Assembly: GCF_002224675.1 (NCBI RefSeq)
Contig: NZ_NMPZ01000010.1
Coordinates: forward strand, 62,001 to 126,000
DNA length: 64,000 nt
Direction: 5' to 3'
DNA from: Segatella copri
GTDB taxonomy: Bacteria; Bacteroidota; Bacteroidia; Bacteroidales; Bacteroidaceae
Positions 1 through 64,000 of this stretch are shown here, one piece after another. Below the pieces are notes generated by a model. It searched no databases, had not been told where the DNA came from, and was given only the letters and a program-made list of their open reading frames with translations. The number at the start of each line of letters is the position of its first letter. Position 1 is the first letter of the stretch. The position numbers and the translations under genes were made by a program.

Positions 1-2
1 GT

Positions 3-1475
3 AATCATACCGACGTAATCAACGTGGGCGCAACAACTGTTGGTAAAGATAACGGTGTAGATACAAGCTGGATTCAGTTTGCAATCAAATGCAGCAGAGA
101 CGAATCTAGCAGTAAATACAGCATAGATAAAACGAGCAGAGGTACTGCATGCAGTTATCCTGGCACGGAATATTCTAGTGATCTCTACACTGTAGAGGAA
201 TTCTTGAAATATCTCTATGATAATGCAGAATCAAGTATCTGGACAAAAAGTGACAGTAAAGGAAAGTATATCGATGCAACATGCTTTATCAGTGAGAACT
301 ATTACAAGAATCTCACATGGAATCAATATGTGAATGATGTTGATAAGCGTGCCTTCTATGTTGCTAATGAGGTTAAAACCAGTAATGATGGCAGAAGCGT
401 TTACGCTCAGACTCAATATGGTTTGACCCAGTATAACATTCAGACCTTCTATGACAGAAGCAAAGCTGGAAGCATCACTGCCTATGGTTGTGAGACTATT
501 AATGATGAGGAAGGTAAAGATTTTTCTGTCAATGGTGGTGGAAGCAAGTATAATTCTTCAGGTACCGATACATGGAATGGACGTAGCAATATGGTTGCGG
601 ACATAAATAAGAGTACAGACACCTGGAAAACTCTTAAAGACAACAGTTCTCTGATCAAAGCGTGTATGTCTAGAAACCGAGACCTGAATGGAGATGGCAA
701 AATCAGTGATGATGAAATTCGCTGGTATGCCCCTACTATTTCTCAGTATATTGGTATCTGGATTGGTGAGGAGATTATGAGCGGTGAGTCTAAACTCTTC
801 AATAAAGCCACATCTACACTCAGCACTAGCAATGATCCTGGATGTCGTATGTTGTATTATAGTTCAACATACAATGAGAACACTTACTTCTCTGAAGAAG
901 GTTTGGCAACCAATCATAACAATTCTGCCTATCCTCCAAAATTGGTACGCTGCCTTCGCAATTTGAAATCAAACGATGTGGGATATAACAAAACTCCAGA
1001 CAAGTACTACACGTACGAAAGTTCTGTGGTAACACTGAACAATGTTGATGAAAAAGCATTGAACACATCAGGAGAACAAGGTGAATTGAATGCGCACACA
1101 GAACGTTCTGCACTCAATAAACCTGCCAAAAAGTTCAAGATTTCAAAAGAGAAATATTATGGTGAAAGATCTAAAGACTGGCGGGGCAACTGGTATTGGA
1201 CAGGAGTTACGCCAACTCAGGAGCATGTAGTAGATGGTACATTTAAATGTTACAACAACTATGAGGAAGGTGACAAAAAATGGAGAGTTCCAAACCAAAG
1301 AGAATTATCAGTAATGTTTCTTGTTGATAAAGACAAGATTACAAACACCTACTGTAGAACTATTTTCTCCAATACAAGCTTCAGAAAGTCTTGGACATAT
1401 AATGGGAATTTTTCAATGGATGTTAGCAAGTGGAATGCTACCGGCTCTGTCCGCTGTATAAAGGCACAAAAATAG
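3..1475 (+). CDS. Surface or fimbrial-type protein, 5' end outside window (DUF4906-like)
   Basis: The frame is open from the window edge, so the start codon and any signal peptide lie upstream; the GTG at 24 is only the first start-like codon. About 490 residues are visible. They are rich in Ser, Thr, Asn and Tyr, as in secreted Bacteroidales proteins. Near residue 225 is an acidic loop, DLNGDGKISDDE, resembling an EF-hand/dockerin calcium loop. The C-terminus has a WRVPNQREL motif and ends in VRCIKAQK, a pattern I associate with DUF4906 and fimbrillin-related Bacteroidales surface proteins. The family call is tentative. A rho-independent terminator follows within about 40 bases. Confidence 0.55.
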   Translation, partial: NHTDVINVGATTVGKDNGVDTSWIQFAIKCSRDESSSKYSIDKTSRGTACSYPGTEYSSDLYTVEEFLKYLYDNAESSIWTKSDSKGKYIDATCFISENYYKNLTWNQYVNDVDKRAFYVANEVKTSNDGRSVYAQTQYGLTQYNIQTFYDRSKAGSITAYGCETINDEEGKDFSVNGGGSKYNSSGTDTWNGRSNMVADINKSTDTWKTLKDNSSLIKACMSRNRDLNGDGKISDDEIRWYAPTISQYIGIWIGEEIMSGESKLFNKATSTLSTSNDPGCRMLYYSSTYNENTYFSEEGLATNHNNSAYPPKLVRCLRNLKSNDVGYNKTPDKYYTYESSVVTLNNVDEKALNTSGEQGELNAHTERSALNKPAKKFKISKEKYYGERSKDWRGNWYWTGVTPTQEHVVDGTFKCYNNYEEGDKKWRVPNQRELSVMFLVDKDKITNTYCRTIFSNTSFRKSWTYNGNFSMDVSKWNATGSVRCIKAQK

Positions 1476-1515
1476 TTAGCAAAATACAAAAGTTAAGAAT
1501 CATATATCAGTAAGA

Positions 1516-1556
1516 GAGGAGGGAAGGAAGTTGGGAATACTTCCTCCCCCCTTGTT
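1516..1556 (+). terminator. Rho-independent terminator of the surface-protein gene
   Basis: A GGGAAGGAAGT arm and an ACTTCCTCCC arm flank a short loop and lead into CCTTGTTTTAG. One unpaired A interrupts an otherwise strong stem. Confidence 0.7.
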
Positions 1557-1713
1557 TTAGTTATTATAAGACATTATTATCATTTACTATTATACAAAAA
1601 TTGCGAAGACTAGACTAGACTGGTCGTTGGAATTTTAGTTGCCGAGGTGACTCACCTTCTAAGATTCCACGACTTTTTTGTGCCCTGAAAGAACACCTCA
1701 TTCAAGGCATACA

Positions 1714-1843
1714 CGCCCTGAAAGGGCAGAAGCTTTGTAATCATCTGGTTCTTTGAAGCTTTTGCCCTTACAGGGCGACAGGTTTGCAAACATATCTACC
1801 CAGGGCGATGCCCTGGGCTAGGAGCTTCTGCCCTTTCAGGGCG
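1714..1843. repeat. Palindromic repeat cluster (CGCCCTGAAAGGGC family), mixed orientation
   Basis: This cluster occupies the gene-free stretch 1557-1934. It has one forward CGCCCTGAAAGGGC unit (1714-1727), two inverted or diverged units (1764-1777 and 1830-1843) and one CCCAGGG/CCCTGGG hairpin (1799-1817). The flanking AAGCTT-like bases match those in the array at 15.25-15.43 kb, so this is the same interspersed family. A weaker related fragment starts near 1681. I see no coding potential. Confidence 0.85.
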
Positions 1844-1934
1844 TATTGGTTGTAATAACTTTCAAACAAAAAAACTCCCTATAAGTTCAGGCATCTATCG
1901 CCTGGCTTATGGGGAGAACTTGTATCTGATAATT

Positions 1935-2885
1935 TTATGATTTCAATTGATGCAATTGCTCATGGGTTAAGCCCGTCAGTTCCATGATAGAGTCATCATC
2001 CATACCCTTTAATAGCATTTTCTTCGCTATATCAAGACTTTTGTGATAACTACCTCTTGCTTCACCTTTGGCAAAACCTTTAGCTTCACCTTTGGCAAAG
2101 CCCTTAGCTTCACCTTTGGCAAAACCCTTGGCTTCACCTTTGGCAACACCTTCATCAATACCATTCATGTAATAGCTCATTAAGACACCATAGTAATCAT
2201 CGGCAGCCTTTAAGCTTTCATCATATTTCTCTTGCTCTTCCTGACTCAGACAGCGGGAATCTGCCAGTTCAGCAAGACGCTTGAAAATCTTCTTCTGTGC
2301 CGTAAACGGCATTCTCTCTAATGCTTCCATATGCTTTAATACATAAATCCATTTGTCAAAATCACTTTCACATTCTTCAGCCTTCTTGTCAAAGAAAGGA
2401 AGAGACAAGTAGATGAAGTGAAGATTGTCGGAAAAGACATCTTGACTTCCTTTTTCATACAAGGCTACATCGGTTCTGAATTTCGACACTGCATTGTCCT
2501 TTGGCATGAAATTCATGAGGCAGACGACATAGACGGGCATTAACTGATAGAGAGCAGGTTTCTGCTCGATTGTCTTTTTTCGCTGCCCGACAATAGCCTT
2601 GCTGGCATAATAGATGGAGCGATTGACAAAAAACGGCACCCATCTGTTCTGCATCTCGACAATGAAATGATTTCCATCATCGGTTTCACAATAAATATCA
2701 AAGATGCAGCCACGCAAATCTTTTGAATCTGCCAGTTGCTCTTTATCCTTGAAGGTGACATCCCTGATATGCATTTCGTCAACCAACAGGTCGTTCAAGA
2801 AACTAATCAGCAAATCCTTGCTGAATTCTTGTCCGAAGAGGCGTTTGAATCCCCAATCGGTGAAGGGGTTAATATATTTACCCAT
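1935..2885 (-). CDS. Rpn-family recombination-promoting nuclease / PD-(D/E)XK family transposase-like protein
   Basis: The N-terminus (GKYINPFTDWGFKRLFGQE) and the nuclease core, with IFDIYC followed by FIVEMQNR, are typical of the PDDEXK_2 (Rpn/YhgA-like) family. These are DNA endonucleases linked to RecA-independent recombination and often annotated as transposases. Near the C-terminus is an in-frame 24-bp repeat encoding tandem KGEAKGFA octapeptides, a flexible charged linker, followed by a short helical tail. The frame is open up to 2948, but a promoter at 2918-2948 would start transcription below that point, so the ATG at 2885 is chosen (316 residues). It borders the 3.0-5.3 kb repeat island. 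Confidence 0.85.
   Translation of the reverse strand: MGKYINPFTDWGFKRLFGQEFSKDLLISFLNDLLVDEMHIRDVTFKDKEQLADSKDLRGCIFDIYCETDDGNHFIVEMQNRWVPFFVNRSIYYASKAIVGQRKKTIEQKPALYQLMPVYVVCLMNFMPKDNAVSKFRTDVALYEKGSQDVFSDNLHFIYLSLPFFDKKAEECESDFDKWIYVLKHMEALERMPFTAQKKIFKRLAELADSRCLSQEEQEKYDESLKAADDYYGVLMSYYMNGIDEGVAKGEAKGFAKGEAKGFAKGEAKGFAKGEARGSYHKSLDIAKKMLLKGMDDDSIMELTGLTHEQLHQLKS
2060..2155 (-). repeat. In-frame 24-bp tandem repeats inside the Rpn-type gene
   Basis: About three and a half copies of a 24-bp unit encode (KGEAKGFA)n. The unit length is a multiple of three, so copy-number change alters linker length and not the reading frame. Confidence 0.85.
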
Positions 2886-2917
2886 GGCAAAATATTGAGA
2901 TAATTGATATCTGATGG

Positions 2918-2948
2918 CAAATTTACGATTTTTCTCTGAAAACTCCAA
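2918..2948 (-). promoter_or_regulatory. Bacteroidetes-type promoter of the Rpn gene
   Basis: On the minus strand TAAATTTG (2925-2918) fits the -7 consensus TAnnTTTG, and a TTG lies 20 bases upstream. The predicted start lies just above the ATG at 2885. Confidence 0.65.
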
Positions 2949-3039
2949 GAAAAAAATGCAAAAATTTGAAAAACCATCTAATTTACCTCTATTGGATAAT
3001 AAAACTATTCCGCCTCACCGGATATGTCGTTCATCCCCC

Positions 3040-3132
3040 CGCCAGGCGTCCCACACCCTCGCCAGGCATCCAACACACACCGCTAGGCATCCCACCCCCT
3101 CGCTAGGCGTCCCATACACCGCCAGGCGTCCC
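3040..3132. repeat. Five tandem copies of a ~20-bp unit
   Basis: GC(C/T)AGGC(G/A)TCC recurs at 3041, 3061, 3082, 3102 and 3121 (spacings 20, 21, 20, 19). It is C-rich on the plus strand and unlike the AT-rich surroundings. I see no gene. Confidence 0.85.
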
Positions 3133-3335
3133 GACGGATTTGAAATCCGTCGTAAAAAAAGGTTCGACCTATCAAACCAGGGGATTTGTAATCCCCCTAA
3201 TCCATAACATATTACAATCTCCCTGCTGCGGATTGCAAATCCGCAGAACATAAATAGGTTAGGTCATTTTTTAACGACGGATTACAAATCCGTCGGAACG
3301 CCTGACGGAGGTTAGGGAGATTGCAAATCCGTCGA
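3131..3335. repeat. Cluster of GGATT-type hairpins (REP/REPIN-like)
   Basis: Four hairpins share a GGATT..AATCC core but have different, self-complementary outer stems: GACGGATTTGAAATCCGTC (3133), GGGGATTTGTAATCCCC (3180), CTGCGGATT..AATCCGCAG (3226) and GACGGATTACAAATCCGTC (3277). A half copy lies near 3321. Changes on one arm are matched on the other. The two-hairpin unit 3131-3200 is repeated at 4175-4250. Confidence 0.85.
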
Positions 3336-3369
3336 AACGTCTGACGGAGGATAGGGAGGTTATCTAAAA

Positions 3370-3465
3370 AATATCGCCCACCAGCTGATATCCACTTGCA
3401 CAACAGGTGTTGGGCGAGCGCATATCAGCTGTTATGCAAGCGCACAACAGGTGTTGGGCGGCTGA
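3370..3465. repeat. 19-bp direct repeat interleaved with a 10-bp inverted repeat
   Basis: GCACAACAGGTGTTGGGCG occurs at 3398-3416 and 3442-3460. CAGCTGATAT (3382-3391) is inverted at 3422-3431. The block can fold into alternative hairpins. No gene overlaps it. Confidence 0.8.
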
Positions 3466-3557
3466 AGATATAGGCTTCCCCGGCTTATAATATTAATTCT
3501 TCTGGCAACAAGTAAAGGTTACTCCGAAGACTTTTTACGTAAAACCGATGCAACAAA

Positions 3558-3665
3558 GATAGCACTTACAAGGCACGATGATAGCACTTACAAGCAACAG
3601 CGATAGTACTTACAAACTGCAAAGACGTCACTGAGTGGTCGCTATGATAGTACTGACGATGCGTA
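3558..3665. repeat. 22-bp tandem repeats (GATAGCACTTACAA)
   Basis: GATAG(C/T)ACTTACAA starts at 3558, 3580 and 3602, an exact 22-bp period, and a fourth degenerate copy (GATAGTACTGAC) starts near 3647. The rest of 3466-3790 shows no gene. Confidence 0.8.
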
Positions 3666-3795
3666 AAGCGGCTTGTAGCGCTTATTGCCTCACTATGGCA
3701 CAACATTGCCCCTTACCAGGGCAATAATCTGCCATTGCCAGGCACAAAACGATACGTCGGGAGCTTTTTTTATAAAAGCACCACTCTGCTTTTTA

Positions 3796-4162
3796 CTCTT
3801 CACTCTTCACCAAATCGGCTGAAACCCCGATAAACACTGGGGTTGCGAGAGGTGAAGAGTGACGCACCACTCTTCACCTCTCTTCACTACTCTTCACCTG
3901 GATATTTTATTCATCGGATTACGCTGAGTTAACAGAGCATTCTTGTTCCACGGATTACGCACAGATTTTAAACGGAAGATCGACCTGTTCGGTTTTTGAA
4001 GAAGGTCACGCAGATTTGGCTTTCCCTTCGGCCGCCGATTTTCAATTCACAGATTTTCCGGGTGAAGAGTGGTGAAGAGTGGCGCGCAACTCTTCACCCG
4101 TGCAAATTCCTTAGCTACAGATATTTACATCCTTTCGGTGAAGGGTGAAGAGTGTTTTTGAA
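3796..4162. repeat. ACTCTTCAC/GTGAAGAGT short-repeat region, including the first 103-bp copy
   Basis: ACTCTTC or its complement occurs many times in both orientations, so local hairpins can form. Positions 4060-4162 form a 103-bp block repeated, with few differences and identical length, at 5181-5283. No coding potential. Confidence 0.8.
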
Positions 4163-4174
4163 AGTGGCTTGCTG

Positions 4175-4250
4175 TTCCGACGGATTTGCAATCCGTCGTA
4201 TAAAAAGGTTCGACCTATCAAACCTGGGGATTTGCAATCCCCCCTATCGG
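4175..4250. repeat. Second copy of the two-hairpin GGATT unit
   Basis: It repeats the unit at 3131-3200: a GACGGATT..AATCCGTC hairpin, the spacer AAAAAGGTTCGACCTATCAAACC, written here as AAAAAGGTTCG then ACCTATCAAACC, and a GGGGATTTGCAATCCCC hairpin. Both copies are in the same orientation about 1.05 kb apart. Confidence 0.85.
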
Positions 4251-4285
4251 AAACGATTTACATCTTTTTATTTACTCGATTGCGT

Positions 4286-4852
4286 TTAACCCTGTTCAAG
4301 TATTTTCTTGTCTGTCAAGAAATCTAAGAGTCCAACAGTCAATACTCCAAGTTCGTCCTCCTTGCGATGGATGTCATCACCAACAATAACAATCTTACGG
4401 AAGTGGTCATTGATTGACAATAACGGGCGTCGCTCTTGTTGTTCCTTCTCTGGCGTCGGCATGTGGAAAGCCGACTGGATATACACTCTGTATGGAGGAC
4501 GGTTTACCACAAAATCAACCTCCAACTGCTTTCTGATAAACTTGCCGTTCTCATCCTTACCACCAAGTTCAACCAATCCTACGTCCACATTATATCCACG
4601 ACTACGAAGCTCATTATAGATAATATTTTCCATAATGTGCGTTTCCTCTTGTTGCCGATAGTTGAGAATGGCTGCACGAATGCCTATGTCTGCAAAATAG
4701 TATTTCGTCTCAGTACCGATATATTTTCTGCCTTTCACATCATAACGTAAGGCCTCTTCTATCAAGAAAGAGTCTTTCAGATAGTCAATATATTGTTTTA
4801 TGGTGTCTCTTTTTATGGTTATCCCTTGTGCAGATTGAAAGGTATTGGCTAT
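4286..4852 (-). pseudogene. 3' remnant of a DUF4143-type AAA ATPase gene
   Basis: Reading upstream from the TAA at 4286 the frame is open for 188 codons until a TAA at 4853-4855. The product matches only the C-terminal half of the Bacteroidales ATP-binding proteins with a DUF4143 domain: TIKQYIDYLKDSFLIEEA, RYDVKGRKYIGTETKYYFAD, IMENIIYNELRSRGYNVDVG. The N-terminal ATPase domain with Walker A and B motifs is absent, and the sequence above the stop does not encode it in any frame I could follow. The only start codon near the 5' end of the family similarity is an internal TTG at 4765. A promoter-like sequence persists at 5017-5047. Confidence 0.8.
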
Positions 4853-5016
4853 TTAGAGTACTATTTTTGATATTGGTATCACATTTTACACCGCAAATAA
4901 AGCTATCGTATGTCAATGAATTTATATCTACTATCATAACTTATCGGATTTTAAATTTTATGGTGGTGAGTAAATCATTCCACCTCTATTATTATAATTT
5001 TCCTTTATTTGCTGTG

Positions 5017-5047
5017 CAAAAGTAAGATTTTTCTGTGGATAAACAAA
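5017..5047 (-). promoter_or_regulatory. Orphan promoter upstream of the decayed ATPase gene
   Basis: TACTTTTG (5024-5017) is preceded at 19 bases by TTTG on the minus strand. It points at the pseudogene. The stretch 4858-5016 between them holds stops in the ATPase frame and no recognisable gene; the rest of 5048-5180 is AT-rich and featureless. Confidence 0.55.
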
Positions 5048-5180
5048 AATAAATTGCATTTTTCTGATGCATGATACTATATTTTCTCTTATTAAGTATC
5101 AAATTACATCTTTTTAATTGCCAAAAATGGAGCTTCGCTTACGGAATTTCAAACATTGCCCGATCTTACGGGTGAAGGGT

Positions 5181-5283
5181 GGGTGAAGAGTGGTGAAGAG
5201 TCGAGCGCAACTCTTCACCCGTGCAAATTCCTTAGCTACAGATATTTATGCCATTTCTGTGAAGAGTGAAGAGTGTTTTTGAA
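5181..5283. repeat. Second copy of the 103-bp ACTCTTCAC-containing repeat
   Basis: It has the same length and order as 4060-4162: tandem GTGAAGAGT, an ACTCTTCACCC inverted arm, the shared GTGCAAATTCCTTAGCTACA segment, then GTGAAGAGTG and a T run. It ends 30 bases before the promoter of the next gene. Confidence 0.85.
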
Positions 5284-5313
5284 GCTGTACGGTCAAAGTT
5301 TTTCGGGAAAAGT

Positions 5314-5345
5314 TTTGGAGATTAGGAGATAAAGTATTATCTTTG
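5314..5345 (+). promoter_or_regulatory. Bacteroidetes-type promoter of the AAA/PDDEXK gene
   Basis: TTTG (5314-5317), 20 bases, then TATCTTTG (5338-5345). This is an exact match to the consensus, about 35 bases above the ATG. Confidence 0.8.
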
Positions 5346-5380
5346 CCATCAGATTCAAAAACGAATAATCAAACTGAGTT

Positions 5381-7138
5381 ATGATAGTAAGACCAAAGCG
5401 CATTTATCGCAAGCGCATACCATACGGCATGCAGAATTTTGAGGATGTCATCAAAGAGGATTGTTACTATGTGGACAAGACTCCTTTCATCGAGCAGATA
5501 GAAGAATCCAACAAGTATTTCTTCTTCATTCGCCCTCGCCGTTTCGGCAAGACACTTACCCTCTCCATGCTTGAGAATTACTATGACATCAACAAGAAAG
5601 ACAAGTTTGAGGAAATCTTTGGCAAGCTTTACATCGGGCAGAATCCTACACCAGAGCATAGTACATATCTCATTATCCACCTCAATTTCGCCGAGGTGGC
5701 AGCAGGATTGGATGATTATAAGGATGGACTGGACAACCATTGTCGCCTTGTATTCAATTTCTTTTGTGACATCTATGCACATATTCTTCCTGCTGGTACC
5801 AAGGAAGGATTGCAACAGGAGCCTGATGCGGTATCCAAGTTGAGGTTTCTTTGCCAGAAATGCCAGGAGGTAGGAAAGAAGATTTATCTCTTCATCGATG
5901 AGTACGACAACTTCACCAACATGATTCTCGCCCATGAGGAGCATCTCGTGAGGTATCGCAACCAGACCCACGGAGAGGGATACTTGCGCCAGTTCTTCAA
6001 CACCATCAAGGGTGCGGCTGGCAATACCCTGGGCAGAGTGTTCGTCACGGGAGTAAGCCCTGTGACCATGGATGACCTGACCAGCGGATTCAACATCGGA
6101 ACCAACTACTCCCTAAGCCCAAAATTCAATGAGATGACGGGCTTCACGGAAGAAGAAGTCAGAGAGATGCTGGATTATTACAGCAGCGTCCTGCCGTTCA
6201 ATCACACCACCGATGAGCTGATCAAGGTGATGAAGCCATGGTACGACAACTATTGCTTTGCCGTCAAGAGCTATGGCAAGACCACGATGTACAACTCCGT
6301 GATGGTGCTCAATTTCATTAGCAACTATATCGATAATGAGTACGACATCCCCGACTCCATGGTGGAGACCAACATCCGTATCGACTATGACAAGATGCGA
6401 ATGCTCATCCGCCACGACAAGGAGTTCGCCCATGACGCCAGCATCATCCAGCAGTTGGTGACCCAGGGATTCGTGATAGGCGCGCTCAACGAGAACTTCC
6501 CTGCCGAGCGAATCAACGATCCGGACAACTTCCTCAGCCTGCTGTTCTACTTCGGCATGGTGACGATAGACGGAACATACAAGGGTGAGACCAAGTTCAT
6601 CATCCCGAATGAGGTGGTGCGTGACCAGATGTACACCTACCTGCTCGACACCTACAAGGAGAATGACTTGGTATATGATAGATATAGCAAGGGTAAACTG
6701 GAGAGCAAACTGGCATACGATGGACAATTCAAGCCATACTTTGAGTATATCGCCGACTGCCTGAAGAAGTACTCCTCACAGCGAGACAAGCAGAAGGGAG
6801 AGGCTTTCGTGCATGGCTTCACCTTGGCGATGACGAGCCAGAACAAGTTCTATCGCCCTATCTCTGAGCTGGACAATGACGGCGGCTATGCCGACATCTT
6901 CCTCTCTCCACTCTGTGACATCTACAAGGACATGGTGGATTCATACATCATTGAGCTGAAATATTGCAAGAGCCAAACCACCGATGAGCAAGTGAAAAAG
7001 CTCTTCGAGGAGGCTTCAGCTCAAATCTCCCGCTATGCGGAAAGTGATATGGTCAGAGAGGCGGTAAAGACTACAAAGCTCCACAAGCTGGTGGTCATCT
7101 ACCGCGGAGCGGAAATGGTGGCTTGCGAGGAGATATAA
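5381..7138 (+). CDS. AAA-ATPase-like protein with C-terminal PD-(D/E)XK nuclease domain
   Basis: A 585-residue member of the AAA-ATPase_like/PDDEXK_9 (DUF1703) family, often present in many copies in Bacteroidales. The N-terminus (IPYGMQNFEDVIKEDCYYVD) leads to a Walker A-like loop, RPRRFGKT, near residue 52. A Walker B-like FIDEYDN lies near residue 170. The C-terminal 120 residues carry a PD-(D/E)XK core (GGYADI, then YIIELKY, and a later AQISRY). The biological role is unknown; toxin, defence or mobile-element functions have been suggested for related ATPase-nuclease fusions. It is transcribed away from the repeat island from its own promoter. Confidence 0.88.
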   Translation: MIVRPKRIYRKRIPYGMQNFEDVIKEDCYYVDKTPFIEQIEESNKYFFFIRPRRFGKTLTLSMLENYYDINKKDKFEEIFGKLYIGQNPTPEHSTYLIIHLNFAEVAAGLDDYKDGLDNHCRLVFNFFCDIYAHILPAGTKEGLQQEPDAVSKLRFLCQKCQEVGKKIYLFIDEYDNFTNMILAHEEHLVRYRNQTHGEGYLRQFFNTIKGAAGNTLGRVFVTGVSPVTMDDLTSGFNIGTNYSLSPKFNEMTGFTEEEVREMLDYYSSVLPFNHTTDELIKVMKPWYDNYCFAVKSYGKTTMYNSVMVLNFISNYIDNEYDIPDSMVETNIRIDYDKMRMLIRHDKEFAHDASIIQQLVTQGFVIGALNENFPAERINDPDNFLSLLFYFGMVTIDGTYKGETKFIIPNEVVRDQMYTYLLDTYKENDLVYDRYSKGKLESKLAYDGQFKPYFEYIADCLKKYSSQRDKQKGEAFVHGFTLAMTSQNKFYRPISELDNDGGYADIFLSPLCDIYKDMVDSYIIELKYCKSQTTDEQVKKLFEEASAQISRYAESDMVREAVKTTKLHKLVVIYRGAEMVACEEI

Positions 7139-7183
7139 TTACCGGAGAAGAATAACAGATTCAACAAATAATAAAATGATAAA

Positions 7184-7987
7184 ATGATGAAAGCAAGACA
7201 TATCTCTTATCTTATCGCATGCATGCTTATGTTATGCTGCCTGAATACTCAGGCGCAGAATGCATTCCCCTACCCTGCGCTGCCTGATACGCTGCGCAGC
7301 GTAGAACAGCGCGCTACCTACCTCAGCGAGCACTACTGGGACAACTATCAGTTTGCTGATACTACCCAACTGAAAAACGAGGAGATTACAGAACAGGGAT
7401 TCGTCAACTTCATCGATATCCTCGCCCGTTTCAACGACGAGATCGCCCAGAAAGGCATCAGCGCCTTCACTGCCAAGGCTTACGCACAGAAGCCTGCCAA
7501 GGAGAAATTCGAGAGCCTGATAGAGCATTATTTCGACGACCCACAGTCGCCGATGAGAAACGACAGGGTATATAGCTTCTTCCTGGCGGAAATGAAGAAG
7601 TCGCCTTACTTCGATGAAGCGGAAAAGGAACGCATCGACTTCAAGTGGAAGGCGGCACGGAAAAACCTGCCAGGCACCAAGGCTACCAACCTCTCCTTCA
7701 AGCTGGAAGATGGAAAAATGCATCAGTTGACTGACTATCAGAATGAAAAGGTGATACTCTACTTCCATGATCCGGAATGCGAGAATTGCCACAAGGTAAC
7801 GGCGTGGCTGAAAAAACAGACCATTCCTGCTGAATACAGAATGCTCAGAATCATTGCAGATGATCAGATTAGTGCTACTTACAGCATCAAGGCGATGCCT
7901 ACGATTTACTTATTAGATAAAGGCAACATCGTGGTTTTAAAGGACTGTACGCCGGAACTGCTCATCAGCGTAATCAATAACAATTAA
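7184..7987 (+). CDS. DUF5106 domain protein with thioredoxin-like C-terminus, exported
   Basis: 267 residues. A hydrophobic signal peptide (residues 1-24, ending near TQAQ) implies export to the periplasm or envelope. The middle is an alpha-helical DUF5106-type region. The C-terminal ~110 residues form a thioredoxin-like fold with an ECENC redox motif preceded by YFHDP and a cis-proline segment, KAMPTIYLLD. Related proteins are thought to act in periplasmic thiol-disulfide exchange; the substrate is unknown. It begins 45 bases after the ATPase/nuclease gene and may be read from the same transcript. Two adjacent ATGs exist at 7184 and 7187. Confidence 0.8.
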   Translation: MMKARHISYLIACMLMLCCLNTQAQNAFPYPALPDTLRSVEQRATYLSEHYWDNYQFADTTQLKNEEITEQGFVNFIDILARFNDEIAQKGISAFTAKAYAQKPAKEKFESLIEHYFDDPQSPMRNDRVYSFFLAEMKKSPYFDEAEKERIDFKWKAARKNLPGTKATNLSFKLEDGKMHQLTDYQNEKVILYFHDPECENCHKVTAWLKKQTIPAEYRMLRIIADDQISATYSIKAMPTIYLLDKGNIVVLKDCTPELLISVINNN

Positions 7988-8192
7988 TAAAAAAAACTAG
8001 ACTGGTCGTCTGAGCGACGCTCAACTTATTATCATTTACATTTACATTTACTATTATTCAATTACATTATTTAATTATTCAATTTACATTCTTTAATCAC
8101 ACTTTAAATTCACTTTCTATATTATATTTTCTATTCTACCTATTTATATTGAATCATAATCGTAAGGTATTGTATTAATCATATACCCTATC

Positions 8193-8681
8193 TTATTTCG
8201 CCTTTGTTGAGTCGTAATGCATATTGAACTCCTCGCGAGTGTGGTCGTTTCTTTTCACTACGATCACATAGTCACCATCTTTAACTATTCCAACCTTCGC
8301 AACAAGTGTGAAATAACCATACTTACCAGACTTGCCGTAATCGCCTGTCTCGGTGATGATAATCTTGTTGCCAACTAACTGAGAGTCAAACTTGATATTT
8401 GTGCCCTCATCAAAGATTACATTCTTGTGAGTCAACTGCAACTGACCACCAGAAAGAACCTTGCATACCAGCTTCTCGTTGTTCTCACCATTGATGTTAG
8501 AGGTTTCATTTACCTCAGCACCGGTTGTCTGTGAATAACTGAGCAGTGAGAAGTTTGACTTTGTTGTAACGGTGTTGACACGTGTTGTTGTATCGCCCGT
8601 CAAATCATCGTCAGCCGCACTGCAGCTTACTAAACCCAATGCCATCATACAAGTGATGACCATTCCAAAAAACTTTTTCAT
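8193..8681 (-). CDS. Small lipoprotein of unknown function
   Basis: 162 residues. The start MKKFFGMVITCMMALGLVSC is a lipoprotein signal peptide with a lipobox ending at Cys20, followed by Ser-Ala-Ala-Asp-Asp-Asp, a context that in Bacteroidetes can favour surface export. The mature part is beta-rich with alternating polar and hydrophobic residues and no motif I recognise. A consensus promoter about 180 bases upstream leaves a long, folded 5' leader. The downstream stretch 7988-8192 is AT-rich without a gene. Confidence 0.75.
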   Translation of the reverse strand: MKKFFGMVITCMMALGLVSCSAADDDLTGDTTTRVNTVTTKSNFSLLSYSQTTGAEVNETSNINGENNEKLVCKVLSGGQLQLTHKNVIFDEGTNIKFDSQLVGNKIIITETGDYGKSGKYGYFTLVAKVGIVKDGDYVIVVKRNDHTREEFNMHYDSTKAK

Positions 8682-8855
8682 ATTTTATCATTTACTAATT
8701 GTTATTCAATCATTTAAACCTGGTCTCCTCTTACAAGCACCTGCCCTAAGGCAGTACTCAGGAAGACTTCCAAAAATAACCTTTCGGCCTAAATCATCTT
8801 TTACAATATACAAATGATATACAAGAATCTCTAAATGTAGTTCTTACATTTGTTC
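8682..8855 (-). other. Structured 5' leader of the lipoprotein mRNA (candidate RNA element)
   Basis: Between the predicted transcription start and the ATG, the RNA can form AGUACUGCC pairing with GGCAGGUGCU (8758-8736), closed by a four-base loop and one bulge. The flanks, UCUUCCU and AGAGGAG, extend the stem. A GGCCGAAAGGUU hairpin (8790-8779) precedes it. I do not recognise it as a known riboswitch class. Confidence 0.4.
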
Positions 8856-8860
8856 GGCTG

Positions 8861-8892
8861 CAAAATTAGAGAAAAAAGTAATACGCTCCAAA
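8861..8892 (-). promoter_or_regulatory. Bacteroidetes-type promoter of the 8.2-kb lipoprotein gene
   Basis: TTTG (8892-8889), 20 bases, TAATTTTG (8868-8861) on the minus strand: an exact consensus match. The region 8893-8995 beyond it holds no gene. Confidence 0.8.
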
Positions 8893-8996
8893 TATTTTAA
8901 GTTAAATTATGTAAAGAAACGCAACGTTTACGTACACAACAATCCTGTTACATAACAAAATGAAAGAAAAGCGAAAAAAAGATGAAAGAAAAGGGC

Positions 8997-9031
8997 ATTA
9001 AAAAAGCGGAAACCCCGAAGGATTCCCGCTA
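8997..9031 (-). terminator. Rho-independent terminator of the aldolase gene
   Basis: On the minus strand AGCGGGAATCC and GGGGTTTCCGCT form a stem around a TTC loop, followed by TTTTTTAATG. Confidence 0.85.
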
Positions 9032-9058
9032 TTATTTTGGGTTGATAAATCTCGAAGA

Positions 9059-10072
9059 TTAGTCGAGGTTAGCCAACTTGTTGTCAGAATGAAGAACATC
9101 CTTGATCTTGTGGCTATAGAGGTCAACCATATACTCACGAGCCTTACCGCAGTACTGACGTGGGTCGAAGTACTCTGGGTGCTCAGCCAATGTCTCACGA
9201 ACACCTGCTGTGAAAGCAAGACGAGAGTCAGAGTCGATATTGATCTTGCAAACAGCGCTCTCAGAAGCCTTAGTCAACTGCTCCTCTGGGATACCAACTG
9301 CATCTGGCAACTTACCACCGAACTTGTTGATGATATCAACATACTCCTGAGGAACTGAAGAAGAACCGTGGAGAACGATAGGGAAACCAGGAAGCTGCTT
9401 CTCAACTGCTGCCAATACGTCGAATGCCAATGGAGGAGGAACGAGGTGACCAGTCTTAGGGTCACGTGTGCACTGCTCTGGCTTGAACTTGTAAGCACCG
9501 TGAGAAGTACCGATAGAGATAGCCAATGAATCAACACCTGTACGTGTAGCGAAATCAACAACCTCCTCAGGCTTTGTATAGTGAGACTCCTCAGCTACTA
9601 CGTCATCCTCAACACCAGCGAGGACACCGAGCTCACCCTCTACAGTTACACCGAACTGATGAGCGTAATCAACAACCTTCTTTGTCAATGCAATGTTCTC
9701 CTCGTATGGAAGAGCAGAACCGTCGATCATTACAGAAGAGAAGCCGAAATCTACACAGCTCTTACATGTCTCGAAGCTATCACCGTGATCGAGGTGGAGA
9801 ACGATCTCAGGATGGTTGCAACCCAACTCCTTAGCATACTCTACAGCACCCTCTGCCAAGTAACGGAGCAAAGTAGGGTTAGCATACTTACGAGCACCCT
9901 TAGATACCTGGAGGATAACTGGTGACTTCAAGTTTGAAGAAGCCTGGATGATAGCCTGGAGCTGCTCCAAGTTGTTGAAGTTGAAAGCAGGAACGGCCCA
10001 ACCGCCCTTGATAGCTCTTGCGAACATTTCCTTAGTGTTCACAAGACCGATTTTCTTGTAATCTACTGCCAT
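9059..10072 (-). CDS. fba: Class II fructose-1,6-bisphosphate aldolase
   Basis: 337 residues. It catalyses the reversible cleavage of fructose-1,6-bisphosphate to dihydroxyacetone phosphate and glyceraldehyde-3-phosphate (cytosolic glycolysis and gluconeogenesis). The Zn-dependent class II signature is clear: LHLDHGDSFE with metal-binding His, VEGELGVLAGVED, the phosphate-binding GTSHGAYKF and VLHGSSSVP. The length is that of the longer class II type. It has its own promoter and terminator, so it is a single-gene unit. Start MAVDYKKIG fits the family. Confidence 0.96.
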   Translation of the reverse strand: MAVDYKKIGLVNTKEMFARAIKGGWAVPAFNFNNLEQLQAIIQASSNLKSPVILQVSKGARKYANPTLLRYLAEGAVEYAKELGCNHPEIVLHLDHGDSFETCKSCVDFGFSSVMIDGSALPYEENIALTKKVVDYAHQFGVTVEGELGVLAGVEDDVVAEESHYTKPEEVVDFATRTGVDSLAISIGTSHGAYKFKPEQCTRDPKTGHLVPPPLAFDVLAAVEKQLPGFPIVLHGSSSVPQEYVDIINKFGGKLPDAVGIPEEQLTKASESAVCKINIDSDSRLAFTAGVRETLAEHPEYFDPRQYCGKAREYMVDLYSHKIKDVLHSDNKLANLD

Positions 10073-10156
10073 AATTGTTATTAATTTTATTGTTTAATGA
10101 AACATTCTATTCATTTTTATCTGGTGGATTCTAAACGCCCCCACCATAACCGAGTG

Positions 10157-10187
10157 CAAATTTAACTTTTTCTTTTGAGACAGCAAA
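10157..10187 (-). promoter_or_regulatory. Bacteroidetes-type promoter of fba
   Basis: TTTG (10187-10184), 19 bases, TAAATTTG (10164-10157) on the minus strand. The transcript leader would be about 75 bases. Confidence 0.8.
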
Positions 10188-10260
10188 AAATATGCTTACT
10201 TTTTCGTGTTACAAGCGAGTTAAAAAAGTTAATTCCCCCTTTTTAGCCGCCTAAAACCCT

Positions 10261-11487
10261 TTATTTGCTAATTACACTTTGCAATTTGTACTCCCGAACG
10301 GCATAAGCCAAGACGATGAGGAAACCGACAAAAGGTACCACGAAAGGCAGGGTGACATGGGTGGTATCGGCTATCATTCCCATCAGCAGGAAGCCGCATC
10401 CACCTATCGGAGTCATCATCAGGAGCGAGGATGCCGACTTGGTGAGATTGCCCAATCCCGTGAGGGCGATGCTGAAGATGGTAGGGAACATAATTGCCTC
10501 GAAAAGATAGTTGCCCACCAGGGCTACCAGCGACACGATGCCCAGATCGCAAAGCACCAGTCCGATGCAGACCACGCTGCCCACGGCACAGATGAGGAGC
10601 ATGGTGGTTGCCTGGATATGGCGCATGATCCAGCTGCCCAGGAATCTGCCTACCATGAAGAACGCCAGGGCAAGGGTGAGGACGAGAGAGGCGGTGCGGT
10701 CGCTCATCCAATGCATACCGGTGACGAAATTGATGAAGTAGGAATTGATGGAAATCTCGGCTACCTCGTAGCTCAGGAGGGCGAAGAGGCCGAAGACGAA
10801 CATCCTGTGGTTGGCAAAGAGCTTGGCGATATTGCTGCCCTTCGCCTTGTCTTCCGTCGTCTGCTGGTGCTGGATTTCCGGGAGATCGACACGGGAGAAC
10901 ACCACGGCGATGGCAAGCACCAGAACACCCAGGATGGCATAAGGTATGACCACATTGCCGCCCTGCTGCGTATCATTGAAGAGGAACTGACCGATGCAGA
11001 AGGTGGCAAAGATGCTGCCCAGTCCATTGAACGACTGCGAGAGGTTCAATCGGCTGGTAGCGGTCTCCCTGGCACCCAGTTCGGTAACGTATGGATTGGC
11101 GGCTGTTTCGAGGAACACCAGTCCGCATCCGATGACGAAGAGGCAGAAGAGGAAGGCTGAGAAGCTGCCTATCGATGCCCCCGGAATAAAGAAGATGGCT
11201 CCCAGACCGAAGAGCAGGAGGCCGAACACCACGCCCCGGCGATAGCCATACTTATTGATGAAGATGCCCGCCGGTATAGCCATGAGGAAATAACCCAGAT
11301 AGGTAGTTACCTGGATCAGGGCAGACTGGGTGATACTGATGTGCAGGGCATTCTGGAAGTGCTTGTTGAGCACATCGAGAATGGCACGCGCGAAGCCCCA
11401 CAAGAAGAAGAGCGACGTGATGAGAATGAACGGGACAAGATATTTCTTGTCGCTCACTGAATGGTTTTCTGTTTCTTGGTTCAACAT
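10261..11487 (-). CDS. MFS sugar transporter, FucP-like
   Basis: 408 residues with about 12 hydrophobic segments. The pattern FFLWGFARAILDVLNKHFQ and GLVFLETAANPYVTELG matches the fucose:H+ symporter (FHS) family of MFS inner-membrane transporters. The Asp in the first motif and the Glu in the second correspond to the substrate/proton residues of E. coli FucP. The family includes L-fucose and glucose/galactose transporters, and the sugar cannot be decided here. It starts 63 bases after the PEP-binding protein gene on the same strand with no terminator between them, so co-transcription is likely. Confidence 0.85.
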   Translation of the reverse strand: MLNQETENHSVSDKKYLVPFILITSLFFLWGFARAILDVLNKHFQNALHISITQSALIQVTTYLGYFLMAIPAGIFINKYGYRRGVVFGLLLFGLGAIFFIPGASIGSFSAFLFCLFVIGCGLVFLETAANPYVTELGARETATSRLNLSQSFNGLGSIFATFCIGQFLFNDTQQGGNVVIPYAILGVLVLAIAVVFSRVDLPEIQHQQTTEDKAKGSNIAKLFANHRMFVFGLFALLSYEVAEISINSYFINFVTGMHWMSDRTASLVLTLALAFFMVGRFLGSWIMRHIQATTMLLICAVGSVVCIGLVLCDLGIVSLVALVGNYLFEAIMFPTIFSIALTGLGNLTKSASSLLMMTPIGGCGFLLMGMIADTTHVTLPFVVPFVGFLIVLAYAVREYKLQSVISK

Positions 11488-11550
11488 TTTTTTATTCTAT
11501 TTCTTTTTTACTGAACACTTTTTATTCTTGATGCCGGCAGTGCCGGGAGC

Positions 11551-14500
11551 CTATTCCTGCGGATACAGGACAGCTCCCTCCTGCTTCTTGCCATCCATCA
11601 GGATTCTGAGCGGACGGTCGAAGCGTACATGGCGCACATACTGCGTCTCTTCTACGGCTGGCATCGCATCGAGCATCTCCTTGTTTACGAAGCCTCCCTC
11701 TTCGATATTGGTATCTACCGTGAAATAGCCCACGCCGAAAGAGGTGAGGTTCTGGAAGAAGTGGGTGCCCTGACTCGGATCGATGTTGTAATTCTTCAAT
11801 GCCACCTCTACGATGATGCGGGCGGCACTGATATGCGGCCACTTGACCGGTACGCCCAGGTAATGATCACTCGATCCCCAGCGGCCCGGACCTATCAGCA
11901 CATAATTCTTGCCATCTGCCAGGAACTTGCGGTTGATGCGCTCGATATCATCGGCTACATAGAAGTTGTTCATCGCCGAGAAGTGGTCATCGTACTTCAC
12001 ATACACCACATCGGTGACATCCTCGCTGATGCCATGGCCCAGGGAGTTGTGGGAACGGAGCAGACAGTCGGCATCCGGTATCGCCCTGACATCCTCGTCG
12101 AGCATCTCCTTGGCATCCACGATCGGACGGATCTGGAGGAGATAGAAATCGCAGGTCTTGTCGGCATGGATATTGCAGGCAAACTCAATCTCCACCGGTC
12201 GGCGCATCGCCTCGGAACCGCACTTCATCGACATCTGCATGAGTTCCGGCAGGGGTACCACATCGTGCTGGAGCACTCCGGCAAAGGTGATGAGCTTGCG
12301 GCCGGTTTCATACACACCGTCGTTGATGACCTGATCGTAAGGGTCGAAGGTAGAGGCGATGTAGTTGAGACTCTGGTCTTCTACCGCATCCTTCACACGG
12401 AGCTTGAGGATATTGAATCCGTCATCCACCTTGAAGTCATCGCCCACGTGCTTCATGTCGAGGGCGTAGAACTGGGTCTGGGTATCGCGCAGCGCCATCT
12501 CCGTCTCGGAAGTCTGCAGCACCTGATGCGGATGATACGGACAGACGCGGAGGGTCTGACCACCATCCACGATATACTTACCCAATCCGAGGGCAAGACT
12601 GGCTATACCCTCCTCTGCCTCCTCATCGCCGATAGGATAATAGTTGAGCGAACGGAGCACGCCACTCATCGTAGGATAATAGCGGGTGCCGTAGTCCTTG
12701 CCCACCACCTCCTGCAGGATTACCGCCATCTTCTCCTGGTCGATGACGTTGCGGGTGGCGGTCATGTATGCCTTGGAATCGCGATAGAACACCGAGGCAT
12801 ACACGCCCTTGATGGCGCAGGCGAGCATCTGGAGCATCTGATACTTATCAGCGAGATAAGGTATCATATAGGTGGAATAGATGCCGGCGAAAGGCTGATA
12901 GTGGGCATCCTCGAGCAGCGAACTGGAACGGATGGCGATAGGACTCTTCGTTGCCTCGAAGAAGGTGAAGAAGTCGGCTATCAGCGAATCGGGCAGCTGC
13001 GCATGGAGGAAGTGCTTCAGGATTTCATCATCGCTGGCATCGCTCAAAGCTATCGGATAGAGATTGTTGCTCATCATGAACTCGTCGAAGATATCGGTAC
13101 AGAGCACCACGGTCTTCGGAATCTGCACGGTGGCATTCTCATACTGGTTGAACTCAGGATGGCGCTTGATGATGTTGTCGAGGAAGGCTAGTCCCCTGCC
13201 CTTTCCGCCCAGCGATCCTTCGCCGATGCGGGCAAAATGGGCATACTTATCGAACTTCATACGGTCGAACACGGCAACCACGCCCAGGTTCTTCATGTGA
13301 CGGTACTGCACGATGGCATCGAAGATGATCTGTCTGTGGGCATCCACATCCTGCAGCTTCTCCCAGGTGACGTGCTTCAGGAAGGCGGAAACCGGGAAGA
13401 TGGCACGGGCACAGAGCCAGCGGCTCATGTGGTTGCGGCTGATATGATAGAGCATCGAATCGTTGGGGATGTTGAAGATGTTATCCTGCAACTCCTTCAG
13501 ACTGCGGATGCGCATGATTTCCTCGTGGGTTTTCGGATCGCGGAAGATGAAATCGCCGAAGCCCATGTGCTCCTCCATCAGGCGACGGAGATCCACACTC
13601 ATCTTCTTGGAGTTCTTATCTACAAAGCGGAATCCCTCGGCTTCTGCCTTGGCACGGTTGTCGCTCTCGGAACTCTCGATGATGAGCGGCACGAACGGAT
13701 CGGTCTTGCGGATGTAACGGAAGAGACGCAATCCGGCATCAGGACATTTCTCACGTCCGAAGGTATCGGTGCCGTGCTCGGGATTCGCCTCCTGCTCCAC
13801 CTCGTTGCCGAAAGCCTTGGCGGCACTCTTCAACGGGAATCGGGCATCGCTGATGACACCCAGGGTATTGTTGGAATACTTATCGTAGAGTTTCTGCGCC
13901 TCTTCGTAGGTACGGGCGAGCACCACCTTCGGACGGCCACGCATTCGCATCGTGGCAGCATGGCGGTTGAGGGCTTCCTTGGAGAAGTTCTTGCTCTGCT
14001 CCAATATATAATTATAGAGATTAGGCAATATAGAACTATAGAAACGGATAGAATCTTCTACCAGGAGAATCATCTGCACGCCTGCCTCCCGGATATCGTG
14101 CTCCAGGTTCATCTTATCCTCTATGAGCTTAATGATGGAGAGGATGAGGTTGGTGTTACCCAGCCAGCAGAATACGTAATCGAAGATGCTGAGGTCTTCG
14201 TTCTCCATTCGCTTGGTGATGCCGTGGGAGAACGGGGTGAGTACCACGCAATGGATATTCGGGAACTTGCCCTTGATATCGCGCGCCACATCGAAGGCAT
14301 CGTTGTCGGCATTGCCCGGCATACAGATGACGAGGTCGATGACAGTGGAGCGCAGTACCTGGGCTGCCTCTTCGGTGGTTGAGACCTGGGTGAAGGTTGG
14401 GGGATAACGGAGTCCCAGCTCCATATACTCATTATATATCTTCTCCTCGATGCGTCCATCATCTTCTAGCATGAACGCATCGTAAGGGTTGGCTACAATC

Positions 14501-14592
14501 AAGACATTGTAGATACGTCGCATCATGAGATTGACAAATGATACGTCTTTCAAATAGAATTTATTCCACTCTTGAGGTACATTATTTTCCAT
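11551..14592 (-). CDS. PEP/pyruvate-binding domain protein with two receiver-like domains
   Basis: 1013 residues. Residues ~26-160 (VLIVANPYDAFMLEDD) and ~172-330 (MILLVEDSIRFYSS) look like response-regulator receiver folds. From ~450 there is a PEP-synthase/PPDK-type ATP-grasp domain: GSLGGKGRGLAFL, IAIRSSSLLEDAHYQPFAG and FYLLQIRPIVD. A tail with LIGPGRWGSSDHYLG follows. The swivelling phospho-histidine domain (GGxTxH) and the PEP-binding barrel of true PEP synthase are absent, so annotation as phosphoenolpyruvate synthase would be misleading. Related proteins occur in other Bacteroidetes; their function is unknown to me. It is divergent from rlpA and precedes the FucP-like gene. Confidence 0.8.
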   Translation of the reverse strand: MENNVPQEWNKFYLKDVSFVNLMMRRIYNVLIVANPYDAFMLEDDGRIEEKIYNEYMELGLRYPPTFTQVSTTEEAAQVLRSTVIDLVICMPGNADNDAFDVARDIKGKFPNIHCVVLTPFSHGITKRMENEDLSIFDYVFCWLGNTNLILSIIKLIEDKMNLEHDIREAGVQMILLVEDSIRFYSSILPNLYNYILEQSKNFSKEALNRHAATMRMRGRPKVVLARTYEEAQKLYDKYSNNTLGVISDARFPLKSAAKAFGNEVEQEANPEHGTDTFGREKCPDAGLRLFRYIRKTDPFVPLIIESSESDNRAKAEAEGFRFVDKNSKKMSVDLRRLMEEHMGFGDFIFRDPKTHEEIMRIRSLKELQDNIFNIPNDSMLYHISRNHMSRWLCARAIFPVSAFLKHVTWEKLQDVDAHRQIIFDAIVQYRHMKNLGVVAVFDRMKFDKYAHFARIGEGSLGGKGRGLAFLDNIIKRHPEFNQYENATVQIPKTVVLCTDIFDEFMMSNNLYPIALSDASDDEILKHFLHAQLPDSLIADFFTFFEATKSPIAIRSSSLLEDAHYQPFAGIYSTYMIPYLADKYQMLQMLACAIKGVYASVFYRDSKAYMTATRNVIDQEKMAVILQEVVGKDYGTRYYPTMSGVLRSLNYYPIGDEEAEEGIASLALGLGKYIVDGGQTLRVCPYHPHQVLQTSETEMALRDTQTQFYALDMKHVGDDFKVDDGFNILKLRVKDAVEDQSLNYIASTFDPYDQVINDGVYETGRKLITFAGVLQHDVVPLPELMQMSMKCGSEAMRRPVEIEFACNIHADKTCDFYLLQIRPIVDAKEMLDEDVRAIPDADCLLRSHNSLGHGISEDVTDVVYVKYDDHFSAMNNFYVADDIERINRKFLADGKNYVLIGPGRWGSSDHYLGVPVKWPHISAARIIVEVALKNYNIDPSQGTHFFQNLTSFGVGYFTVDTNIEEGGFVNKEMLDAMPAVEETQYVRHVRFDRPLRILMDGKKQEGAVLYPQE

Positions 14593-14612
14593 ATGTGTAG
14601 CGAATTATAGTG

Positions 14613-14620
14613 CAAAGATA
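14613..14620 (-). promoter_or_regulatory. -7 element for the PEP-binding protein gene
   Basis: TATCTTTG on the minus strand, about 20 bases above the ATG. The -33 element is not clear. It is divergent from the rlpA promoter, and the two share about 50 bases. Confidence 0.55.
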
Positions 14621-14639
14621 CTGATTTTCTGAGATTTTC

Positions 14640-14670
14640 TTGCATTTTTCATCGTTTTTTTATATATTTG
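14640..14670 (+). promoter_or_regulatory. Bacteroidetes-type promoter of the rlpA-like gene
   Basis: TTG (14640-14642), 20 bases, TATATTTG (14663-14670). The TTG codon at 14668 lies inside the promoter and cannot be the translation start. Confidence 0.75.
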
Positions 14671-14691
14671 CAAACAAAATATCGAGAAGTT

Positions 14692-15255
14692 ATGAAAAGA
14701 AGATTATTTATCATAGCATTATTGAGTACATTTCTGAGTACATTATCATGCATACCATGCTGCGGTCAGAAGCATCAGCGTGGCAAGGCATCCTATTACT
14801 CTAAACGTGCCACGGGTGCCAGATCAGCAAGTGGACAGAGAATCCACCATGACAGTCTGACGTGTGCACACCGTTATTATCCCTTCGGCACGATGCTGAA
14901 GGTTACGAATCTGAGAAATGACAAGAGTGTAATCGTTGAAGTGATCGACCGTGGTCCGTTCGGAAGGGGAAGAATCATTGACCTTTCCTGGGCTGCCGCG
15001 AAAGAAATCGACATGATTTCGCAGGGTGTGGCTACGGTGAAGGTAGAAAGACTGGATAACCCTGTTCCTTTCAAGCCTGAGGATAGCAAGCTCCCGAAGA
15101 TAGATTTCGAAATGGCTGAGTTTGAACCAAAACATTATTTCGAAAAGAAGGAAAAGGCAAGGGAGAAGGCTGAAGCCAAGATCGAGGCAAAGGAAAAAGC
15201 TAAAGCCAAGGTCGAAGCAAAGGAAAAAGCCCCTCATCACCGCCATACGCCCTGA
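14692..15255 (+). CDS. rlpA: RlpA-like double-psi beta-barrel protein
   Basis: 187 residues from the ATG at 14692, chosen because the promoter overlaps earlier in-frame codons. Signal peptide (MKRRLFIIALLSTFLS), then the RlpA double-psi barrel: GKASYYSKRATGARSASGQR, FGTMLKVTNL, VEVIDRGPFGRGRIIDLSWAA. Members act on septal or envelope peptidoglycan, some as lytic transglycosylases. No SPOR domain is present. After the barrel comes a Lys/Glu/Ala-rich coil (EKKEKAREKAEAKIEAKEKA). The last codons, HTP-stop, are made by the first unit of a palindromic repeat, suggesting that the original 3' end was replaced. Confidence 0.85.
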   Translation: MKRRLFIIALLSTFLSTLSCIPCCGQKHQRGKASYYSKRATGARSASGQRIHHDSLTCAHRYYPFGTMLKVTNLRNDKSVIVEVIDRGPFGRGRIIDLSWAAAKEIDMISQGVATVKVERLDNPVPFKPEDSKLPKIDFEMAEFEPKHYFEKKEKAREKAEAKIEAKEKAKAKVEAKEKAPHHRHTP

Positions 15256-15432
15256 AAGGGCAAAAGCTCCTAGCCCAGGGCAACACCCTGGGTAAACCAG
15301 CTATGTACAATACGCCCTGAAAGGGCAGAAGCTCCCAGCACCAATACGCCCTGAAAGGGCAGAAGCTCCCAGCCCAGGGCAACACCCTGGGTAATCCAGC
15401 TATGTACAATACGCCCTGAAAGGGCAAAAGCT
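15246..15432. repeat. Palindromic repeat array (CGCCCTGAAAGGGC / CCCAGGGCAACACCCTGGG)
   Basis: Four copies of CGCCCTGAAAGGGC (15248, 15313, 15347, 15412) alternate with two hairpins CCCAGGGCAACACCCTGGG (15274-15292, 15373-15391) and a shared CCAGCTATGTACAATA spacer. The full unit is 65 bp and appears twice; a 34-bp short unit lies between them. The same family occurs at 1714-1843. The array starts inside the rlpA coding region. Confidence 0.9.
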
Positions 15433-15450
15433 TTATACTCCCCCAAAAAG

Positions 15451-15494
15451 AAAAAAGCAAGAACCAGCAATCAAGCTGTTTCTTGCTTTTTTTG
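15451..15494. terminator. Bidirectional terminator between rlpA and the glycine-zipper lipoprotein
   Basis: AAAAAAGCAAGAA (15451-15463) and TTCTTGCTTTTTT (15480-15492) form a stem with A and T tracts on both sides, placed between convergent genes. Confidence 0.85.
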
Positions 15495-15522
15495 ATTTTA
15501 TGTTGCAACTACTAGGGGATTA

Positions 15523-16329
15523 TTATCTCTTGGTAGGGATATTGAATTCATTGACCTTGGAAATGGATTTGCCCTCATGAATCACACTCACACAGAACCG
15601 TGCCATTCCATCCTTTAACTTTCTATCCGCTTTCACCATTGCGGTGTATCGAACACCCGATCCTGGGGAAATCTTCTCGACATGGATACTCGGCGAGATG
15701 AAGATATGCCTGTTTCCGGTGGTTTCAACCACGGTTGGAACAACATCGTAAACCGGCTCATGACCTCGGTTGACAATCTCGAATATCACCTTGCAGGTTT
15801 CATTGCGATTCAAACAATTATCTTCGTTGTCATCAACAAACCGGGCATTCACAATCTCCAAAGTAGGAGAATAGGAGAATCGGGCACCAAGCTCCTCTAC
15901 GGTAGCAGTAGGCATAGAAGTAGTAGGCTGCTGAGCACTGTAATCGCCGGTATAGTCCTTGCCCTTGAAATCATAGAGACGGTCATCTCCCCCATTGTTG
16001 GAATCAAAGATCTCCGGATTATCAGTTACGGGAGCATTGCTGTAATCACTTCCTGAGCGTCGCTCTACTCTATCCTGCTGGTAGGCTGCTTCACGGTCAG
16101 CCTGCGCTTTATCTGCCTGACTTCCGATAACAGCACCAACAACAGCACCGCCAGCCATTCCGATGATGGTTCCCATATCAGAGCCTCTGGGTCCACCGGA
16201 TAATCCACCGATGGCGGAACCGAGAATGGAGCCGATGGAACCTCCAGCATAGGCTCCACTGCCAGTATATGTATCGCAACTGCCCATCACAAGGGAAGAG
16301 CAGAGCATCAAAAGTATCACCTTTTTCAT
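15523..16329 (-). CDS. Lipoprotein with glycine-zipper and CARDB-like domain
   Basis: 268 residues from the ATG at 16329; the frame extends to 16380, but MKKVILLMLCSSLVMGSC is a clear lipoprotein signal with its Cys at the lipobox. Residues ~25-80 form a glycine zipper (GGSIGSILGSAIGGLSGG and GMAGGAVVGAVIGSQ), a membrane-inserting motif of envelope proteins. A linker rich in Asp, Asn and Gly follows, then a beta-sandwich of about 110 residues (SYSPTLEIVNARFVDDNEDN to the end) resembling CARDB/Ig-like folds. The function is unknown; the combination suggests an envelope-anchored binding or assembly protein. Confidence 0.75.
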   Translation of the reverse strand: MKKVILLMLCSSLVMGSCDTYTGSGAYAGGSIGSILGSAIGGLSGGPRGSDMGTIIGMAGGAVVGAVIGSQADKAQADREAAYQQDRVERRSGSDYSNAPVTDNPEIFDSNNGGDDRLYDFKGKDYTGDYSAQQPTTSMPTATVEELGARFSYSPTLEIVNARFVDDNEDNCLNRNETCKVIFEIVNRGHEPVYDVVPTVVETTGNRHIFISPSIHVEKISPGSGVRYTAMVKADRKLKDGMARFCVSVIHEGKSISKVNEFNIPTKR

Positions 16330-16352
16330 AACCCAATCATTAAATTCTACTG

Positions 16353-16360
16353 CAAAAGTA
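16353..16360 (-). promoter_or_regulatory. -7 element of the glycine-zipper lipoprotein gene
   Basis: TACTTTTG on the minus strand about 25 bases above the ATG; the -33 element is poor. A small hairpin (TCCCTAA..TTAGGGA, 16391-16410) lies upstream. Confidence 0.5.
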
Positions 16361-16470
16361 CAACTATTTATTGAAAACATGAAGAAAGAATCCCTAAATA
16401 ACGTTAGGGAATCCCCTAAATCCGGAAAGACATCATCAACTATCCTAGGGAAAAGCAGAGCTAGTCAAAC

Positions 16471-16503
16471 AAAAAAGCGCCTCTGTCTAACGACAGAAGC
16501 GCT
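16471..16503 (-). terminator. Rho-independent terminator ending the ribosomal mega-operon
   Basis: On the minus strand AGCGCTTCTGTC and GACAGAGGCGCT pair around GTTA and run into six T. It lies 26 bases after the rplQ stop codon. Confidence 0.92.
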
Positions 16504-16528
16504 TATATATAGTGAGATCAGTTGTAAC

Positions 16529-17014
16529 TTATTCAGCTGCAGCCTCTTCAGTTGCAGGTGCCTCAGTTGCAGGAGCCTCCTCAGCCTTTGTTGCCTTGCG
16601 ACTACGACGAGTCTTCTTAGCAGCAGCCTTAGGAGTCTTAGCCATGTTCTCATCAAAGTCAACGAGCTCGATGAAAGCGATCTCAGCTGCGTCACCCTGA
16701 CGGGTACCCAACTTGATAACGCGAGTGTAACCACCAGGACGGTTAGCTACCTTCTCAGCTACCTCACCGAAGAGAGCCTTCACAGCGTACTTGTTCTGAA
16801 GATAACGGAAAACAACACGACGTGATGTAGTTGTATCATTCTTTGAACGTGTGATCAGTGGCTCAACATACTTCTTAAGAGCCTTTGCCTTTGCGAGGGT
16901 CGTAGTGATTCTTTTGTGCTCACTCAAGATAAGTGATGCAGCCATGTTAGCCAACATCGCGTTACGATGAGAAGCAGTACGACCTAAATGGTTGAATTTC
17001 TTATTGTGTCTCAT
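16529..17014 (-). CDS. rplQ: 50S ribosomal protein bL17
   Basis: 161 residues, longer than the ~120-130 of most bacteria. The conserved core ([40 protein letters not shown]) is followed by a Bacteroidetes-type tail, first basic ([10 protein letters not shown]) then Ala/Glu/Pro-rich ([17 protein letters not shown]). It is the last gene of the cluster, 33 bases after rpoA, and is followed by a strong terminator. Confidence 0.97.
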
Positions 17015-17047
17015 TTTAATTTTTGTTCTTTTTGGACAAAGGATGCA

Positions 17048-18043
17048 TTACGCATCCTTGTCTAATTTATACTTTGAAATATCAGTTCCAAAAGACAGAT
17101 TCAGACTCTCGAGCAAATCATCAAGCTCTGAGAGCGATTTCTTACCGAAGTTGCGGAACTTCAAGAGGTCAGTCTTGTTAAACTGAACCAAATCACCCAA
17201 GGTATCTACATCAGCTGCCTTCAAGCAGTTGAGCGCACGAACACTGAGGTTCATATCTACGAGACGAGTCTTGAGCAACTGGCGCATGTGAAGAACCTCC
17301 TCATCAAACTCCTGGTTGGTATCCTGATCAGGACTCTCCAGGGTAATCTTCTCATCAGAGAAGAGCATGAAGTGATAGATAAGGATCTTCGCAGCCTCTT
17401 TCAGCGCATCCTTAGGACTAATGGAACCATCTGTTGTAACTTCGAGTACGAGCTTGTCATAGTCGGTCTTCTGTTCAACACGATATGGCTCAACCGCATA
17501 CTTTACGTTACGGATAGGGGTGTAGATGGAATCGATTGGGAGAACGTTAACGTCTGTGCAGAATTGACGATTCTCATCAGCAGGAACGTATCCACGTCCC
17601 TTATTAATTGTCAGATCAATCTGCATCGAAGCTTTGGAGTCTAAATGACAAATCACCAAATCAGGGTTTAACACTTCAAATCCAGTCAGATACTTGCCTA
17701 TATCACCAGCCTTGAATTCTGTAGAATTCTCAACGGTGATACTAACTTTCTCATTCTCGAATTCTTCTACTACTTGCTTGAATCGAACTTGCTTGAGATT
17801 CAAGATAATGTTGGTAACATCTTCCTTTACACCAGGAACTGAAGAGAACTCGTGCTCAACACCCGCGATGCGGATGGTGTTCACAGCGTAACCCTCCAAT
17901 GATGAAAGGAGAATGCGGCGCAAGGCGTTACCGATGGTAACACCAAAGCCAGGCTCCAACGGACGGAACTCGAACTTTCCGAACTGGTTGTCAGCCTCCA
18001 GCATTACTACTTTATCAGGTTTTTGAAATGCTAATATCGCCAT
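17048..18043 (-). CDS. rpoA: RNA polymerase alpha subunit
   Basis: 331 residues. The N-terminal dimerisation domain ([20 protein letters not shown]) nucleates core assembly. The C-terminal domain ([36 protein letters not shown]) contacts promoter DNA and activators. It sits between rpsD and rplQ as in the classical alpha operon. No truncation seen. Confidence 0.98.
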
Positions 18044-18055
18044 TAATTTAATGAT

Positions 18056-18661
18056 TTATTTAGAGTACAACTCAACGATTAACTGCTCCTTAATATTCTC
18101 TGGAATGTCAGCACGCTCTGGCTTGTGCAAGAACTTGCCACTCTTAGAATTGTCGTCCCACTCAATCCATGGGTACTTGCTATGATTGAAACCAGCAAGT
18201 GCTGCCTCGATTACCTCGAGAGACTTAGACTTCTCACGAACGGCAACTACCATACCTGGCTTAACTGCAAATGAAGGGATATTAACTACCTTGCCATCAA
18301 CAGTGATGTGCTTGTGACCCACCAACTGACGTGCAGCAGCACGAGTAGGAGCGATACCAAGACGGAATACCACGTTGTCGAGACGGCACTCGAGATTCTG
18401 GAGAAGAACCTCACCAGTAATACCCTCAGCCTTAGCAGCCTTCTCAAACATATTACGGAACTGACGCTCTAATACACCGTAAGTGTACTTAGCCTTCTGC
18501 TTCTCTGCCAACATGACACCGTACTCAGACATCTTGCGACGACGGTTGTTGCCATGCTGTCCAGGAGGGAAGTTTCTCTTGGACAAAACTTTGTCTGCGC
18601 CGAAGATTGGCTCACCAAAACGACGCGCAATTTTAGATTTCGGACCTATATATCTAGCCAT
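18056..18661 (-). CDS. rpsD: 30S ribosomal protein uS4
   Basis: 201 residues. It binds 16S rRNA early in small-subunit assembly. The S4 RNA-binding domain is clear ([40 protein letters not shown]). The N-terminus lacks the zinc-binding Cys cluster found in some S4 proteins. It is 12 bases upstream of rpoA, so translation may be coupled. Confidence 0.98.
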
Positions 18662-18703
18662 AATATTTATAAAATGCTATAATGTTTGTATCAATGAATG
18701 CTA

Positions 18704-19093
18704 TTATACACGACGACGCTTTGGAGGGCGACATCCGTTGTGTGGTAATGGAGTTACGTCAACGATCTCAGTTACCTCGATACCTGCACCGTGTACGGCA
18801 CGGATAGCAGACTCACGACCGTTACCTGGACCCTTTACGTATGCCTTAACCTTGCGAAGACCAAGGTCGAAAGCTACCTTTGCACAATCCTCTGCAGCCA
18901 TCTGAGCAGCATAAGGAGTGTTCTTCTTAGAACCACGGAAACCCATCTTACCAGCTGAAGACCAAGAGATAACCTGACCCTCGTTGTTAGCAAGAGATAC
19001 AATGATGTTGTTGAATGAGCTGTGTACGTGGAGCTGACCGATTGCGTCAACGCGTACGTTTCTCTTCTTAGATGTTGCTTTTTGCTTTGCCAT
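18704..19093 (-). CDS. rpsK: 30S ribosomal protein uS11
   Basis: 129 residues; a platform protein of the 30S subunit. [20 protein letters not shown] and the C-terminal [18 protein letters not shown] are diagnostic. Unusually for this window it has a strong Shine-Dalgarno sequence, AAGGAGGAA (GGAGG at 19107-19103), 9 bases before the ATG. Confidence 0.98.
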
Positions 19094-19113
19094 AATTAAT
19101 TTCCTCCTTAGAA

Positions 19114-19494
19114 TTACTTAGTAGCCTTCTTCTTATTAGCAACAGTCTTCTTCTTACCCTTGCGAGTACGAGCATTATTCTTTGTGCTCTGACCGCGAAC
19201 TGGAAGACCATTACGATGTCTAACTCCACGATAGCAACCAATATCCATCAGTCGCTTAATGTTCATCTGGATCTCAGAACGGAGATCACCTTCAACCTTG
19301 AACTCAGCGCCGATAATTTCACGGATCTTGGCTGCCTGATCGTCAGTCCACTCGCTGACTTTCAGGTCACGGTTTACACCTGCCTTATCCAATATCTTTG
19401 CTGAACTACTTCGACCGATACCATAGATATAGGTCAATGCGATTTCGCCACGCTTATTCTGGGGCAAATCTACTCCAACAATTCTTATTGCCAT
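19114..19494 (-). CDS. rpsM: 30S ribosomal protein uS13
   Basis: 126 residues. It contacts tRNA and the large subunit from the 30S head. [20 protein letters not shown], then [17 protein letters not shown] (helix-two-turn-helix) and [20 protein letters not shown] identify it. The C-terminal Lys-rich tail reaches into the tRNA sites. An internal promoter candidate lies just upstream, making this the first gene of an alpha sub-operon. Confidence 0.98.
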
Positions 19495-19541
19495 TGTTTA
19501 ATAAAAAATTAAAAAATTAATACTTTGCGTTAAAAGCGGTG

Positions 19542-19549
19542 CAAAAGTA
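19542..19549 (-). promoter_or_regulatory. Candidate internal promoter before rpsM
   Basis: TACTTTTG on the minus strand in the 98-base gap between rpmJ and rpsM, the widest gap in the spc-alpha part of the cluster. The -33 element is weak. Confidence 0.45.
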
Positions 19550-19592
19550 CAACTTTTTTTTGAAACAGCCATACTTTTACAGAACTTTAACA

Positions 19593-19709
19593 TTAGCCCT
19601 GACGCAATTTCATCTTAGGGTTCTTCTTGTTGATAACGAAGAGACGACCCTTACGACGTACGATCTTGCAATCAGCTGAACGCTTCTTCAATGATGCTCT
19701 TGTCTTCAT
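19593..19709 (-). CDS. rpmJ: 50S ribosomal protein bL36, zinc-free type
   Basis: A 38-residue gene. [20 protein letters not shown] is followed by [18 protein letters not shown]. Only one Cys remains, where zinc-type bL36 has three Cys and a His that bind Zn, so this is the C-minus form. It lies 17 bases after infA. Too short for typical ORF cut-offs, but the context and sequence are decisive. Confidence 0.95.
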
Positions 19710-19726
19710 AACCTTATATGTGATAA

Positions 19727-19945
19727 TTATTTGTATCTAAAAACAATTCTACCCTTAGTCAAGTCGTATGGACTCATTTCCACCTTCACCTTATCACCAG
19801 GTAAAATCTTGATGTAATGCATTCTCATCTTACCAGAGATGTGGGCAGTAATGTCAACACCATTCTCCAATTCAACGCGGAACATAGCATTTGATAATGC
19901 CTCTACAATTGTTCCATCTTGCTCAATAGCGGCCTGTTTTGCCAT
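19727..19945 (-). CDS. infA: Translation initiation factor IF-1
   Basis: 72 residues, a single OB-fold (S1 domain) that occupies the A site of the 30S subunit during initiation. [38 protein letters not shown] and [15 protein letters not shown] are typical. Placed between map and rpmJ, as in many Gram-negative and Gram-positive spc operons. Confidence 0.97.
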
Positions 19946-19947
19946 AA

Positions 19948-20748
19948 TTAAATTTTTTGTCCTTCTAAATGTTCAACTTCTACGAATGAAGATAAAATTT
20001 CAGCTTTACCTTTTCGAACAACGATTGTATGCTCAAAATGAGCAGCTGGTTGACGATCTCTAGTAACTATGCTCCACTTGTCGGGGAGCAAGCCAATTTG
20101 ACGGTCGCCCATTGTTATCATCGGCTCTATAGCCAAGCACATACCTTCCTTTAACAGAATGCCGGAACCTCGACTGCCGTAATTACGAACGGGAGGATCC
20201 TCGTGCATAGCCCTGCCAATGCCATGACCTGTTAGCTCTCGTACTACTCCATAACCATATTGCTGGCAATGAGTCTGTACGGCGTAACCAATATCACCCA
20301 AATGCTTTCCTGCCACAGCCTGTTCGATACCCAGGTACAAAGATTCTTTAGTTACCTTAAGGAGTTGTTGAACATCGGAAGTTATCTCTCCAACAGCGAA
20401 AGTATAGCAACTGTCACCGTTGAAACCTTCTAAAAGGGTGCCGCAGTCGATGGAGATAATATCACCATCCTTCAGCACGTCCTTCTCACTAGGAATACCA
20501 TGTACTACTACATCATTGATGGAAGTACATATACTAGCGGGAAAAGGCTCTCCATAAGGATTAGGAAAATTCTTAAACGTTGGAATCGCACCGTGATCAC
20601 GGATGAACTCCTCAGCTACCTTATCCAAATGGAGAGTCGTTACACCTGGTTTTATATGTTTACCTAATTCCGCAAGCGTTGCACCAACGAGTTGGTTAGC
20701 CTTGCGCATCAGGTTAATTTCATCCTCTGTCTTCAGAAATATCTGCAT
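19948..20748 (-). CDS. map: Methionine aminopeptidase, type I
   Basis: 266 residues. It removes the initiator Met from nascent proteins. The dinuclear metal ligands are visible: [16 protein letters not shown] (two Asp), [13 protein letters not shown] (His), LAIEPM (Glu) and a final EHTIVV (Glu). It lacks the N-terminal zinc-finger extension of type Ic enzymes. It lies 15 bases after secY and 2 bases before infA. Confidence 0.97.
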
Positions 20749-20763
20749 TTCAAAAGATAAAGA

Positions 20764-22101
20764 TTAATATGCAGCAACACCACCCTGACGAGTATGGCCT
20801 GAATTGAGAAGACCATCATAGTGGCGCATAAGCAAATGACTCTCGATCTGCTGCAATGTGTCAATCACAACACCTACCAAAATCAACAGAGAAGTACCTC
20901 CGAAGAATTGTGAGAAGGCCTGCTGCACATCAAGAAGTCCTGCAAGAGCTGGCATAATCGCAATAAATGCAATAAATAATGAACCTGGTAAAGTAATACG
21001 AGACATTACGGTATCAATGTACTCAGCGGTATCCTTACCTGGCTTAACACCTGGAATGAAACCATTGTTACGCTTCATATCCTCCGCCATCTGAGTTGGG
21101 TTCAATGTAATAGCAGTGTAGAAATATGTAAACGCAATCACGAGGATTACATAAATTACATTATAAAGTAAACTGCGGTTATCCATCAGCTGCTGAACAA
21201 CGCTACTTGCATTTTCAGACTGGTAGCGAACTACTGCCAATGGAATGAACATCAAAGCCTGCGCAAAGATGATAGGCATTACGTTGGCTGCGAAAAGCTT
21301 CAATGGGATGTACTGACGTGCACCACCATACTGCTTGTTACCAACCAAGCGCTTAGCGTACTGAACCGGGATCTTACGTGTACCCTGTACCAGAAGAATT
21401 GAGGCACAAACTACAGCGTAGAGAATAAGGATCTCTACAATGAACATGATCAAACCACCACCAGAGATAGCCTGCAAACGAGAGGTCATCTCCTGCACGA
21501 ATGCCTGAGGCAAACGAGCGATGATACCAATCATAATGATGAGAGAGATACCATTACCTACTCCCTTATCCGTGATACGCTCACCAAGCCAGAGAATAAA
21601 CATACTTCCTGCTGCAAGGATGATAGTAGCTGGAATCATAAAGACGGTCCAGCTAATACCCGTTGCCAAAGCGTTAGCAGCCTGCATCTTCAAATTCAGA
21701 AGGTAACTAGGAGCCTGAAAGACCAGGATGGCTACAGTCAGGACTCTAGTGTACCATTGTATTTTCTTGCGGCCGCTCTCGCCCTCGCGCTGCATCTTCT
21801 GGAAGTAAGGTACAGCGACAGCAAGAAGCTGCATAACAATTGAAGCTGAGATATAAGGCATAATTCCCAATGCGAAGATAGACGCATTAGAAAATGCACC
21901 ACCAGAGAACATGTCCAAAAGCGACATAAGACCGCCTGAGGTCTGCGACTGCAATTTTTCCAACATGCTCGGATTGATACCCGGAAGTACCACAAACGAG
22001 CCAAAACGGTAAATAGCCGTAAACAGAAGAGTAATGAGAAGTCTCTGACGGAGGTCCTCAATCTTCCAACAGTTCTTTAGTGTCTCAATAAACTTTTTCA
22101 T
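20764..22101 (-). CDS. secY: Preprotein translocase subunit SecY
   Basis: 445 residues with ten membrane segments; the channel subunit of the SecYEG translocon in the inner membrane. FGSFVVLPGINPSMLE, GIMPYISASIVMQLL (plug/TM2 region) and NPTQMAEDMKRNNGFIPGVK mark the family. Three bases separate it from rplO, so translation is probably coupled. Confidence 0.98.
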   Translation of the reverse strand: MKKFIETLKNCWKIEDLRQRLLITLLFTAIYRFGSFVVLPGINPSMLEKLQSQTSGGLMSLLDMFSGGAFSNASIFALGIMPYISASIVMQLLAVAVPYFQKMQREGESGRKKIQWYTRVLTVAILVFQAPSYLLNLKMQAANALATGISWTVFMIPATIILAAGSMFILWLGERITDKGVGNGISLIIMIGIIARLPQAFVQEMTSRLQAISGGGLIMFIVEILILYAVVCASILLVQGTRKIPVQYAKRLVGNKQYGGARQYIPLKLFAANVMPIIFAQALMFIPLAVVRYQSENASSVVQQLMDNRSLLYNVIYVILVIAFTYFYTAITLNPTQMAEDMKRNNGFIPGVKPGKDTAEYIDTVMSRITLPGSLFIAFIAIMPALAGLLDVQQAFSQFFGGTSLLILVGVVIDTLQQIESHLLMRHYDGLLNSGHTRQGGVAAY

Positions 22102-22104
22102 TAC

Positions 22105-22551
22105 TTAGATTATAGTTGCGTTACCACCTACTGCCTTGATTGCTTCTTCGGCAGTCTTTGAGAAAGCATTAGCTTCAACTTCCAATTTTGCTGTAAGTTC
22201 ACCGTTACCGAGAACCTTAACGAGCTCCTTACCATTGGTAAGACCAGCTGCCTTGAGTTCCTCAATACCGATCTTTGTAAGGTTCTTTGCTTCTGCAAGA
22301 GCCTGAAGAGTTGAAAGGTTTACTGCGAAGTACTCCTTATGGTTGATATTCTTGAAACCAGCCTTTGGAACACGACGCTGCAATGGCATCTGACCACCTT
22401 CGAAACCAATCTTTCTCTTATAACCAGAACGAGCCTTGGCACCCTTGTGACCACGTGTAGAAGTACCACCGAGACCAGAACCTGGACCACGACCAATACG
22501 ACGACGTGAATGGGTAGAACCTGCAGCAGGTTTCAAATTATTTAATTTCAT
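22105..22551 (-). CDS. rplO: 50S ribosomal protein uL15
   Basis: 148 residues. The Gly/Arg-rich N-terminus (SRRRIGRGPGSGLGGTSTRG) and GYKRKIGFEGGQMPLQRRVP are diagnostic; the protein stabilises 23S rRNA late in 50S assembly. Confidence 0.97.
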   Translation of the reverse strand: MKLNNLKPAAGSTHSRRRIGRGPGSGLGGTSTRGHKGAKARSGYKRKIGFEGGQMPLQRRVPKAGFKNINHKEYFAVNLSTLQALAEAKNLTKIGIEELKAAGLTNGKELVKVLGNGELTAKLEVEANAFSKTAEEAIKAVGGNATII

Positions 22552-22577
22552 AATCGTTCCTAATTTTTTGAGATTAA

Positions 22578-22754
22578 TTAATCAACTACACTTACGAGGT
22601 GATGAACCTTACGGATCATACCACGGTTGCTAGGAGTATCCTCTACCTCAACAACCTGAGAAATCTTGCGGAGACCCAGACAAGCGAGTGTACGCTTCTG
22701 ATCAACTGGAGCACCGATCTTACTCTTAATCTGCTTGACTTTAATTGTTGCCAT
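22578..22754 (-). CDS. rpmD: 50S ribosomal protein uL30
   Basis: 58 residues from the ATG at 22754 to the TAA at 22578: MATIKVKQIKSKIGAPVDQK, then RTLACLGLRKISQVVEVEDT and PSNRGMIRKVHHLVSVVD. Normal uL30 length, and in the expected position between rpsE and rplO. Confidence 0.95.
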   Translation of the reverse strand: MATIKVKQIKSKIGAPVDQKRTLACLGLRKISQVVEVEDTPSNRGMIRKVHHLVSVVD

Positions 22755-22770
22755 ATTCGATAAATCCTAA

Positions 22771-23283
22771 TTAACCGTTAAATACTTTATCCATACTGAT
22801 ACCACGCTCACCTGCTACAGTGTAAGCATCACGCATCTCTGCGAGAGCAGCGATAGTAGCCTTTACCAGGTTGTGGGCATTAGATGAACCCTTAGACTTT
22901 GCAATAACGTCCTTGATACCTACGCTCTCAAGAACAGCACGCATAGCACCACCGGCCTTCAAACCAGTACCGGCAGCAGCTGGCTTGATGAGAACCTTAG
23001 CACCACCGAAAGTTGTCTCAACCTCGTGAGGAACTGTACCCTTGAGTACAGGAACCTTAACCAGGTTCTTCTTAGCAGCCTCAGTACCCTTAGCAATAGC
23101 AGCTGTAACCTCACCTGCCTTACCAAGACCGTAACCGATAACACCGTTACCGTCACCTACAACGACGATAGCAGCGAATGTGAAAGTACGACCACCCTTG
23201 GTAACCTTAGTTACACGGTTGATTGCAACCAAGCGATCCTTAAGTACTTCTTCGTTATTTACCTTTACTTTATCCATTGCCAT
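22771..23283 (-). CDS. rpsE: 30S ribosomal protein uS5
   Basis: 170 residues. It acts in translational fidelity and mRNA unwinding at the entry tunnel. [20 protein letters not shown], then [20 protein letters not shown] are conserved. The protein starts directly with the double-stranded RNA-binding-like domain region, as expected. Confidence 0.97.
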
Positions 23284-23289
23284 AATCGT

Positions 23290-23634
23290 TTAAAATTTAA
23301 GACCACCATTACGAGCACCGTCAGCCAACTGCTTTACGCGACCGTGGTAGAGATAACCGTTACGGTCGAAAACTACTGACTCAACGCCAGCAGCCTTTGC
23401 CTTCTCTGCGATGAGCTCGCCAACCTTGGTTGCCTGCTCCTGCTTAGGCATCTTCTCCAAACCGAGTGAAGAAGCTGATGCAAGTGTAGTGCCTGTCAAA
23501 TCATTAATAACCTGAGCGTAAATCTGCTTGTTAGAGCGGAATACACTGAGACGTGGACGCTCAGCTGTTCCGTTAACATTCTTGCGAATGCGGAACTTTA
23601 TCTTAATTCGTCTTTCTACTTTCTTTGTTGTCAT
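23290..23634 (-). CDS. rplR: 50S ribosomal protein uL18
   Basis: 114 residues; binds 5S rRNA with uL5. [20 protein letters not shown] and [20 protein letters not shown] are typical. Six bases upstream of rpsE. Confidence 0.97.
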
Positions 23635-23652
23635 AATCGTAAATAATTAAAA

Positions 23653-24225
23653 TTACTTAGCTGAAGCACTCTTACCAGACTTTCTGCGAATAACTTCACC
23701 CTTGAAGAGAATACCCTTACCCTTATAAGGCTCAGGCTTGCGGAAAGAACGAATTTTTGCACAAACGAGTCCCAACAACTGCTTGTCGCATGACTCCAAT
23801 GTCAAGATTGGGTTCTGGTTTCTTTCAGACTTAGTCTCAACCTTAATCTCCTTAGGCAACTGGATGAAAATAGGGTGAGTGTAACCCAAAGCGAACTCAA
23901 TCAAGTTGCCCTGGTTAGAAACACGATAACCAACACCTACCAATTCCAAAACCTTTGTATAACCAGCGCTAACGCCAACAACCATGTTGTGAACGAGAGA
24001 GCGATACAAACCGTGGAAAGCCTGCTTCTGCTTAACATTTACAGGACTATTTTCATCGATTTCAAAGCTAATCTGACCATCTGCGTTGATAAACTTGATA
24101 GATGGATCAATCCACTGAGAAAGTTCACCCTTAGGGCCCTTTACTGTACAAACGTGTGAATCGTTGTCATAGTTTACAGTAACACCTGCAGGGATACTAA
24201 TTGGCAATTTTCCTATTCTAGACAT
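23653..24225 (-). CDS. rplF: 50S ribosomal protein uL6
   Basis: 190 residues from MSRIGKLPISIP. The frame is open to 24255, but GGAGG (24237-24233) lies 7 bases before the ATG at 24225 and fixes the start. VTVKGPKGELS-like and GKGILFKGEVIRRKSGKSA motifs place it near the sarcin-ricin loop of the 50S subunit. The start codon lies just after the rpsH stop codon (the Shine-Dalgarno is in the 14-base gap). Confidence 0.96.
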   Translation of the reverse strand: MSRIGKLPISIPAGVTVNYDNDSHVCTVKGPKGELSQWIDPSIKFINADGQISFEIDENSPVNVKQKQAFHGLYRSLVHNMVVGVSAGYTKVLELVGVGYRVSNQGNLIEFALGYTHPIFIQLPKEIKVETKSERNQNPILTLESCDKQLLGLVCAKIRSFRKPEPYKGKGILFKGEVIRRKSGKSASAK

Positions 24226-24239
24226 ATAAAAGCCTCCAA

Positions 24240-24635
24240 TTAATAAATATAGCAAAGAACCTCGCCACCGATCTTAAGATCAGAAGCCTCTTTGTCTGTC
24301 ATTACACCTTTGGATGTAGATAAGATAGCAATACCTAATCCGTTAATAACTCTTGGCATGTCCTTGTAACCAGTGTACTTACGCAAACCTGGAGTAGACA
24401 CGCGCTTCAAACACTTGATAGCGTTTTGCTTTGTAGTTGGGTTGTACTTCAAGGCAACCTTGATTGAGCCCTGAGGACCATCCTCTACAAACTTGTAGTT
24501 GAGGATGTAACCTTTCTCGAAGAGGATCTTTGTAATCTCTTTCTTCAAGTTAGACGCAGGAACTTCTACAACACGGTGATGAGCCATGATTGCGTTTCTG
24601 AGTCTTGTCAGATAATCTGCTATTGGATCTGTCAT
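24240..24635 (-). CDS. rpsH: 30S ribosomal protein uS8
   Basis: 131 residues. It binds helix 21 of 16S rRNA; in E. coli it represses the spc operon. DPIADYLTRLRNA and GLGIAILSTSKGVMTDKEA are diagnostic. A 73-base gap separates it from rpsN. Confidence 0.97.
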   Translation of the reverse strand: MTDPIADYLTRLRNAIMAHHRVVEVPASNLKKEITKILFEKGYILNYKFVEDGPQGSIKVALKYNPTTKQNAIKCLKRVSTPGLRKYTGYKDMPRVINGLGIAILSTSKGVMTDKEASDLKIGGEVLCYIY

Positions 24636-24708
24636 AAAATATAAATGTTTAATTAATCGGGACTACCCCGACAATATTAAATAATAAAAAATTCCTTGCC
24701 TGTAAAGA

Positions 24709-25011
24709 TTACCAGCTTGCCTTCTTAACACCTGGAATCAAACCTGCAGAAGCCATCTCACGGAACTGGATACGTGAAAGACCGAACTGGCGGATATAAC
24801 CCTTTGGACGACCAGTGATCTTGCAACGGTTGTGAAGACGGATAGGGTTTGCATTCTTAGGGATAGCCTGAAGCTTACGAGCTGCCTCGTATGCTTCGGC
24901 TGGATCATTAGAAGTTGCAATAATCTTTTTCAGAGCTTCGCGCTTCTCAGCGTAACGAGCTACAAGCTTTGCACGCTTAATCTCGCGAGCTTTCATTGAT
25001 TCTTTTGCCAT
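24709..25011 (-). CDS. rpsN: 30S ribosomal protein uS14, zinc-free long type
   Basis: 100 residues: the long form without the CxxC..CxxC zinc site of the short form (only one Cys in [19 protein letters not shown]). [16 protein letters not shown] matches the E. coli-type start. Found between rplE and rpsH in standard order. Confidence 0.96.
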
Positions 25012-25016
25012 ATCTC

Positions 25017-25571
25017 TTAATCTTTATTTGCGTTCTTGAATGGAAGACCGAATGCCTTCAGAAGTGCAAAACCTTCCTCGTCTGTCTTGGCAGTTGTAAC
25101 GAAGGTGATGTTCATACCCTGAATACGGTCAATCTCATCGATGTTGATCTCTGGGAAGATGATCTGCTCTGTGATACCCAATGTGTAGTTACCACGGCCA
25201 TCGAACTTGCTCTCAATACCCTTGAAGTCGCGGATACGAGGAAGAGAAACACGAACGAGCTTCTCCAAGAACTCGTACATACGCTCACGACGCAATGTTA
25301 CCATAACACCGATAGGCATCTTCTTACGAAGCTTGAAGTTTGCAATATCCTTCTTAGAATATGTAGCAACAGCCTTCTGACCGGTGATAGCAGTAATCTC
25401 GTTGATAGCTACGTCAACAATCTTCTTGTCCTGTGTAGCGTCACCGAGACCCTGGTTGATGACAATCTTCTTCAAAACTGGAATCTCCATTGCTGAAGAA
25501 TAGTTGAACTGCTTCTGAAGAGCAGGAGCGATTGTCTCCTTATATACTTTCTTTAACTGTGCTGTATCCAT
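25017..25571 (-). CDS. rplE: 50S ribosomal protein uL5
   Basis: 184 residues; binds 5S rRNA and contacts P-site t[23 protein letters not shown] and [21 protein letters not shown], here split as [12 protein letters not shown] and [10 protein letters not shown], are diagnostic. Its ATG shares one base with the rplX stop codon, and GGGGAGGAA (25589-25581) inside rplX may serve as its Shine-Dalgarno. Confidence 0.97.
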
Positions 25572-25888
25572 TACTTGATTTCCTCCCCTGACTTTTTAGC
25601 GATGCGAACAACGTTTTTACCCTCATGCTTGATAGCAACACGAGTAGCCTTGCCACTCTTAGGATCGATCAAACTCAAATTTGAGATATGAATAGGAGCC
25701 TCCTGCTTTACGATGCCTCCCTGAGGATTCTGTGCAGATGGCTTAGTGCTCTTAGATACCATGTGCACACCCTCTACGATGGCACGGTTCTCGTCAACGA
25801 GGACCTTGAGCACCTTACCTGTCTTGCCCTTATCAGCACCGGCAATAACGATAACGGTATCGTCTTTCTTAATATGTAACTTACTCAT
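25571..25888 (-). CDS. rplX: 50S ribosomal protein uL24
   Basis: 105 residues with a KOW motif ([20 protein letters not shown]); an early 50S assembly initiator. Overlaps rplE by one base (stop/start TAATG), which suggests coupled translation. Confidence 0.97.
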
Positions 25889-25908
25889 TACTTTATACTT
25901 TTAAAATA

Positions 25909-26274
25909 TTAAAGAACCTCAGGTGCCAAAGAAACGACTTTCATATTAACTGCACGAAGCTCACGAGCAACAGGGCCGAAGATACGGCTACCACGAAGCT
26001 CACCTGCATTGTTGAGCAATACACAAGCGTTATCGTCGAAACGGATATATGAACCGTCTGCACGACGAATCTCCTTCTTTGTGCGAACAATCAAAGCCTT
26101 TGATACTGCACCCTTCTTCAAATCACTTGATGGGATAACGTTCTTGACAGCAACGACAATCACGTCACCAACGCTAGCGTAACGACGGCCTGTACCACCG
26201 AGAACTCGAATGCAAAGAGCCTCGCGAGCACCGCTGTTATCACATACTGTAAGTCTTGATTCTGCCTGTATCAT
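25909..26274 (-). CDS. rplN: 50S ribosomal protein uL14
   Basis: 121 residues. [20 protein letters not shown] and [20 protein letters not shown] are the family signature. It forms an inter-subunit bridge and the docking site of RsfS. Confidence 0.98.
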
Positions 26275-26276
26275 AA

Positions 26277-26534
26277 TTACTTAGCTTTTTCTACAATTTG
26301 TACTAATCTCCATCTCTTTGTCTTAGACAGAGGACGAGTCTCCATGATCATAACTGTATCACCTACGTTAGCCTCATTGTTCTCGTCATGTGCATGGTAC
26401 TTCTTTGTCTTCTGGACAAACTTACCATAAATAGGGTGCATCTCCTTGAACTTAGCTGCAATAACAATGGTTTTATCCATCTTGTTGCTGATAACAACAC
26501 CCTGTCTTACTTTTCTTAAATTTCTTGTTTCCAT
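26277..26534 (-). CDS. rpsQ: 30S ribosomal protein uS17
   Basis: 85 residues from [14 protein letters not shown]; an ATG three codons earlier (26543) is possible but would add residues absent from relatives. [20 protein letters not shown] and [18 protein letters not shown] are conserved. It is a primary 16S rRNA-binding protein. Confidence 0.95.
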
Positions 26535-26545
26535 CTGGACCATTA

Positions 26546-26740
26546 TTATTTGTTAAGTTCTCTCTGACGAAGTTCAGTTTTCATACGTGCGATATCACGA
26601 CGAGCAACCTTAATCTCTGATGGATTCTCAAGTGGAGTTACGTTGTGGTTGATCTTCTTCTTGTTCAAAGCGTCAACTGCTGCCTCCAGCTTCTCAACCA
26701 ATTCCTTGGTCTCGATATTTTTAATTTCTGCAATCTTCAT
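26546..26740 (-). CDS. rpmC: 50S ribosomal protein uL29
   Basis: 64 residues, two helices. [20 protein letters not shown] and the [15 protein letters not shown] end are typical. It lies at the polypeptide exit tunnel. Two bases separate it from rplP. Confidence 0.96.
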
Positions 26741-26742
26741 AA

Positions 26743-27171
26743 TTAAGCGTTTTTATCGTAATCACGTCTAACAATAAACTTAGTCTTCACAGGAAGCTTC
26801 TGAGCGCAAAGACGGAGTCCCTCCTTTGCAATGTCGAAGCTTACACCCTCTACTTCGAAGAGAATACGACCTGGTGTAACAGGTGCAACCCATCCTGCTG
26901 GATCACCCTTACCTTTACCCATTCGGACATCGGCTGGCTTACGAGTGATTGGCTTATCAGGGAAAATGCGAATCCAGACCTGGCCCTGACGGTTCATGTA
27001 GCGGTTCAATGCCACACGAGCTGCCTCAATCTGACGGCTATCGATCCACTTTGACTCAAGAGTCTTGATGCCGAAAGAACCGAATGCCAATTGTGTACCT
27101 CTGTGAGCGTTGCCTTTGTTGCCACGACCATCTTGAGGTCTTCTATATTTTACTCTTTTTGGCTGTAACAT
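26743..27171 (-). CDS. rplP: 50S ribosomal protein uL16
   Basis: 142 residues. [40 protein letters not shown] and [19 protein letters not shown] are diagnostic. It helps position aminoacyl-tRNA in the A site. Standard position after rpsC. Confidence 0.98.
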
Positions 27172-27187
27172 GATAGCTTTCTAAAAT

Positions 27188-27919
27188 TTAACGGTTATTG
27201 TTTCTTTTACGATTACCACCACGGTTGTTAGAGCGGCCGTTACCACGGTTGTTGCTCTTGTTGTCCTGTGAGAAGTTTGGAGTAAGATCAGCCTTACCAT
27301 AAACCTCACCACGGCAAATCCATACCTTGATGCCAAGCAAACCTACCTTGGTAAGTGCCTCGCACTGGCAGTAGTCGATGTCTGCACGGAATGTATGGAG
27401 AGGTGTACGACCTTCCTTGTACATTTCCTTACGTGCCATTTCAGCACCGTTCAGACGACCTGTAATCTGAATCTTGATACCCTCAGCACCAGCACGCATA
27501 GTGTTAGCAACTGCCATCTTGATAGCGCGACGATAAGCAATCATGTGCTCAATCTGGCTCGCGATGTTCTTACCTACGATGGTAGCATCAAGCTCAGGCT
27601 TCTTAACCTCGAAGATGTTGATCTGAATATCTTTCTTATAAAGCTTCTTCAACTCTTCCTTCAACTTATCTACATCCTGACCACCTTTACCAATGACAAT
27701 ACCTGGACGGGCTGTGCAAATAGTAATGGTAACAAGCTTCAATGTACGTTCGATAACGATACGAGAAACACTTGCCTTAGCAAGACGCTCGTTAAGATAC
27801 TTACGGATTTTCTGATCCTCTACGAGGTTGTCACCGAAGTTCTTACCACCGAACCAATTTGAATCCCAACCACGGATTACACCAAGTCGGTTACTAATCG
27901 GATTAACTTTCTGTCCCAT
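27188..27919 (-). CDS. rpsC: 30S ribosomal protein uS3
   Basis: 243 residues. The KH domain ([20 protein letters not shown]) and the C-terminal S3 domain ([20 protein letters not shown]) are intact. The last ~28 residues form a low-complexity Asn/Arg/Gly tail ([17 protein letters not shown]), longer than in E. coli and of unknown role. The protein lines the mRNA entry channel. Confidence 0.97.
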
Positions 27920-27928
27920 TCTACTTAA

Positions 27929-28333
27929 TTATTTTTCGTCATTAGTTTTTGCATCAACAAAGAGAGTAACATGGTTAGAACGCTTACGGATTCTATAACC
28001 ACGACCCTGTGGTGCAGGTCTCATACGTTTCATTGTAACGCCTTCGTCAACGAAGACCTTACTGATATAAAGCTCACCGTCTTCAGCCTTGCGATTATTC
28101 TTTGCCTCCCAGTTAGCGATAGCTGAACGAAGTAATTTCTCAACGTCAGCAGATGCCTGCTTCTTAGAGAAGCGAAGTACTCCGAGTGCACGGTTAACCT
28201 CCATACCACGAATCATGTCTACTACATAGCGCATCTTACGTGGAGAAGAAGGAACGCCTACCAACTTAGCGAAGTACAAGTTTTTACGGGCTTCTTTCAA
28301 TTTCTCAGCCGCAATATGTTTTCTTGCTCCCAT
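27929..28333 (-). CDS. rplV: 50S ribosomal protein uL22
   Basis: 134 residues. [20 protein letters not shown] and the tunnel-lining loop [20 protein letters not shown] are intact, with no insertion or deletion of the kind seen in macrolide-resistant alleles. Confidence 0.97.
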
Positions 28334-28369
28334 TATTTACTTAAATTTTTAAATGGTTTAACCCTTAGC

Positions 28370-28636
28370 TTACTTTCTGTTACCAGAGTGACCGCCAAAG
28401 CGACGTGTTGGAGCGAACTCTCCAAGCTTGTGGCCAACCATATTCTCTGTAACATAAACAGGGATAAATTTATTACCGTTATGAACTGCAACAGTATGTC
28501 CTACGAAATCAGGAGATATCATTGAAGCTCTAGCCCATGTCTTAACAACATTCTTCTTGCCACTCTCGTTCATAGCGAGAATCTTCTTCTCGAGAGAAAC
28601 GTTGATGTATGGACCCTTTTTAAGTGAACGACTCAT
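28370..28636 (-). CDS. rpsS: 30S ribosomal protein uS19
   Basis: 88 residues. [19 protein letters not shown], then [20 protein letters not shown] and [20 protein letters not shown] are the family signature. It forms the 30S head with uS13. Confidence 0.98.
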
Positions 28637-28646
28637 AATTTACTCT

Positions 28647-29474
28647 TTATTTTTTGTTAGCTCTTTCGATAATATACTTGTTAGAAAGCTTCTTAGGTGC
28701 GCGAGTCTTAAGACCCTTAGCGTACAAGCCCTTACGTGAACGTGGGTGACCACCACTCTGGCGACCTTCACCACCACCCATTGGGTGATCAACAGGGTTC
28801 ATAACAACACCACGGTTGTGTGGACGACGACCCAACCAGCGAGAGCGACCAGCCTTACCAGACTGCTCAAGTGCGTGGTCTGAGTTACCAACACTACCAA
28901 CTGTAGCCTTACAAGCACTCAAAATCTGGCGTGTTTCACCAGAAGGGAGCTTAATTACACAATAACTGCCCTCACGAGAAGTCAACTGAGCAAAATTACC
29001 AGCCGAACGAACCAACAAAGCACCCTGACCAGGACGCAACTCGATGTTGTGGATCACTGTACCTACAGGGATGTTTGCCAAAGGAAGACAGTTACCAATC
29101 TCAGGAGCAGCTTCTGCACCTGACATCAAAGTAGCGCCTACCTGAAGTCCGTTAGGAGCAATAATGTAACGTTTTTCACCATCAGCGTAGTAAAGCAACG
29201 CGATACGAGCCGAACGGTTTGGATCGTACTCGATTGTCTTAACAACTGCTGGAACACCATCTTTCTCACGTTTGAAGTCGATTAAACGATACTTCTGCTT
29301 GTGACCACCGCCAATGTAGCGAACGGTCATCTTACCGGTGTTGTTTCGACCGCCGGTAGAACGCTTACCGTAAACGAGAGACTTCTCTGGCACGGATGCA
29401 GTAATATCCTCGAACGTGCCAATAACCTTGTGTCTTTGACCCGGAGTAACCGGTTTTAATTTACGTACTGCCAT
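28647..29474 (-). CDS. rplB: 50S ribosomal protein uL2
   Basis: 275 residues. It is required for subunit association and peptidyl transfer. [40 protein letters not shown] (with the functionally important His) and [13 protein letters not shown] are conserved. Confidence 0.98.
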
Positions 29475-29482
29475 TTTTTATT

Positions 29483-29776
29483 TTAAATATTGCTGTAAAA
29501 ATCAATTGTATCGCCCTCCTTCAGAGTAACGATTGCCTTCTTGAACGCATTCTTCTGACCCTTAACAAGACCTGCCTTAGTGTAACGAGCAGAGCGCTTG
29601 CCAGCGTAGCGAATTGTGTTCACGTCAACTACTGTAACATTATACAGACTCTCAACTTCCTTCTTAATCTCGAGCTTATTAGCCTCAGGACGAACAACGA
29701 AGCCATAGCGGTTAGGCTGCTTGTCTGTAATCTTGGTCATCTTCTCAGTAACCAATGGTTTGATAATAAATGCCAT
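29483..29776 (-). CDS. rplW: 50S ribosomal protein uL23
   Basis: 97 residues; docks trigger factor and SRP at the exit tunnel. IIKPLVTEKMTKITDKQPN and the KKEVESLYNVTVVDVNTIRY segment identify it. AAAAAGGAGATATT (AAGGAG near 29793-29788) before the ATG is a recognisable Shine-Dalgarno. Confidence 0.96.
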   Translation of the reverse strand: MAFIIKPLVTEKMTKITDKQPNRYGFVVRPEANKLEIKKEVESLYNVTVVDVNTIRYAGKRSARYTKAGLVKGQKNAFKKAIVTLKEGDTIDFYSNI

Positions 29777-29793
29777 ATTCTAATATCTCCTTT

Positions 29794-30423
29794 TTACTTT
29801 GTTAAGATCTGGTCGATAGTCTCAAGCGACTTCTCAGTAATCACTACTACATCAGCGTTCAAAACTTTGTACGAATTAACGTTAGATGCGAGGATAACCT
29901 CAGCGCGCTGTAAGTTACGTGCAGACAAATATACGTTTTTATTTGATTCTGGCAAAACGAAGAGTACCTTTTTGCCCTCGATTTTAAGATTCTTAAGAAC
30001 ACTTAAGAATTCTTTAGTCTTTGGAGCCTCAAAAGTGAAATCTTCCAACATCACGATTGCGCTCTCCTGTGCCTTATAAGACAATGCAGACTTACGAGCA
30101 AGAATCTTTACCTTCTTGTTGAGCTTGAAGCGGTAATCACGTGGCTTAGGACCAAATACGCGAGCACCACCTACGAGTACAGGTGAGTTAATATCACCAC
30201 GGCGAGCACCGCCGCCACCCTTCTGACGACCAAGCTTACGAGTAGAACCGCTCATCTCGCTTCTCTCCTTAGACTTAGCTGTACCCTGACGCTGGTTAGC
30301 GAGATACTGCTTTACGTCGAGGTAGAGAACGTGATCGTTAGGCTCAATGCCGAAGACTGCATCATTAAGAGCTACCTTGCGGCCGGTCTCCTGACCTTTG
30401 ATATCTAATACGCTAACTTCCAT
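29794..30423 (-). CDS. rplD: 50S ribosomal protein uL4
   Basis: 209 residues. It lines the exit tunnel; in E. coli it also represses the S10 operon. The extended loop ([20 protein letters not shown]) is intact. The ATG overlaps the rplC stop codon by one base. Confidence 0.97.
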
Positions 30424-31037
30424 TATTTCTCAATTAAAACAGTTGAACCTTTGCATCCAGCGAAAGAACCCTTAACGATAAGGAGATTCTGTTCTGGAAT
30501 TACCTTTAACACCTGAAGGTTCTGAGTTGTTACTCTATCACCTCCCATTTGGCCGCCCATGCGCATACCCTTGAATACCTTTGCAGGGTAAGAACATGCA
30601 CCAATAGATCCCGGCTTGCGAGCGCGGTCATCCTGACCATGAGTAGACTGACCTACACCACCGAATCCGTGACGCTTAACAACGCCCTGGAAGCCTTTAC
30701 CCTTTGATGTACCAATCACGTCAACGAACTTGCATCCGTTGAAGATATCAACTGTAATGGTGTCACCGAGGTTGTACTCCTCATCAAACTTGAACTCGGC
30801 CAAGTGCTTCTTAGGTGTTGTGCCTGCCTTCTTGAAGATTCCCATCATAGGCTGAGAAGTGCGATTCTCCTTAGCCTCGCCGAAACCTAACTGATAAGCC
30901 TTGTAACCATCCTTCTCTACGGTCTTAACCTGGGTTACAACACAAGGACCTACTTCGATAACAGTGCACGGAATATTCTTACCGTCGGCACTGAAAACGG
31001 ATGTCATTCCGATTTTTCTTCCAATTAATCCTGGCAT
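30423..31037 (-). CDS. rplC: 50S ribosomal protein uL3
   Basis: 204 residues. [20 protein letters not shown] and [20 protein letters not shown] (the loop reaching the peptidyl-transferase centre) are conserved, with the expected [20 protein letters not shown] segment. Confidence 0.97.
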
Positions 31038-31057
31038 TTCAATTTAATTTTTAATAA

Positions 31058-31363
31058 TTAGACTTTGATTTCTACTTCTACACCACTTGGCAATTCAAGC
31101 TTCATCAAGGCATCAACGGTCTTAGCTGTTGAGCTGTAGATGTCGATGAGGCGCTTGAAATCTGAGAGCTGGAACTGCTCGCGAGACTTCTTGTTAACGA
31201 AAGTACTGCGGTTTACAGTAAAAATACGCTTGTGTGTTGGCAATGGAATAGGACCGCTAACGATAGCGCCTGTTGCCTTAACAGCCTTCACAATCTTCTC
31301 AGCTGACTTGTCAACCAACTGGTGGTCGTAAGACTTCAGCTTAATTCTGATTTTCTGACTCAT
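31058..31363 (-). CDS. rpsJ: 30S ribosomal protein uS10
   Basis: 101 residues. [20 protein letters not shown] and [20 protein letters not shown] are diagnostic. It also pairs with NusB in transcription antitermination. A 113-base gap with a strong hairpin precedes it. Confidence 0.98.
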
Positions 31364-31414
31364 TTTTAAAATTAAGTTATTATTAATATGAATTATTTTA
31401 GTCTAATGGAAGAA

Positions 31415-31454
31415 GAGGTACGCTGCTTAAGAGTCATTCGCTAAGCAGCGCCTC
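31415..31454 (-). promoter_or_regulatory. Hairpin in the fusA-rpsJ gap (candidate S10 leader)
   Basis: GAGG-CGCTGCTTA (31454-31442) pairs with TAAGCAGCG-TA-CCTC (31429-31415 side) on the minus strand. No T run follows, so it is not a simple terminator; it could be a processing site or a ribosomal-protein binding leader. Confidence 0.4.
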
Positions 31455-31476
31455 ATCTTACCGTTATTCTTTTTAA

Positions 31477-33591
31477 TTAAAGGAGTTCTGCGTGACCCTT
31501 AACCTCCTCCAACACTGCCTTAGCGATTGCTGAAGAGAGAGGTGCGTGGTGATCATACTCCATAGAGCTTGTTGCACGACCAGAAGTGATAGTACGCAAA
31601 GCTGTTACATAACCGAACATCTCAGCCAATGGAACCATTGCCTTTACGATGCGAGCACCGCTACGGCCTTCCTCCATACCCTGAACGAGACCACGACGCT
31701 TGTTCAAGTCACCGATTACATCACCCATGTTCTCTTCTGGAGTAACAACCTCTACCTTCATGATAGGCTCCATCAAAACAGGACCTGCCTTAGGGCAAAG
31801 TACCTTGAATGCCTGATGTGCTACCAACTCGAATGACAACTGGTCAGAGTCAACTGGGTGGAAGCTACCATCGGTCAAAGTTACCTTCAAACCTGTCATT
31901 GGGAAGCCACCGAGTACACCATTTGACAAGCAGTCAGCGAAGCCCTTCTGTACTGATGGGATGAATTCCTTAGGAACGTTACCACCCTTAACCTCGTTGA
32001 TGAACTGCAAGTCGCCCTCCTTGTAATCCTCGTCCTTAGGACCGATGGTTACATCGATACAAGCGAACTTACCACGACCACCAGACTGCTTCTTGTAAGT
32101 CTCACGGCTCTGAGCTGTCTTAGTGATAGCCTCCTTATAGTTAACCTGAGGCTTACCCTGGTTACACTCAACCTTGAACTCACGCTTCAAACGGTCGATG
32201 ATGATATCCAAGTGGAGCTCACCCATACCAGAGATGATAGTCTGACCGCTCTGCTCGTCTGTACGAACTGTGAAGGTTGGGTCCTCCTCAGCCAACTTAG
32301 CAAGACCGTTATCCATCTTAGCGATGTCTGCCTGGCTCTTTGGCTCAACTGCGATAGAGATCACAGTATCAGGGAATGTCATAGACTCCAATACGATTGG
32401 GTGATCCTCATCACAGAGTGTATCACCTGTACGGATATCCTTGAAACCTACACCTGCACCGATATCACCAGCGTCGATAGACTCCATTGGAATTTCCTGC
32501 TTAGAGTTCATCTGGAACAGACGGCTGATACGCTCGCGCTTGCCAGAACGTGGGTTGTAAACGTAAGAACCAGCAACAACCTTACCTGAGTAAACACGGA
32601 AGAATACCAAGCGGCCCATGAATGGGTCGGTAGCAATCTTAAATGCGAGAGCAGATGTTGGCTCATCCTCAGATGGCTTACGATCCTCTTCCTCCTCAGT
32701 ATCAGGGTTAGTACCGATGATATTTGGAGTATCCATTGGTGAAGGCAAGAATGCACATACATAGTCGAGCAATGGCTGAACACCCTTGTTCTTGTATGAA
32801 GAACCGAGCAACATTGGGCAGCACTCCATAGCACAGCAACCCTTGCGGATAGCAGCGAGGATCTTCTCCTCTGGAATATCCTTACCATCGAGGTAAAGCT
32901 CCATAACCTCGTCATCGAAGTTAGCAGCACCCTCGAGGAGCTTATCACGCCACTCAGCAGCCTCATCAGCCAAGTCAGCAGGAATATCCTCTACATCATA
33001 CTCAGCACCCATAGTCTCATCGTGCCAGAGAATAGCCTTCATCTTGATCAGGTCAACTACACCCTTGAAGTTCTCCTCAGCACCAATAGGAATCTGAATA
33101 GCAATAGGATTAGCACCCAAGATATCCTTCATCTGCTGTACTGTCTCAAAGAAGTTAGCACCAGAACGGTCCATCTTGTTTACATAACCGATACGAGGTA
33201 CATTGTACTTGTCAGCCTGGCGCCATACTGTCTCTGACTGTGGCTGTACACCGTCAGCTGCAGAATATGTAGCAACAGCACCATCGAGTACACGGAGTGA
33301 ACGCTCAACCTCTGCAGTGAAGTCAACGTGTCCCGGAGTATCGATCAAGTTGATCTTATAAGACTTACCGAGATAGTTCCAGTTACAAGTTGTAGCTGCA
33401 GAAGTGATAGTAATACCACGCTCCTGCTCCTGGGCCATCCAGTCCATTGTAGCAGCACCATCGTGTACCTCACCGATCTTATGAGTCTTACCTGTGTAGA
33501 ACAAGATACGCTCAGATGTTGTTGTCTTACCGGCATCGATGTGCGCCATGATACCGATGTTACGTGTCAAATGTAAATCGCGATTTGCCAT
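31477..33591 (-). CDS. fusA: Translation elongation factor G
   Basis: 704 residues; the GTPase that drives translocation. G1 [16 protein letters not shown]3 [13 protein letters not shown] and G4 NKMDRSGAN are intact. Domain IV ([15 protein letters not shown]) and the C-terminal [20 protein letters not shown] match canonical EF-G. It is the str-operon copy between rpsG and rpsJ. Confidence 0.98.
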
Positions 33592-33620
33592 TTTCTTTTA
33601 AACCTATTTTATAAATTAAA

Positions 33621-34097
33621 TTAGAATCTGAAGTGAGCAAATGCACGGTTAGCCTCAGCCATACGATGCATATCCTCCTTGCGCTTGAATGCGCCACCCT
33701 GGTTGTTATAAGCATCCATAATCTCTGCAGCGAGCTTATCTGCCATAGTCTTACCACCACGCTTGCGAGCGAAGATAATAAGATTCTTCATAGAGATACT
33801 CTCCTTGCGATCAGGACGAATTTCTGTAGGAACCTGGAAGGTTGCACCACCAATACGGCGGCTCTTAACCTCAACCTGTGGAGTAATATTGTCGAGAGCC
33901 TGCTTCCAAATCTCAAGTGCAGACTTCTCCTCGTTAGCCATCTTAGCCTTTACGGTATCGAGTGCATTGTAGAAAATCTCATAAGATGTATTCTTCTTTC
34001 CATCATACATCAAATGATTTACGAATTTAGAGACCTTCTGGTCATTGAAGACTGGATCTGGGAGGATCACTCTCTTCTTTGGTTTTGCTTTTCTCAT
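33621..34097 (-). CDS. rpsG: 30S ribosomal protein uS7
   Basis: 158 residues. [20 protein letters not shown] and the [19 protein letters not shown] region, then [20 protein letters not shown] are typical. It nucleates the 30S head; in E. coli it represses the str operon. Confidence 0.97.
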
Positions 34098-34283
34098 TTT
34101 TTAATCGAAAAAATTTAAATTCTGCATGGGGCTGTATATCGTTCTTCAACACTCGCACCCGAGTATTTACTCAACCTGTTACTTCTCCAGCAAAACGTTT
34201 AATAAAATAATCTTTTTACCTAAACTCTCGACCTTCTCCGACCGTGAGTTTTCGGATTTCTTTTAATTTTGTCCGGATTAGAA

Positions 34284-34664
34284 TTACTTCTTTGCCTTTG
34301 GACGCTTAGCACCGTACTTAGAACGACGCTGTGTGCGGTTTGCAACACCTGCGGTATCAAGAGTACCACGAACGATGTGATAACGTACACCTGGGAGGTC
34401 CTTAACACGACCACCGCGAACCAACACGATTGAGTGCTCCTGCAAGTTGTGACCCTCTCCTGGGATGTAAGAGTTAACCTCCTTAGAGTTTGTCAAACGA
34501 ACACGGGCAACCTTACGCATTGCCGAATTAGGCTTCTTTGGAGTTGTTGTGTAAACACGAACACAAACACCACGACGCTGAGGACATGAATCCAAAGCTG
34601 GTGACTTGCTCTTGTCTACCAATACTCGTCTGCCTTTTCTTACTAACTGTGAAATAGTAGGCAT
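34284..34664 (-). CDS. rpsL: 30S ribosomal protein uS12
   Basis: 126 residues. [18 protein letters not shown] and [19 protein letters not shown] keep Lys at the positions equivalent to E. coli Lys43 and Lys88, so no streptomycin-resistance substitution is seen there. First gene of the cluster. The 186-base gap to rpsG contains no gene; CGGAC/GTCCG-like complementary segments suggest a leader but are not conclusive. Confidence 0.98.
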
Positions 34665-34748
34665 AATTTTACTTTTTAATTTATTATTTTATTTTTATTA
34701 TTGTCTTATTTCCGTATAAGCCACCACCTTATGGGGCTTTTCGGGGTG

Positions 34749-34756
34749 CAAAGTTA
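34749..34756 (-). promoter_or_regulatory. -7 element of the str/S10/spc/alpha cluster
   Basis: TAACTTTG on the minus strand about 85 bases above rpsL; the -33 element is not obvious at the usual distance. Confidence 0.55.
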
Positions 34757-34905
34757 CGACTTTTTCGGCAAACTACCTAAATATTAAGGAGACTTTTAAA
34801 AAACGAGGGCTAGTTTTAACTTTATATAACTATTAAAAACAAATATTATAAAGAAAAAGCGGCTTTTAGCAGGAAATTTAGTCTTAGTATGTATGTGGTT
34901 ATGCA

Positions 34906-35232
34906 TTAAGCCTCACCTTTTGGTGTGCCAAATGGAGCGATAGTACGCTCTGGCTCGTCTGCCAACTTAATCTTACCGAAAGCCTGCTCGTAGTTATAAA
35001 CATTGCTCTGCAATGCCTGGAGCAAACGCTTGGCATGCTCAGGTGCCATGATGACACGGCTCTTGATCTGAGGTGCTGGCATTCCTGGAAGTGCACATGC
35101 AAAATCCAAGATGAAGTCTGAACTAGAATGAGTAATCAGTGCCAAGTTAGAGTATGTACCCTCTGCTACTTCTGGGCTGATGCCCATCTGGAACTGATTC
35201 TGCTGCTGTTGATTATTCTTATTTTCTTCCAT
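34906..35232 (-). CDS. DUF3467 domain protein
   Basis: 108 residues. A Gln/Asn-rich N-terminus precedes the DUF3467 core (YSNLALITHSSSDFILDFAC, then SRVIMAPEHAKRLLQALQSN). The family is small, cytosolic, of unknown function and common in Bacteroidetes. From memory it is often found between rpoC and rpsL; here an ECF module separates it from rpoC. It has its own -7 element (TAAATTTG, 35281-35274). Confidence 0.85.
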   Translation of the reverse strand: MEENKNNQQQQNQFQMGISPEVAEGTYSNLALITHSSSDFILDFACALPGMPAPQIKSRVIMAPEHAKRLLQALQSNVYNYEQAFGKIKLADEPERTIAPFGTPKGEA

Positions 35233-35273
35233 AATTTTATTAAGTTAATAGGATTAAACTTTAAATGATAGTG

Positions 35274-35281
35274 CAAATTTA
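35274..35281 (-). promoter_or_regulatory. -7 element of the DUF3467 gene
   Basis: TAAATTTG on the minus strand 42 bases above the ATG; a clear -33 element is missing. Confidence 0.5.
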
Positions 35282-35328
35282 CACATAATATCTGAAAAAA
35301 AAGAATAATTTGCCAATTATTTTGTGTT

Positions 35329-35391
35329 AAAAGTCCTTTCACACTAAAATGCTTCTAATACAAAGACATAAGCTTAGTGTGAAAGGACTTT
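35329..35391. repeat. Perfect 18-bp inverted repeat
   Basis: AAAAGTCCTTTCACACTA (35329-35346) is exactly inverted at 35374-35391, with a 27-base loop. It lies between the barrel gene and the DUF3467 gene. It may be the terminator of the barrel gene, but there is no clean T run on the minus strand. Confidence 0.75.
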
Positions 35392-35429
35392 TGAAATACA
35401 ATTTCTTTTTTATCTGAAGAACCGGGCTA

Positions 35430-37976
35430 TCAGAAACGGCTCTTTTCTGCATTACCAGCACCAGAACCCTTATACTTTCTATGACCAGAATTGAATTTAT
35501 AGACCACCCTGACACCAATTTCACGGGCACTATTATAACTATCCTTCGTCAAGGTTGCATGGTCGCCATACATGGTCCATTGGTCTTTCTGACTTCTGAA
35601 GATATCATCAGCATAGAAATTAACAGTCAAGGCTTCATCAAAGAATGTCTTAACCATTCGCATAGAGGCAAAATAACCAGAGCGATACCGGCGGAAGGCA
35701 TTATAGGATGTCGTATTGGCATGAAGGGTCACCCATGAAGTCCAAGTAGAACTCACCTTAAACTTGTTGTTCCATGTAATACCCAAGGCAGGCTTCGACA
35801 AGCCACGAGGAGCACCATATTTTTCCGCATCAAAAAAAGGCTTCTGAAAGAAGACTTGCCATGTAGGCTGATACCAATCGAACTTGGGAGCAGCTATGAC
35901 ATACGCAGTCATAGTCTGCTTGCTGGAAAAGTTCATATTCCTCAAGAAGGCTATATCCTGATGTTTATAAAGGGTAGCATACCAGATGATGGGATTATCC
36001 TCATAAAGATATTCCACACCAAACGAAATCCAGTTGCACATCACATCCAATGATACATCATGAGCAATGGTAGGACGAAGATAAGGATCGCCACCTTCAT
36101 ACATATAGCGATTATCATACTGCACCTCATTGCGCAAGGAACTATAAGAAGGACGCTTAGTCTTGCAGGTATATGCCAGAGATGCAGCCCATGGTTCCTT
36201 ATTCCATGACAGGGTCAGGTTGGGAAACCAATTGCTATAATTCCTGCTAGGCTCTTCTTCATACTTTCCGAAAGAATAATACTTGGCAGACACATACTCG
36301 TATCTCAATCCTGCATCCATTGAAAACGAGCCTAAAGGATATGAAAAGGCAAGAAATCCCGCCAAATTATCTTCCTTCATATCGGTGGAAGCATCTGCCA
36401 CAATGCCTTCAGCATTGCTATACTCTCCGCTACTGTGGGTATGGCTCACTTCGCTTCCCAACTCCAACTGACCCTTGGCTATGGGATAAGAAAGAACCAA
36501 TTTGCCTGCAAGCAACTGATTATGGCGGCGACTCGCAGTATGGATTTCCCGACTTTCCAATACGGTAGCCTCTTCTGTTTCCAACATATCCCGCCCAGTT
36601 TTTTGCCAGAGATAGGTTCCATTAAAATCTACTCCCAGTTTATTGACCTTTCCCACATAGTAAGCATTCAACTCATGGGTAGGTCCACCTATATCATCGG
36701 CCAATACTTTCTGTTTGATGATATCCACAGGTTGTCCCTCATTAAATATTTCCTGCTGTCCATCAGCATGCCCTTTCGCATAGGGTTCGCATTCTAAATC
36801 ATAAGAAGCACCGATAGAGTTTTCATCATTGAGGTCATAATTGAAACCAAAGTTTACTTCTCCCATTGTATTGCGATAGGATAAGGGATCATACTGGTTT
36901 ACGGTAACATTCTTCGTTCCTTCAATATGCTGAATTAGCGAAGTAGCCTCCTTATGCCCTCTTGTATATCCCAAAAGAGACCCAAACAAGTTGAGTTTTT
37001 CACTCTGATAATTGAGACTAAGCTGTTCTGACCCTCCCAGATATCCATTATACCATACCATGGAATTCAAGGATTCACTCACCCCTTCGCCCTGCTTCTT
37101 GACGGTTCGGATACGTATGACAGAGCTAACCGTGGCATCATATCTGGCACCAGGCGAAGTAATGATTTCCACATTCTTGATGGCATCAGACTTCAGGCGC
37201 TGCAATTCCCTGGAATCTCTCACCTGCTTATTGTTGATATATATAATAGGTGTACCCTTGCCATAAACGCTGATGACATCGGTACTACTTACATTGATGC
37301 GAGGTAATTGTCGGAGTACATCAACGGCATCTCCTACTTTTGACAAATCAGAATGCTGTATGTCTATGAGCATTCCTTCACGTCCCATCTTGAAAGAAGG
37401 CAATTTCGCCTTCACCGTAACACCATTGATATGCATCGTACTCTCCTTCAACACAACATTTCCGACTTTTCCCACATTATATATATTATATAAGGTGTGA
37501 TAACCCACGCAACTTACTTTGGCGAGAACCTTCTTCATGCCACAAGGTATCACGAAATTGCCGCTGGCATTGGTCACACCACCTGTGAGAAAGGAAGAAT
37601 CCCTGGGATTGAGCAAAGCCACATTGGCAAACTCCACTGGTCGATGACGTTCATCAATCACCCGTCCCATCAATTTAGTAGGTTCCTTTTGGGTGCATTC
37701 CACGAATATCAAGCTATCCTCTATCGTAGCCTTCATCGGATAAAATCCAAAGACCCGCCCCAAAGCTTCCTGCAAATCGAGATTACGGAAAGAGGTAGTG
37801 ACGGTGAAATCTTCCAGTTCATTATAGATAAAACTGATTTTATATCGACGGGTAGCCTTGTCTAAATCCTTCAGAACTTCAGACATGGAACGGTTGTTAT
37901 AGCTTCGAGAGATGCGCTGTCCAAACGATGCCTGTACCAACAGACACATCAGGAAAGCGAACATATATTTCTTCAT
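35430..37976 (-). CDS. Outer-membrane beta-barrel receptor with N-terminal STN domain (OMP_b-brl_3 type)
   Basis: 848 residues from the ATG at 37976, chosen because MKKYMFAFLMCLLVQASFG is a signal peptide; the frame extends to 38000. Residues ~20-100 form an STN (secretin/TonB short N-terminus) signalling domain; ~105-190 a carboxypeptidase-regulatory-like domain (MGRVIDERHRPVEFANVALL); ~200-290 a TonB-plug-like domain (VLRQLPRINVSSTDVISVYG); the rest is a beta-barrel. The ligand is unknown, and no SusD-like lipoprotein is adjacent. With the next two genes it forms a trans-envelope signalling cassette. Confidence 0.85.
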   Translation of the reverse strand: MKKYMFAFLMCLLVQASFGQRISRSYNNRSMSEVLKDLDKATRRYKISFIYNELEDFTVTTSFRNLDLQEALGRVFGFYPMKATIEDSLIFVECTQKEPTKLMGRVIDERHRPVEFANVALLNPRDSSFLTGGVTNASGNFVIPCGMKKVLAKVSCVGYHTLYNIYNVGKVGNVVLKESTMHINGVTVKAKLPSFKMGREGMLIDIQHSDLSKVGDAVDVLRQLPRINVSSTDVISVYGKGTPIIYINNKQVRDSRELQRLKSDAIKNVEIITSPGARYDATVSSVIRIRTVKKQGEGVSESLNSMVWYNGYLGGSEQLSLNYQSEKLNLFGSLLGYTRGHKEATSLIQHIEGTKNVTVNQYDPLSYRNTMGEVNFGFNYDLNDENSIGASYDLECEPYAKGHADGQQEIFNEGQPVDIIKQKVLADDIGGPTHELNAYYVGKVNKLGVDFNGTYLWQKTGRDMLETEEATVLESREIHTASRRHNQLLAGKLVLSYPIAKGQLELGSEVSHTHSSGEYSNAEGIVADASTDMKEDNLAGFLAFSYPLGSFSMDAGLRYEYVSAKYYSFGKYEEEPSRNYSNWFPNLTLSWNKEPWAASLAYTCKTKRPSYSSLRNEVQYDNRYMYEGGDPYLRPTIAHDVSLDVMCNWISFGVEYLYEDNPIIWYATLYKHQDIAFLRNMNFSSKQTMTAYVIAAPKFDWYQPTWQVFFQKPFFDAEKYGAPRGLSKPALGITWNNKFKVSSTWTSWVTLHANTTSYNAFRRYRSGYFASMRMVKTFFDEALTVNFYADDIFRSQKDQWTMYGDHATLTKDSYNSAREIGVRVVYKFNSGHRKYKGSGAGNAEKSRF

Positions 37977-38044
37977 ATTTTTTATATTGATTTGATACAT
38001 ATTACAAATAAGCCAACTTGCAAACAGACCTGTCAGCGACAGGA

Positions 38045-38686
38045 TTATTCTACAACAAGTTGCTCATTGTCCAAAGAGAGAATTATCTGTTGTGAATGAT
38101 TCAATTCATCCACTACACTCTGCAGACAGTTCTCGCTGTTCCATTCATAATAGAAACGAAGCTGCTTGGCTTCCTGGTTCTGGAACACTACCTTCACTCC
38201 ATAATACTCTGCCATTTCTCCGAGCATCGTTTCTAAGGAAACATTGTCGAAAGTCTTATGCACAATTTCCTTTTTGACATCAGTTGACGTAGCTTTATCA
38301 CTGACAACAGCAGTATTTGGACAGGATGCTATTTTTACTTGAGACGTATCCCCTGCCGATGTTTTTTCTACCTGACGATGCGAACTGAATGTATGAATGG
38401 CAGCAAAGGCGATACCAGACAGCAAACATACACCAATAAAGGAAGCTGCGAGTTTGTGCCAATCAAAACGGGACTTCACTACCGGATGCTGTTCTGCAAA
38501 CAATTGCCATTCCTTGTCTACATCCAAATCTTTCTCCGTCGCTTCCTTATCAAAAGCCATACGCATCTCCATCATTGTGAGATAGGTCTGGCGAGATTCC
38601 TCATCTTGAAGAATCTCCTTAATCTGAGACTCAGAATAATGCTCTGGGTGCTCAATCATGTCGATTACCTGTGTTAACTTATCCAT
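38045..38686 (-). CDS. Short anti-sigma factor with STN-like C-terminal domain
   Basis: 213 residues. The N-terminal ~80 residues are cytosolic and would bind the sigma factor; one membrane segment (LAASFIGVCLLSGIAFAAI) follows; the periplasmic part ends in a domain like DUF4974 (FDNVSLETMLGEMAEYYGVK, then VVFQNQEAKQLRFYYEW). The FecR beta-domain usual between the membrane segment and DUF4974 is missing, so it is about 100 residues shorter than typical FecR-type anti-sigma factors. It overlaps the sigma gene by 8 bases. Confidence 0.78.
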   Translation of the reverse strand: MDKLTQVIDMIEHPEHYSESQIKEILQDEESRQTYLTMMEMRMAFDKEATEKDLDVDKEWQLFAEQHPVVKSRFDWHKLAASFIGVCLLSGIAFAAIHTFSSHRQVEKTSAGDTSQVKIASCPNTAVVSDKATSTDVKKEIVHKTFDNVSLETMLGEMAEYYGVKVVFQNQEAKQLRFYYEWNSENCLQSVVDELNHSQQIILSLDNEQLVVE

Positions 38687-39194
38687 TGTTCTTGGGATTA
38701 AAATGTTCTTTTATTCGTTTGATGCCTTGAGCAAGATGCTTATAGACGGCAGCCTCACTGATGCCTAACTCTTCAGAGATATCACGATAAGTGAGCTTTT
38801 GGCAATAATGCATATTGACTACCCGACGTGTTTGGAGCGTCAATTCCCGGTCTATAAAACGAAGCATCTGATCAGCCTTGCTCATCTCATGGTCTATCTC
38901 GCGAATGATTCGGTTTTCATCATGCACGATATCTACCGCATGATCCACCTTAAGACCAGCCTTGACCTTTTCATGAAGGGTCATCTTCCTGAGAGAATTC
39001 AAACATCGGTTTCGAGTAAGAACGACAAAGTAACCTTCCGTACTATTGGGCGGAATCCGCAGCTTTCCACTAAGCATATCTGCAAAAACATCGCTCACCA
39101 CATCCCTTGCGGTCTCTTCATCCCCTAGAATCATCCTCGAAACGAGAAACATCTTTGAATAATGCTGGCGAAAAAGTTGTTCTATCTTTTCCAT
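38679..39194 (-). CDS. ECF-type RNA polymerase sigma-70 factor
   Basis: 171 residues. Region 2 (LFRQHYSKMFLVSRMILGDE, then ETARDVVSDVFADML) and region 4 (LTYRDISEELGISEAAVYKH) are clear; regions 1 and 3 are absent, as in ECF factors. Its overlap with the anti-sigma gene implies coupled expression. The target promoters probably include its own operon. The upstream gap has no consensus housekeeping promoter. Confidence 0.92.
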   Translation of the reverse strand: MEKIEQLFRQHYSKMFLVSRMILGDEETARDVVSDVFADMLSGKLRIPPNSTEGYFVVLTRNRCLNSLRKMTLHEKVKAGLKVDHAVDIVHDENRIIREIDHEMSKADQMLRFIDRELTLQTRRVVNMHYCQKLTYRDISEELGISEAAVYKHLAQGIKRIKEHFNPKNNG

Positions 39195-39314
39195 TTCTAT
39201 TTTTATCTGTATTGTTTATCCCAAGAACACATCAAGGTATCAAATTCCCAACCCCAAAAGAAGAAAAAATATTAAAAAGTTGATTTGATATCATCAACAG
39301 GCAGGCAATATCAA

Positions 39315-39351
39315 GAAAAGAGCCATAGATGATGACTCACCTATGGCTCTT
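39315..39351 (-). terminator. Terminator after rpoC
   Basis: AAGAGCCATAG and CTATGGCTCTT form an 11-bp perfect stem around a 12-base loop, followed by TTCTTG on the minus strand. It separates rpoC from the ECF module. Confidence 0.75.
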
Positions 39352-39387
39352 ATACCTTATTATATATATGTTACTCTAACCTTCAGA

Positions 39388-42300
39388 TTAGTCCACGATT
39401 GGAGAATCTGCATAGTCGAGTACATTCTTTCTGTTAGCCTGCATGCGCTCGTACTCTTCCTTAGAACCAACAACAAGCTTCTCCCACTGGCGGAGACCGG
39501 TACCTGCTGGAATCAAGTGACCGCAGATAACATTCTCCTTCATTCCCTCAAGGTAATCTACCTTACCACGAATAGCAGCCTCGTTCAAGACCTTAGTGGT
39601 CTCCTGGAAGGAAGCGGCACTCATAAAGCTCTTAGTACCAAGAGCGGCACGGGTAATACCCTGGAGTATCTGAGTAGATGTTGCAGCTACGGCATCACGA
39701 ACCTGAACAAGCTTCATATCGCGACGCTTCAATGCAGAGTTCTCATCACGCAACTTACGGGCTGTGATGATCTGACCAGGCTTGAGCTCAGTGCTGTCAC
39801 CAGCATTGGTAACAACCTTCTTACCCCAGATACGGTCATTCTCCTCAGCGAAGTCGAGCTTATCAACCAACTCCTGCTCCAAGAATGTAGTATCTCCTGG
39901 ATCGTCGATACGAACCTTACGCATCATCTGACGAACAACCACCTCGAAGTGCTTATCGTTGATAGCCACACCCTGGAGACGGTAAACGTCCTGGATCTGG
40001 TTAACGATGTACTCCTGAACAGCGGTAGGACCCATGATAGCGAGGATATCGCCTGGAGTTACACTACCATCAGAAAGAGGAGTACCAGCACGTACGGCGT
40101 CATGCTCCTGTACCAGGATCTGCTTAGAGAGTGATACGAGATACTTCTTCTGGTCGCCAGTCTTAGAGGTTACGATGATCTCACGGTTACCACGCTTTAC
40201 CTTACCCATAGTTACCTCACCATCGATTTCAGATACGACAGCTGGGTTAGATGGGTTACGAGCCTCGAGAAGCTCGGTTACACGTGGAAGACCACCGGTG
40301 ATATCACCAGCACCACCTACGGCGCGAGGAATCTTAACCAAGACCTCACCAGTCTTAATAGTCTGACCATCCTCTACAACGAGGTGACCACCTACAGGGA
40401 AGTTATATGTACCTACAATCTCACCGTTTGCATCAATAACATCACAAGAAGGAACCATCGCCTTATTCTTAGAATCGGTGATGATCTTCTCCTCCAAACC
40501 AGTAGTCTCATCGACCTCGGCACGGTAGGTCTGATCCTTCTGAACGTCGTTGAACTTCAAGGTACCAGCGTACTGGCTGACGATAACGGCGTTGAATGGG
40601 TCCCAACGAGCAATCACAGTATCCTTCTCAACAATCTCACCCTCCTTGTGATACAAAGAAGAACCGTAAGGTACATTCAATGTAGCCAGGACGATGTTTG
40701 TATTTGGATCAACGAAACGGATTTCAGCCAAGTGGCTTACTACCTTCTCGCACTTGATATCGTTGCCTTCCTCATCTTCCTCTACGAATGGAACAGTGCT
40801 CAACTCATCAAACTCGATGCGAGACTTGTTCTTCGCAGCAATCTTAGCATTGGCAGCTGCGTTAGACGCAATACCACCGGCGTGGAAGGTACGGAGAGTA
40901 AGCTGAGTACCAGGCTCACCGATAGCCTGTGCAGCGATGACGCCCACAGCCTCACCGAGCTGAACCATACGAGCTGTAGCCAAGTTACGGCCGTAACACT
41001 TCATGCAGACACCCTTCTTGCTCTCACAAGTGAGTACTGAACGGATCTCAACGCTCTCGATTGGAGACTCATCGATGATCTTAGCCTTAGCCTCAGTGAT
41101 TTCCTCACCAGACTTAACGATCAACTCACCTGTTGTAGGGTGGATGATATCGTGTACAGATACACGACCCAAGATACGCTCGTAGAGAGAAGAGATAATC
41201 TCATCACCATTCTTCAAAGCGGTGCAAACCAAGCCACGCAAGGTACCGCAATCCTCCTGAGTAATGATGACATCATGAGATACGTCAACAAGACGACGAG
41301 TCAAGTAACCAGCATCGGCAGTCTTCATCGCGGTATCAGCAAGACCCTTACGAGCACCGTGAGAAGCGATAAAGTACTCCAACACAGACATACCCTCCTT
41401 AAAGTTAGAAAGGATAGGGTTCTCAATAATCTGCGCACCTTCTGCACCAGCCTTCTGAGGCTTAGCCATCAAACCACGCATACCAGACAACTGCTTAATC
41501 TGATCCTTAGAACCACGGGCTCCAGAGTCAAGCATCATGTAAACGGCATTGAATCCCTGATCTGCCTCTGTCATCTCCTTCATCAGGATATTACCCAAAT
41601 CGGTATTTACGTGAGTCCACGCATCGATTACCTGGTTGTAACGCTCCTTGTTGGTGATGAAACCCATATTATAGTTGTTGGTGATTTCCTCAACCTCCTT
41701 GCGACCACGCTCAACAATCTCCTCCTTCTCAGGTGGGATGATGATATCACCAAGATTGAATGACAAACCAGCAACGTATGCCATACGATAACCCAGATTC
41801 TTGATACCATCAAGGAAGGCACAAGCCTCTGCCATACCAACAGCCTTGATTACATTAGAAATCAAGCCGCGGAGTGTCTTCTTAGAGATAACGTCGTTGA
41901 AGAAGCCTACCTCATCAGGGATGATACCATTCACGATAACACGACCTACAGAGGTCTCAATCATACGCTTCTGGATTTTACCGTCAACCAAGTCGTCAAC
42001 GATCACCTTTACCAAGGCATGGAGATCACAACGCCCCTCATTACGAGCGATCAAAGCCTCCTCAGGACCATAGAATGTCAAGCCCTCGCCCTTAGCACCT
42101 GGACGAATCTTTGTAATATAGTAGAGACCAAGCACCATATCCTGAGAAGGAACGGTGATAGGCGCACCATTAGCAGGGTTCAAAATGTTGTGGCTCTGGA
42201 GCATCAGGATCTGAGTCTCCAAGATAGCCTCGTTGCTCAATGGAAGGTGAACAGCCATCTGGTCACCATCGAAGTCGGCATTGAACGCTGTACATGCCAA

Positions 42301-43722
42301 TGGGTGCAACTGGATAGCCTTACCCTCGATCATCTTAGGCTGGAATGCCTGGATACCGAGACGGTGAAGTGTAGGGGCACGGTTCAACATAACCGGATGA
42401 CCCTTCATCACATTCTCCAGAATATCCCAGATAACTGGCTCACGACGATCAACAATCTTCTTGGCACTCTTGACAGTCTTTACGATACCACGCTCAATCA
42501 ACTTACGGATGATGAATGGTTTGTAAAGCTCTGCAGCCATCAACTTAGGAAGACCGCACTCGCCCATCTTCAACTCAGGACCTACAACGATTACCGAACG
42601 AGCAGAGTAGTCAACACGCTTACCCAACAAGTTCTGACGGAAACGACCCTGCTTACCCTTCAAAGAATCTGAGAGAGACTTCAACGGACGATTGCTCTCG
42701 CTCTTTACAGCAGAGCTCTTGCGTGAGTTGTCGAACAAGCTATCAACAGCCTCCTGCAACATACGCTTCTCGTTACGGAGGATCACCTCAGGAGCCTTAA
42801 TCTCTACCAATCGCTTCAAACGGTTGTTACGGATGATTACACGACGATAAAGATCATTCAAGTCTGATGTTGCAAAACGACCACCATCCAGTGGTACCAA
42901 AGGACGAAGCTCTGGAGGAGTAACAGGAATGATCTTCATGACCATCCACTCAGGCTTGTTGATTCCCTTGCTTGCACGGAAGCCCTCTACTACGTTCAAG
43001 CGCTTCAATGCCTCAGTCTTGCGCTGCTGGCTAGAGTCATTGTTGGCACGGTCGCGGAGTTCGTATGACAAAGAGTCGAGATCCACATTCTGCAACAACT
43101 GATAGATAGCCTCGGCACCCATCTTGGCAACAAACTTATTAGGGTCTGTATCTTCCAGACGCTCGTTGTCGCCATTTGGGTCGTACTGATCAAGAATAGC
43201 CATGTACTCGTCCTCTGACAAGAGGTCGAGCTTATGAGAACCATTCAGCTCAATGCCGTCAGCATCAGTCTTACCCTCAAGAATACCAGGCTGGATCACT
43301 ACATACTTCTCGTAGTAGATAACAGCATCAAGCTTCTTGGTTGGCATACCGAGAAGGTAACCAATCTTGTTAGGGAGAGAACGGAAGTACCAGATGTGAG
43401 CCACTGGTACAACAAGCTCAATGTGACCAGAACGCTCGCGACGAACCTTCTTCTCAGTAACCTCTACACCGCATCGGTCGCAGACGATTCCCTTATAACG
43501 GATACGTTTGTACTTGCCGCAGGCGCACTCATAGTCCTTGGTAGGACCAAAAATGCGCTCGCAGAAGAGACCATCACGCTCCGGCTTATATGTTCGATAA
43601 TTAATGGTTTCAGGCTTAGTAACCTCACCATACGAATTTTCCAGGATCTCCTCTGGTGAAGCGAGACCGATGGTAATCTTCGTAAAATTATTCTTTACCT
43701 TTGTATCTTTTTTGAAAGCCAT
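39388..43722 (-). CDS. rpoC: RNA polymerase beta' subunit
   Basis: 1444 residues. The N-terminal zinc ribbon ([20 protein letters not shown]), the catalytic Mg site [12 protein letters not shown], and the C-terminal zinc cluster ([16 protein letters not shown]) are intact, as is the bridge/trigger region. It begins 31 bases after rpoB. Confidence 0.99.
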
Positions 43723-43753
43723 GTTTCTATATCTTAATTAGGGGTTCTCAAAA

Positions 43754-46700
43754 TTAATCAAGTTTGATGCTCAAGCCAAGGCCGCGAAGCTCGTGGAGCA
43801 ATACGTTGAGTGACTCAGGAATACCTGGTGTAGGCATTGGATCACCCTTCACGATTGCCTCGTATGCCTTGCTACGTCCTACAACATCATCTGACTTGAT
43901 GGTCAGAATCTCCTGCAATACGTGGCTAGCACCGAATGCCTCGATGGCCCAAACCTCCATCTCTCCGAATCGCTGACCACCAAACTGTGCCTTACCACCA
44001 AGTGGCTGCTGAGTAATCAGAGAGTAAGGACCGATAGAACGTGCGTGCATCTTATCCTCTACCATGTGACCCAACTTCAAGAAGTAAGTCATACCGACGG
44101 TAGCTGGCTGGTCGAACTGCTCACCAGTCTCACCATCATAGAGGTAAGTAGAGCAGAAACGTGGAAGACCTGCCTTGTCTGTCCATACAGAGAGGTCCTC
44201 AAGATGAGCACCATCGAAGATAGGAGTAGCAAACTTAACACCCAACTTCTTACCTGCAGCCCCCAGGATACACTCGAAGATCTGACCGAGGTTCATTCGA
44301 GAAGGCACACCCAATGGGTTCAATACCATATCTACAGGACGACCGTCTGCCATGAATGGCATATCCTCAAGACGTACTACCTTAGAAACGATACCCTTGT
44401 TACCATGACGACCAGCAAGTTTATCACCAACCTGAATCTTACGCTTCTTAGCGATATAAACCTTAGCCATCTGGAGAATTCCTGATGGAAGTTCATCACC
44501 GATAGTGATAGCAAACTTGCGACGCTTCAACTCAGCATCGAGCTGCTTATACTTGCGGATATAGTTCATGATCAGGCGCTGAATCAAAGTATTGGTATGA
44601 TCATCCTCTGTCCAACCATTAGACTGTACGCCATCATACTCCAGGTTCTTCAAAGCTGTTGTTGTGAACTTGCTACCCTTGGTGATGATCTCAGCACCAG
44701 AGTAATCCTTCACGCCCTGAGAAGTCTTGCCCTCAGTCAAGGTGAGCAACTTATCAACCAAGATATCCTTCAAATCGTCGCCCTTTGCCTCGTACTCCTC
44801 ATCAATCTTGGCAAGGATAATCTTATCCTGTTTCTTAGACTCACGAGTCTTAACGGCACGAGAGAACAACTTCTTGTCGATAACAACACCACTCAATGAT
44901 GGGTTAGCCTTCAATGAAGAATCCTTCACATCACCAGCCTTATCACCGAAGATGGCACGGAGCAACTTCTCTTCTGGAGAAGGATCGCTCTCACCCTTAG
45001 GTGAAATCTTACCAATCATGATATCGCCTGGCTCGATACGAGCACCAACGCGAACAATACCATTATCATCAAGATCCTTGGTAGCTTCCTCGCTGACATT
45101 AGGAATATCAGAAGTGAACTCCTCAACACCACGCTTGGTCTCACGTACATCGAGTGAATACTCATCAACGTGAACAGATGTCAAAACATCATCGCGAACC
45201 ATACGCTCTGAGATAACGACAGCATCCTCATAGTTGTAACCCTTCCAAGGAATGTAAGCTACGAGCAAGTTACGGCCCAAAGCCAACTCACCATTCTCAG
45301 TAGCATAACCCTCTGTCAGGATATCACCCTTCTTGACGCGCTGACCCTTGTTACAGATAGGACGCAAGTCGATGGTCATATTCTGGTTGGTACGACGGAA
45401 CTTAGGAATGCGGTACTCCTTCAAGGCTGGCTCGAAGCTTACGAACTCATCATCCTCAGTGCGATCGTAGAGGATACGGATGGTTGTAGCATCTACATAC
45501 TCTATAACACCCTCGCCCTCTGCAGTAATCATGGTACGAGAATCCTCGCACACCTGTTTCTCAAGACCAGTACCTACGATAGGTGCATCATTGTGAAGCA
45601 AAGGAACTGCCTGGCGCATCATGTTACATCCCATCAACGCACGGTGACCATCATCATGCTCCAAGAATGGAATCAAACCTGCTGAAACAGATGCAATCTG
45701 CTGTGGGGAAACATCCACATAGTCAACCTCTGAAGGTGGAACAACTGGATAATCAGCATCCTGACGGCACTTAACCACGTCGCGGATAAATGCACCATCT
45801 TCTGTCAAAGGAGCATTACCCTGACCGATGATCTTAGCCTCCTCATCCTCAGCTGTCAAGTAAACAACATCATCGTTGTTCATATCAACCTTGCTATCGT
45901 TCACCTTACGGTAAGGAGTTACGATAAAGCCGAGGTCATTGATCTTTGCATACATACAGAGTGAAGAAATCAAACCGATGTTTGGACCTTCAGGACTCTC
46001 AATAGGACAAAGACGACCATAGTGAGTATAGTGTACGTCTCGAACCTCGAAACCAGCACGCTCACGAGACAAACCACCAGGACCAAGGGCAGAAAGACGA
46101 CGCTTGTGGGTTACCTCAGCCAATGGGTTAGTCTGGTCCATGAACTGTGACAATGGGTTGGTACCAAAGAATGAGTTGATAACGCTAGAGATGGTCTTGG
46201 CATTGATCAAATCTGTTGGAGTGAACACCTCATTGTCGCGTACATTCATACGCTCACGGATAGTGCGGCTCATACGTGCCAAACCGATAGAGAACTGGTT
46301 AGCCAGCTGCTCGCCTACGGTACGAACACGACGGTTAGACAAGTGGTCGATATCATCGACAGTAGCACTTGAGTTGATGAGCTGAATCAAATATTTGATA
46401 ATCTCGATGATGTCATCCTTAGTCAAAACGCGGACATCAACATCGGTATCGAGACCTAATTTCTTATTAATACGGTAACGACCAACCTCACCCAAATCAT
46501 AACGCTTGTCAGAGAAGAACAAGTTCTGGAAAACTTCACGTGCACTTGCATCATCAGCAGGATCTGCATTACGCAACTGGCGATAGATGTAGTTCACAGC
46601 CTCCTTCTCAGAGTTACTTGGGTCCTTGGCCAAAGTATTGAAGATGATTGTGTACTTGCTGGCAGCATCTACATCCTTATGCAAAAGCACAGAAGCAGCA

Positions 46701-47566
46701 CCACTCTCTACAATCTCCTCAATGTTGTCGGCAGTAAGCTCTGTCTCACGCTCCATGATCACCTCGTTACGCTCGATAGATACAACTTCACCTGTATCCT
46801 CATCTACGAAGTCCTCATTCCAGCTCTTCAAGACACGAGCAGCCAACTTGCGACCGATAGCAGCCTTCATATTCTTCTTGTTCACCTTCACCTCTTCAGC
46901 GAGATCGAAAATCTGGAGAATATCCTTATCCTGCTCATAACCGATGGCACGGAGCAAGGTAGTAACAGGCAACTTCTTCTTACGGTCAATGTAAGCATAC
47001 ATCACATTGTTGATGTCAGTAGCAAACTCAATCCAGCTACCCTTGAATGGGATGATACGTGCAGAATAAAGCACAGTACCATTGGCATGAACACCCTGTC
47101 CGAAGAACACACCAGGTGAACGGTGCAACTGAGAAACAACAACGCGCTCAGCACCGTTGATGACGAATGTACCATTATCAGTCATATAAGGGATTGTACC
47201 CAAGAATACATCCTGGATAAAAGTACCGAAGTCCTCATGATCAGGATCAGTACAATACAGTTTCATCTTAGCCTTCAAAGGTACGCTATATGTAAGACCA
47301 CGCTCCAAGCACTCATCGATGGTGTAGCGAGGAGGGTCAATATAGTAATCCAAGAACTCAAGAACGAAATTATTACGAGTATCGGTGATAGGGAAGTTCT
47401 CAGAGAACACCTTATACAAACCGTCATTCTTGCGTTCCTCAGGCGGAGTATCCAACTGTAAGAAGTCCTTAAAAGACTTTAACTGCACATCGAGAAAATC
47501 CGGATATGGATACGGATTATGCACGCTGGCAAAATTTACTCTGTTATCAACAATTTTTGTAGCCAT
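43754..47566 (-). CDS. rpoB: RNA polymerase beta subunit
   Basis: 1270 residues. The rifampicin region ([20 protein letters not shown], then [18 protein letters not shown]) keeps the residues equivalent to E. coli Gln513, Asp516, His526 and Ser531, so no common resistance change is present. A terminator-like hairpin lies between rplL and this gene. Confidence 0.99.
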
Positions 47567-47613
47567 TAGAAGTTATTAAATGGGGGTTTTATTAACATGA
47601 TAATAAAAGACAC

Positions 47614-47651
47614 AAAAAGGTTAGGACTCGCCTACTAGGAGAATCCTAACC
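47614..47651 (-). terminator. Attenuator-like hairpin between rplL and rpoB
   Basis: On the minus strand GGTTAGGA (47651-47644) and TCCTAACC (47626-47619) pair around a 17-base loop that can partly pair itself, followed by TTTTTG. It lies inside an operon where downstream genes must also be expressed, which fits partial termination. Confidence 0.7.
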
Positions 47652-47678
47652 ATTATGTAAGAGATGTAATTAATCTAA

Positions 47679-48056
47679 TTACTTGAGCTCTACCTTAGCA
47701 CCAGCCTCTTCGATAGCCTTCTTAAGGTTCTCAGCCTCGTCCTTAGATACACCCTCCTTGATAGTAGAAGGAGCACCGTCTACGAGATCCTTAGCCTCTT
47801 TCAAACCGAGACCACAAGCCTCCTTAACTGCCTTAACAACCTGGAGCTTAGCGCCACCAACCTCAGCGAGGACTACGTCGAAAGAAGACTTCTCCTCAGC
47901 TGCAGCTGCACCACCAGCAGCAGGACCAGCAGCTACAGCTACAGCTGCAGCAGCAGGCTCGATGCCATACTCGTCCTTGAGGACTGTTGCCAACTCATTA
48001 ACTTCCTTAACAGTAAGATTTACTAACTCTTCTGCAATAGCTTTGATATCTGCCAT
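47679..48056 (-). CDS. rplL: 50S ribosomal protein bL12 (L7/L12)
   Basis: 125 residues. The N-terminal dimer domain, the Ala/Gly-rich hinge ([20 protein letters not shown]) and the globular domain that binds translation GTPases ([20 protein letters not shown]) are all present. Confidence 0.98.
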
Positions 48057-48108
48057 TTTATTCTAAAAATTTTATTTGTTTATACTATTAATATATGAAA
48101 TGTTGTAT

Positions 48109-48627
48109 TTACTCAGGACGCTCACCCAAAGTCTTAAGCACACCGTGAATAGTGTCGCCTCCTGACTGAAGAGCAGAAAGAACGTTCTTTGCTGGAGACT
48201 GCAGCAAAGCAACAATCTCTGCGATAACCTCGTTCTTGCTCTTGAGAGATGCGAGTTCAGCGAGCTTGTCAGCGCCTACATAGAAGCTTTCCTCAGCGTA
48301 TGCTGCCTTCAATGCTGGAACGCCTTCCTTCTCGTATTCCTTCAACAACTTAGCTGGTACGTTAGCTGTATTTGTGAACAATACTGCAGTAGTACCCTTC
48401 AAGCTGCCATAAAGCTCAGAGAAATCGATGTCTGAAGCCTCGAATGCCTTGTGGAGCAAGGAGTTCTTAACAACAACCATCTTAATCTCACTCTTAAAGC
48501 ACTTGCGACGGAGATTGCTAGTCTTCTCAGCGTCCAATCCTGTAACATCTACAAGATAGAAGTGAGGGAATTCCTGAATCTTCTGTCCAAGTTCGGTGAT
48601 GATAGTATCTTTAACTTCTTTCTTCAT
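48109..48627 (-). CDS. rplJ: 50S ribosomal protein uL10
   Basis: 172 residues; the stalk base that holds the bL12 dimers. NLRRKCFKSEIKMVVVKNSL is typical. Only 18 bases separate it from rplA, so there is no room for the long L10 leader found in E. coli between these genes. Confidence 0.97.
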   Translation of the reverse strand: MKKEVKDTIITELGQKIQEFPHFYLVDVTGLDAEKTSNLRRKCFKSEIKMVVVKNSLLHKAFEASDIDFSELYGSLKGTTAVLFTNTANVPAKLLKEYEKEGVPALKAAYAEESFYVGADKLAELASLKSKNEVIAEIVALLQSPAKNVLSALQSGGDTIHGVLKTLGERPE

Positions 48628-48645
48628 TTTACAAAACTTTTAGAG

Positions 48646-49338
48646 TTATTCAACTGATTTAGGATCAATCTTGATACCCTTACTCATAGTGCTTGAAATA
48701 AAGATACTCTTGATATATGTACCTTTAGCAGCAGCAGGCTTCAACTTGATAACTGTATTGATGAACTCCTTAGCATTTCCGTAGATCTGCTCAGGTGTCA
48801 TGCTGACCTTACCGATTGATGTGTGGATAATACCAGCCTTATCAACCTTGAAGTCAATCTTACCTTGTTTAACTTCCTTAACTGCCTTAGCAACATCCAT
48901 AGTTACAGTACCACTCTTAGGGTTAGGCATCAATCCACGAGGACCGAGAACACGACCCAAAGGACCAATCTTACCCATGCAAGATGGCATTGTGATGATG
49001 ACATCAATATCTGTCCAACCACCCTTAATCTTCTCAACATACTCGTCGAGACCTACGTAGTCAGCGCCTGCTTCCTTAGCAGCAGCTTCCTGATCAGGAG
49101 TACAGAGTGCGAGCACACGAGTAACCTTACCGGTACCGTTTGGCAATGAAACAACGCCACGAACCATCTGGTTAGCCTTACGTGGGTCAACACCTAAACG
49201 TACATCAACATCGAGAGATGCGTCAAACTTGGTAGTAGTAATCTCCTTTACCAACTCTGCAGCCTCTTTCAAAGTGTACATCTTCCCTGCTTCAACCTTA
49301 TCAGCTACTGATTTTTGATTTTTTGTCAGTTTACTCAT
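48646..49338 (-). CDS. rplA: 50S ribosomal protein uL1
   Basis: 230 residues; forms the L1 stalk near the E site and represses its own operon in E. coli. [20 protein letters not shown] and [20 protein letters not shown] are diagnostic. Confidence 0.98.
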
Positions 49339-49359
49339 TTTTCTAATTGAAGTTTTAAA

Positions 49360-49800
49360 TTATTTACCAGGGAAGTCTCCCTTTACAGTAATACCCATAC
49401 TTCTTGCAGTACCAGCGATGAGCTTCATAGCTGACTCTACAGTGAAGCAGTTCAAGTCCTTCATCTTATCCTCAGCGATTACCTTTACCTGATCCCAAGT
49501 AAGAGAAGCAACCTTCTGACGATTAGGCTGAGCAGAACCACTCTTGATCTTAGCAGCCTCTTTCAACTGTACTGCAGCAGGAGGAGTCTTGATTACGAAA
49601 TCGAACGACTTGTCAGTGTAATATGTAATAACAACTGGCAATACCTTACCTGCCTTGTCCTGGGTACGGGCGTTGAACTCCTTGCAGAATCCCATGATAT
49701 TAATACCTTTAGAACCCAATGCAGGTCCTACTGGAGGTGAAGGATTTGCAGCGCCACCTTTAATCTGTAATTTGATTAATCCAGCAACTTCTTTAGCCAT
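49360..49800 (-). CDS. rplK: 50S ribosomal protein uL11
   Basis: 146 residues; the GTPase-centre protein. [20 protein letters not shown], then [20 protein letters not shown] are diagnostic. It lies 61 bases after nusG. Confidence 0.98.
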
Positions 49801-49861
49801 TTTTTTGTTAATATTTAAAATTGAAACTTATAAAAGGACATCAAGTTCTCGTAACAGAGCC

Positions 49862-50404
49862 TTATTCCTTTTCTACTTGCATAAAACCTAATTCCAATGG
49901 AGTTTTACGTCCAAAGATCTTAACCGTTACCTTAAGCTTGCGCTTCTCCAAGTTAACCTCTTCAATAACGCCGCTAAAGCCACTAAATGGACCTTCCATT
50001 ACCTTAACAGTATCATTAACCAAGTAAGGACAATCGAGATTCTCCTCAAACTCAGTCTCTTCTACAGTACCCAACATACGATTGATATCGCGCTGTGGTA
50101 CAGGAGTTGGTTCATCCAAACCACCAAGGAAACCTAAAACATTAGGCATGAAACGCAGAGTATGCGCAACATCGCCCTTCAGTCTAGCTTCTACAAAAAC
50201 ATAACCAGGAAGAGAAACCTTTTCTTTAACGACTCTCTTACCGTTACGTACAGATGCATGCTTCTCGAGTGGTATTAACACCTGAGAAACATTTGCTGCA
50301 AGTAAATCATTGTGCTTCATCTCAGCTTCGATGTATTCCTTCACCTTAGCCTCCTTGCCGCTTACGGCCTTCAGCACATACCATTTATTTCCTGTGTCTG
50401 CCAT
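49862..50404 (-). CDS. nusG: Transcription termination/antitermination factor NusG
   Basis: 180 residues. The NGN domain (KWYVLKAVSGKEAKVKEYIE, then LPGYVFVEARLKGDVAHTLR) and C-terminal KOW domain (DTVKVMEGPFSGFSGVIEEV) are present without insertions. It lies 12 bases after secE. Confidence 0.97.
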   Translation of the reverse strand: MADTGNKWYVLKAVSGKEAKVKEYIEAEMKHNDLLAANVSQVLIPLEKHASVRNGKRVVKEKVSLPGYVFVEARLKGDVAHTLRFMPNVLGFLGGLDEPTPVPQRDINRMLGTVEETEFEENLDCPYLVNDTVKVMEGPFSGFSGVIEEVNLEKRKLKVTVKIFGRKTPLELGFMQVEKE

Positions 50405-50416
50405 TTCCTCTAAAAA

Positions 50417-50605
50417 TTAACCTGGATAAACTACACCCATAAAGGCTTTGAATACAGAATCCATCGCGAACACCACCAATGCAATGACTAGGGAAGCAGA
50501 TAATACAACCATTGCACTATGAGTTAGTTCGGCACGTGATGGCCAAGTAGTCTTATGCGCAAGTTCATCGTAACATGCCTTGCAATAACTTACTATCTTA
50601 TTCAT
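50417..50605 (-). CDS. secE: Preprotein translocase subunit SecE
   Basis: 62 residues with a single membrane segment near the C-terminus (SAMVVLSASLVIALVVFAMD). KTTWPSRAEL is the conserved amphipathic-helix motif. The short single-helix form is normal outside Gammaproteobacteria. It is located between tRNA-Trp and nusG. Confidence 0.95.
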   Translation of the reverse strand: MNKIVSYCKACYDELAHKTTWPSRAELTHSAMVVLSASLVIALVVFAMDSVFKAFMGVVYPG

Positions 50606-50621
50606 ATTATCTTCTATTTAG

Positions 50622-50694
50622 CACGGGTTGAAGGGCTCGAACCCTCGACACCTGGTTTTGGAGACCAGTGCTCTACCAACTGAGCTAAACCCGT
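50622..50694 (-). tRNA. tRNA-Trp (CCA anticodon)
   Basis: ACGGGTT and AACCCGT form the acceptor stem; the loop CTCCAAA gives anticodon CCA. The 3' CCA is not encoded. It lies between tuf and secE, as in many bacteria. Confidence 0.97.
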
Positions 50695-50755
50695 AAGTTG
50701 ACTTCCGCCTCCGCAGAAACGGAAGTCATATATAGTAAATCTAGAAAATTCTAAA

Positions 50756-51952
50756 TTACTTGATATCGTCAAGAATTGATGTAATCTGACCAGAACCTAC
50801 TGTACGACCACCCTCACGGATAGCGAAACGGAGACCCTCGTTCAAAGCAACCTTGTAGATCAACTCTACCTCAATCTCTACGTTATCACCAGGCATTACC
50901 ATCTCAACTCCCTCTGGAAGCTTGATCTCACCTGTACAGTCCATAGTACGGAGATAGAACTGAGGACGATACTTGTTACCGAATGGAGTATGACGACCAC
51001 CCTCTTCCTTCTTCAATACATAGATAGAAGCCTTGAAGTGATCGTGAGGAGTAATAGCACCTGGGTGTACAACTACCATACCACGCTTAACCTCTGCCTT
51101 ATCAATACCACGGAGAAGCAAACCTACGTTATCACCTGCCTCACCCTCAGCGAGAACCTTACGGAACATCTCAACACCAGTGATGACAGACTTCTTATCC
51201 TCACCAAGACCGAGCAACTGAACCTCGTCACCTACCTTGCAACGACCAGTCTCGATACGACCTGTAGCAACAGTACCACGACCTGTGATTGAGAATACAT
51301 CCTCGATAGGCATCAAGAATGGCTTGTCAACCTCACGCTCAGGCTCCTGAATCCACTCATCAACAACGTCCATCAAGTGCTCAACAGACTTAACCCACTT
51401 CTCAACACCATTCAAAGCACCGAGAGCAGAACCGCGTACGATTGGAGTATCCTCCTCATAACCGTACTGCTCGAGGATCTCATGAAGCTCCATCTCAACG
51501 AGCTCAAGCATCTCCTCATCGTCAACCATATCGCACTTGTTCAAGAAAACGACCAAGCGAGGAACGTTTACCTGACGTGCAAGAAGTACGTGCTCACGTG
51601 TCTGTGGCATAGGACCATCAGTAGCAGCACAAACCAAGATAGCACCATCCATCTGAGCAGCACCAGTAACCATGTTCTTTACATAGTCAGCGTGTCCAGG
51701 ACAGTCAACGTGTGCATAGTGACGCTTTGCTGTCTCATACTCGATGTGAGCAGAGTTGATAGTGATACCACGCTCTTTCTCCTCAGGAGCATTATCAATC
51801 TGATCGAATGACTTAACTGCCTCAGATGTACCGAGCTTCTCATTCAATACCTTAGAGATAGCTGCAGTAAGAGTAGTCTTACCATGGTCAACATGACCAA
51901 TTGTACCAATGTTTACATGCGGTTTGGTACGCACGAATTCTTCTTTAGCCAT
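50756..51952 (-). CDS. tuf: Translation elongation factor Tu
   Basis: 398 residues; delivers aminoacyl-tRNA. G1 [11 protein letters not shown]3 [10 protein letters not shown] and G4 NKCD are intact, as are domain II ([20 protein letters not shown]) and the C-terminal [10 protein letters not shown]. It lies within the tRNA operon and not next to fusA. I see no second tuf copy in the window. Confidence 0.99.
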
Positions 51953-52041
51953 AGCTTTTTCTTTTTATTTATATAAATGAATAATCAATTAATTAATATA
52001 TTGTCTCCACGCTTTCTACTTCTCACTTCCGCTTGAAGCAG

Positions 52042-52113
<72 letters not shown>

Positions 52114-52125
52114 ATTTCAACATCG

Positions 52126-52198
52126 AGCGGAAAACGGGGCTCAAACCCGCGACCCCCAGCTTGGAAGGCTAGTGCTCTATCAACTGAGCTATTTCCGC
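52126..52198 (-). tRNA. tRNA-Gly (TCC anticodon)
   Basis: GCGGAAA and TTTCCGC form the acceptor stem; the loop CTTCCAA gives anticodon TCC. CCA not encoded. Confidence 0.96.
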
Positions 52199-52211
52199 TT
52201 ATCAAAGAAAG

Positions 52212-52293
52212 TGGGTAGTGATGGATTCGAACCACCGAAGGCATAGCCAGCAGATTTACAGTCTGCCCCATTTGGCCACTCTGGTAACTACCC
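52212..52293 (-). tRNA. tRNA-Tyr (GTA anticodon)
   Basis: GGGTAGT/ACTACCC acceptor stem, loop CTGTAAA with anticodon GTA, and the long variable arm expected of a class II tRNA (82 bases in total). Confidence 0.96.
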
Positions 52294-52311
52294 ATGGTCT
52301 TTCTTTTTCTG

Positions 52312-52385
52312 AGCCTCTTGTCGGATTCGAACCAACGACCCCGAGATTACAAATCACGTGCTCTGGCCAACTGAGCTAAAGAGGC
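52312..52385 (-). tRNA. tRNA-Thr (TGT anticodon)
   Basis: GCCTCTT and AAGAGGC form the acceptor stem; the loop TTTGTAA gives anticodon TGT. The anticodon stem (CGTGA/TCTCG) has one T-T mismatch. First gene after the operon promoter. Confidence 0.93.
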
Positions 52386-52437
52386 AATCTTTACAGCCGC
52401 AATGCGACTAAGTTTTCGACCTATCGGAAAACGGCTG

Positions 52438-52469
52438 CAAAGATACAACTATTTTTTCATTCCACCAAA
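52438..52469 (-). promoter_or_regulatory. Promoter of the tRNA-tuf-secE-rpl-rpo operon
   Basis: TTTG (52469-52466), 20 bases, TATCTTTG (52445-52438) on the minus strand: an exact consensus match about 45 bases before tRNA-Thr(TGT). Confidence 0.82.
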
Positions 52470-52485
52470 TTTTTCGGAATATTTT

Positions 52486-52785
52486 TTATCGATTTCTTGT
52501 TTTTTCTTTAAATTTGGTCAATTGAACCTTCATTGAGTCCACTGCTTGGTCAATTCCTTCCTCAAAAGTATCGCATGTCTTCTCAACGAACAATGTCGTT
52601 CCAGGGACAGCAACTTCAAGGTGAACTTCCTTATTAAGAGCGGTAGCAGGCTTAACGACCTTTAATTGCACCTCTACTTTCTGTATATCTTCATAAGTTT
52701 TCTCCAACTTGGCGACTTTCTTTTCGATAAACGCCTGTAACTTCTCGGTAGCGTCGAAATGAATCGACTGAATCTTAATTTCCAT
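52486..52785 (-). CDS. hpf: Ribosome hibernation-promoting factor, HPF/YfiA family (short form)
   Basis: 99 residues from the ATG at 52785. The frame extends to 52797, but GGAGG (52795-52791) lies five bases before this ATG and decides the start. MEIKIQSIHFDATEKLQAFI, then VEVQLKVVKPATALNKEVHL match the short HPF/RaiA family, which binds the 30S decoding region in stationary phase. The dimerising C-terminal domain of long HPF is absent. It follows xerC by 23 bases and is probably co-transcribed with it. Confidence 0.92.
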   Translation of the reverse strand: MEIKIQSIHFDATEKLQAFIEKKVAKLEKTYEDIQKVEVQLKVVKPATALNKEVHLEVAVPGTTLFVEKTCDTFEEGIDQAVDSMKVQLTKFKEKTRNR

Positions 52786-52808
52786 AGTGACCTCCAATTT
52801 TAAAAAGG

Positions 52809-53693
52809 TTACGCCCTAGGATGGGCAATATTATAAACTCGTTTTAATTGCTCGAACGTAGTATGCGTATAAATCTCGGTTGTCGAGAGATTCGCATGTC
52901 CAAGCAGCTTTTTCAAACTTTCAATTCCTACGTGATGATTCAGCATTGCCGTAGCAAACGAATGTCTCAACACATGAGGACTTTTTTTCTTCAACGAGCA
53001 AACCCTTGCGAGGTTCGTTCTCACGATATCCCTTACCTTTTCAGGCTGCATCCTTTCACCTTTATCAGAAAGGAAGAATGCCGGAGAAGAAGCTTCAACG
53101 CTTGCATCCCTCAACTTAAGATATTCGCGGAGCGTATTTTTAAGCTCGTCACCGAATGGCACTATTCTCTGTTTGTTTCCCTTACCCGTTATCTTGATCT
53201 CCGAATTCACGAAGCTGACATCACAGTCATCCAGATTCACGAGTTCCGACAGTCGCATCCCGGTTTCATAGAACGTTATAATTATGGTACGCGCACGTAC
53301 ATTATTATAATCATCGCCCCACACCTGCCTATCCAGAAGTTCATCCATCTCACTTTCCTTAACGAATTGTGGAAGAGGTTTCTCTTTTTTAGGCCCCTTG
53401 ATGCTATATACAGGATCAGACTCAACATAATGTCTTGTCAAAGCAAACCGGTAGAAGGTTTTCAGAGCACTGAGCCGACGTTCGACCGTTGCAGCTGAGT
53501 TTCCCTTATCCATCATGCTTTCCATCCAATTCCGAACCATGTCAGAATCGACAGTCTCCCAAGAGAACGAATCAGACAAGCCTTTAGCAAACTTCTCGAA
53601 GTAGGTTAAATCATCCCGATAGCTTTCTACTGTCCGCGGCGACCTGTTCAGCTCACAGCATAAGTATTCCAAGAACTTGTCTATATTCAACAT
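52809..53693 (-). CDS. xerC: Tyrosine recombinase XerC-type
   Basis: 294 residues. The N-terminal SAM-like DNA-binding domain (LEYLCCELNRSPRTVESYRD) precedes the catalytic domain with the Arg-Lys-His-Arg-His-Tyr set: ETGMRLSELVNL (Arg), GKGNKQRIVP (Lys), HVLRHSFATAML (His, Arg), LLGHANLSTTEIYTHTT (His, Tyr). Xer enzymes resolve chromosome dimers at dif. The housekeeping context, in place of an integration site, supports a Xer role, though XerC and XerD cannot be separated with certainty. Confidence 0.9.
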   Translation of the reverse strand: MLNIDKFLEYLCCELNRSPRTVESYRDDLTYFEKFAKGLSDSFSWETVDSDMVRNWMESMMDKGNSAATVERRLSALKTFYRFALTRHYVESDPVYSIKGPKKEKPLPQFVKESEMDELLDRQVWGDDYNNVRARTIIITFYETGMRLSELVNLDDCDVSFVNSEIKITGKGNKQRIVPFGDELKNTLREYLKLRDASVEASSPAFFLSDKGERMQPEKVRDIVRTNLARVCSLKKKSPHVLRHSFATAMLNHHVGIESLKKLLGHANLSTTEIYTHTTFEQLKRVYNIAHPRA

Positions 53694-53721
53694 AACAGTT
53701 GTAGTTTTTGTTATTCGGCAA

Positions 53722-53753
53722 CGAAATTACGAAAATATTTCGAAACTACCAAA
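53722..53753 (-). promoter_or_regulatory. Promoter of the xerC-hpf unit
   Basis: TTTG (53753-53750), 20 bases, TAATTTCG (53729-53722) on the minus strand; one mismatch in the -7 element. Confidence 0.65.
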
Positions 53754-53776
53754 TATTTTGAGGATTTTTTACTTTT

Positions 53777-53820
53777 AATGCTCTCTTCTTGGATTTTTGC
53801 TTCCAATAAGAGAGCATTTT
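53777..53820 (-). terminator. Rho-independent terminator of rpsU
   Basis: AATGCTCTCTT and AGAGAGCATT arms plus an inner TTGGA/TCCAA stem around AGCAAAAA; followed by AAAAGTAAAAAA, weak in T on the minus strand. The stem is long and stable. Confidence 0.65.
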
Positions 53821-53840
53821 CATCCTCTCCGAGGACAATA

Positions 53841-54032
53841 TTATTCCTCGTTAGCGCGCAACTGCTGTACGTAGATGGCGTGTTCCATCTTGAGACGCTT
53901 CAAAACAGATGGCTTGTCGTACTGCTGACGAGCACGCAACTCCTTAACAACACCTGTCTTTTCAAACTTTCTCTTAAACTTCTTGAGAGCTCTCTCGATG
54001 TTCTCACCGTCCTTAACTGGTACAATAATCAT
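53841..54032 (-). CDS. rpsU: 30S ribosomal protein bS21
   Basis: 63 residues. MIIVPVKDGENIERALKKFK and the Arg/Lys-rich C-terminus identify it. In Bacteroidetes bS21 takes part in hiding the anti-Shine-Dalgarno of 16S rRNA. Its own leader, AAAAAGCAAAAA before the ATG, has no Shine-Dalgarno sequence. It is a single-gene unit with its own promoter and terminator. Confidence 0.95.
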   Translation of the reverse strand: MIIVPVKDGENIERALKKFKRKFEKTGVVKELRARQQYDKPSVLKRLKMEHAIYVQQLRANEE

Positions 54033-54109
54033 TTTTTTGCTTTTTAATTTATTATGTTAAACTTATGTTATTTCTAGCGAAATGGGCGTAATGCCACAAA
54101 TTGCGGGTG

Positions 54110-54140
54110 CAAAATTACATCTTATTTTTCAGAAAACCAA
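54110..54140 (-). promoter_or_regulatory. Promoter of rpsU
   Basis: TTG (54140-54138), 20 bases, TAATTTTG (54117-54110) on the minus strand. Confidence 0.75.
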
Positions 54141-54170
54141 GATTTTAGGCATTTTTTTGCTCTAAAACCT

Positions 54171-55958
54171 TTATTTTATGGCTTTTGTGGCATTTTTCAG
54201 CCATTTTTTCTCTTCTTCATCGAGATAAGGAGCCAATCTTGCATACACTTCAGCATGATAATCATTGAGCCATGCAATCTCTTCCGGCAAGAGCATTTCT
54301 ACATCTATCGGAGTGGTGTCGATCGGACAGAGGGTAAGGGATTCTATCTGAAGGAACTTACCGAATTCTGTCTCCTTATAATCTTGAATCAGTACGGTAT
54401 TCTCGATTCTCACGCCGAACTTTCCAGCAAGATAGAGTCCTGGCTCATCTGTCAGCGTCATTCCTGCACGGAGAGGTGCCGGCATATATTCCATACGAAC
54501 CTGATGAGGACCCTCATGCACATTCAGATAAGAACCTACACCATGTCCGGTACCGTGAAGGAAGTTCAGGCCTTCTCTCCACATGCATTCTCTGGCAAGC
54601 GCATCCAACTGAGTACCAGAAGCTCCATCCGGGAATTTTGCCAACTCCAGCTGGATGTGTCCCTTGAGAACCAAGGTGTAGATATGCTTCATCTCGTCTG
54701 TTACTGGACCAAGAGCGATGGTACGGGTGAGGTCTGTAGTTGCATCCTGATACTGGGCTCCGGAATCCAGCAGAAGAAGTCCTTCCGGCTTGAGCGGAAT
54801 ATCGGTCTCAGGAGATGCCTCGTAATGCACGATAGCTCCATGCTCCTGATAACCTGCTATTGTATCAAACGAGATGTCGCGGAACAAATCCTGCTCAGCA
54901 CGCAATGCTGTCAACTTCTTATCGATGGAAATCTCGGTCTCACCTCCAGCTTCCACAGCAGGGAGCAGCCATTTCAGGAACTTGACCATTGCCACACCAT
55001 CACGTACCATTGCTCGGCGATAGCCAGCAATTTCAGCTTCACTCTTCACAGCCTTCATAGCTGGGATTGGAGAGTTCTGGGAAATGATCTCCTGGCATTT
55101 CACGGTTTTCCAAAGATGATAACTGGTTTCATTGCCATCCAGGAGAATATTATATTCTGCATACTGCTTCAATCCCTCTTCCACCTTATTATAATTATAT
55201 ACAGAGATACCAGCTTCCTGGAGATAAGCACGAATTTCATCTGTAAGCTTAGCCTCATCTACAAAAAGCGACACCTTATCAGATGCAATCAGGAGATAAC
55301 TAACGAATACCGGATTGCAATGCACATCCGTACCACGCAAGTTCAAGGTCCAGGCAATATCATCGAGTGCAGACACCAGCATACCATCAGCATGAACACC
55401 TCGCAAAGCCTTTCTGACTCGAGCTATCTTAGAAACGGCTGTCTCACCGGCAAAATCCATAGGCTGAATCTCCACCGGATTTTCCGGAATAGCAGGACGA
55501 TTTTTCCATATCTCCTTCAATGGATCAAAATTAGTGCGCAAGGTAATACCACCCTCCTTACGCAAATCAGAGATAAGTGCCGAGGTCATTGAGTATGAGT
55601 TGACCATACCATCCAGTCCGACCTCTGGAGATGCAACATCTGCCAATTCCTTTCCCAGCCATTCTGCAATAGTAGGAGTTCCAGGAATCTTGAGCTTCAT
55701 TAACTGAAATTCTGTTCCACTCAACTGTTCTTCTGCCGCAAGGAAGTAGCGGGAGTCTGTCCACAATGCAGCAGAGTTCATGGTTACTACAGCGGTTCCA
55801 GCCGATCCGTTGAATCCGGAGATCCAAGCTCTGCCGAGCCAATGGTCTGCCACATACTCACTCTGATGAGCATCCGTACTAGGGAAGATAAAGGCAGCCA
55901 GATGCTCACGCTTCATCACTTCCCTCAAGCTAGCTAATCTTAGATTGATTTCATTCAT
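54171..55958 (-). CDS. pepP: Xaa-Pro aminopeptidase (M24B, aminopeptidase P)
   Basis: 595 residues from the ATG at 55958 (a TTG three codons earlier is less likely). It removes N-terminal residues that precede proline. Two creatinase N-like domains (INLRLASLREVMKREHLAAF, with FIFPSTDAHQSEY) lead to the pita-bread catalytic domain with metal ligands in LLLDSGAQYQDATTDLTR (two Asp), HGTGHGVGSYLNVHEGP (His), LTDEPGLYL (Glu) and GVRIENTVL (Glu). The three-domain length is that of the large, eukaryote-like form. No signal peptide, so cytosolic. Confidence 0.94.
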   Translation of the reverse strand: MNEINLRLASLREVMKREHLAAFIFPSTDAHQSEYVADHWLGRAWISGFNGSAGTAVVTMNSAALWTDSRYFLAAEEQLSGTEFQLMKLKIPGTPTIAEWLGKELADVASPEVGLDGMVNSYSMTSALISDLRKEGGITLRTNFDPLKEIWKNRPAIPENPVEIQPMDFAGETAVSKIARVRKALRGVHADGMLVSALDDIAWTLNLRGTDVHCNPVFVSYLLIASDKVSLFVDEAKLTDEIRAYLQEAGISVYNYNKVEEGLKQYAEYNILLDGNETSYHLWKTVKCQEIISQNSPIPAMKAVKSEAEIAGYRRAMVRDGVAMVKFLKWLLPAVEAGGETEISIDKKLTALRAEQDLFRDISFDTIAGYQEHGAIVHYEASPETDIPLKPEGLLLLDSGAQYQDATTDLTRTIALGPVTDEMKHIYTLVLKGHIQLELAKFPDGASGTQLDALARECMWREGLNFLHGTGHGVGSYLNVHEGPHQVRMEYMPAPLRAGMTLTDEPGLYLAGKFGVRIENTVLIQDYKETEFGKFLQIESLTLCPIDTTPIDVEMLLPEEIAWLNDYHAEVYARLAPYLDEEEKKWLKNATKAIK

Positions 55959-56052
55959 AATTGCCAAGTATTGATAATAACATATTCGATTTTCATGCCA
56001 TTTACCGCCTCCAGAGCAGAGGAAATAACGGCATTTTGCTAATTAGAGATTA

Positions 56053-56084
56053 CAAAGATACTAATTTTAAGAATTAATCACAAA
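56053..56084 (-). promoter_or_regulatory. Promoter of pepP
   Basis: TTTG (56084-56081), 20 bases, TATCTTTG (56060-56053) on the minus strand: an exact consensus match, about 95 bases above the start codon. Divergent from the mdh promoter, about 40 bases away. Confidence 0.8.
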
Positions 56085-56124
56085 TTTAAGCGAAAAATAA
56101 TGCACGTTTTACATTACTTTTTAT

Positions 56125-56132
56125 TAATTTTG
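56125..56132 (+). promoter_or_regulatory. -7 element of mdh
   Basis: TAATTTTG. The -33 element is unclear. The predicted transcript has a ~125-base 5' leader. Confidence 0.55.
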
Positions 56133-56139
56133 CGGTCGG

Positions 56140-56262
56140 AAAGCTAAAAGTGCGAGATTTACGGTCTTTTTAACCGATAGCAATCCCAAAAAGCAAGGGC
56201 TGCGACCAGGTGCCGCCTACCCTAACAAGAAATTTATAAACACTTAAATAAAAAATTGTAGT
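56140..56262 (+). other. Long, possibly structured 5' leader of mdh
   Basis: Contains CGGT/ACCG (56171-56185 region), GCA..CCC paired with GGG..TGC, and a GC-rich GGTGCCGCCTACC segment in otherwise AT-rich DNA. No ORF is visible. It could be an unrecognised regulatory RNA or simply a GC-rich leader. Confidence 0.3.
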
Positions 56263-56263
56263 T

Positions 56264-57256
56264 ATGGAATTTTTAACAAATGACAAGCTCGTTATCGTCG
56301 GTGCAGGCGGTATGATTGGTTCTAACATGGTTCAGAGCGCTTTGATGCTCGGTCTTACTCCTAATATTTGTCTCTACGACATCTTCGAGCCAGGTGTTCA
56401 CGGTGTATTCGATGAGATTCAGCAGTGCGCATTCCCTGGTGTTAACGTTACTTATACAGTAAATCCAGAGGAAGCTTTCACTGGCGCTAAGTACATCATC
56501 TCTTCTGGTGGTGCTCCTCGTAAGGAGGGTATGACTCGTGAGGACCTTCTCAAGGGTAACTGCAAGATCGCTGCTGAGTTCGGTGACAATATCAAGAAGT
56601 ACTGCCCAGAGGTTGAGCACGTAGTTGTTATCTTCAACCCAGCTGACGTTACAGCTTTGACAGCTCTTATCCACTCTGGTTTGAAGCCAAATCAGTTGAC
56701 TTCACTCGCAGCACTCGACTCTACTCGTTTGCAGCAGGCTTTGGCTCTCGAGTTCGGTGTACAGCAGGATAAGGTTACTGGCGCTCACACTTATGGTGGT
56801 CACGGCGAGCAGATGGCAGTATTTGCTTCTCAGGTTAAGGTTGACGGCAAGCCATTGGCAGAGATGGGTCTTTCTGACGAGCGTTGGGAGGAGATCAAGC
56901 ACCACACAGTACAGGGTGGTTCTAACATCATCAAGCTCCGTGGCCGTTCTTCATTCCAGAGCCCAGCTTACAACGCAGTTAAGATGATCGAGGCTGCTAT
57001 GGGTGGTGAGAAGTTCACATTGCCAGCAGGTTGCTATGTAAACCACGACAAGCTCGGTTTCAAGAACGTAATGATGGCTATGCCTACTACTATCGACAAG
57101 ACTGGTGTTCACTTCACAGAGCCTACAGGTACTGAGGAAGAGCTCGCTAGCCTCCAGAAGTCTTACGAGCACCTCTGCAAGATGCGCGATGAGATCGTAG
57201 AGCTTGGCATCGTTCCTCCAGTAGCTGAGTGGAAAGAGATGAACCCTAACTTGTAA
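56264..57256 (+). CDS. mdh: Malate dehydrogenase
   Basis: 330 residues. It interconverts malate and oxaloacetate with NAD(H); in Bacteroidales it serves the reductive branch to fumarate and succinate. The Rossmann motif (LVIVGAGGMIGSNMV), SSGGAPRKEGMTREDLLKGN (active-site loop), the LDSTRLQQALA substrate Arg and HTYGGHGEQM with the catalytic His are visible. Codon choice is strongly biased (many CGT, GGT and CTC codons), as in highly expressed genes. Confidence 0.93.
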   Translation: MEFLTNDKLVIVGAGGMIGSNMVQSALMLGLTPNICLYDIFEPGVHGVFDEIQQCAFPGVNVTYTVNPEEAFTGAKYIISSGGAPRKEGMTREDLLKGNCKIAAEFGDNIKKYCPEVEHVVVIFNPADVTALTALIHSGLKPNQLTSLAALDSTRLQQALALEFGVQQDKVTGAHTYGGHGEQMAVFASQVKVDGKPLAEMGLSDERWEEIKHHTVQGGSNIIKLRGRSSFQSPAYNAVKMIEAAMGGEKFTLPAGCYVNHDKLGFKNVMMAMPTTIDKTGVHFTEPTGTEEELASLQKSYEHLCKMRDEIVELGIVPPVAEWKEMNPNL

Positions 57257-57292
57257 TTCTCCACTTCGGATTTTTAGAAGTTAACTCGATAA

Positions 57293-57332
57293 GGGCTGAA
57301 TCGTGAAAATGCTTCATGATTCAGCCTTTTTT
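57293..57332 (+). terminator. Rho-independent terminator of mdh
   Basis: GGCTGAATC and GATTCAGCC form the stem, with TGAA/TTCA extending inward, and TTTTTT follows. Confidence 0.9.
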
Positions 57333-57431
57333 GATTTCCATTTTTCCTGCCTTCAGCAACTTTATCCGCAAATACGCCATAAAGTTACACTTTTCAGTAA
57401 ATCGGGTTATACGACTTTGGCATTATTTTTG

Positions 57432-57439
57432 TAATTTTG
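57432..57439 (+). promoter_or_regulatory. -7 element of the DUF3737 gene
   Basis: TAATTTTG about 40 bases above the ATG; the -33 element is weak. Confidence 0.5.
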
Positions 57440-57478
57440 CAAACAGAAATAACAAATAAGAAAGGATAATAGAAAATT

Positions 57479-58333
57479 ATGGAACAGATAAAGAACAAAT
57501 CATTCGGAGGCGAGCGCCCTCTCTTCGGTGCTCACGATGTACGCCTGGAGGACATCACGATTACAGATGGCGAGTCGGGCATCAAGTGCTGCAAGAACAT
57601 AGAATGCCACCATTCTAAGTTTTATGGCAAATACCCTTGGTGGCATGTGGATGGCTCCCTCATCACAGACTGCTACTTCGCCCCAGAGAGCCGTTCCGCC
57701 ATCTGGTATAGTGATAATATGGTGATGAAAGACAGCACCATCGATGGTCCTAAGTTCTTCCGCGAAATGAAGAATCTGGAATTGGAGAACGTCAACATCA
57801 CGGATGCAGACGAGACTTTCTGGAAGGTAGATGGTCTGAAACTGAAGAACGTAAAGCTTCACGACGGCACCTATCCATTCATGTTTTCCAAGAACATCTA
57901 TGTAGATGGATTGGAGAGCGACTCCAAGTATGTATTCCAATACTGCAGTAACGTGGAGATTCACCATGCCAAGATAACTACCAAGGATAGTTTCTGGGAG
58001 TGCGAGAATGTGACGGTTTATGATTCAGAACTGAATGGCGAGTATCTTGCCTGGCACAGCAAGAACATCAAGTTCGTACGTTGCCACATCAGCGGCGAGC
58101 AGCCACTCTGCTATATGGATCATGTCACACTCGAAGACTGCACCTTCGATAAGGAATGCGACCGCGCCTTTGAGGATTGCATGAACATCAATGCACACAT
58201 CAAGGGAAGCATCACCAATATCAAGAACCCTATTTCCGGAAGAATTGAGGCAGACGAAGTGGAAAGCATAACCTATACAGAGTTTGCCAAGGCGCCAAAG
58301 GGAGCATGTGAGATCATCGACCATTCGAAATAG
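57479..58333 (+). CDS. DUF3737 family protein, predicted right-handed beta-helix
   Basis: 284 residues. MEQIKNKSFGGERPLFGAHD is the conserved start of this family. The body consists of repeated ~20-residue rungs (NIECHHSKFYG, LELENVNITD, LKNVKLHDG, NVTVYDSELNG) expected to build a parallel beta-helix. No signal peptide. The biochemical function is unknown. It precedes a MalY/PatB-type lyase, from which a complex inverted repeat separates it. Confidence 0.88.
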   Translation: MEQIKNKSFGGERPLFGAHDVRLEDITITDGESGIKCCKNIECHHSKFYGKYPWWHVDGSLITDCYFAPESRSAIWYSDNMVMKDSTIDGPKFFREMKNLELENVNITDADETFWKVDGLKLKNVKLHDGTYPFMFSKNIYVDGLESDSKYVFQYCSNVEIHHAKITTKDSFWECENVTVYDSELNGEYLAWHSKNIKFVRCHISGEQPLCYMDHVTLEDCTFDKECDRAFEDCMNINAHIKGSITNIKNPISGRIEADEVESITYTEFAKAPKGACEIIDHSK

Positions 58334-58414
58334 CAGAAGCATTCATTGCGATTCTGTATTCCCTTAAACAAAATAAGCATTGCCATTAAGGAGAATTGTT
58401 CTTAGTATTAAGAG

Positions 58415-58510
58415 AAATCTCCGTTCATAAACGTTGAACGGACATTCAAAAGTGTTGAACGTAAGTTCAGCAGTGTTGAACATACGTTCAACACTTATGA
58501 ACGGAGATTT
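58415..58510. repeat. Nested inverted repeat with three exact 21-bp units
   Basis: AAATCTCCGTTCATAA (58415-58430) is perfectly inverted at 58495-58510. Between them three 21-bp units start with GTTGAAC at 58433, 58454 and 58475; each ends in a GTTCA-like inverse, so each is itself a small hairpin. The rest of 58334-58573 has no gene. Confidence 0.85.
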
Positions 58511-58573
58511 TGATTAAGGAAAAGGAGATTTATCCTACGAGCAATGAAGAAATAACATAGATAGAAAACAAAA

Positions 58574-59776
58574 ATGAAATACAATTTTGATGAAATCATC
58601 GAACGTCGCGGTACCAATTCCTATAAATGGGATCTGGTAAAGGAAGACGGCGTTATTCCGATGTGGGTAGCAGACATGGATTTCCAGACCGCTCCCTGCA
58701 TCATCGAAGCTCTGCAGAAGCGCGTAGCTCACGGCATCTTCGGCTACACCCTCGTACCGGACTCTTATTACGAGGCAATCATCAACTGGTTTTCCCGCCG
58801 CCATCAGTGGAAGATAGAGAAAGACTGGATTCTCTATACTTCGGGCGTAGTACCTGCCATCTCCAGCTGCCTGAAGGCTATCTGCATGCCAGGCGAGAAG
58901 GTTTTGGTGCAGACTCCTGTGTACAACTGCTTCTTCTCCTGTATCAAGAACAGTGGCTGCGAAGTGGAAGAGAATGAACTGAAGCGTGTAGGCAACTGCA
59001 CTTACGAGATAGATTTCGAAGACTTCGAGCGCAAGTGTGCCGATGAGAAGACCACCGCATTCATCCTCTGCAACCCTCACAACCCTGCAGGAAGAGTATG
59101 GAAGAAGGAGGAACTGGAGCGAATGAATGATATCTGTCTCAAGCATAACGTGAAGATTATCGCCGATGAAATCCACTGCGAGCTCGTCATGCCTGGCTAT
59201 CACTACACTCCATTTGCCAGCATCAGCGAAGCTTGCCGTGACAACTGCGTCGTTTTGAATTCCCCATCAAAATCATTCAATATCGCCGGACTTCAGATTG
59301 CCAACATCATCTGTCCGGATGCAGCATTGCGCCGCCGCATCAACCGTGCCATCAACATCAACGAAGTATGCGATGTCAATCCTTTCGGCGTCATCGCTCT
59401 CCAGGCTGCCTACAACGAGGGTGAGGAATGGCTCGACGAACTGAACCAATATCTCTACGAGAACTATCAGGCAGTAAAGGAATTCTTCAATTCTGAGTTG
59501 CCGCAGGTTCGCGTTACCCGTCTTGAGGGCACTTACCTGGTTTGGCTCGATATCCTGCCATTCGAGTTATCAAGCGACGAGGCTTACGAAAAGCTGATGA
59601 ATGACGGCAAGGTGTTCGTCAACAGCGGTACGATGTATGGCAGGAAGGCTGGTCAGGGCTACCTGCGCCTCAACATCGCCTGTCCTCGCAAGACCCTGAT
59701 GCAGGGTTTGATTCGCATCGCACGAGTTCTCAGCCAGTATATGGATGAAGAGGATTTGAGCGGATGCCCTGCATAA
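58574..59776 (+). CDS. MalY/PatB-type cystathionine beta-lyase (PLP-dependent C-S lyase)
   Basis: 400 residues; fold type I aminotransferase family. The N-terminal YKWDLVKEDGVIPMWVADMD, ILCNPHNPAGRVW, IADEIHCELVM and the PLP lysine in NSPSKSFNIAGLQIAN are characteristic of MalY/PatB. Such enzymes cleave cystathionine or cysteine conjugates to pyruvate, ammonia and a thiol. Cytosolic. It may be co-expressed with the nitroreductase gene 53 bases downstream. Confidence 0.9.
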   Translation: MKYNFDEIIERRGTNSYKWDLVKEDGVIPMWVADMDFQTAPCIIEALQKRVAHGIFGYTLVPDSYYEAIINWFSRRHQWKIEKDWILYTSGVVPAISSCLKAICMPGEKVLVQTPVYNCFFSCIKNSGCEVEENELKRVGNCTYEIDFEDFERKCADEKTTAFILCNPHNPAGRVWKKEELERMNDICLKHNVKIIADEIHCELVMPGYHYTPFASISEACRDNCVVLNSPSKSFNIAGLQIANIICPDAALRRRINRAININEVCDVNPFGVIALQAAYNEGEEWLDELNQYLYENYQAVKEFFNSELPQVRVTRLEGTYLVWLDILPFELSSDEAYEKLMNDGKVFVNSGTMYGRKAGQGYLRLNIACPRKTLMQGLIRIARVLSQYMDEEDLSGCPA

Positions 59777-59829
59777 AAGAGCGAATAAAGAGAAAAGAAT
59801 TCTAAATACAATGTTTAAAACAAGATAAT

Positions 59830-60354
59830 ATGGAAAATGAAGTTTTAAAAGCCATCAAGGAGAGAAGAAGCATTCGTCGCTTCAAGGCTGACCAGATTAC
59901 CGACGAGGAGTTGAAGACTGTTTTGGAAGCTGGCACTTGGGCAGCTACCGGTCATGGCACTCAGGAGCCATTCATCATAGCAGTTCAGAATCCTGAGATT
60001 TGCGCACAGCTTCGCAAGATGAACGCAGACATCATGGGTGTAGAGAGTGATCCATACTACGGAGCGCCAACCATCGTCATCGTCCTGGCTCCAGAAAGTA
60101 ATGTGAACGGAGTAAAAGACGGCAGCCTCATCTTGGGCAATATGATGCTTGCAGCCCACTCCATCGGTCTTTCTTCCTGCTGGATCAACCGTGAAGACGG
60201 TATGTTCGCATCAGAAGAAGGCAAGAAGTTGATGAAGGATTGGAATCTTCCTGAAGGTTTGATGGGAGTAGGAGCCCTGGCATTGGGTTATGCATCAGCA
60301 CATCCTCATACCGTAAAGCCCCGCAAGGAGGATTACTACCGCATCATCAAATAG
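59830..60354 (+). CDS. Nitroreductase-family flavoprotein
   Basis: 174 residues. KERRSIRRFKADQITDEELK, GTWAATGHGTQEPF and the C-terminal GVGALALGYA place it in the FMN-dependent nitroreductase family, which reduces quinones, nitro compounds or other acceptors using NAD(P)H. The physiological substrate is not predictable. It is short, as in the compact Bacteroidales members. Confidence 0.9.
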   Translation: MENEVLKAIKERRSIRRFKADQITDEELKTVLEAGTWAATGHGTQEPFIIAVQNPEICAQLRKMNADIMGVESDPYYGAPTIVIVLAPESNVNGVKDGSLILGNMMLAAHSIGLSSCWINREDGMFASEEGKKLMKDWNLPEGLMGVGALALGYASAHPHTVKPRKEDYYRIIK

Positions 60355-60408
60355 AAAAAGCATAATACAAGCATGGAATGAAACAAATAGAATTCTATGC
60401 CAAACATC

Positions 60409-60448
60409 AAAAAAGGTCTCATGATTTTCAAAAACCATGAGACCTTTT
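60409..60448. terminator. Bidirectional terminator between nitroreductase and waaA
   Basis: AAAAGGTCTCATG (60411-60423) and CATGAGACCTTTT (60436-60448) pair perfectly, with A and T tracts on the two sides, between convergent genes. Confidence 0.92.
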
Positions 60449-60453
60449 ATATA

Positions 60454-61728
60454 TTATAATGTAACCTTGGCCAAAACCTTGTTTGTGGCTCCCGAAAGGC
60501 TCGCTACGAAAGCACCAGCCTCATCACCCGACTGCTTCAGGTAAGCCTCATCGTTCATCAGCTTGCTCATCAAGTCCTCAAAATCCTCATAGTCATTGAT
60601 TTCGAAACCGCCACCCGATTTCAGCAAGCCCTGAGCCTCCTGGAACTTCTTGTTGTTTGGACCGAAGATAACCGGCATATTCCATACTGCTGCTTCCAGT
60701 GTATTATGAATGCCAACACCAAATCCGCCACCGATATAAGCCACATCTCCATAGTTATACATACTGCTCAGCAATCCGAAGCAATCAATAATCAGCACAT
60801 CAGCCTTGGCTGCTTCTTCTGGCGTAGTCTGAGTATAACGTACCACCTTCTTATCCTTCAAGAGAGAAAGAATCAGCTTCAGATGTTCCTCTGCAATCAC
60901 ATGAGGAGCAATCAGCAGTCGCCAATCCTTATGCTCATTGAAGAAACGGATAAAGATTTCCTCATCTGGAGGCCATGAACTACCTGCCACGAAGACCTTG
61001 TAGTCTAGACGAGATGCTTTCTCAGAAGACGCAGCAGAATCAGAACCAGCCACCCCATTTCTGAAAGCTTCGCAGATAGGCAAATGCTTTGCCGCCTCCT
61101 TGATCTGGAGCACACGGTCGAAACGGGTATCTCCTACCACATCCACATCCTTGATTCCGATGCTTTCCAGCAATCGCTTGCTTTCCTCATTCTGCACGAA
61201 GAAACGGGTAAAACACTTCAGTACATTGGCATAACTCCCGCCATACCACTTGAAGAATACCTGATCCTCGCGGAAGATACTGCTCACACTATAGGTAGGA
61301 ATGTTGCGATGCTTCAGGATATGAAGGAAATTAGACCAGAACTCATACTTGATGAAGAAAGCCATCACAGGGCGTACCAGGCGAAGGAAACGGATGGCAT
61401 TCAGACGGGTATCCACTGGCATATAGCAGATAATGTCGGCACCCTCATAGTTCTTGCGCACCTCATAACCCGAAGGAGAATAGAAGGTGAGCAAAATCTT
61501 ATACTGAGGATAATCCTTGCGGATTTGCTCCATCAATGGACGTCCCTGCTCAAACTCGCCGAGCGATGCTGCATGAAACCAGATGTACTTAGCATTAGGA
61601 TCCACCTTCTGCTTCAATATCTTGAAAGCCTCACGCTCACCACGCCACATCTTGCGTACCTTTTCATTAAACAGACTGGCGATGGCTATGCCCAATAGGA
61701 CGAAATATATTACGATATTATAGATCAT
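60454..61728 (-). CDS. waaA: 3-deoxy-D-manno-octulosonic acid (Kdo) transferase
   Basis: 424 residues. It adds Kdo to lipid A precursor at the inner face of the inner membrane, an essential step of LPS core synthesis. An N-terminal membrane anchor (NIVIYFVLLGIAIASLF) precedes the GT-B fold; YIWFHAASLGEFEQGRPLME (catalytic Glu region), FFIKYEFWSNFLHIL and YIGGGFGVGIHNTLEAAVWN are diagnostic. Confidence 0.93.
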   Translation of the reverse strand: MIYNIVIYFVLLGIAIASLFNEKVRKMWRGEREAFKILKQKVDPNAKYIWFHAASLGEFEQGRPLMEQIRKDYPQYKILLTFYSPSGYEVRKNYEGADIICYMPVDTRLNAIRFLRLVRPVMAFFIKYEFWSNFLHILKHRNIPTYSVSSIFREDQVFFKWYGGSYANVLKCFTRFFVQNEESKRLLESIGIKDVDVVGDTRFDRVLQIKEAAKHLPICEAFRNGVAGSDSAASSEKASRLDYKVFVAGSSWPPDEEIFIRFFNEHKDWRLLIAPHVIAEEHLKLILSLLKDKKVVRYTQTTPEEAAKADVLIIDCFGLLSSMYNYGDVAYIGGGFGVGIHNTLEAAVWNMPVIFGPNNKKFQEAQGLLKSGGGFEINDYEDFEDLMSKLMNDEAYLKQSGDEAGAFVASLSGATNKVLAKVTL

Positions 61729-61767
61729 GATATTACTTTTATTGGTTAGTATCTATAAATACGTGAA

Positions 61768-61812
61768 CTCTCTGAGGAACATTCAGCCCGACGGCAAAAG
61801 TTCCTCAGAGAG
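61768..61812 (-). terminator. Hairpin after gltX, probable terminator
   Basis: CTCTCTGAGGAAC (61768-61780) and GTTCCTCAGAGAG (61800-61812) are perfect complements. The following T content on the minus strand is low, so its strength is uncertain. Confidence 0.6.
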
Positions 61813-61826
61813 ATGTTTATTGTGAA

Positions 61827-63344
61827 TTAACCCAAAACTTCGATAGCCTTGCGAAGGCGACGCAAAGTCTCCTCCTTACCGAGGAAGGCAGAGATGTCGA
61901 ACATACCTGGACCCTTGCCCTCTCCTACGAGAGTCAGGCGGAAGGCATTCATTACATCACCGAGCTTATAGCCCTTGTCCTCTACCCACTTCAATACAAC
62001 AGGCTCCTGACCCTCGATAGAGAAGTCCTCGATGCCCTCGAGAACCTCAGCGAGTTCAGTCATCTGCTGAGCAGAGTACTCCTTCCAGCGCTTCTTGGTA
62101 GTCTTGGCATCATACTCTGTAGGAGGAATAAAGAAGAATGAGCACAATGGCCACAACTCATAGACGAAGTTCACACGGTCCTTCATCATGTGTACCACCT
62201 GCTTTACTCTATCCAAAGTCTCCTCTACACCATTGTTAGCCACGATAGGTGCAAAGAGGTTGGCAATCTCATCATCACTCTTCATGAGAATGTACTCATG
62301 GTTGAACCAGATGCCCTTCTTGAAGTCGAACTTGGCACCAGCCTTGGAGCAGCGGGAAATATCGAATGCCTTCACCAACTCGTCGAGAGAGAAGATTTCC
62401 TGCTCCGTACCAGGGTTCCAGCCGAGGAGCGCCAGGAAGTTGACTACAGCCTCTGGGAAGTAGCCACTCTCACGATAACCAGAAGAAACCTCACCGGTCT
62501 TAGGGTCATGCCACTCCAATGGGAATACAGGGAAACCGAGGCGGTCACCATCACGCTTAGAGAGCTTACCCTTGCCCTCCGGCTTGAGAAGCAAAGGAAG
62601 GTGTGCGAAGCGAGGCATAGTATCCTCCCAACCGAAAGCCTGATAAAGGAGAACGTGCAATGGGGCACTAGGCAACCATTCCTCACCACGAATCACGTGA
62701 GAGATTTCCATCAAATGGTCGTCCACAATGTTTGCCAAGTGATAAGTTGGCAATTCATCAGCACTCTTATAGAGCACCTTGTCGTCCAGGATATCGCTCA
62801 TCACCTTCACGTCGCCACGAATCATATCGTTGACATGAATCTCCTGTCCTGGTTCAATCTTGAAGCGAACGGTGTATTGCTTGCCGTCGGCGATGAGCTG
62901 ATCTACCTCCTCCTTGGAAAGGGTAAGAGAGTTGCGCATCTGCATACGGGTATGGGCATCGTACTGGAAATTCTGAATCTCAGCACGCTTAGCTTCCAGC
63001 TCCTCTGGAGTATCGAAAGCGATATATGCCTTACCATTGTCCAAAAGCTGCTGTACATATTTCTTATAGATATCACGACGCTCGCTCTGGCGATAAGGAC
63101 CATGCTCGCCACCGAAGCTCACACCCTCATCAAACTGGATACCGAGCCACTTGAAAGATTCCAGGATATATTCCTCGGCTCCTGGTACGAAACGATGAGA
63201 GTCTGTATCCTCGATACGGAACACAAGCTCACCACCATGCTGGCGAGCAAACAAATAATTATAAAGGGCGGTACGGACACCACCAATGTGCAGTGCTCCC
63301 GTTGGACTTGGGGCAAAACGCACTCTTACTTTTCTATCTGCCAT
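61827..63344 (-). CDS. gltX: Glutamate-tRNA ligase
   Basis: 505 residues, class I synthetase. The HIGH-like [20 protein letters not shown] and the KMSKS-like KLSKRDGDR are present, with the tRNA-binding C-terminal helical domain complete. It charges tRNA-Glu in the cytosol. TAAATTTG (63385-63378, minus strand) is its probable -7 element. Confidence 0.96.
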
Positions 63345-63377
63345 GTCTTATTTTATAGCTATTTTTGAATTTTTCTG

Positions 63378-63385
63378 CAAATTTA
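63378..63385 (-). promoter_or_regulatory. -7 element of gltX
   Basis: TAAATTTG on the minus strand about 35 bases above the ATG; -33 element unclear. Confidence 0.5.
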
Positions 63386-63535
63386 CAGTTTTTTTTGCGA
63401 TTATAATAGTTTTTTTTCGTATTTTCGCACTGTAAAAAGGAATTAATGGGAGAAATGCTGATTTTTTGCTCAATATTTGGGAAAATGAGCAGCTTTTTAG
63501 CCCCAAAACGTCACAAACCATAAAGCGTAACAAAC

Positions 63536-64000
63536 ATGAGTATATTCAACAATCTCGAGGAGAATTATTGGCGCAACCTGATCACCAAGACCATTCTCGT
63601 TATCTTTACAGTTGCCATCATTGTCTGGTTTTTGCCACGCAATGAGGGCAGACAGTTCCGTTACGATGTGGGAAAACCTTGGATGTACGGTTCAGTGATT
63701 GCCACCTTCGACTTCCCGATCTACAAGACCGATGAAGCCATCAAGCACGAGCAGGATTCGCTGCTGCGGCAGTTCCAGCCGTACTACACAGTGAATTCCA
63801 ATGTCGGCAATGAACAGATCAAGCGTTTTCTCCACGACTTCAGCCAGGGCATTCCAGGACTTCCGAAGGAATACGTGGAACTCATAGCCAACCAGCTGAA
63901 GCAGGTTTATCAGACGGGCATTGTCAGCACGCCTGAATATAACCGTATCTACAAGGATTCTACCAGTATGATACGCATCATCAGCGGCAAGAATGCCAAG
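63536..64000 (+). CDS. HD-family 7TM phosphohydrolase (PgpH/YqfF-like), 3' end outside window
   Basis: 155 codons are visible from the ATG at 63536 to the edge. MSIFNNLEENYWRNLITKTI, then a membrane segment (ILVIFTVAIIVWFLP), then RYDVGKPWMYGSVIATFDFP and an extracytoplasmic helical region. This is the N-terminus of 7TMR-HDED proteins, which end in a cytosolic HD domain; some members hydrolyse c-di-AMP. The catalytic HD domain is not in the window, so the activity is inferred from the family. Divergent from gltX. Confidence 0.85.
   Translation, partial: MSIFNNLEENYWRNLITKTILVIFTVAIIVWFLPRNEGRQFRYDVGKPWMYGSVIATFDFPIYKTDEAIKHEQDSLLRQFQPYYTVNSNVGNEQIKRFLHDFSQGIPGLPKEYVELIANQLKQVYQTGIVSTPEYNRIYKDSTSMIRIISGKNAK

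Follow-up and report, generated by a model that had tools for sequence, protein, structure and literature searches.

The dikinase-type open reading frame (ORF) in the window, the 64,000-nucleotide stretch of a Segatella copri contig that was analysed, encodes a receiver-dikinase protein of gut-type bacteria that is widespread yet unstudied. Since its gene is often found beside a gene for glutamate dehydrogenase (GDH), the protein may be the regulator of GDH. That the two proteins are partners is very probable and is well supported, and for this partnership we infer a phosphotransfer chemistry. GDH is an enzyme that takes up ammonia, and ammonia assimilation by this route feeds dominant bacteria of the gut and the rumen. 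To our knowledge, the control of GDH activity in Bacteroidota is poorly understood, and a GDH-linked protein equipped with receivers and a unit for ATP/His phosphotransfer offers a concrete and testable candidate for such control. The features of the locus are collected in Table 1.

Table 1. Coordinates in the window of the dikinase-type gene, its parts and its downstream neighbours
Feature	Coordinates	Strand	Basis or remark
Whole ORF, 1013 aa, REC1-REC2-linker-PPDK_N-CT	11551..14592	minus	uninterrupted, ATG start
REC1, residues about 25-165, degenerate receiver	14098..14520	minus	fold and residue columns
REC2, residues about 170-343, complete active site E179/D180, D249, S307, K326	13564..14085	minus	fold and residues
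Codon of D249, predicted REC2 phospho-acceptor	13846..13848	minus	end of strand 243-249; 134/134
Linker domain, residues about 345-440	13273..13560	minus	DUF5752 under threshold in relatives
PPDK_N ATP-grasp domain, residues about 441-835 (Pfam 460-833), K464, R555, E801/E803, Q820	12088..13272	minus	Pfam and residues
CT domain, residues 836-1013, proposed remodelled swivelling phosphohistidine domain	11554..12087	minus	fold
Family motif GPGRWGSSD, residues 901-909, within CT	11866..11892	minus	member alignment
Codon of H944, proposed phosphohistidine, motif S-Q-G-T-H-F-F	11761..11763	minus	148/148; first residue of helix 109-116 in CT model
FucP-like MFS transporter	10261..11487	minus	63 bp downstream of dikinase-type gene
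Class II fructose-bisphosphate aldolase gene, next in same run	9059..10072	minus	profile matches
Terminator-like hairpin after aldolase gene	9005..9030	minus	terminator scan

The original prediction, made from the sequence alone, was that a PEP-synthase-type ATP domain is preceded by two receiver folds, that the classic PEP/pyruvate reaction is not possible, and that the protein is regulatory in character. The ATP domain and the two receiver folds are confirmed, and the other two claims are supported. In the AF2 model of the 1013-aa protein (mean pLDDT 82.3), residues 26-163 form a receiver fold with PorX as the best match (Z 13.8, rmsd 2.5, 121 aligned), and residues 172-345 form a second with PmrA as the best match (Z 13.1, rmsd 2.4, 115 aligned), so that both N-terminal folds are receivers. 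The Pfam Response_reg profile scored 16.5 of the 30.2 bits of its cut-off in the window protein and exceeded the cut-off in three of the eight relatives scanned. The acidic pair, acceptor Asp, Ser/Thr and Lys of response regulators are complete in REC2 but not in REC1. Among the 134 members that have receivers, E179, D249 and K326 of REC2 and a Ser/Thr at position 307 are found in all, and D180 in 132. At the acceptor place of REC1 there is no Asp but M91 (Met in 117 members, Thr in 13, Ile in two, Leu in one and a gap in one), and the Lys at the end of strand 5 is missing as well, a Lys at position 144 being found in 1 of the 134. The predicted phosphorylatable Asp is present in REC2, as D249, and absent from REC1. 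The linker gave sub-threshold DUF5752 matches in six of the eight relatives scanned and no Pfam match to DUF5752 in the window protein, and neither HisKA nor HATPase_c was matched in the 1013-aa protein (Pfam, E ≤ 1). Compared with the two-component response regulators PorX and PmrA, the protein has the receiver fold in common, with a full acceptor site in REC2, but its output is a dikinase-type half and its REC1 has no acceptor.

The ATP domain was matched by PPDK_N (PF01326) at residues 460-833 with an E-value of 2.3e-39. Its residues K464, R555, E803 and Q820 have known catalytic roles in PPDK. In the family, R555, E803 and Q820 are each found in 148 of 148 members and K464 in 147, the remaining sequence being cut at that place. 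These members are distinct sequences, many of them close relatives, and were selected by BLAST match to the ATP and CT parts of the window protein, which favours conservation; among the five rows of this residue table classed as short, L112 is a split A-type gene. The PEP/pyruvate TIM barrel (PF02896) was not matched in the protein (Pfam, E ≤ 1), and the sequence ends after the CT domain. With PEP synthase (2ols) and PPDK (1dik), the protein shares the residues of the ATP site and the order of an ATP domain followed by a probable swivelling-type domain, but it has no PF00391 match and no barrel, and it carries receivers in front.

The original prediction further held that the ATP domain stands alone and that the swivelling His domain is absent. 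This is probably wrong, as residues 836-1013 resemble the His domain in fold and carry an invariant histidine, H944. The ATP domain ends near residue 835 and is followed, at the position where the His domain would be, by a conserved domain of 178 residues that is modelled confidently (pLDDT 91.5). When the CT domain was searched with VIA-align, 10 of the best 12 matches were His-type domains. The best was residues 757-867 of rifampin phosphotransferase (Z 7.1, rmsd 3.2, 110 aligned), and the best in PPDK was residues 385-510 (Z 6.7, rmsd 3.3, 115 aligned, CT 1..177). The C-terminal domain of pyruvate kinase, which is akin to the His domain, gave Z of 6.8 and 6.7. By the tool's own account, Z near 7 is a level often reached by models that have no clear match. 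When the whole model was searched, 16 matches were of dikinase type. Seven of them reach model residues 1010-1012 and stop within the His domain of the matched chain, among them PEP synthase 2ols (441..1012 on 4..467, Z 24.2, rmsd 4.5, 368 aligned) and PPDK 1dik (441..1012 on 3..511, Z 17.5, rmsd 5.3, 350 aligned); these ranges give the ends of the alignments only. The other nine miss the CT domain or have no bearing on it: five stop at model residues 825-831, two break off at chain residue 737, short of the His domain, and two are chains that contain the ATP domain alone. H944, found in all 148 distinct members, opens the helix that follows strand 89-97 in the CT model and that appears equivalent to a helix of the His domains, and the loop preceding it is poorly modelled, residues 938-944 being under 50 in the full AF2 model.

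Sequence comparison did not connect the CT domain to the classical His domain. PF00391 was not matched in the window protein (Pfam, E ≤ 1), and Pfam searches of 79 CT domains gave scattered matches with no family in more than three members and PF00391 not among the families listed. When the 148 CT domains were aligned by HHalign with 54 classical His domains taken from the phylum's genomes, the local probability was 0.1, so we make no claim of homology from sequence; the forced global alignment was uninformative. Foldseek gave no match for the CT domain at E ≤ 0.001. Our best reading is that residues 836-1013 are a remodelled swivelling His domain with an invariant His, which we infer and do not assert because neither Pfam nor HHalign connects the two and the Z scores stay near 7. 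A His domain supplied in trans was also looked for. In the own genome, PF00391 (E ≤ 1e-5) had a single match site, which lies on a different contig in a separate ORF of 910 aa. The genome has a PPDK-like ORF apart from the receiver-dikinase gene.

The partnership with GDH came from the gene neighbourhood. In a phylum-wide sample, GDH lies within 3 kb of at least 28 of 32 full-length members, a count that leaves out the own genome (28 of 33 with it) and all receiver-less forms, whether short, mid or long, and at least 26 of these members have the GDH domain at most 500 bp away. Among Bacteroidaceae, the family to which the window belongs, GDH is within 3 kb in at least 33 of 103 loci, GDH being typed only in genomes having the dikinase family, and no GDH is listed within 3 kb in 70. 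The sample of relatives has 49 A-type members, a count that excludes G011, G025, G033 and other fragments cut off by the end of a contig. At least 18 of the 49 are linked to GDH, and for the other 31 none is listed inside the 3-kb limit. When the four closest genes to either side were tallied for 137 loci, GDH occurred in 51, and the next unrelated family in 10.

The linkage takes several forms. It is found in four gene arrangements, which changed at least eight times on a quick tree of 75 loci, and it is retained with several GDH subfamilies and by distant dikinase forms. In L130 and L131 there are two copies of the family, each with its own GDH, and in L122-L124 a receiver-less form of 572-579 aa follows a different GDH of 428 aa. 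In Parabacteroides distasonis, the family gene has a divergent gdhA at a distance of 195 bp and another GDH gene some 3.5 kb downstream. The product (WP_041525632.1), recorded as a 'PEP/pyruvate-binding domain-containing protein' with no function given, is a relative, 61.1% identical over 572 of the last 574 residues. In Bacteroidaceae, at least 15 of 103 loci have the family gene downstream of a convergent gdh that is no more than 10 kb away, and in at least six the distance is less than 1 kb. The own genome has a single GDH match, on another contig, and the protein is therefore kept there without linkage.

How could the protein act on GDH? The proposal to which we give about even credence is that a member of the PEP-synthase/PPDK lineage lost the barrel and now regulates GDH as a receiver-gated, ATP-dependent His phosphotransferase. 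Its supporting observations are the domain anatomy, the retained residues of the ATP site and REC2, the probable swivelling-type fold of CT with its invariant His, the missing barrel and the linkage to GDH. ATP would be bound by the ATP-grasp domain through K464, R555, E803 and Q820, and the CT domain would then swivel so that H944 receives the phosphoryl group; we consider it reasonably likely that H944 is phosphorylated from ATP. The phosphotransfer cycle could be gated by the state of REC2 (D249) as read jointly with REC1, the pseudo-receiver, and the phosphoryl group, or the conformation that it drives, may reach GDH as the target and alter its activity with the nitrogen or energy state. 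A direct covalent action on GDH is rather doubtful. If the proposal is true, two-component signalling would have a new output and perhaps a new type of kinase, and the dikinase fold, known for small-molecule acceptors, would have a use that acts on proteins.

Alternatively, the dikinase half could be a new type of histidine kinase in an internal phosphorelay, from ATP to H944 to the protein's own D249, with GDH or its gene controlled by binding and not by modification. The acceptor Asp, Lys and Ser/Thr of REC2, kept in all 134 members that have receivers, would fit such a relay, as would the fusion of receivers to the dikinase half in these forms. We consider it unlikely, because receiver-less forms beside GDH argue that the dikinase half works without REC2. 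Moreover, a PAS-HisKA_3 kinase gene adjoins the family gene in L130, and a relative does so in L131, so that an ordinary kinase may feed REC2 there.

Rifampin phosphotransferase (RPH) of Listeria (5hv1, 5hv6, 5fbu) raises the question of whether the protein is a metabolic enzyme, switched by the receivers, whose phosphate acceptor is a small molecule from glutamate metabolism. RPH has the closest PDB sequences to PPDK_N and the best fold match, its His domain resembles CT, and it likewise has no PEP/pyruvate barrel. Known enzymes with a PPDK_N-type ATP domain pass phosphate to small molecules, and a shared pathway would fit the linkage to GDH genes. RPH, however, has a substrate-binding domain between its ATP and His domains. 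The window protein has no rifampin-binding domain, its CT directly following PPDK_N, and differs further in the remodelled sequence of the His domain, the fused receivers and the linkage to GDH. A metabolic enzyme has a low probability, because a third domain to bind a substrate is missing, the form of 572-580 aa being ATP domain and CT alone, and because the receivers, the GAF-like repeats (called by eye) and the nucleotidyltransferase domain that occur in different forms point to regulation.

A reading in line with the original prediction, that the protein is an idle sensor of ATP or energy, would make CT a novel domain without kinship to the His domain and would involve no phosphotransfer. 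It could appeal to the missing sequence-level link and to a structural Z of only about 7, but CT occupies the place of the His domain, and the ATP-site residues and H944, needless for an idle sensor, are kept across forms with different neighbours, which makes it distinctly improbable. That the family stands beside GDH merely through inherited gene order would fit the patchy linkage in Bacteroidaceae (at least 33 of 103) and its absence in the window's genome, but is hardly credible given the different arrangements with their at least eight changes among linked loci, the several GDH subfamilies, the distant dikinase forms, and the failure of any other unrelated neighbour family to approach the count of GDH.

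Returning to the receiver-gated phosphotransferase, earlier work on GDH in Bacteroides may bear on it. Reversible inactivation of GDH in Bacteroides fragilis was reportedly described in papers of 1987-88, and BT1970/BT1973 are presumably the two GDH genes of B. thetaiotaomicron; our literature search found no paper on the former and none with the latter, and among the matches listed, judged by title and start of abstract, there was none on the dikinase family. By its title, Baggio and Morrison (1996) concerns trans-acting gene(s) downstream of gdhA that affect GDH activity in Bacteroides thetaiotaomicron. Their position fits family members in some Bacteroidaceae. We would tentatively suggest a PEP-synthase-type dikinase turned signalling kinase, in which a receiver-gated phosphohistidine on the remodelled domain would switch GDH on and off in Bacteroidota. 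This would be a form of nitrogen control unlike PII/GlnD/GlnE, and its gene is possibly the trans-acting one.

Besides the own genome, full-length members were found in 25 genomes of the 198-genome phylum sample. Search matches were obtained in 104 of the 198, most of them receiver-only and under 35 bits, and these were dropped. Since GDH was found in at least 183 of the 198, GDH does not need the dikinase-type protein. No family match at all was obtained in 18 of 121 Bacteroidaceae genomes. GDHs from 10 genomes that lack the family were compared with those from 10 that have it, to which 21 fetched GDHs of matching type were added. No candidate phospho-acceptor had been lost; only M147 and E393 changed, in half, and no site lost together with the family was convincing.

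The original prediction had guessed at energy or sugar state, and had noted the FucP-like gene downstream. Apart from the window itself, a FucP gene is no more than 3 kb away in a single one of the 94 fetched members whose contigs extend 3 kb or more on each side. Its linkage is thus not conserved, and we rejected it as a functional clue. The conserved neighbour being GDH, nitrogen assimilation is the likelier theme. The transporter gene does follow on the same strand, and the terminator scan found no site in the gap between the two genes, the strongest hairpin being 9030..9005, 3' of the aldolase gene. Co-transcription is plausible and no firmer, because the scan total of five sites is no excess over the shuffle mean of 6.6. 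The FucP-like MFS gene itself scores 275.3 bits with TIGR00885, slightly below the cut-off of 280.4.

The protein encoded by the family gene of the window is a variant of the dikinase phosphotransferases, and gene order ties its family to nitrogen assimilation. The ORF placed at 11551-14592 by the original prediction is borne out as a single ORF. Residues 460-833 match Pfam PPDK_N (E 2.3e-39), and residues 66-140 match Response_reg weakly, below its cut-off. The AF2 model of the whole protein (45 sequences, pLDDT 82.3, pTM 0.73) runs from receiver 1 (REC1) and receiver 2 (REC2) through a linker to an ATP-grasp domain (~441-835) and ends in the C-terminal domain CT (836-1013). The ATP-site residues R555, E803 and Q820 are kept in 148/148 family members and K464 in 147/148, the remaining member being cut at this residue. 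After the ATP-grasp and CT, Pfam detects no PEP/pyruvate barrel, in line with the missing PEP domain of the original prediction. As a whole, that prediction is partly confirmed in what it observed and partly supported in how it was interpreted.

The swivelling His domain was also held to be absent, which is likely wrong: the modelled fold and the invariance of H944, the proposed phosphohistidine, suggest that CT is likely a remodelled phosphohistidine domain. When CT was modelled alone (79 sequences, pLDDT 91.5, pTM 0.90), Foldseek had no hit at E<=0.001. After re-ranking of Foldseek's candidates by VIA-align, residues 757-867 of rifampin phosphotransferase (RPH) came first (Z 7.1, rmsd 3.2, 110 aligned), followed by the pyruvate kinase C-terminal domain and PPDK 385-510 (Z 6.7, rmsd 3.3, 115 aligned, CT 1..177), a Z of ~7 being weak by itself according to VIA-align's own note. 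Ten of its 12 best rows are RPH, PPDK or pyruvate kinase C-terminal type domains, and many lower rows (aconitase, chaperonin apical, PA, RraA) are of this swivelling beta/beta/alpha fold class as well. Aligned as a whole, the model gives 16 dikinase-type chains among 50 VIA-align rows: seven (2ols, 5hv2, 5hv3, 1dik, 1ggo, 1kbl, 1jde) extend to model residues 1010-1012 and stop within the His domain, five end at model residues 825-831, two end at chain residue 737, and two chains are ATP domain only. The modelled CT has the order strand, strand, helix, strand, short helix, strand, helix, strand, and H944 opens the third helix, as the catalytic His does in PPDK. H944, R904, E929, G942, S940 and Y956 are all kept in 148/148 members of five forms. 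Neither HHalign nor Pfam links CT to the classical His domain. The only PF00391 match in the window's genome at E<=1e-5 lies in a separate 910-aa ORF, by size and motif a PPDK.

The two receiver-like domains predicted before the ATP domain superpose, in the AF2 model, on PorX (residues 26-163; Z 13.8, rmsd 2.5, 121 aligned) and PmrA (residues 172-345; Z 13.1, rmsd 2.4, 115 aligned; both VIA-align). A phosphorylatable Asp, proposed as a check on both, is present in REC2 only. Among 134 members with receivers (125 A-type, the form of the window protein, and 9 B-type, a longer form), the REC1 acceptor column holds Met 117, Thr 13, Ile 2, Leu 1, gap 1 and Asp 0, and one member has the Lys at the end of REC1 strand 5. 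In REC2, E179, the predicted acceptor D249, K326 and Ser/Thr at 307 occur in 134/134 and D180 in 132/134. Since the acceptor Asp is missing in REC1 and active-site residues are kept in REC2, REC1 reads as a pseudo-receiver and phosphorylation of REC2 can be expected. The kinases encoded beside A-type genes in L130 and L131 (table) are candidate REC2 partners.

Genes for glutamate dehydrogenase (GDH) were called by Pfam PF00208/PF02812. In the phylum sample, a GDH domain lies within 3 kb of 28/32 full-length members and within 500 bp of 26/32, and is upstream on the same strand in 27 of the 28 linked members. Within 3 kb, GDH accompanies 18/49 A-type and 2/10 B-type members of the relatives set and at least 33/103 loci of the family sample (at least 42/103 within 25 kb), while chance alone would give <1%, a rough estimate from ~2 GDH genes in 3.5 Mb. 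A nearest-gene census of 137 loci found GDH in 51 and the next unrelated family in 10. GDH lies within 3 kb in 29 of the 75 A-type loci flanked by 3 kb or more on both sides: it is upstream and divergent in 11, upstream on the same strand in 10, downstream on the same strand in 6 and convergent in 2. The FastTree tree implies at least eight changes of arrangement among linked loci. L130 and L131 carry two full-length copies each, every copy with its own GDH. In L122-L124, the 572-579 aa form comes after a 428-aa GDH only 32-34% identical to the A-linked GDH of L121. Parabacteroides distasonis has a divergent gdhA 195 bp from the family gene and a second GDH ~3.5 kb downstream; its family protein is annotated only 'PEP/pyruvate-binding domain-containing protein'. 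At least 10/103 Bacteroidaceae loci have a pair of GDH genes within 10 kb.

In the window itself, the GDH linkage is lost. The single GDH match of its genome is on contig 13, and 12/21 other same-genus genomes (completeness >=90%) have two; the missing GDH seems to be of the type that, in the genus, is most often found in linkage with the family. A FucP-like transporter gene follows 63 bp downstream, then a class II aldolase, and this run closes at a terminator-like hairpin. The transporter linkage, whose conservation was another proposed check, is not conserved: because FucP occurs within 3 kb in just 1 of 94 other members with enough flank, this neighbour says little on function. The genes upstream are ordinary ribosomal-operon surroundings.

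By its title, a 1996 paper of Baggio and Morrison reportedly concerns trans-acting gene(s) downstream of gdhA that affect GDH activity in Bacteroides thetaiotaomicron. In at least 15/103 Bacteroidaceae loci, a count that includes no B. thetaiotaomicron locus, a convergent gdh has the family gene downstream of it within 10 kb (<1 kb in six), which makes the family gene a candidate for the gene in that title. The paper, on GDH of B. thetaiotaomicron, is in the PMC4539542 reference list. PMC5552732 covers the two GDH genes found in Prevotella ruminicola 23 and how they are transcribed; the word dikinase is absent from it. Literature on the family itself was not found by title or abstract start.

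We propose that the protein is a receiver-gated ATP-to-His phosphotransferase that regulates GDH. Partnership with GDH is the strongest part of this mechanism and H944 phosphorylation the next; covalent action on GDH is the weakest, since GDHs of 10 genomes without the family, compared with 10 with it, show no lost acceptor site. That the receiver-less short form consists of the ATP domain and CT only argues for another protein as the phosphoryl acceptor, rather than a small molecule bound to a third domain.

The family matches in 55/60 genomes of the relatives set and 103/121 of the family sample, and full-length members occur in 25 of 198 phylum genomes, own genome aside. B-type proteins (1115-1550 aa) have at least one N-terminal repeat, which by eye resembles a GAF domain; in two scanned extensions, Pfam names no sensor domain. 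ATP domain and CT alone form the 572-580 aa proteins of L121-L124, and longer receiver-less forms span 776-1066 aa. Among three of these scanned, a PF01909 nucleotidyltransferase domain is found in L121 and L129 and is absent from L126 (778 aa). In L121, the 1060-aa counterpart of the 1061-1065 aa protein carries this domain, and an A-type gene and second GDH are interposed in the run. The nitrogen regulators GlnD/GlnE also have a nucleotidyltransferase domain. The tandem genes of L027, L028 and L036 are possibly a sensor/effector pair.

Positions of the family gene, its surroundings and features of fetched family loci (L numbers)
Locus	Position	Feature
Window	14592..11551	family gene, minus strand, 1013 aa
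Window	13273-13560	linker (residues 345-440); weak sub-threshold DUF5752 matches in 6/8 relatives; perhaps a genuine domain that has diverged
Window	17048-22101	upstream, same strand: rpoA, S4, secY
Window	18056-18661	ribosomal S4 gene
Window	20764-22101	secY
Own genome, contig 13	47762-48496	GDH match
L122	4762-11022	run of gdh (428 aa), 572-579 aa ATP-domain-plus-CT protein, 1061-1065 aa protein (same core, without receivers)
L123	5600-11837	same run
L124	4960-11192	same run
L027	6769-13259	A-type and B-type in tandem, then GDH gene
L028	6641-13085	same
L036	5862-12330	same
L037	5397-9590	B-type paralogue, long N-terminal extension; repeats resembling GAF-type sensor, by eye
L038	3711-8363	same
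L039	6837-11075	B-type paralogue, long N-terminal extension
L130	9422-10858	PAS-HisKA_3 histidine kinase gene directly adjoining A-type gene
L131	6673-8115	relative of the L130 kinase (44% identical), directly adjoining A-type gene
L112	4826-7828	family gene in two ORFs (454 + 545 aa), split at ATP domain; frameshift or assembly error
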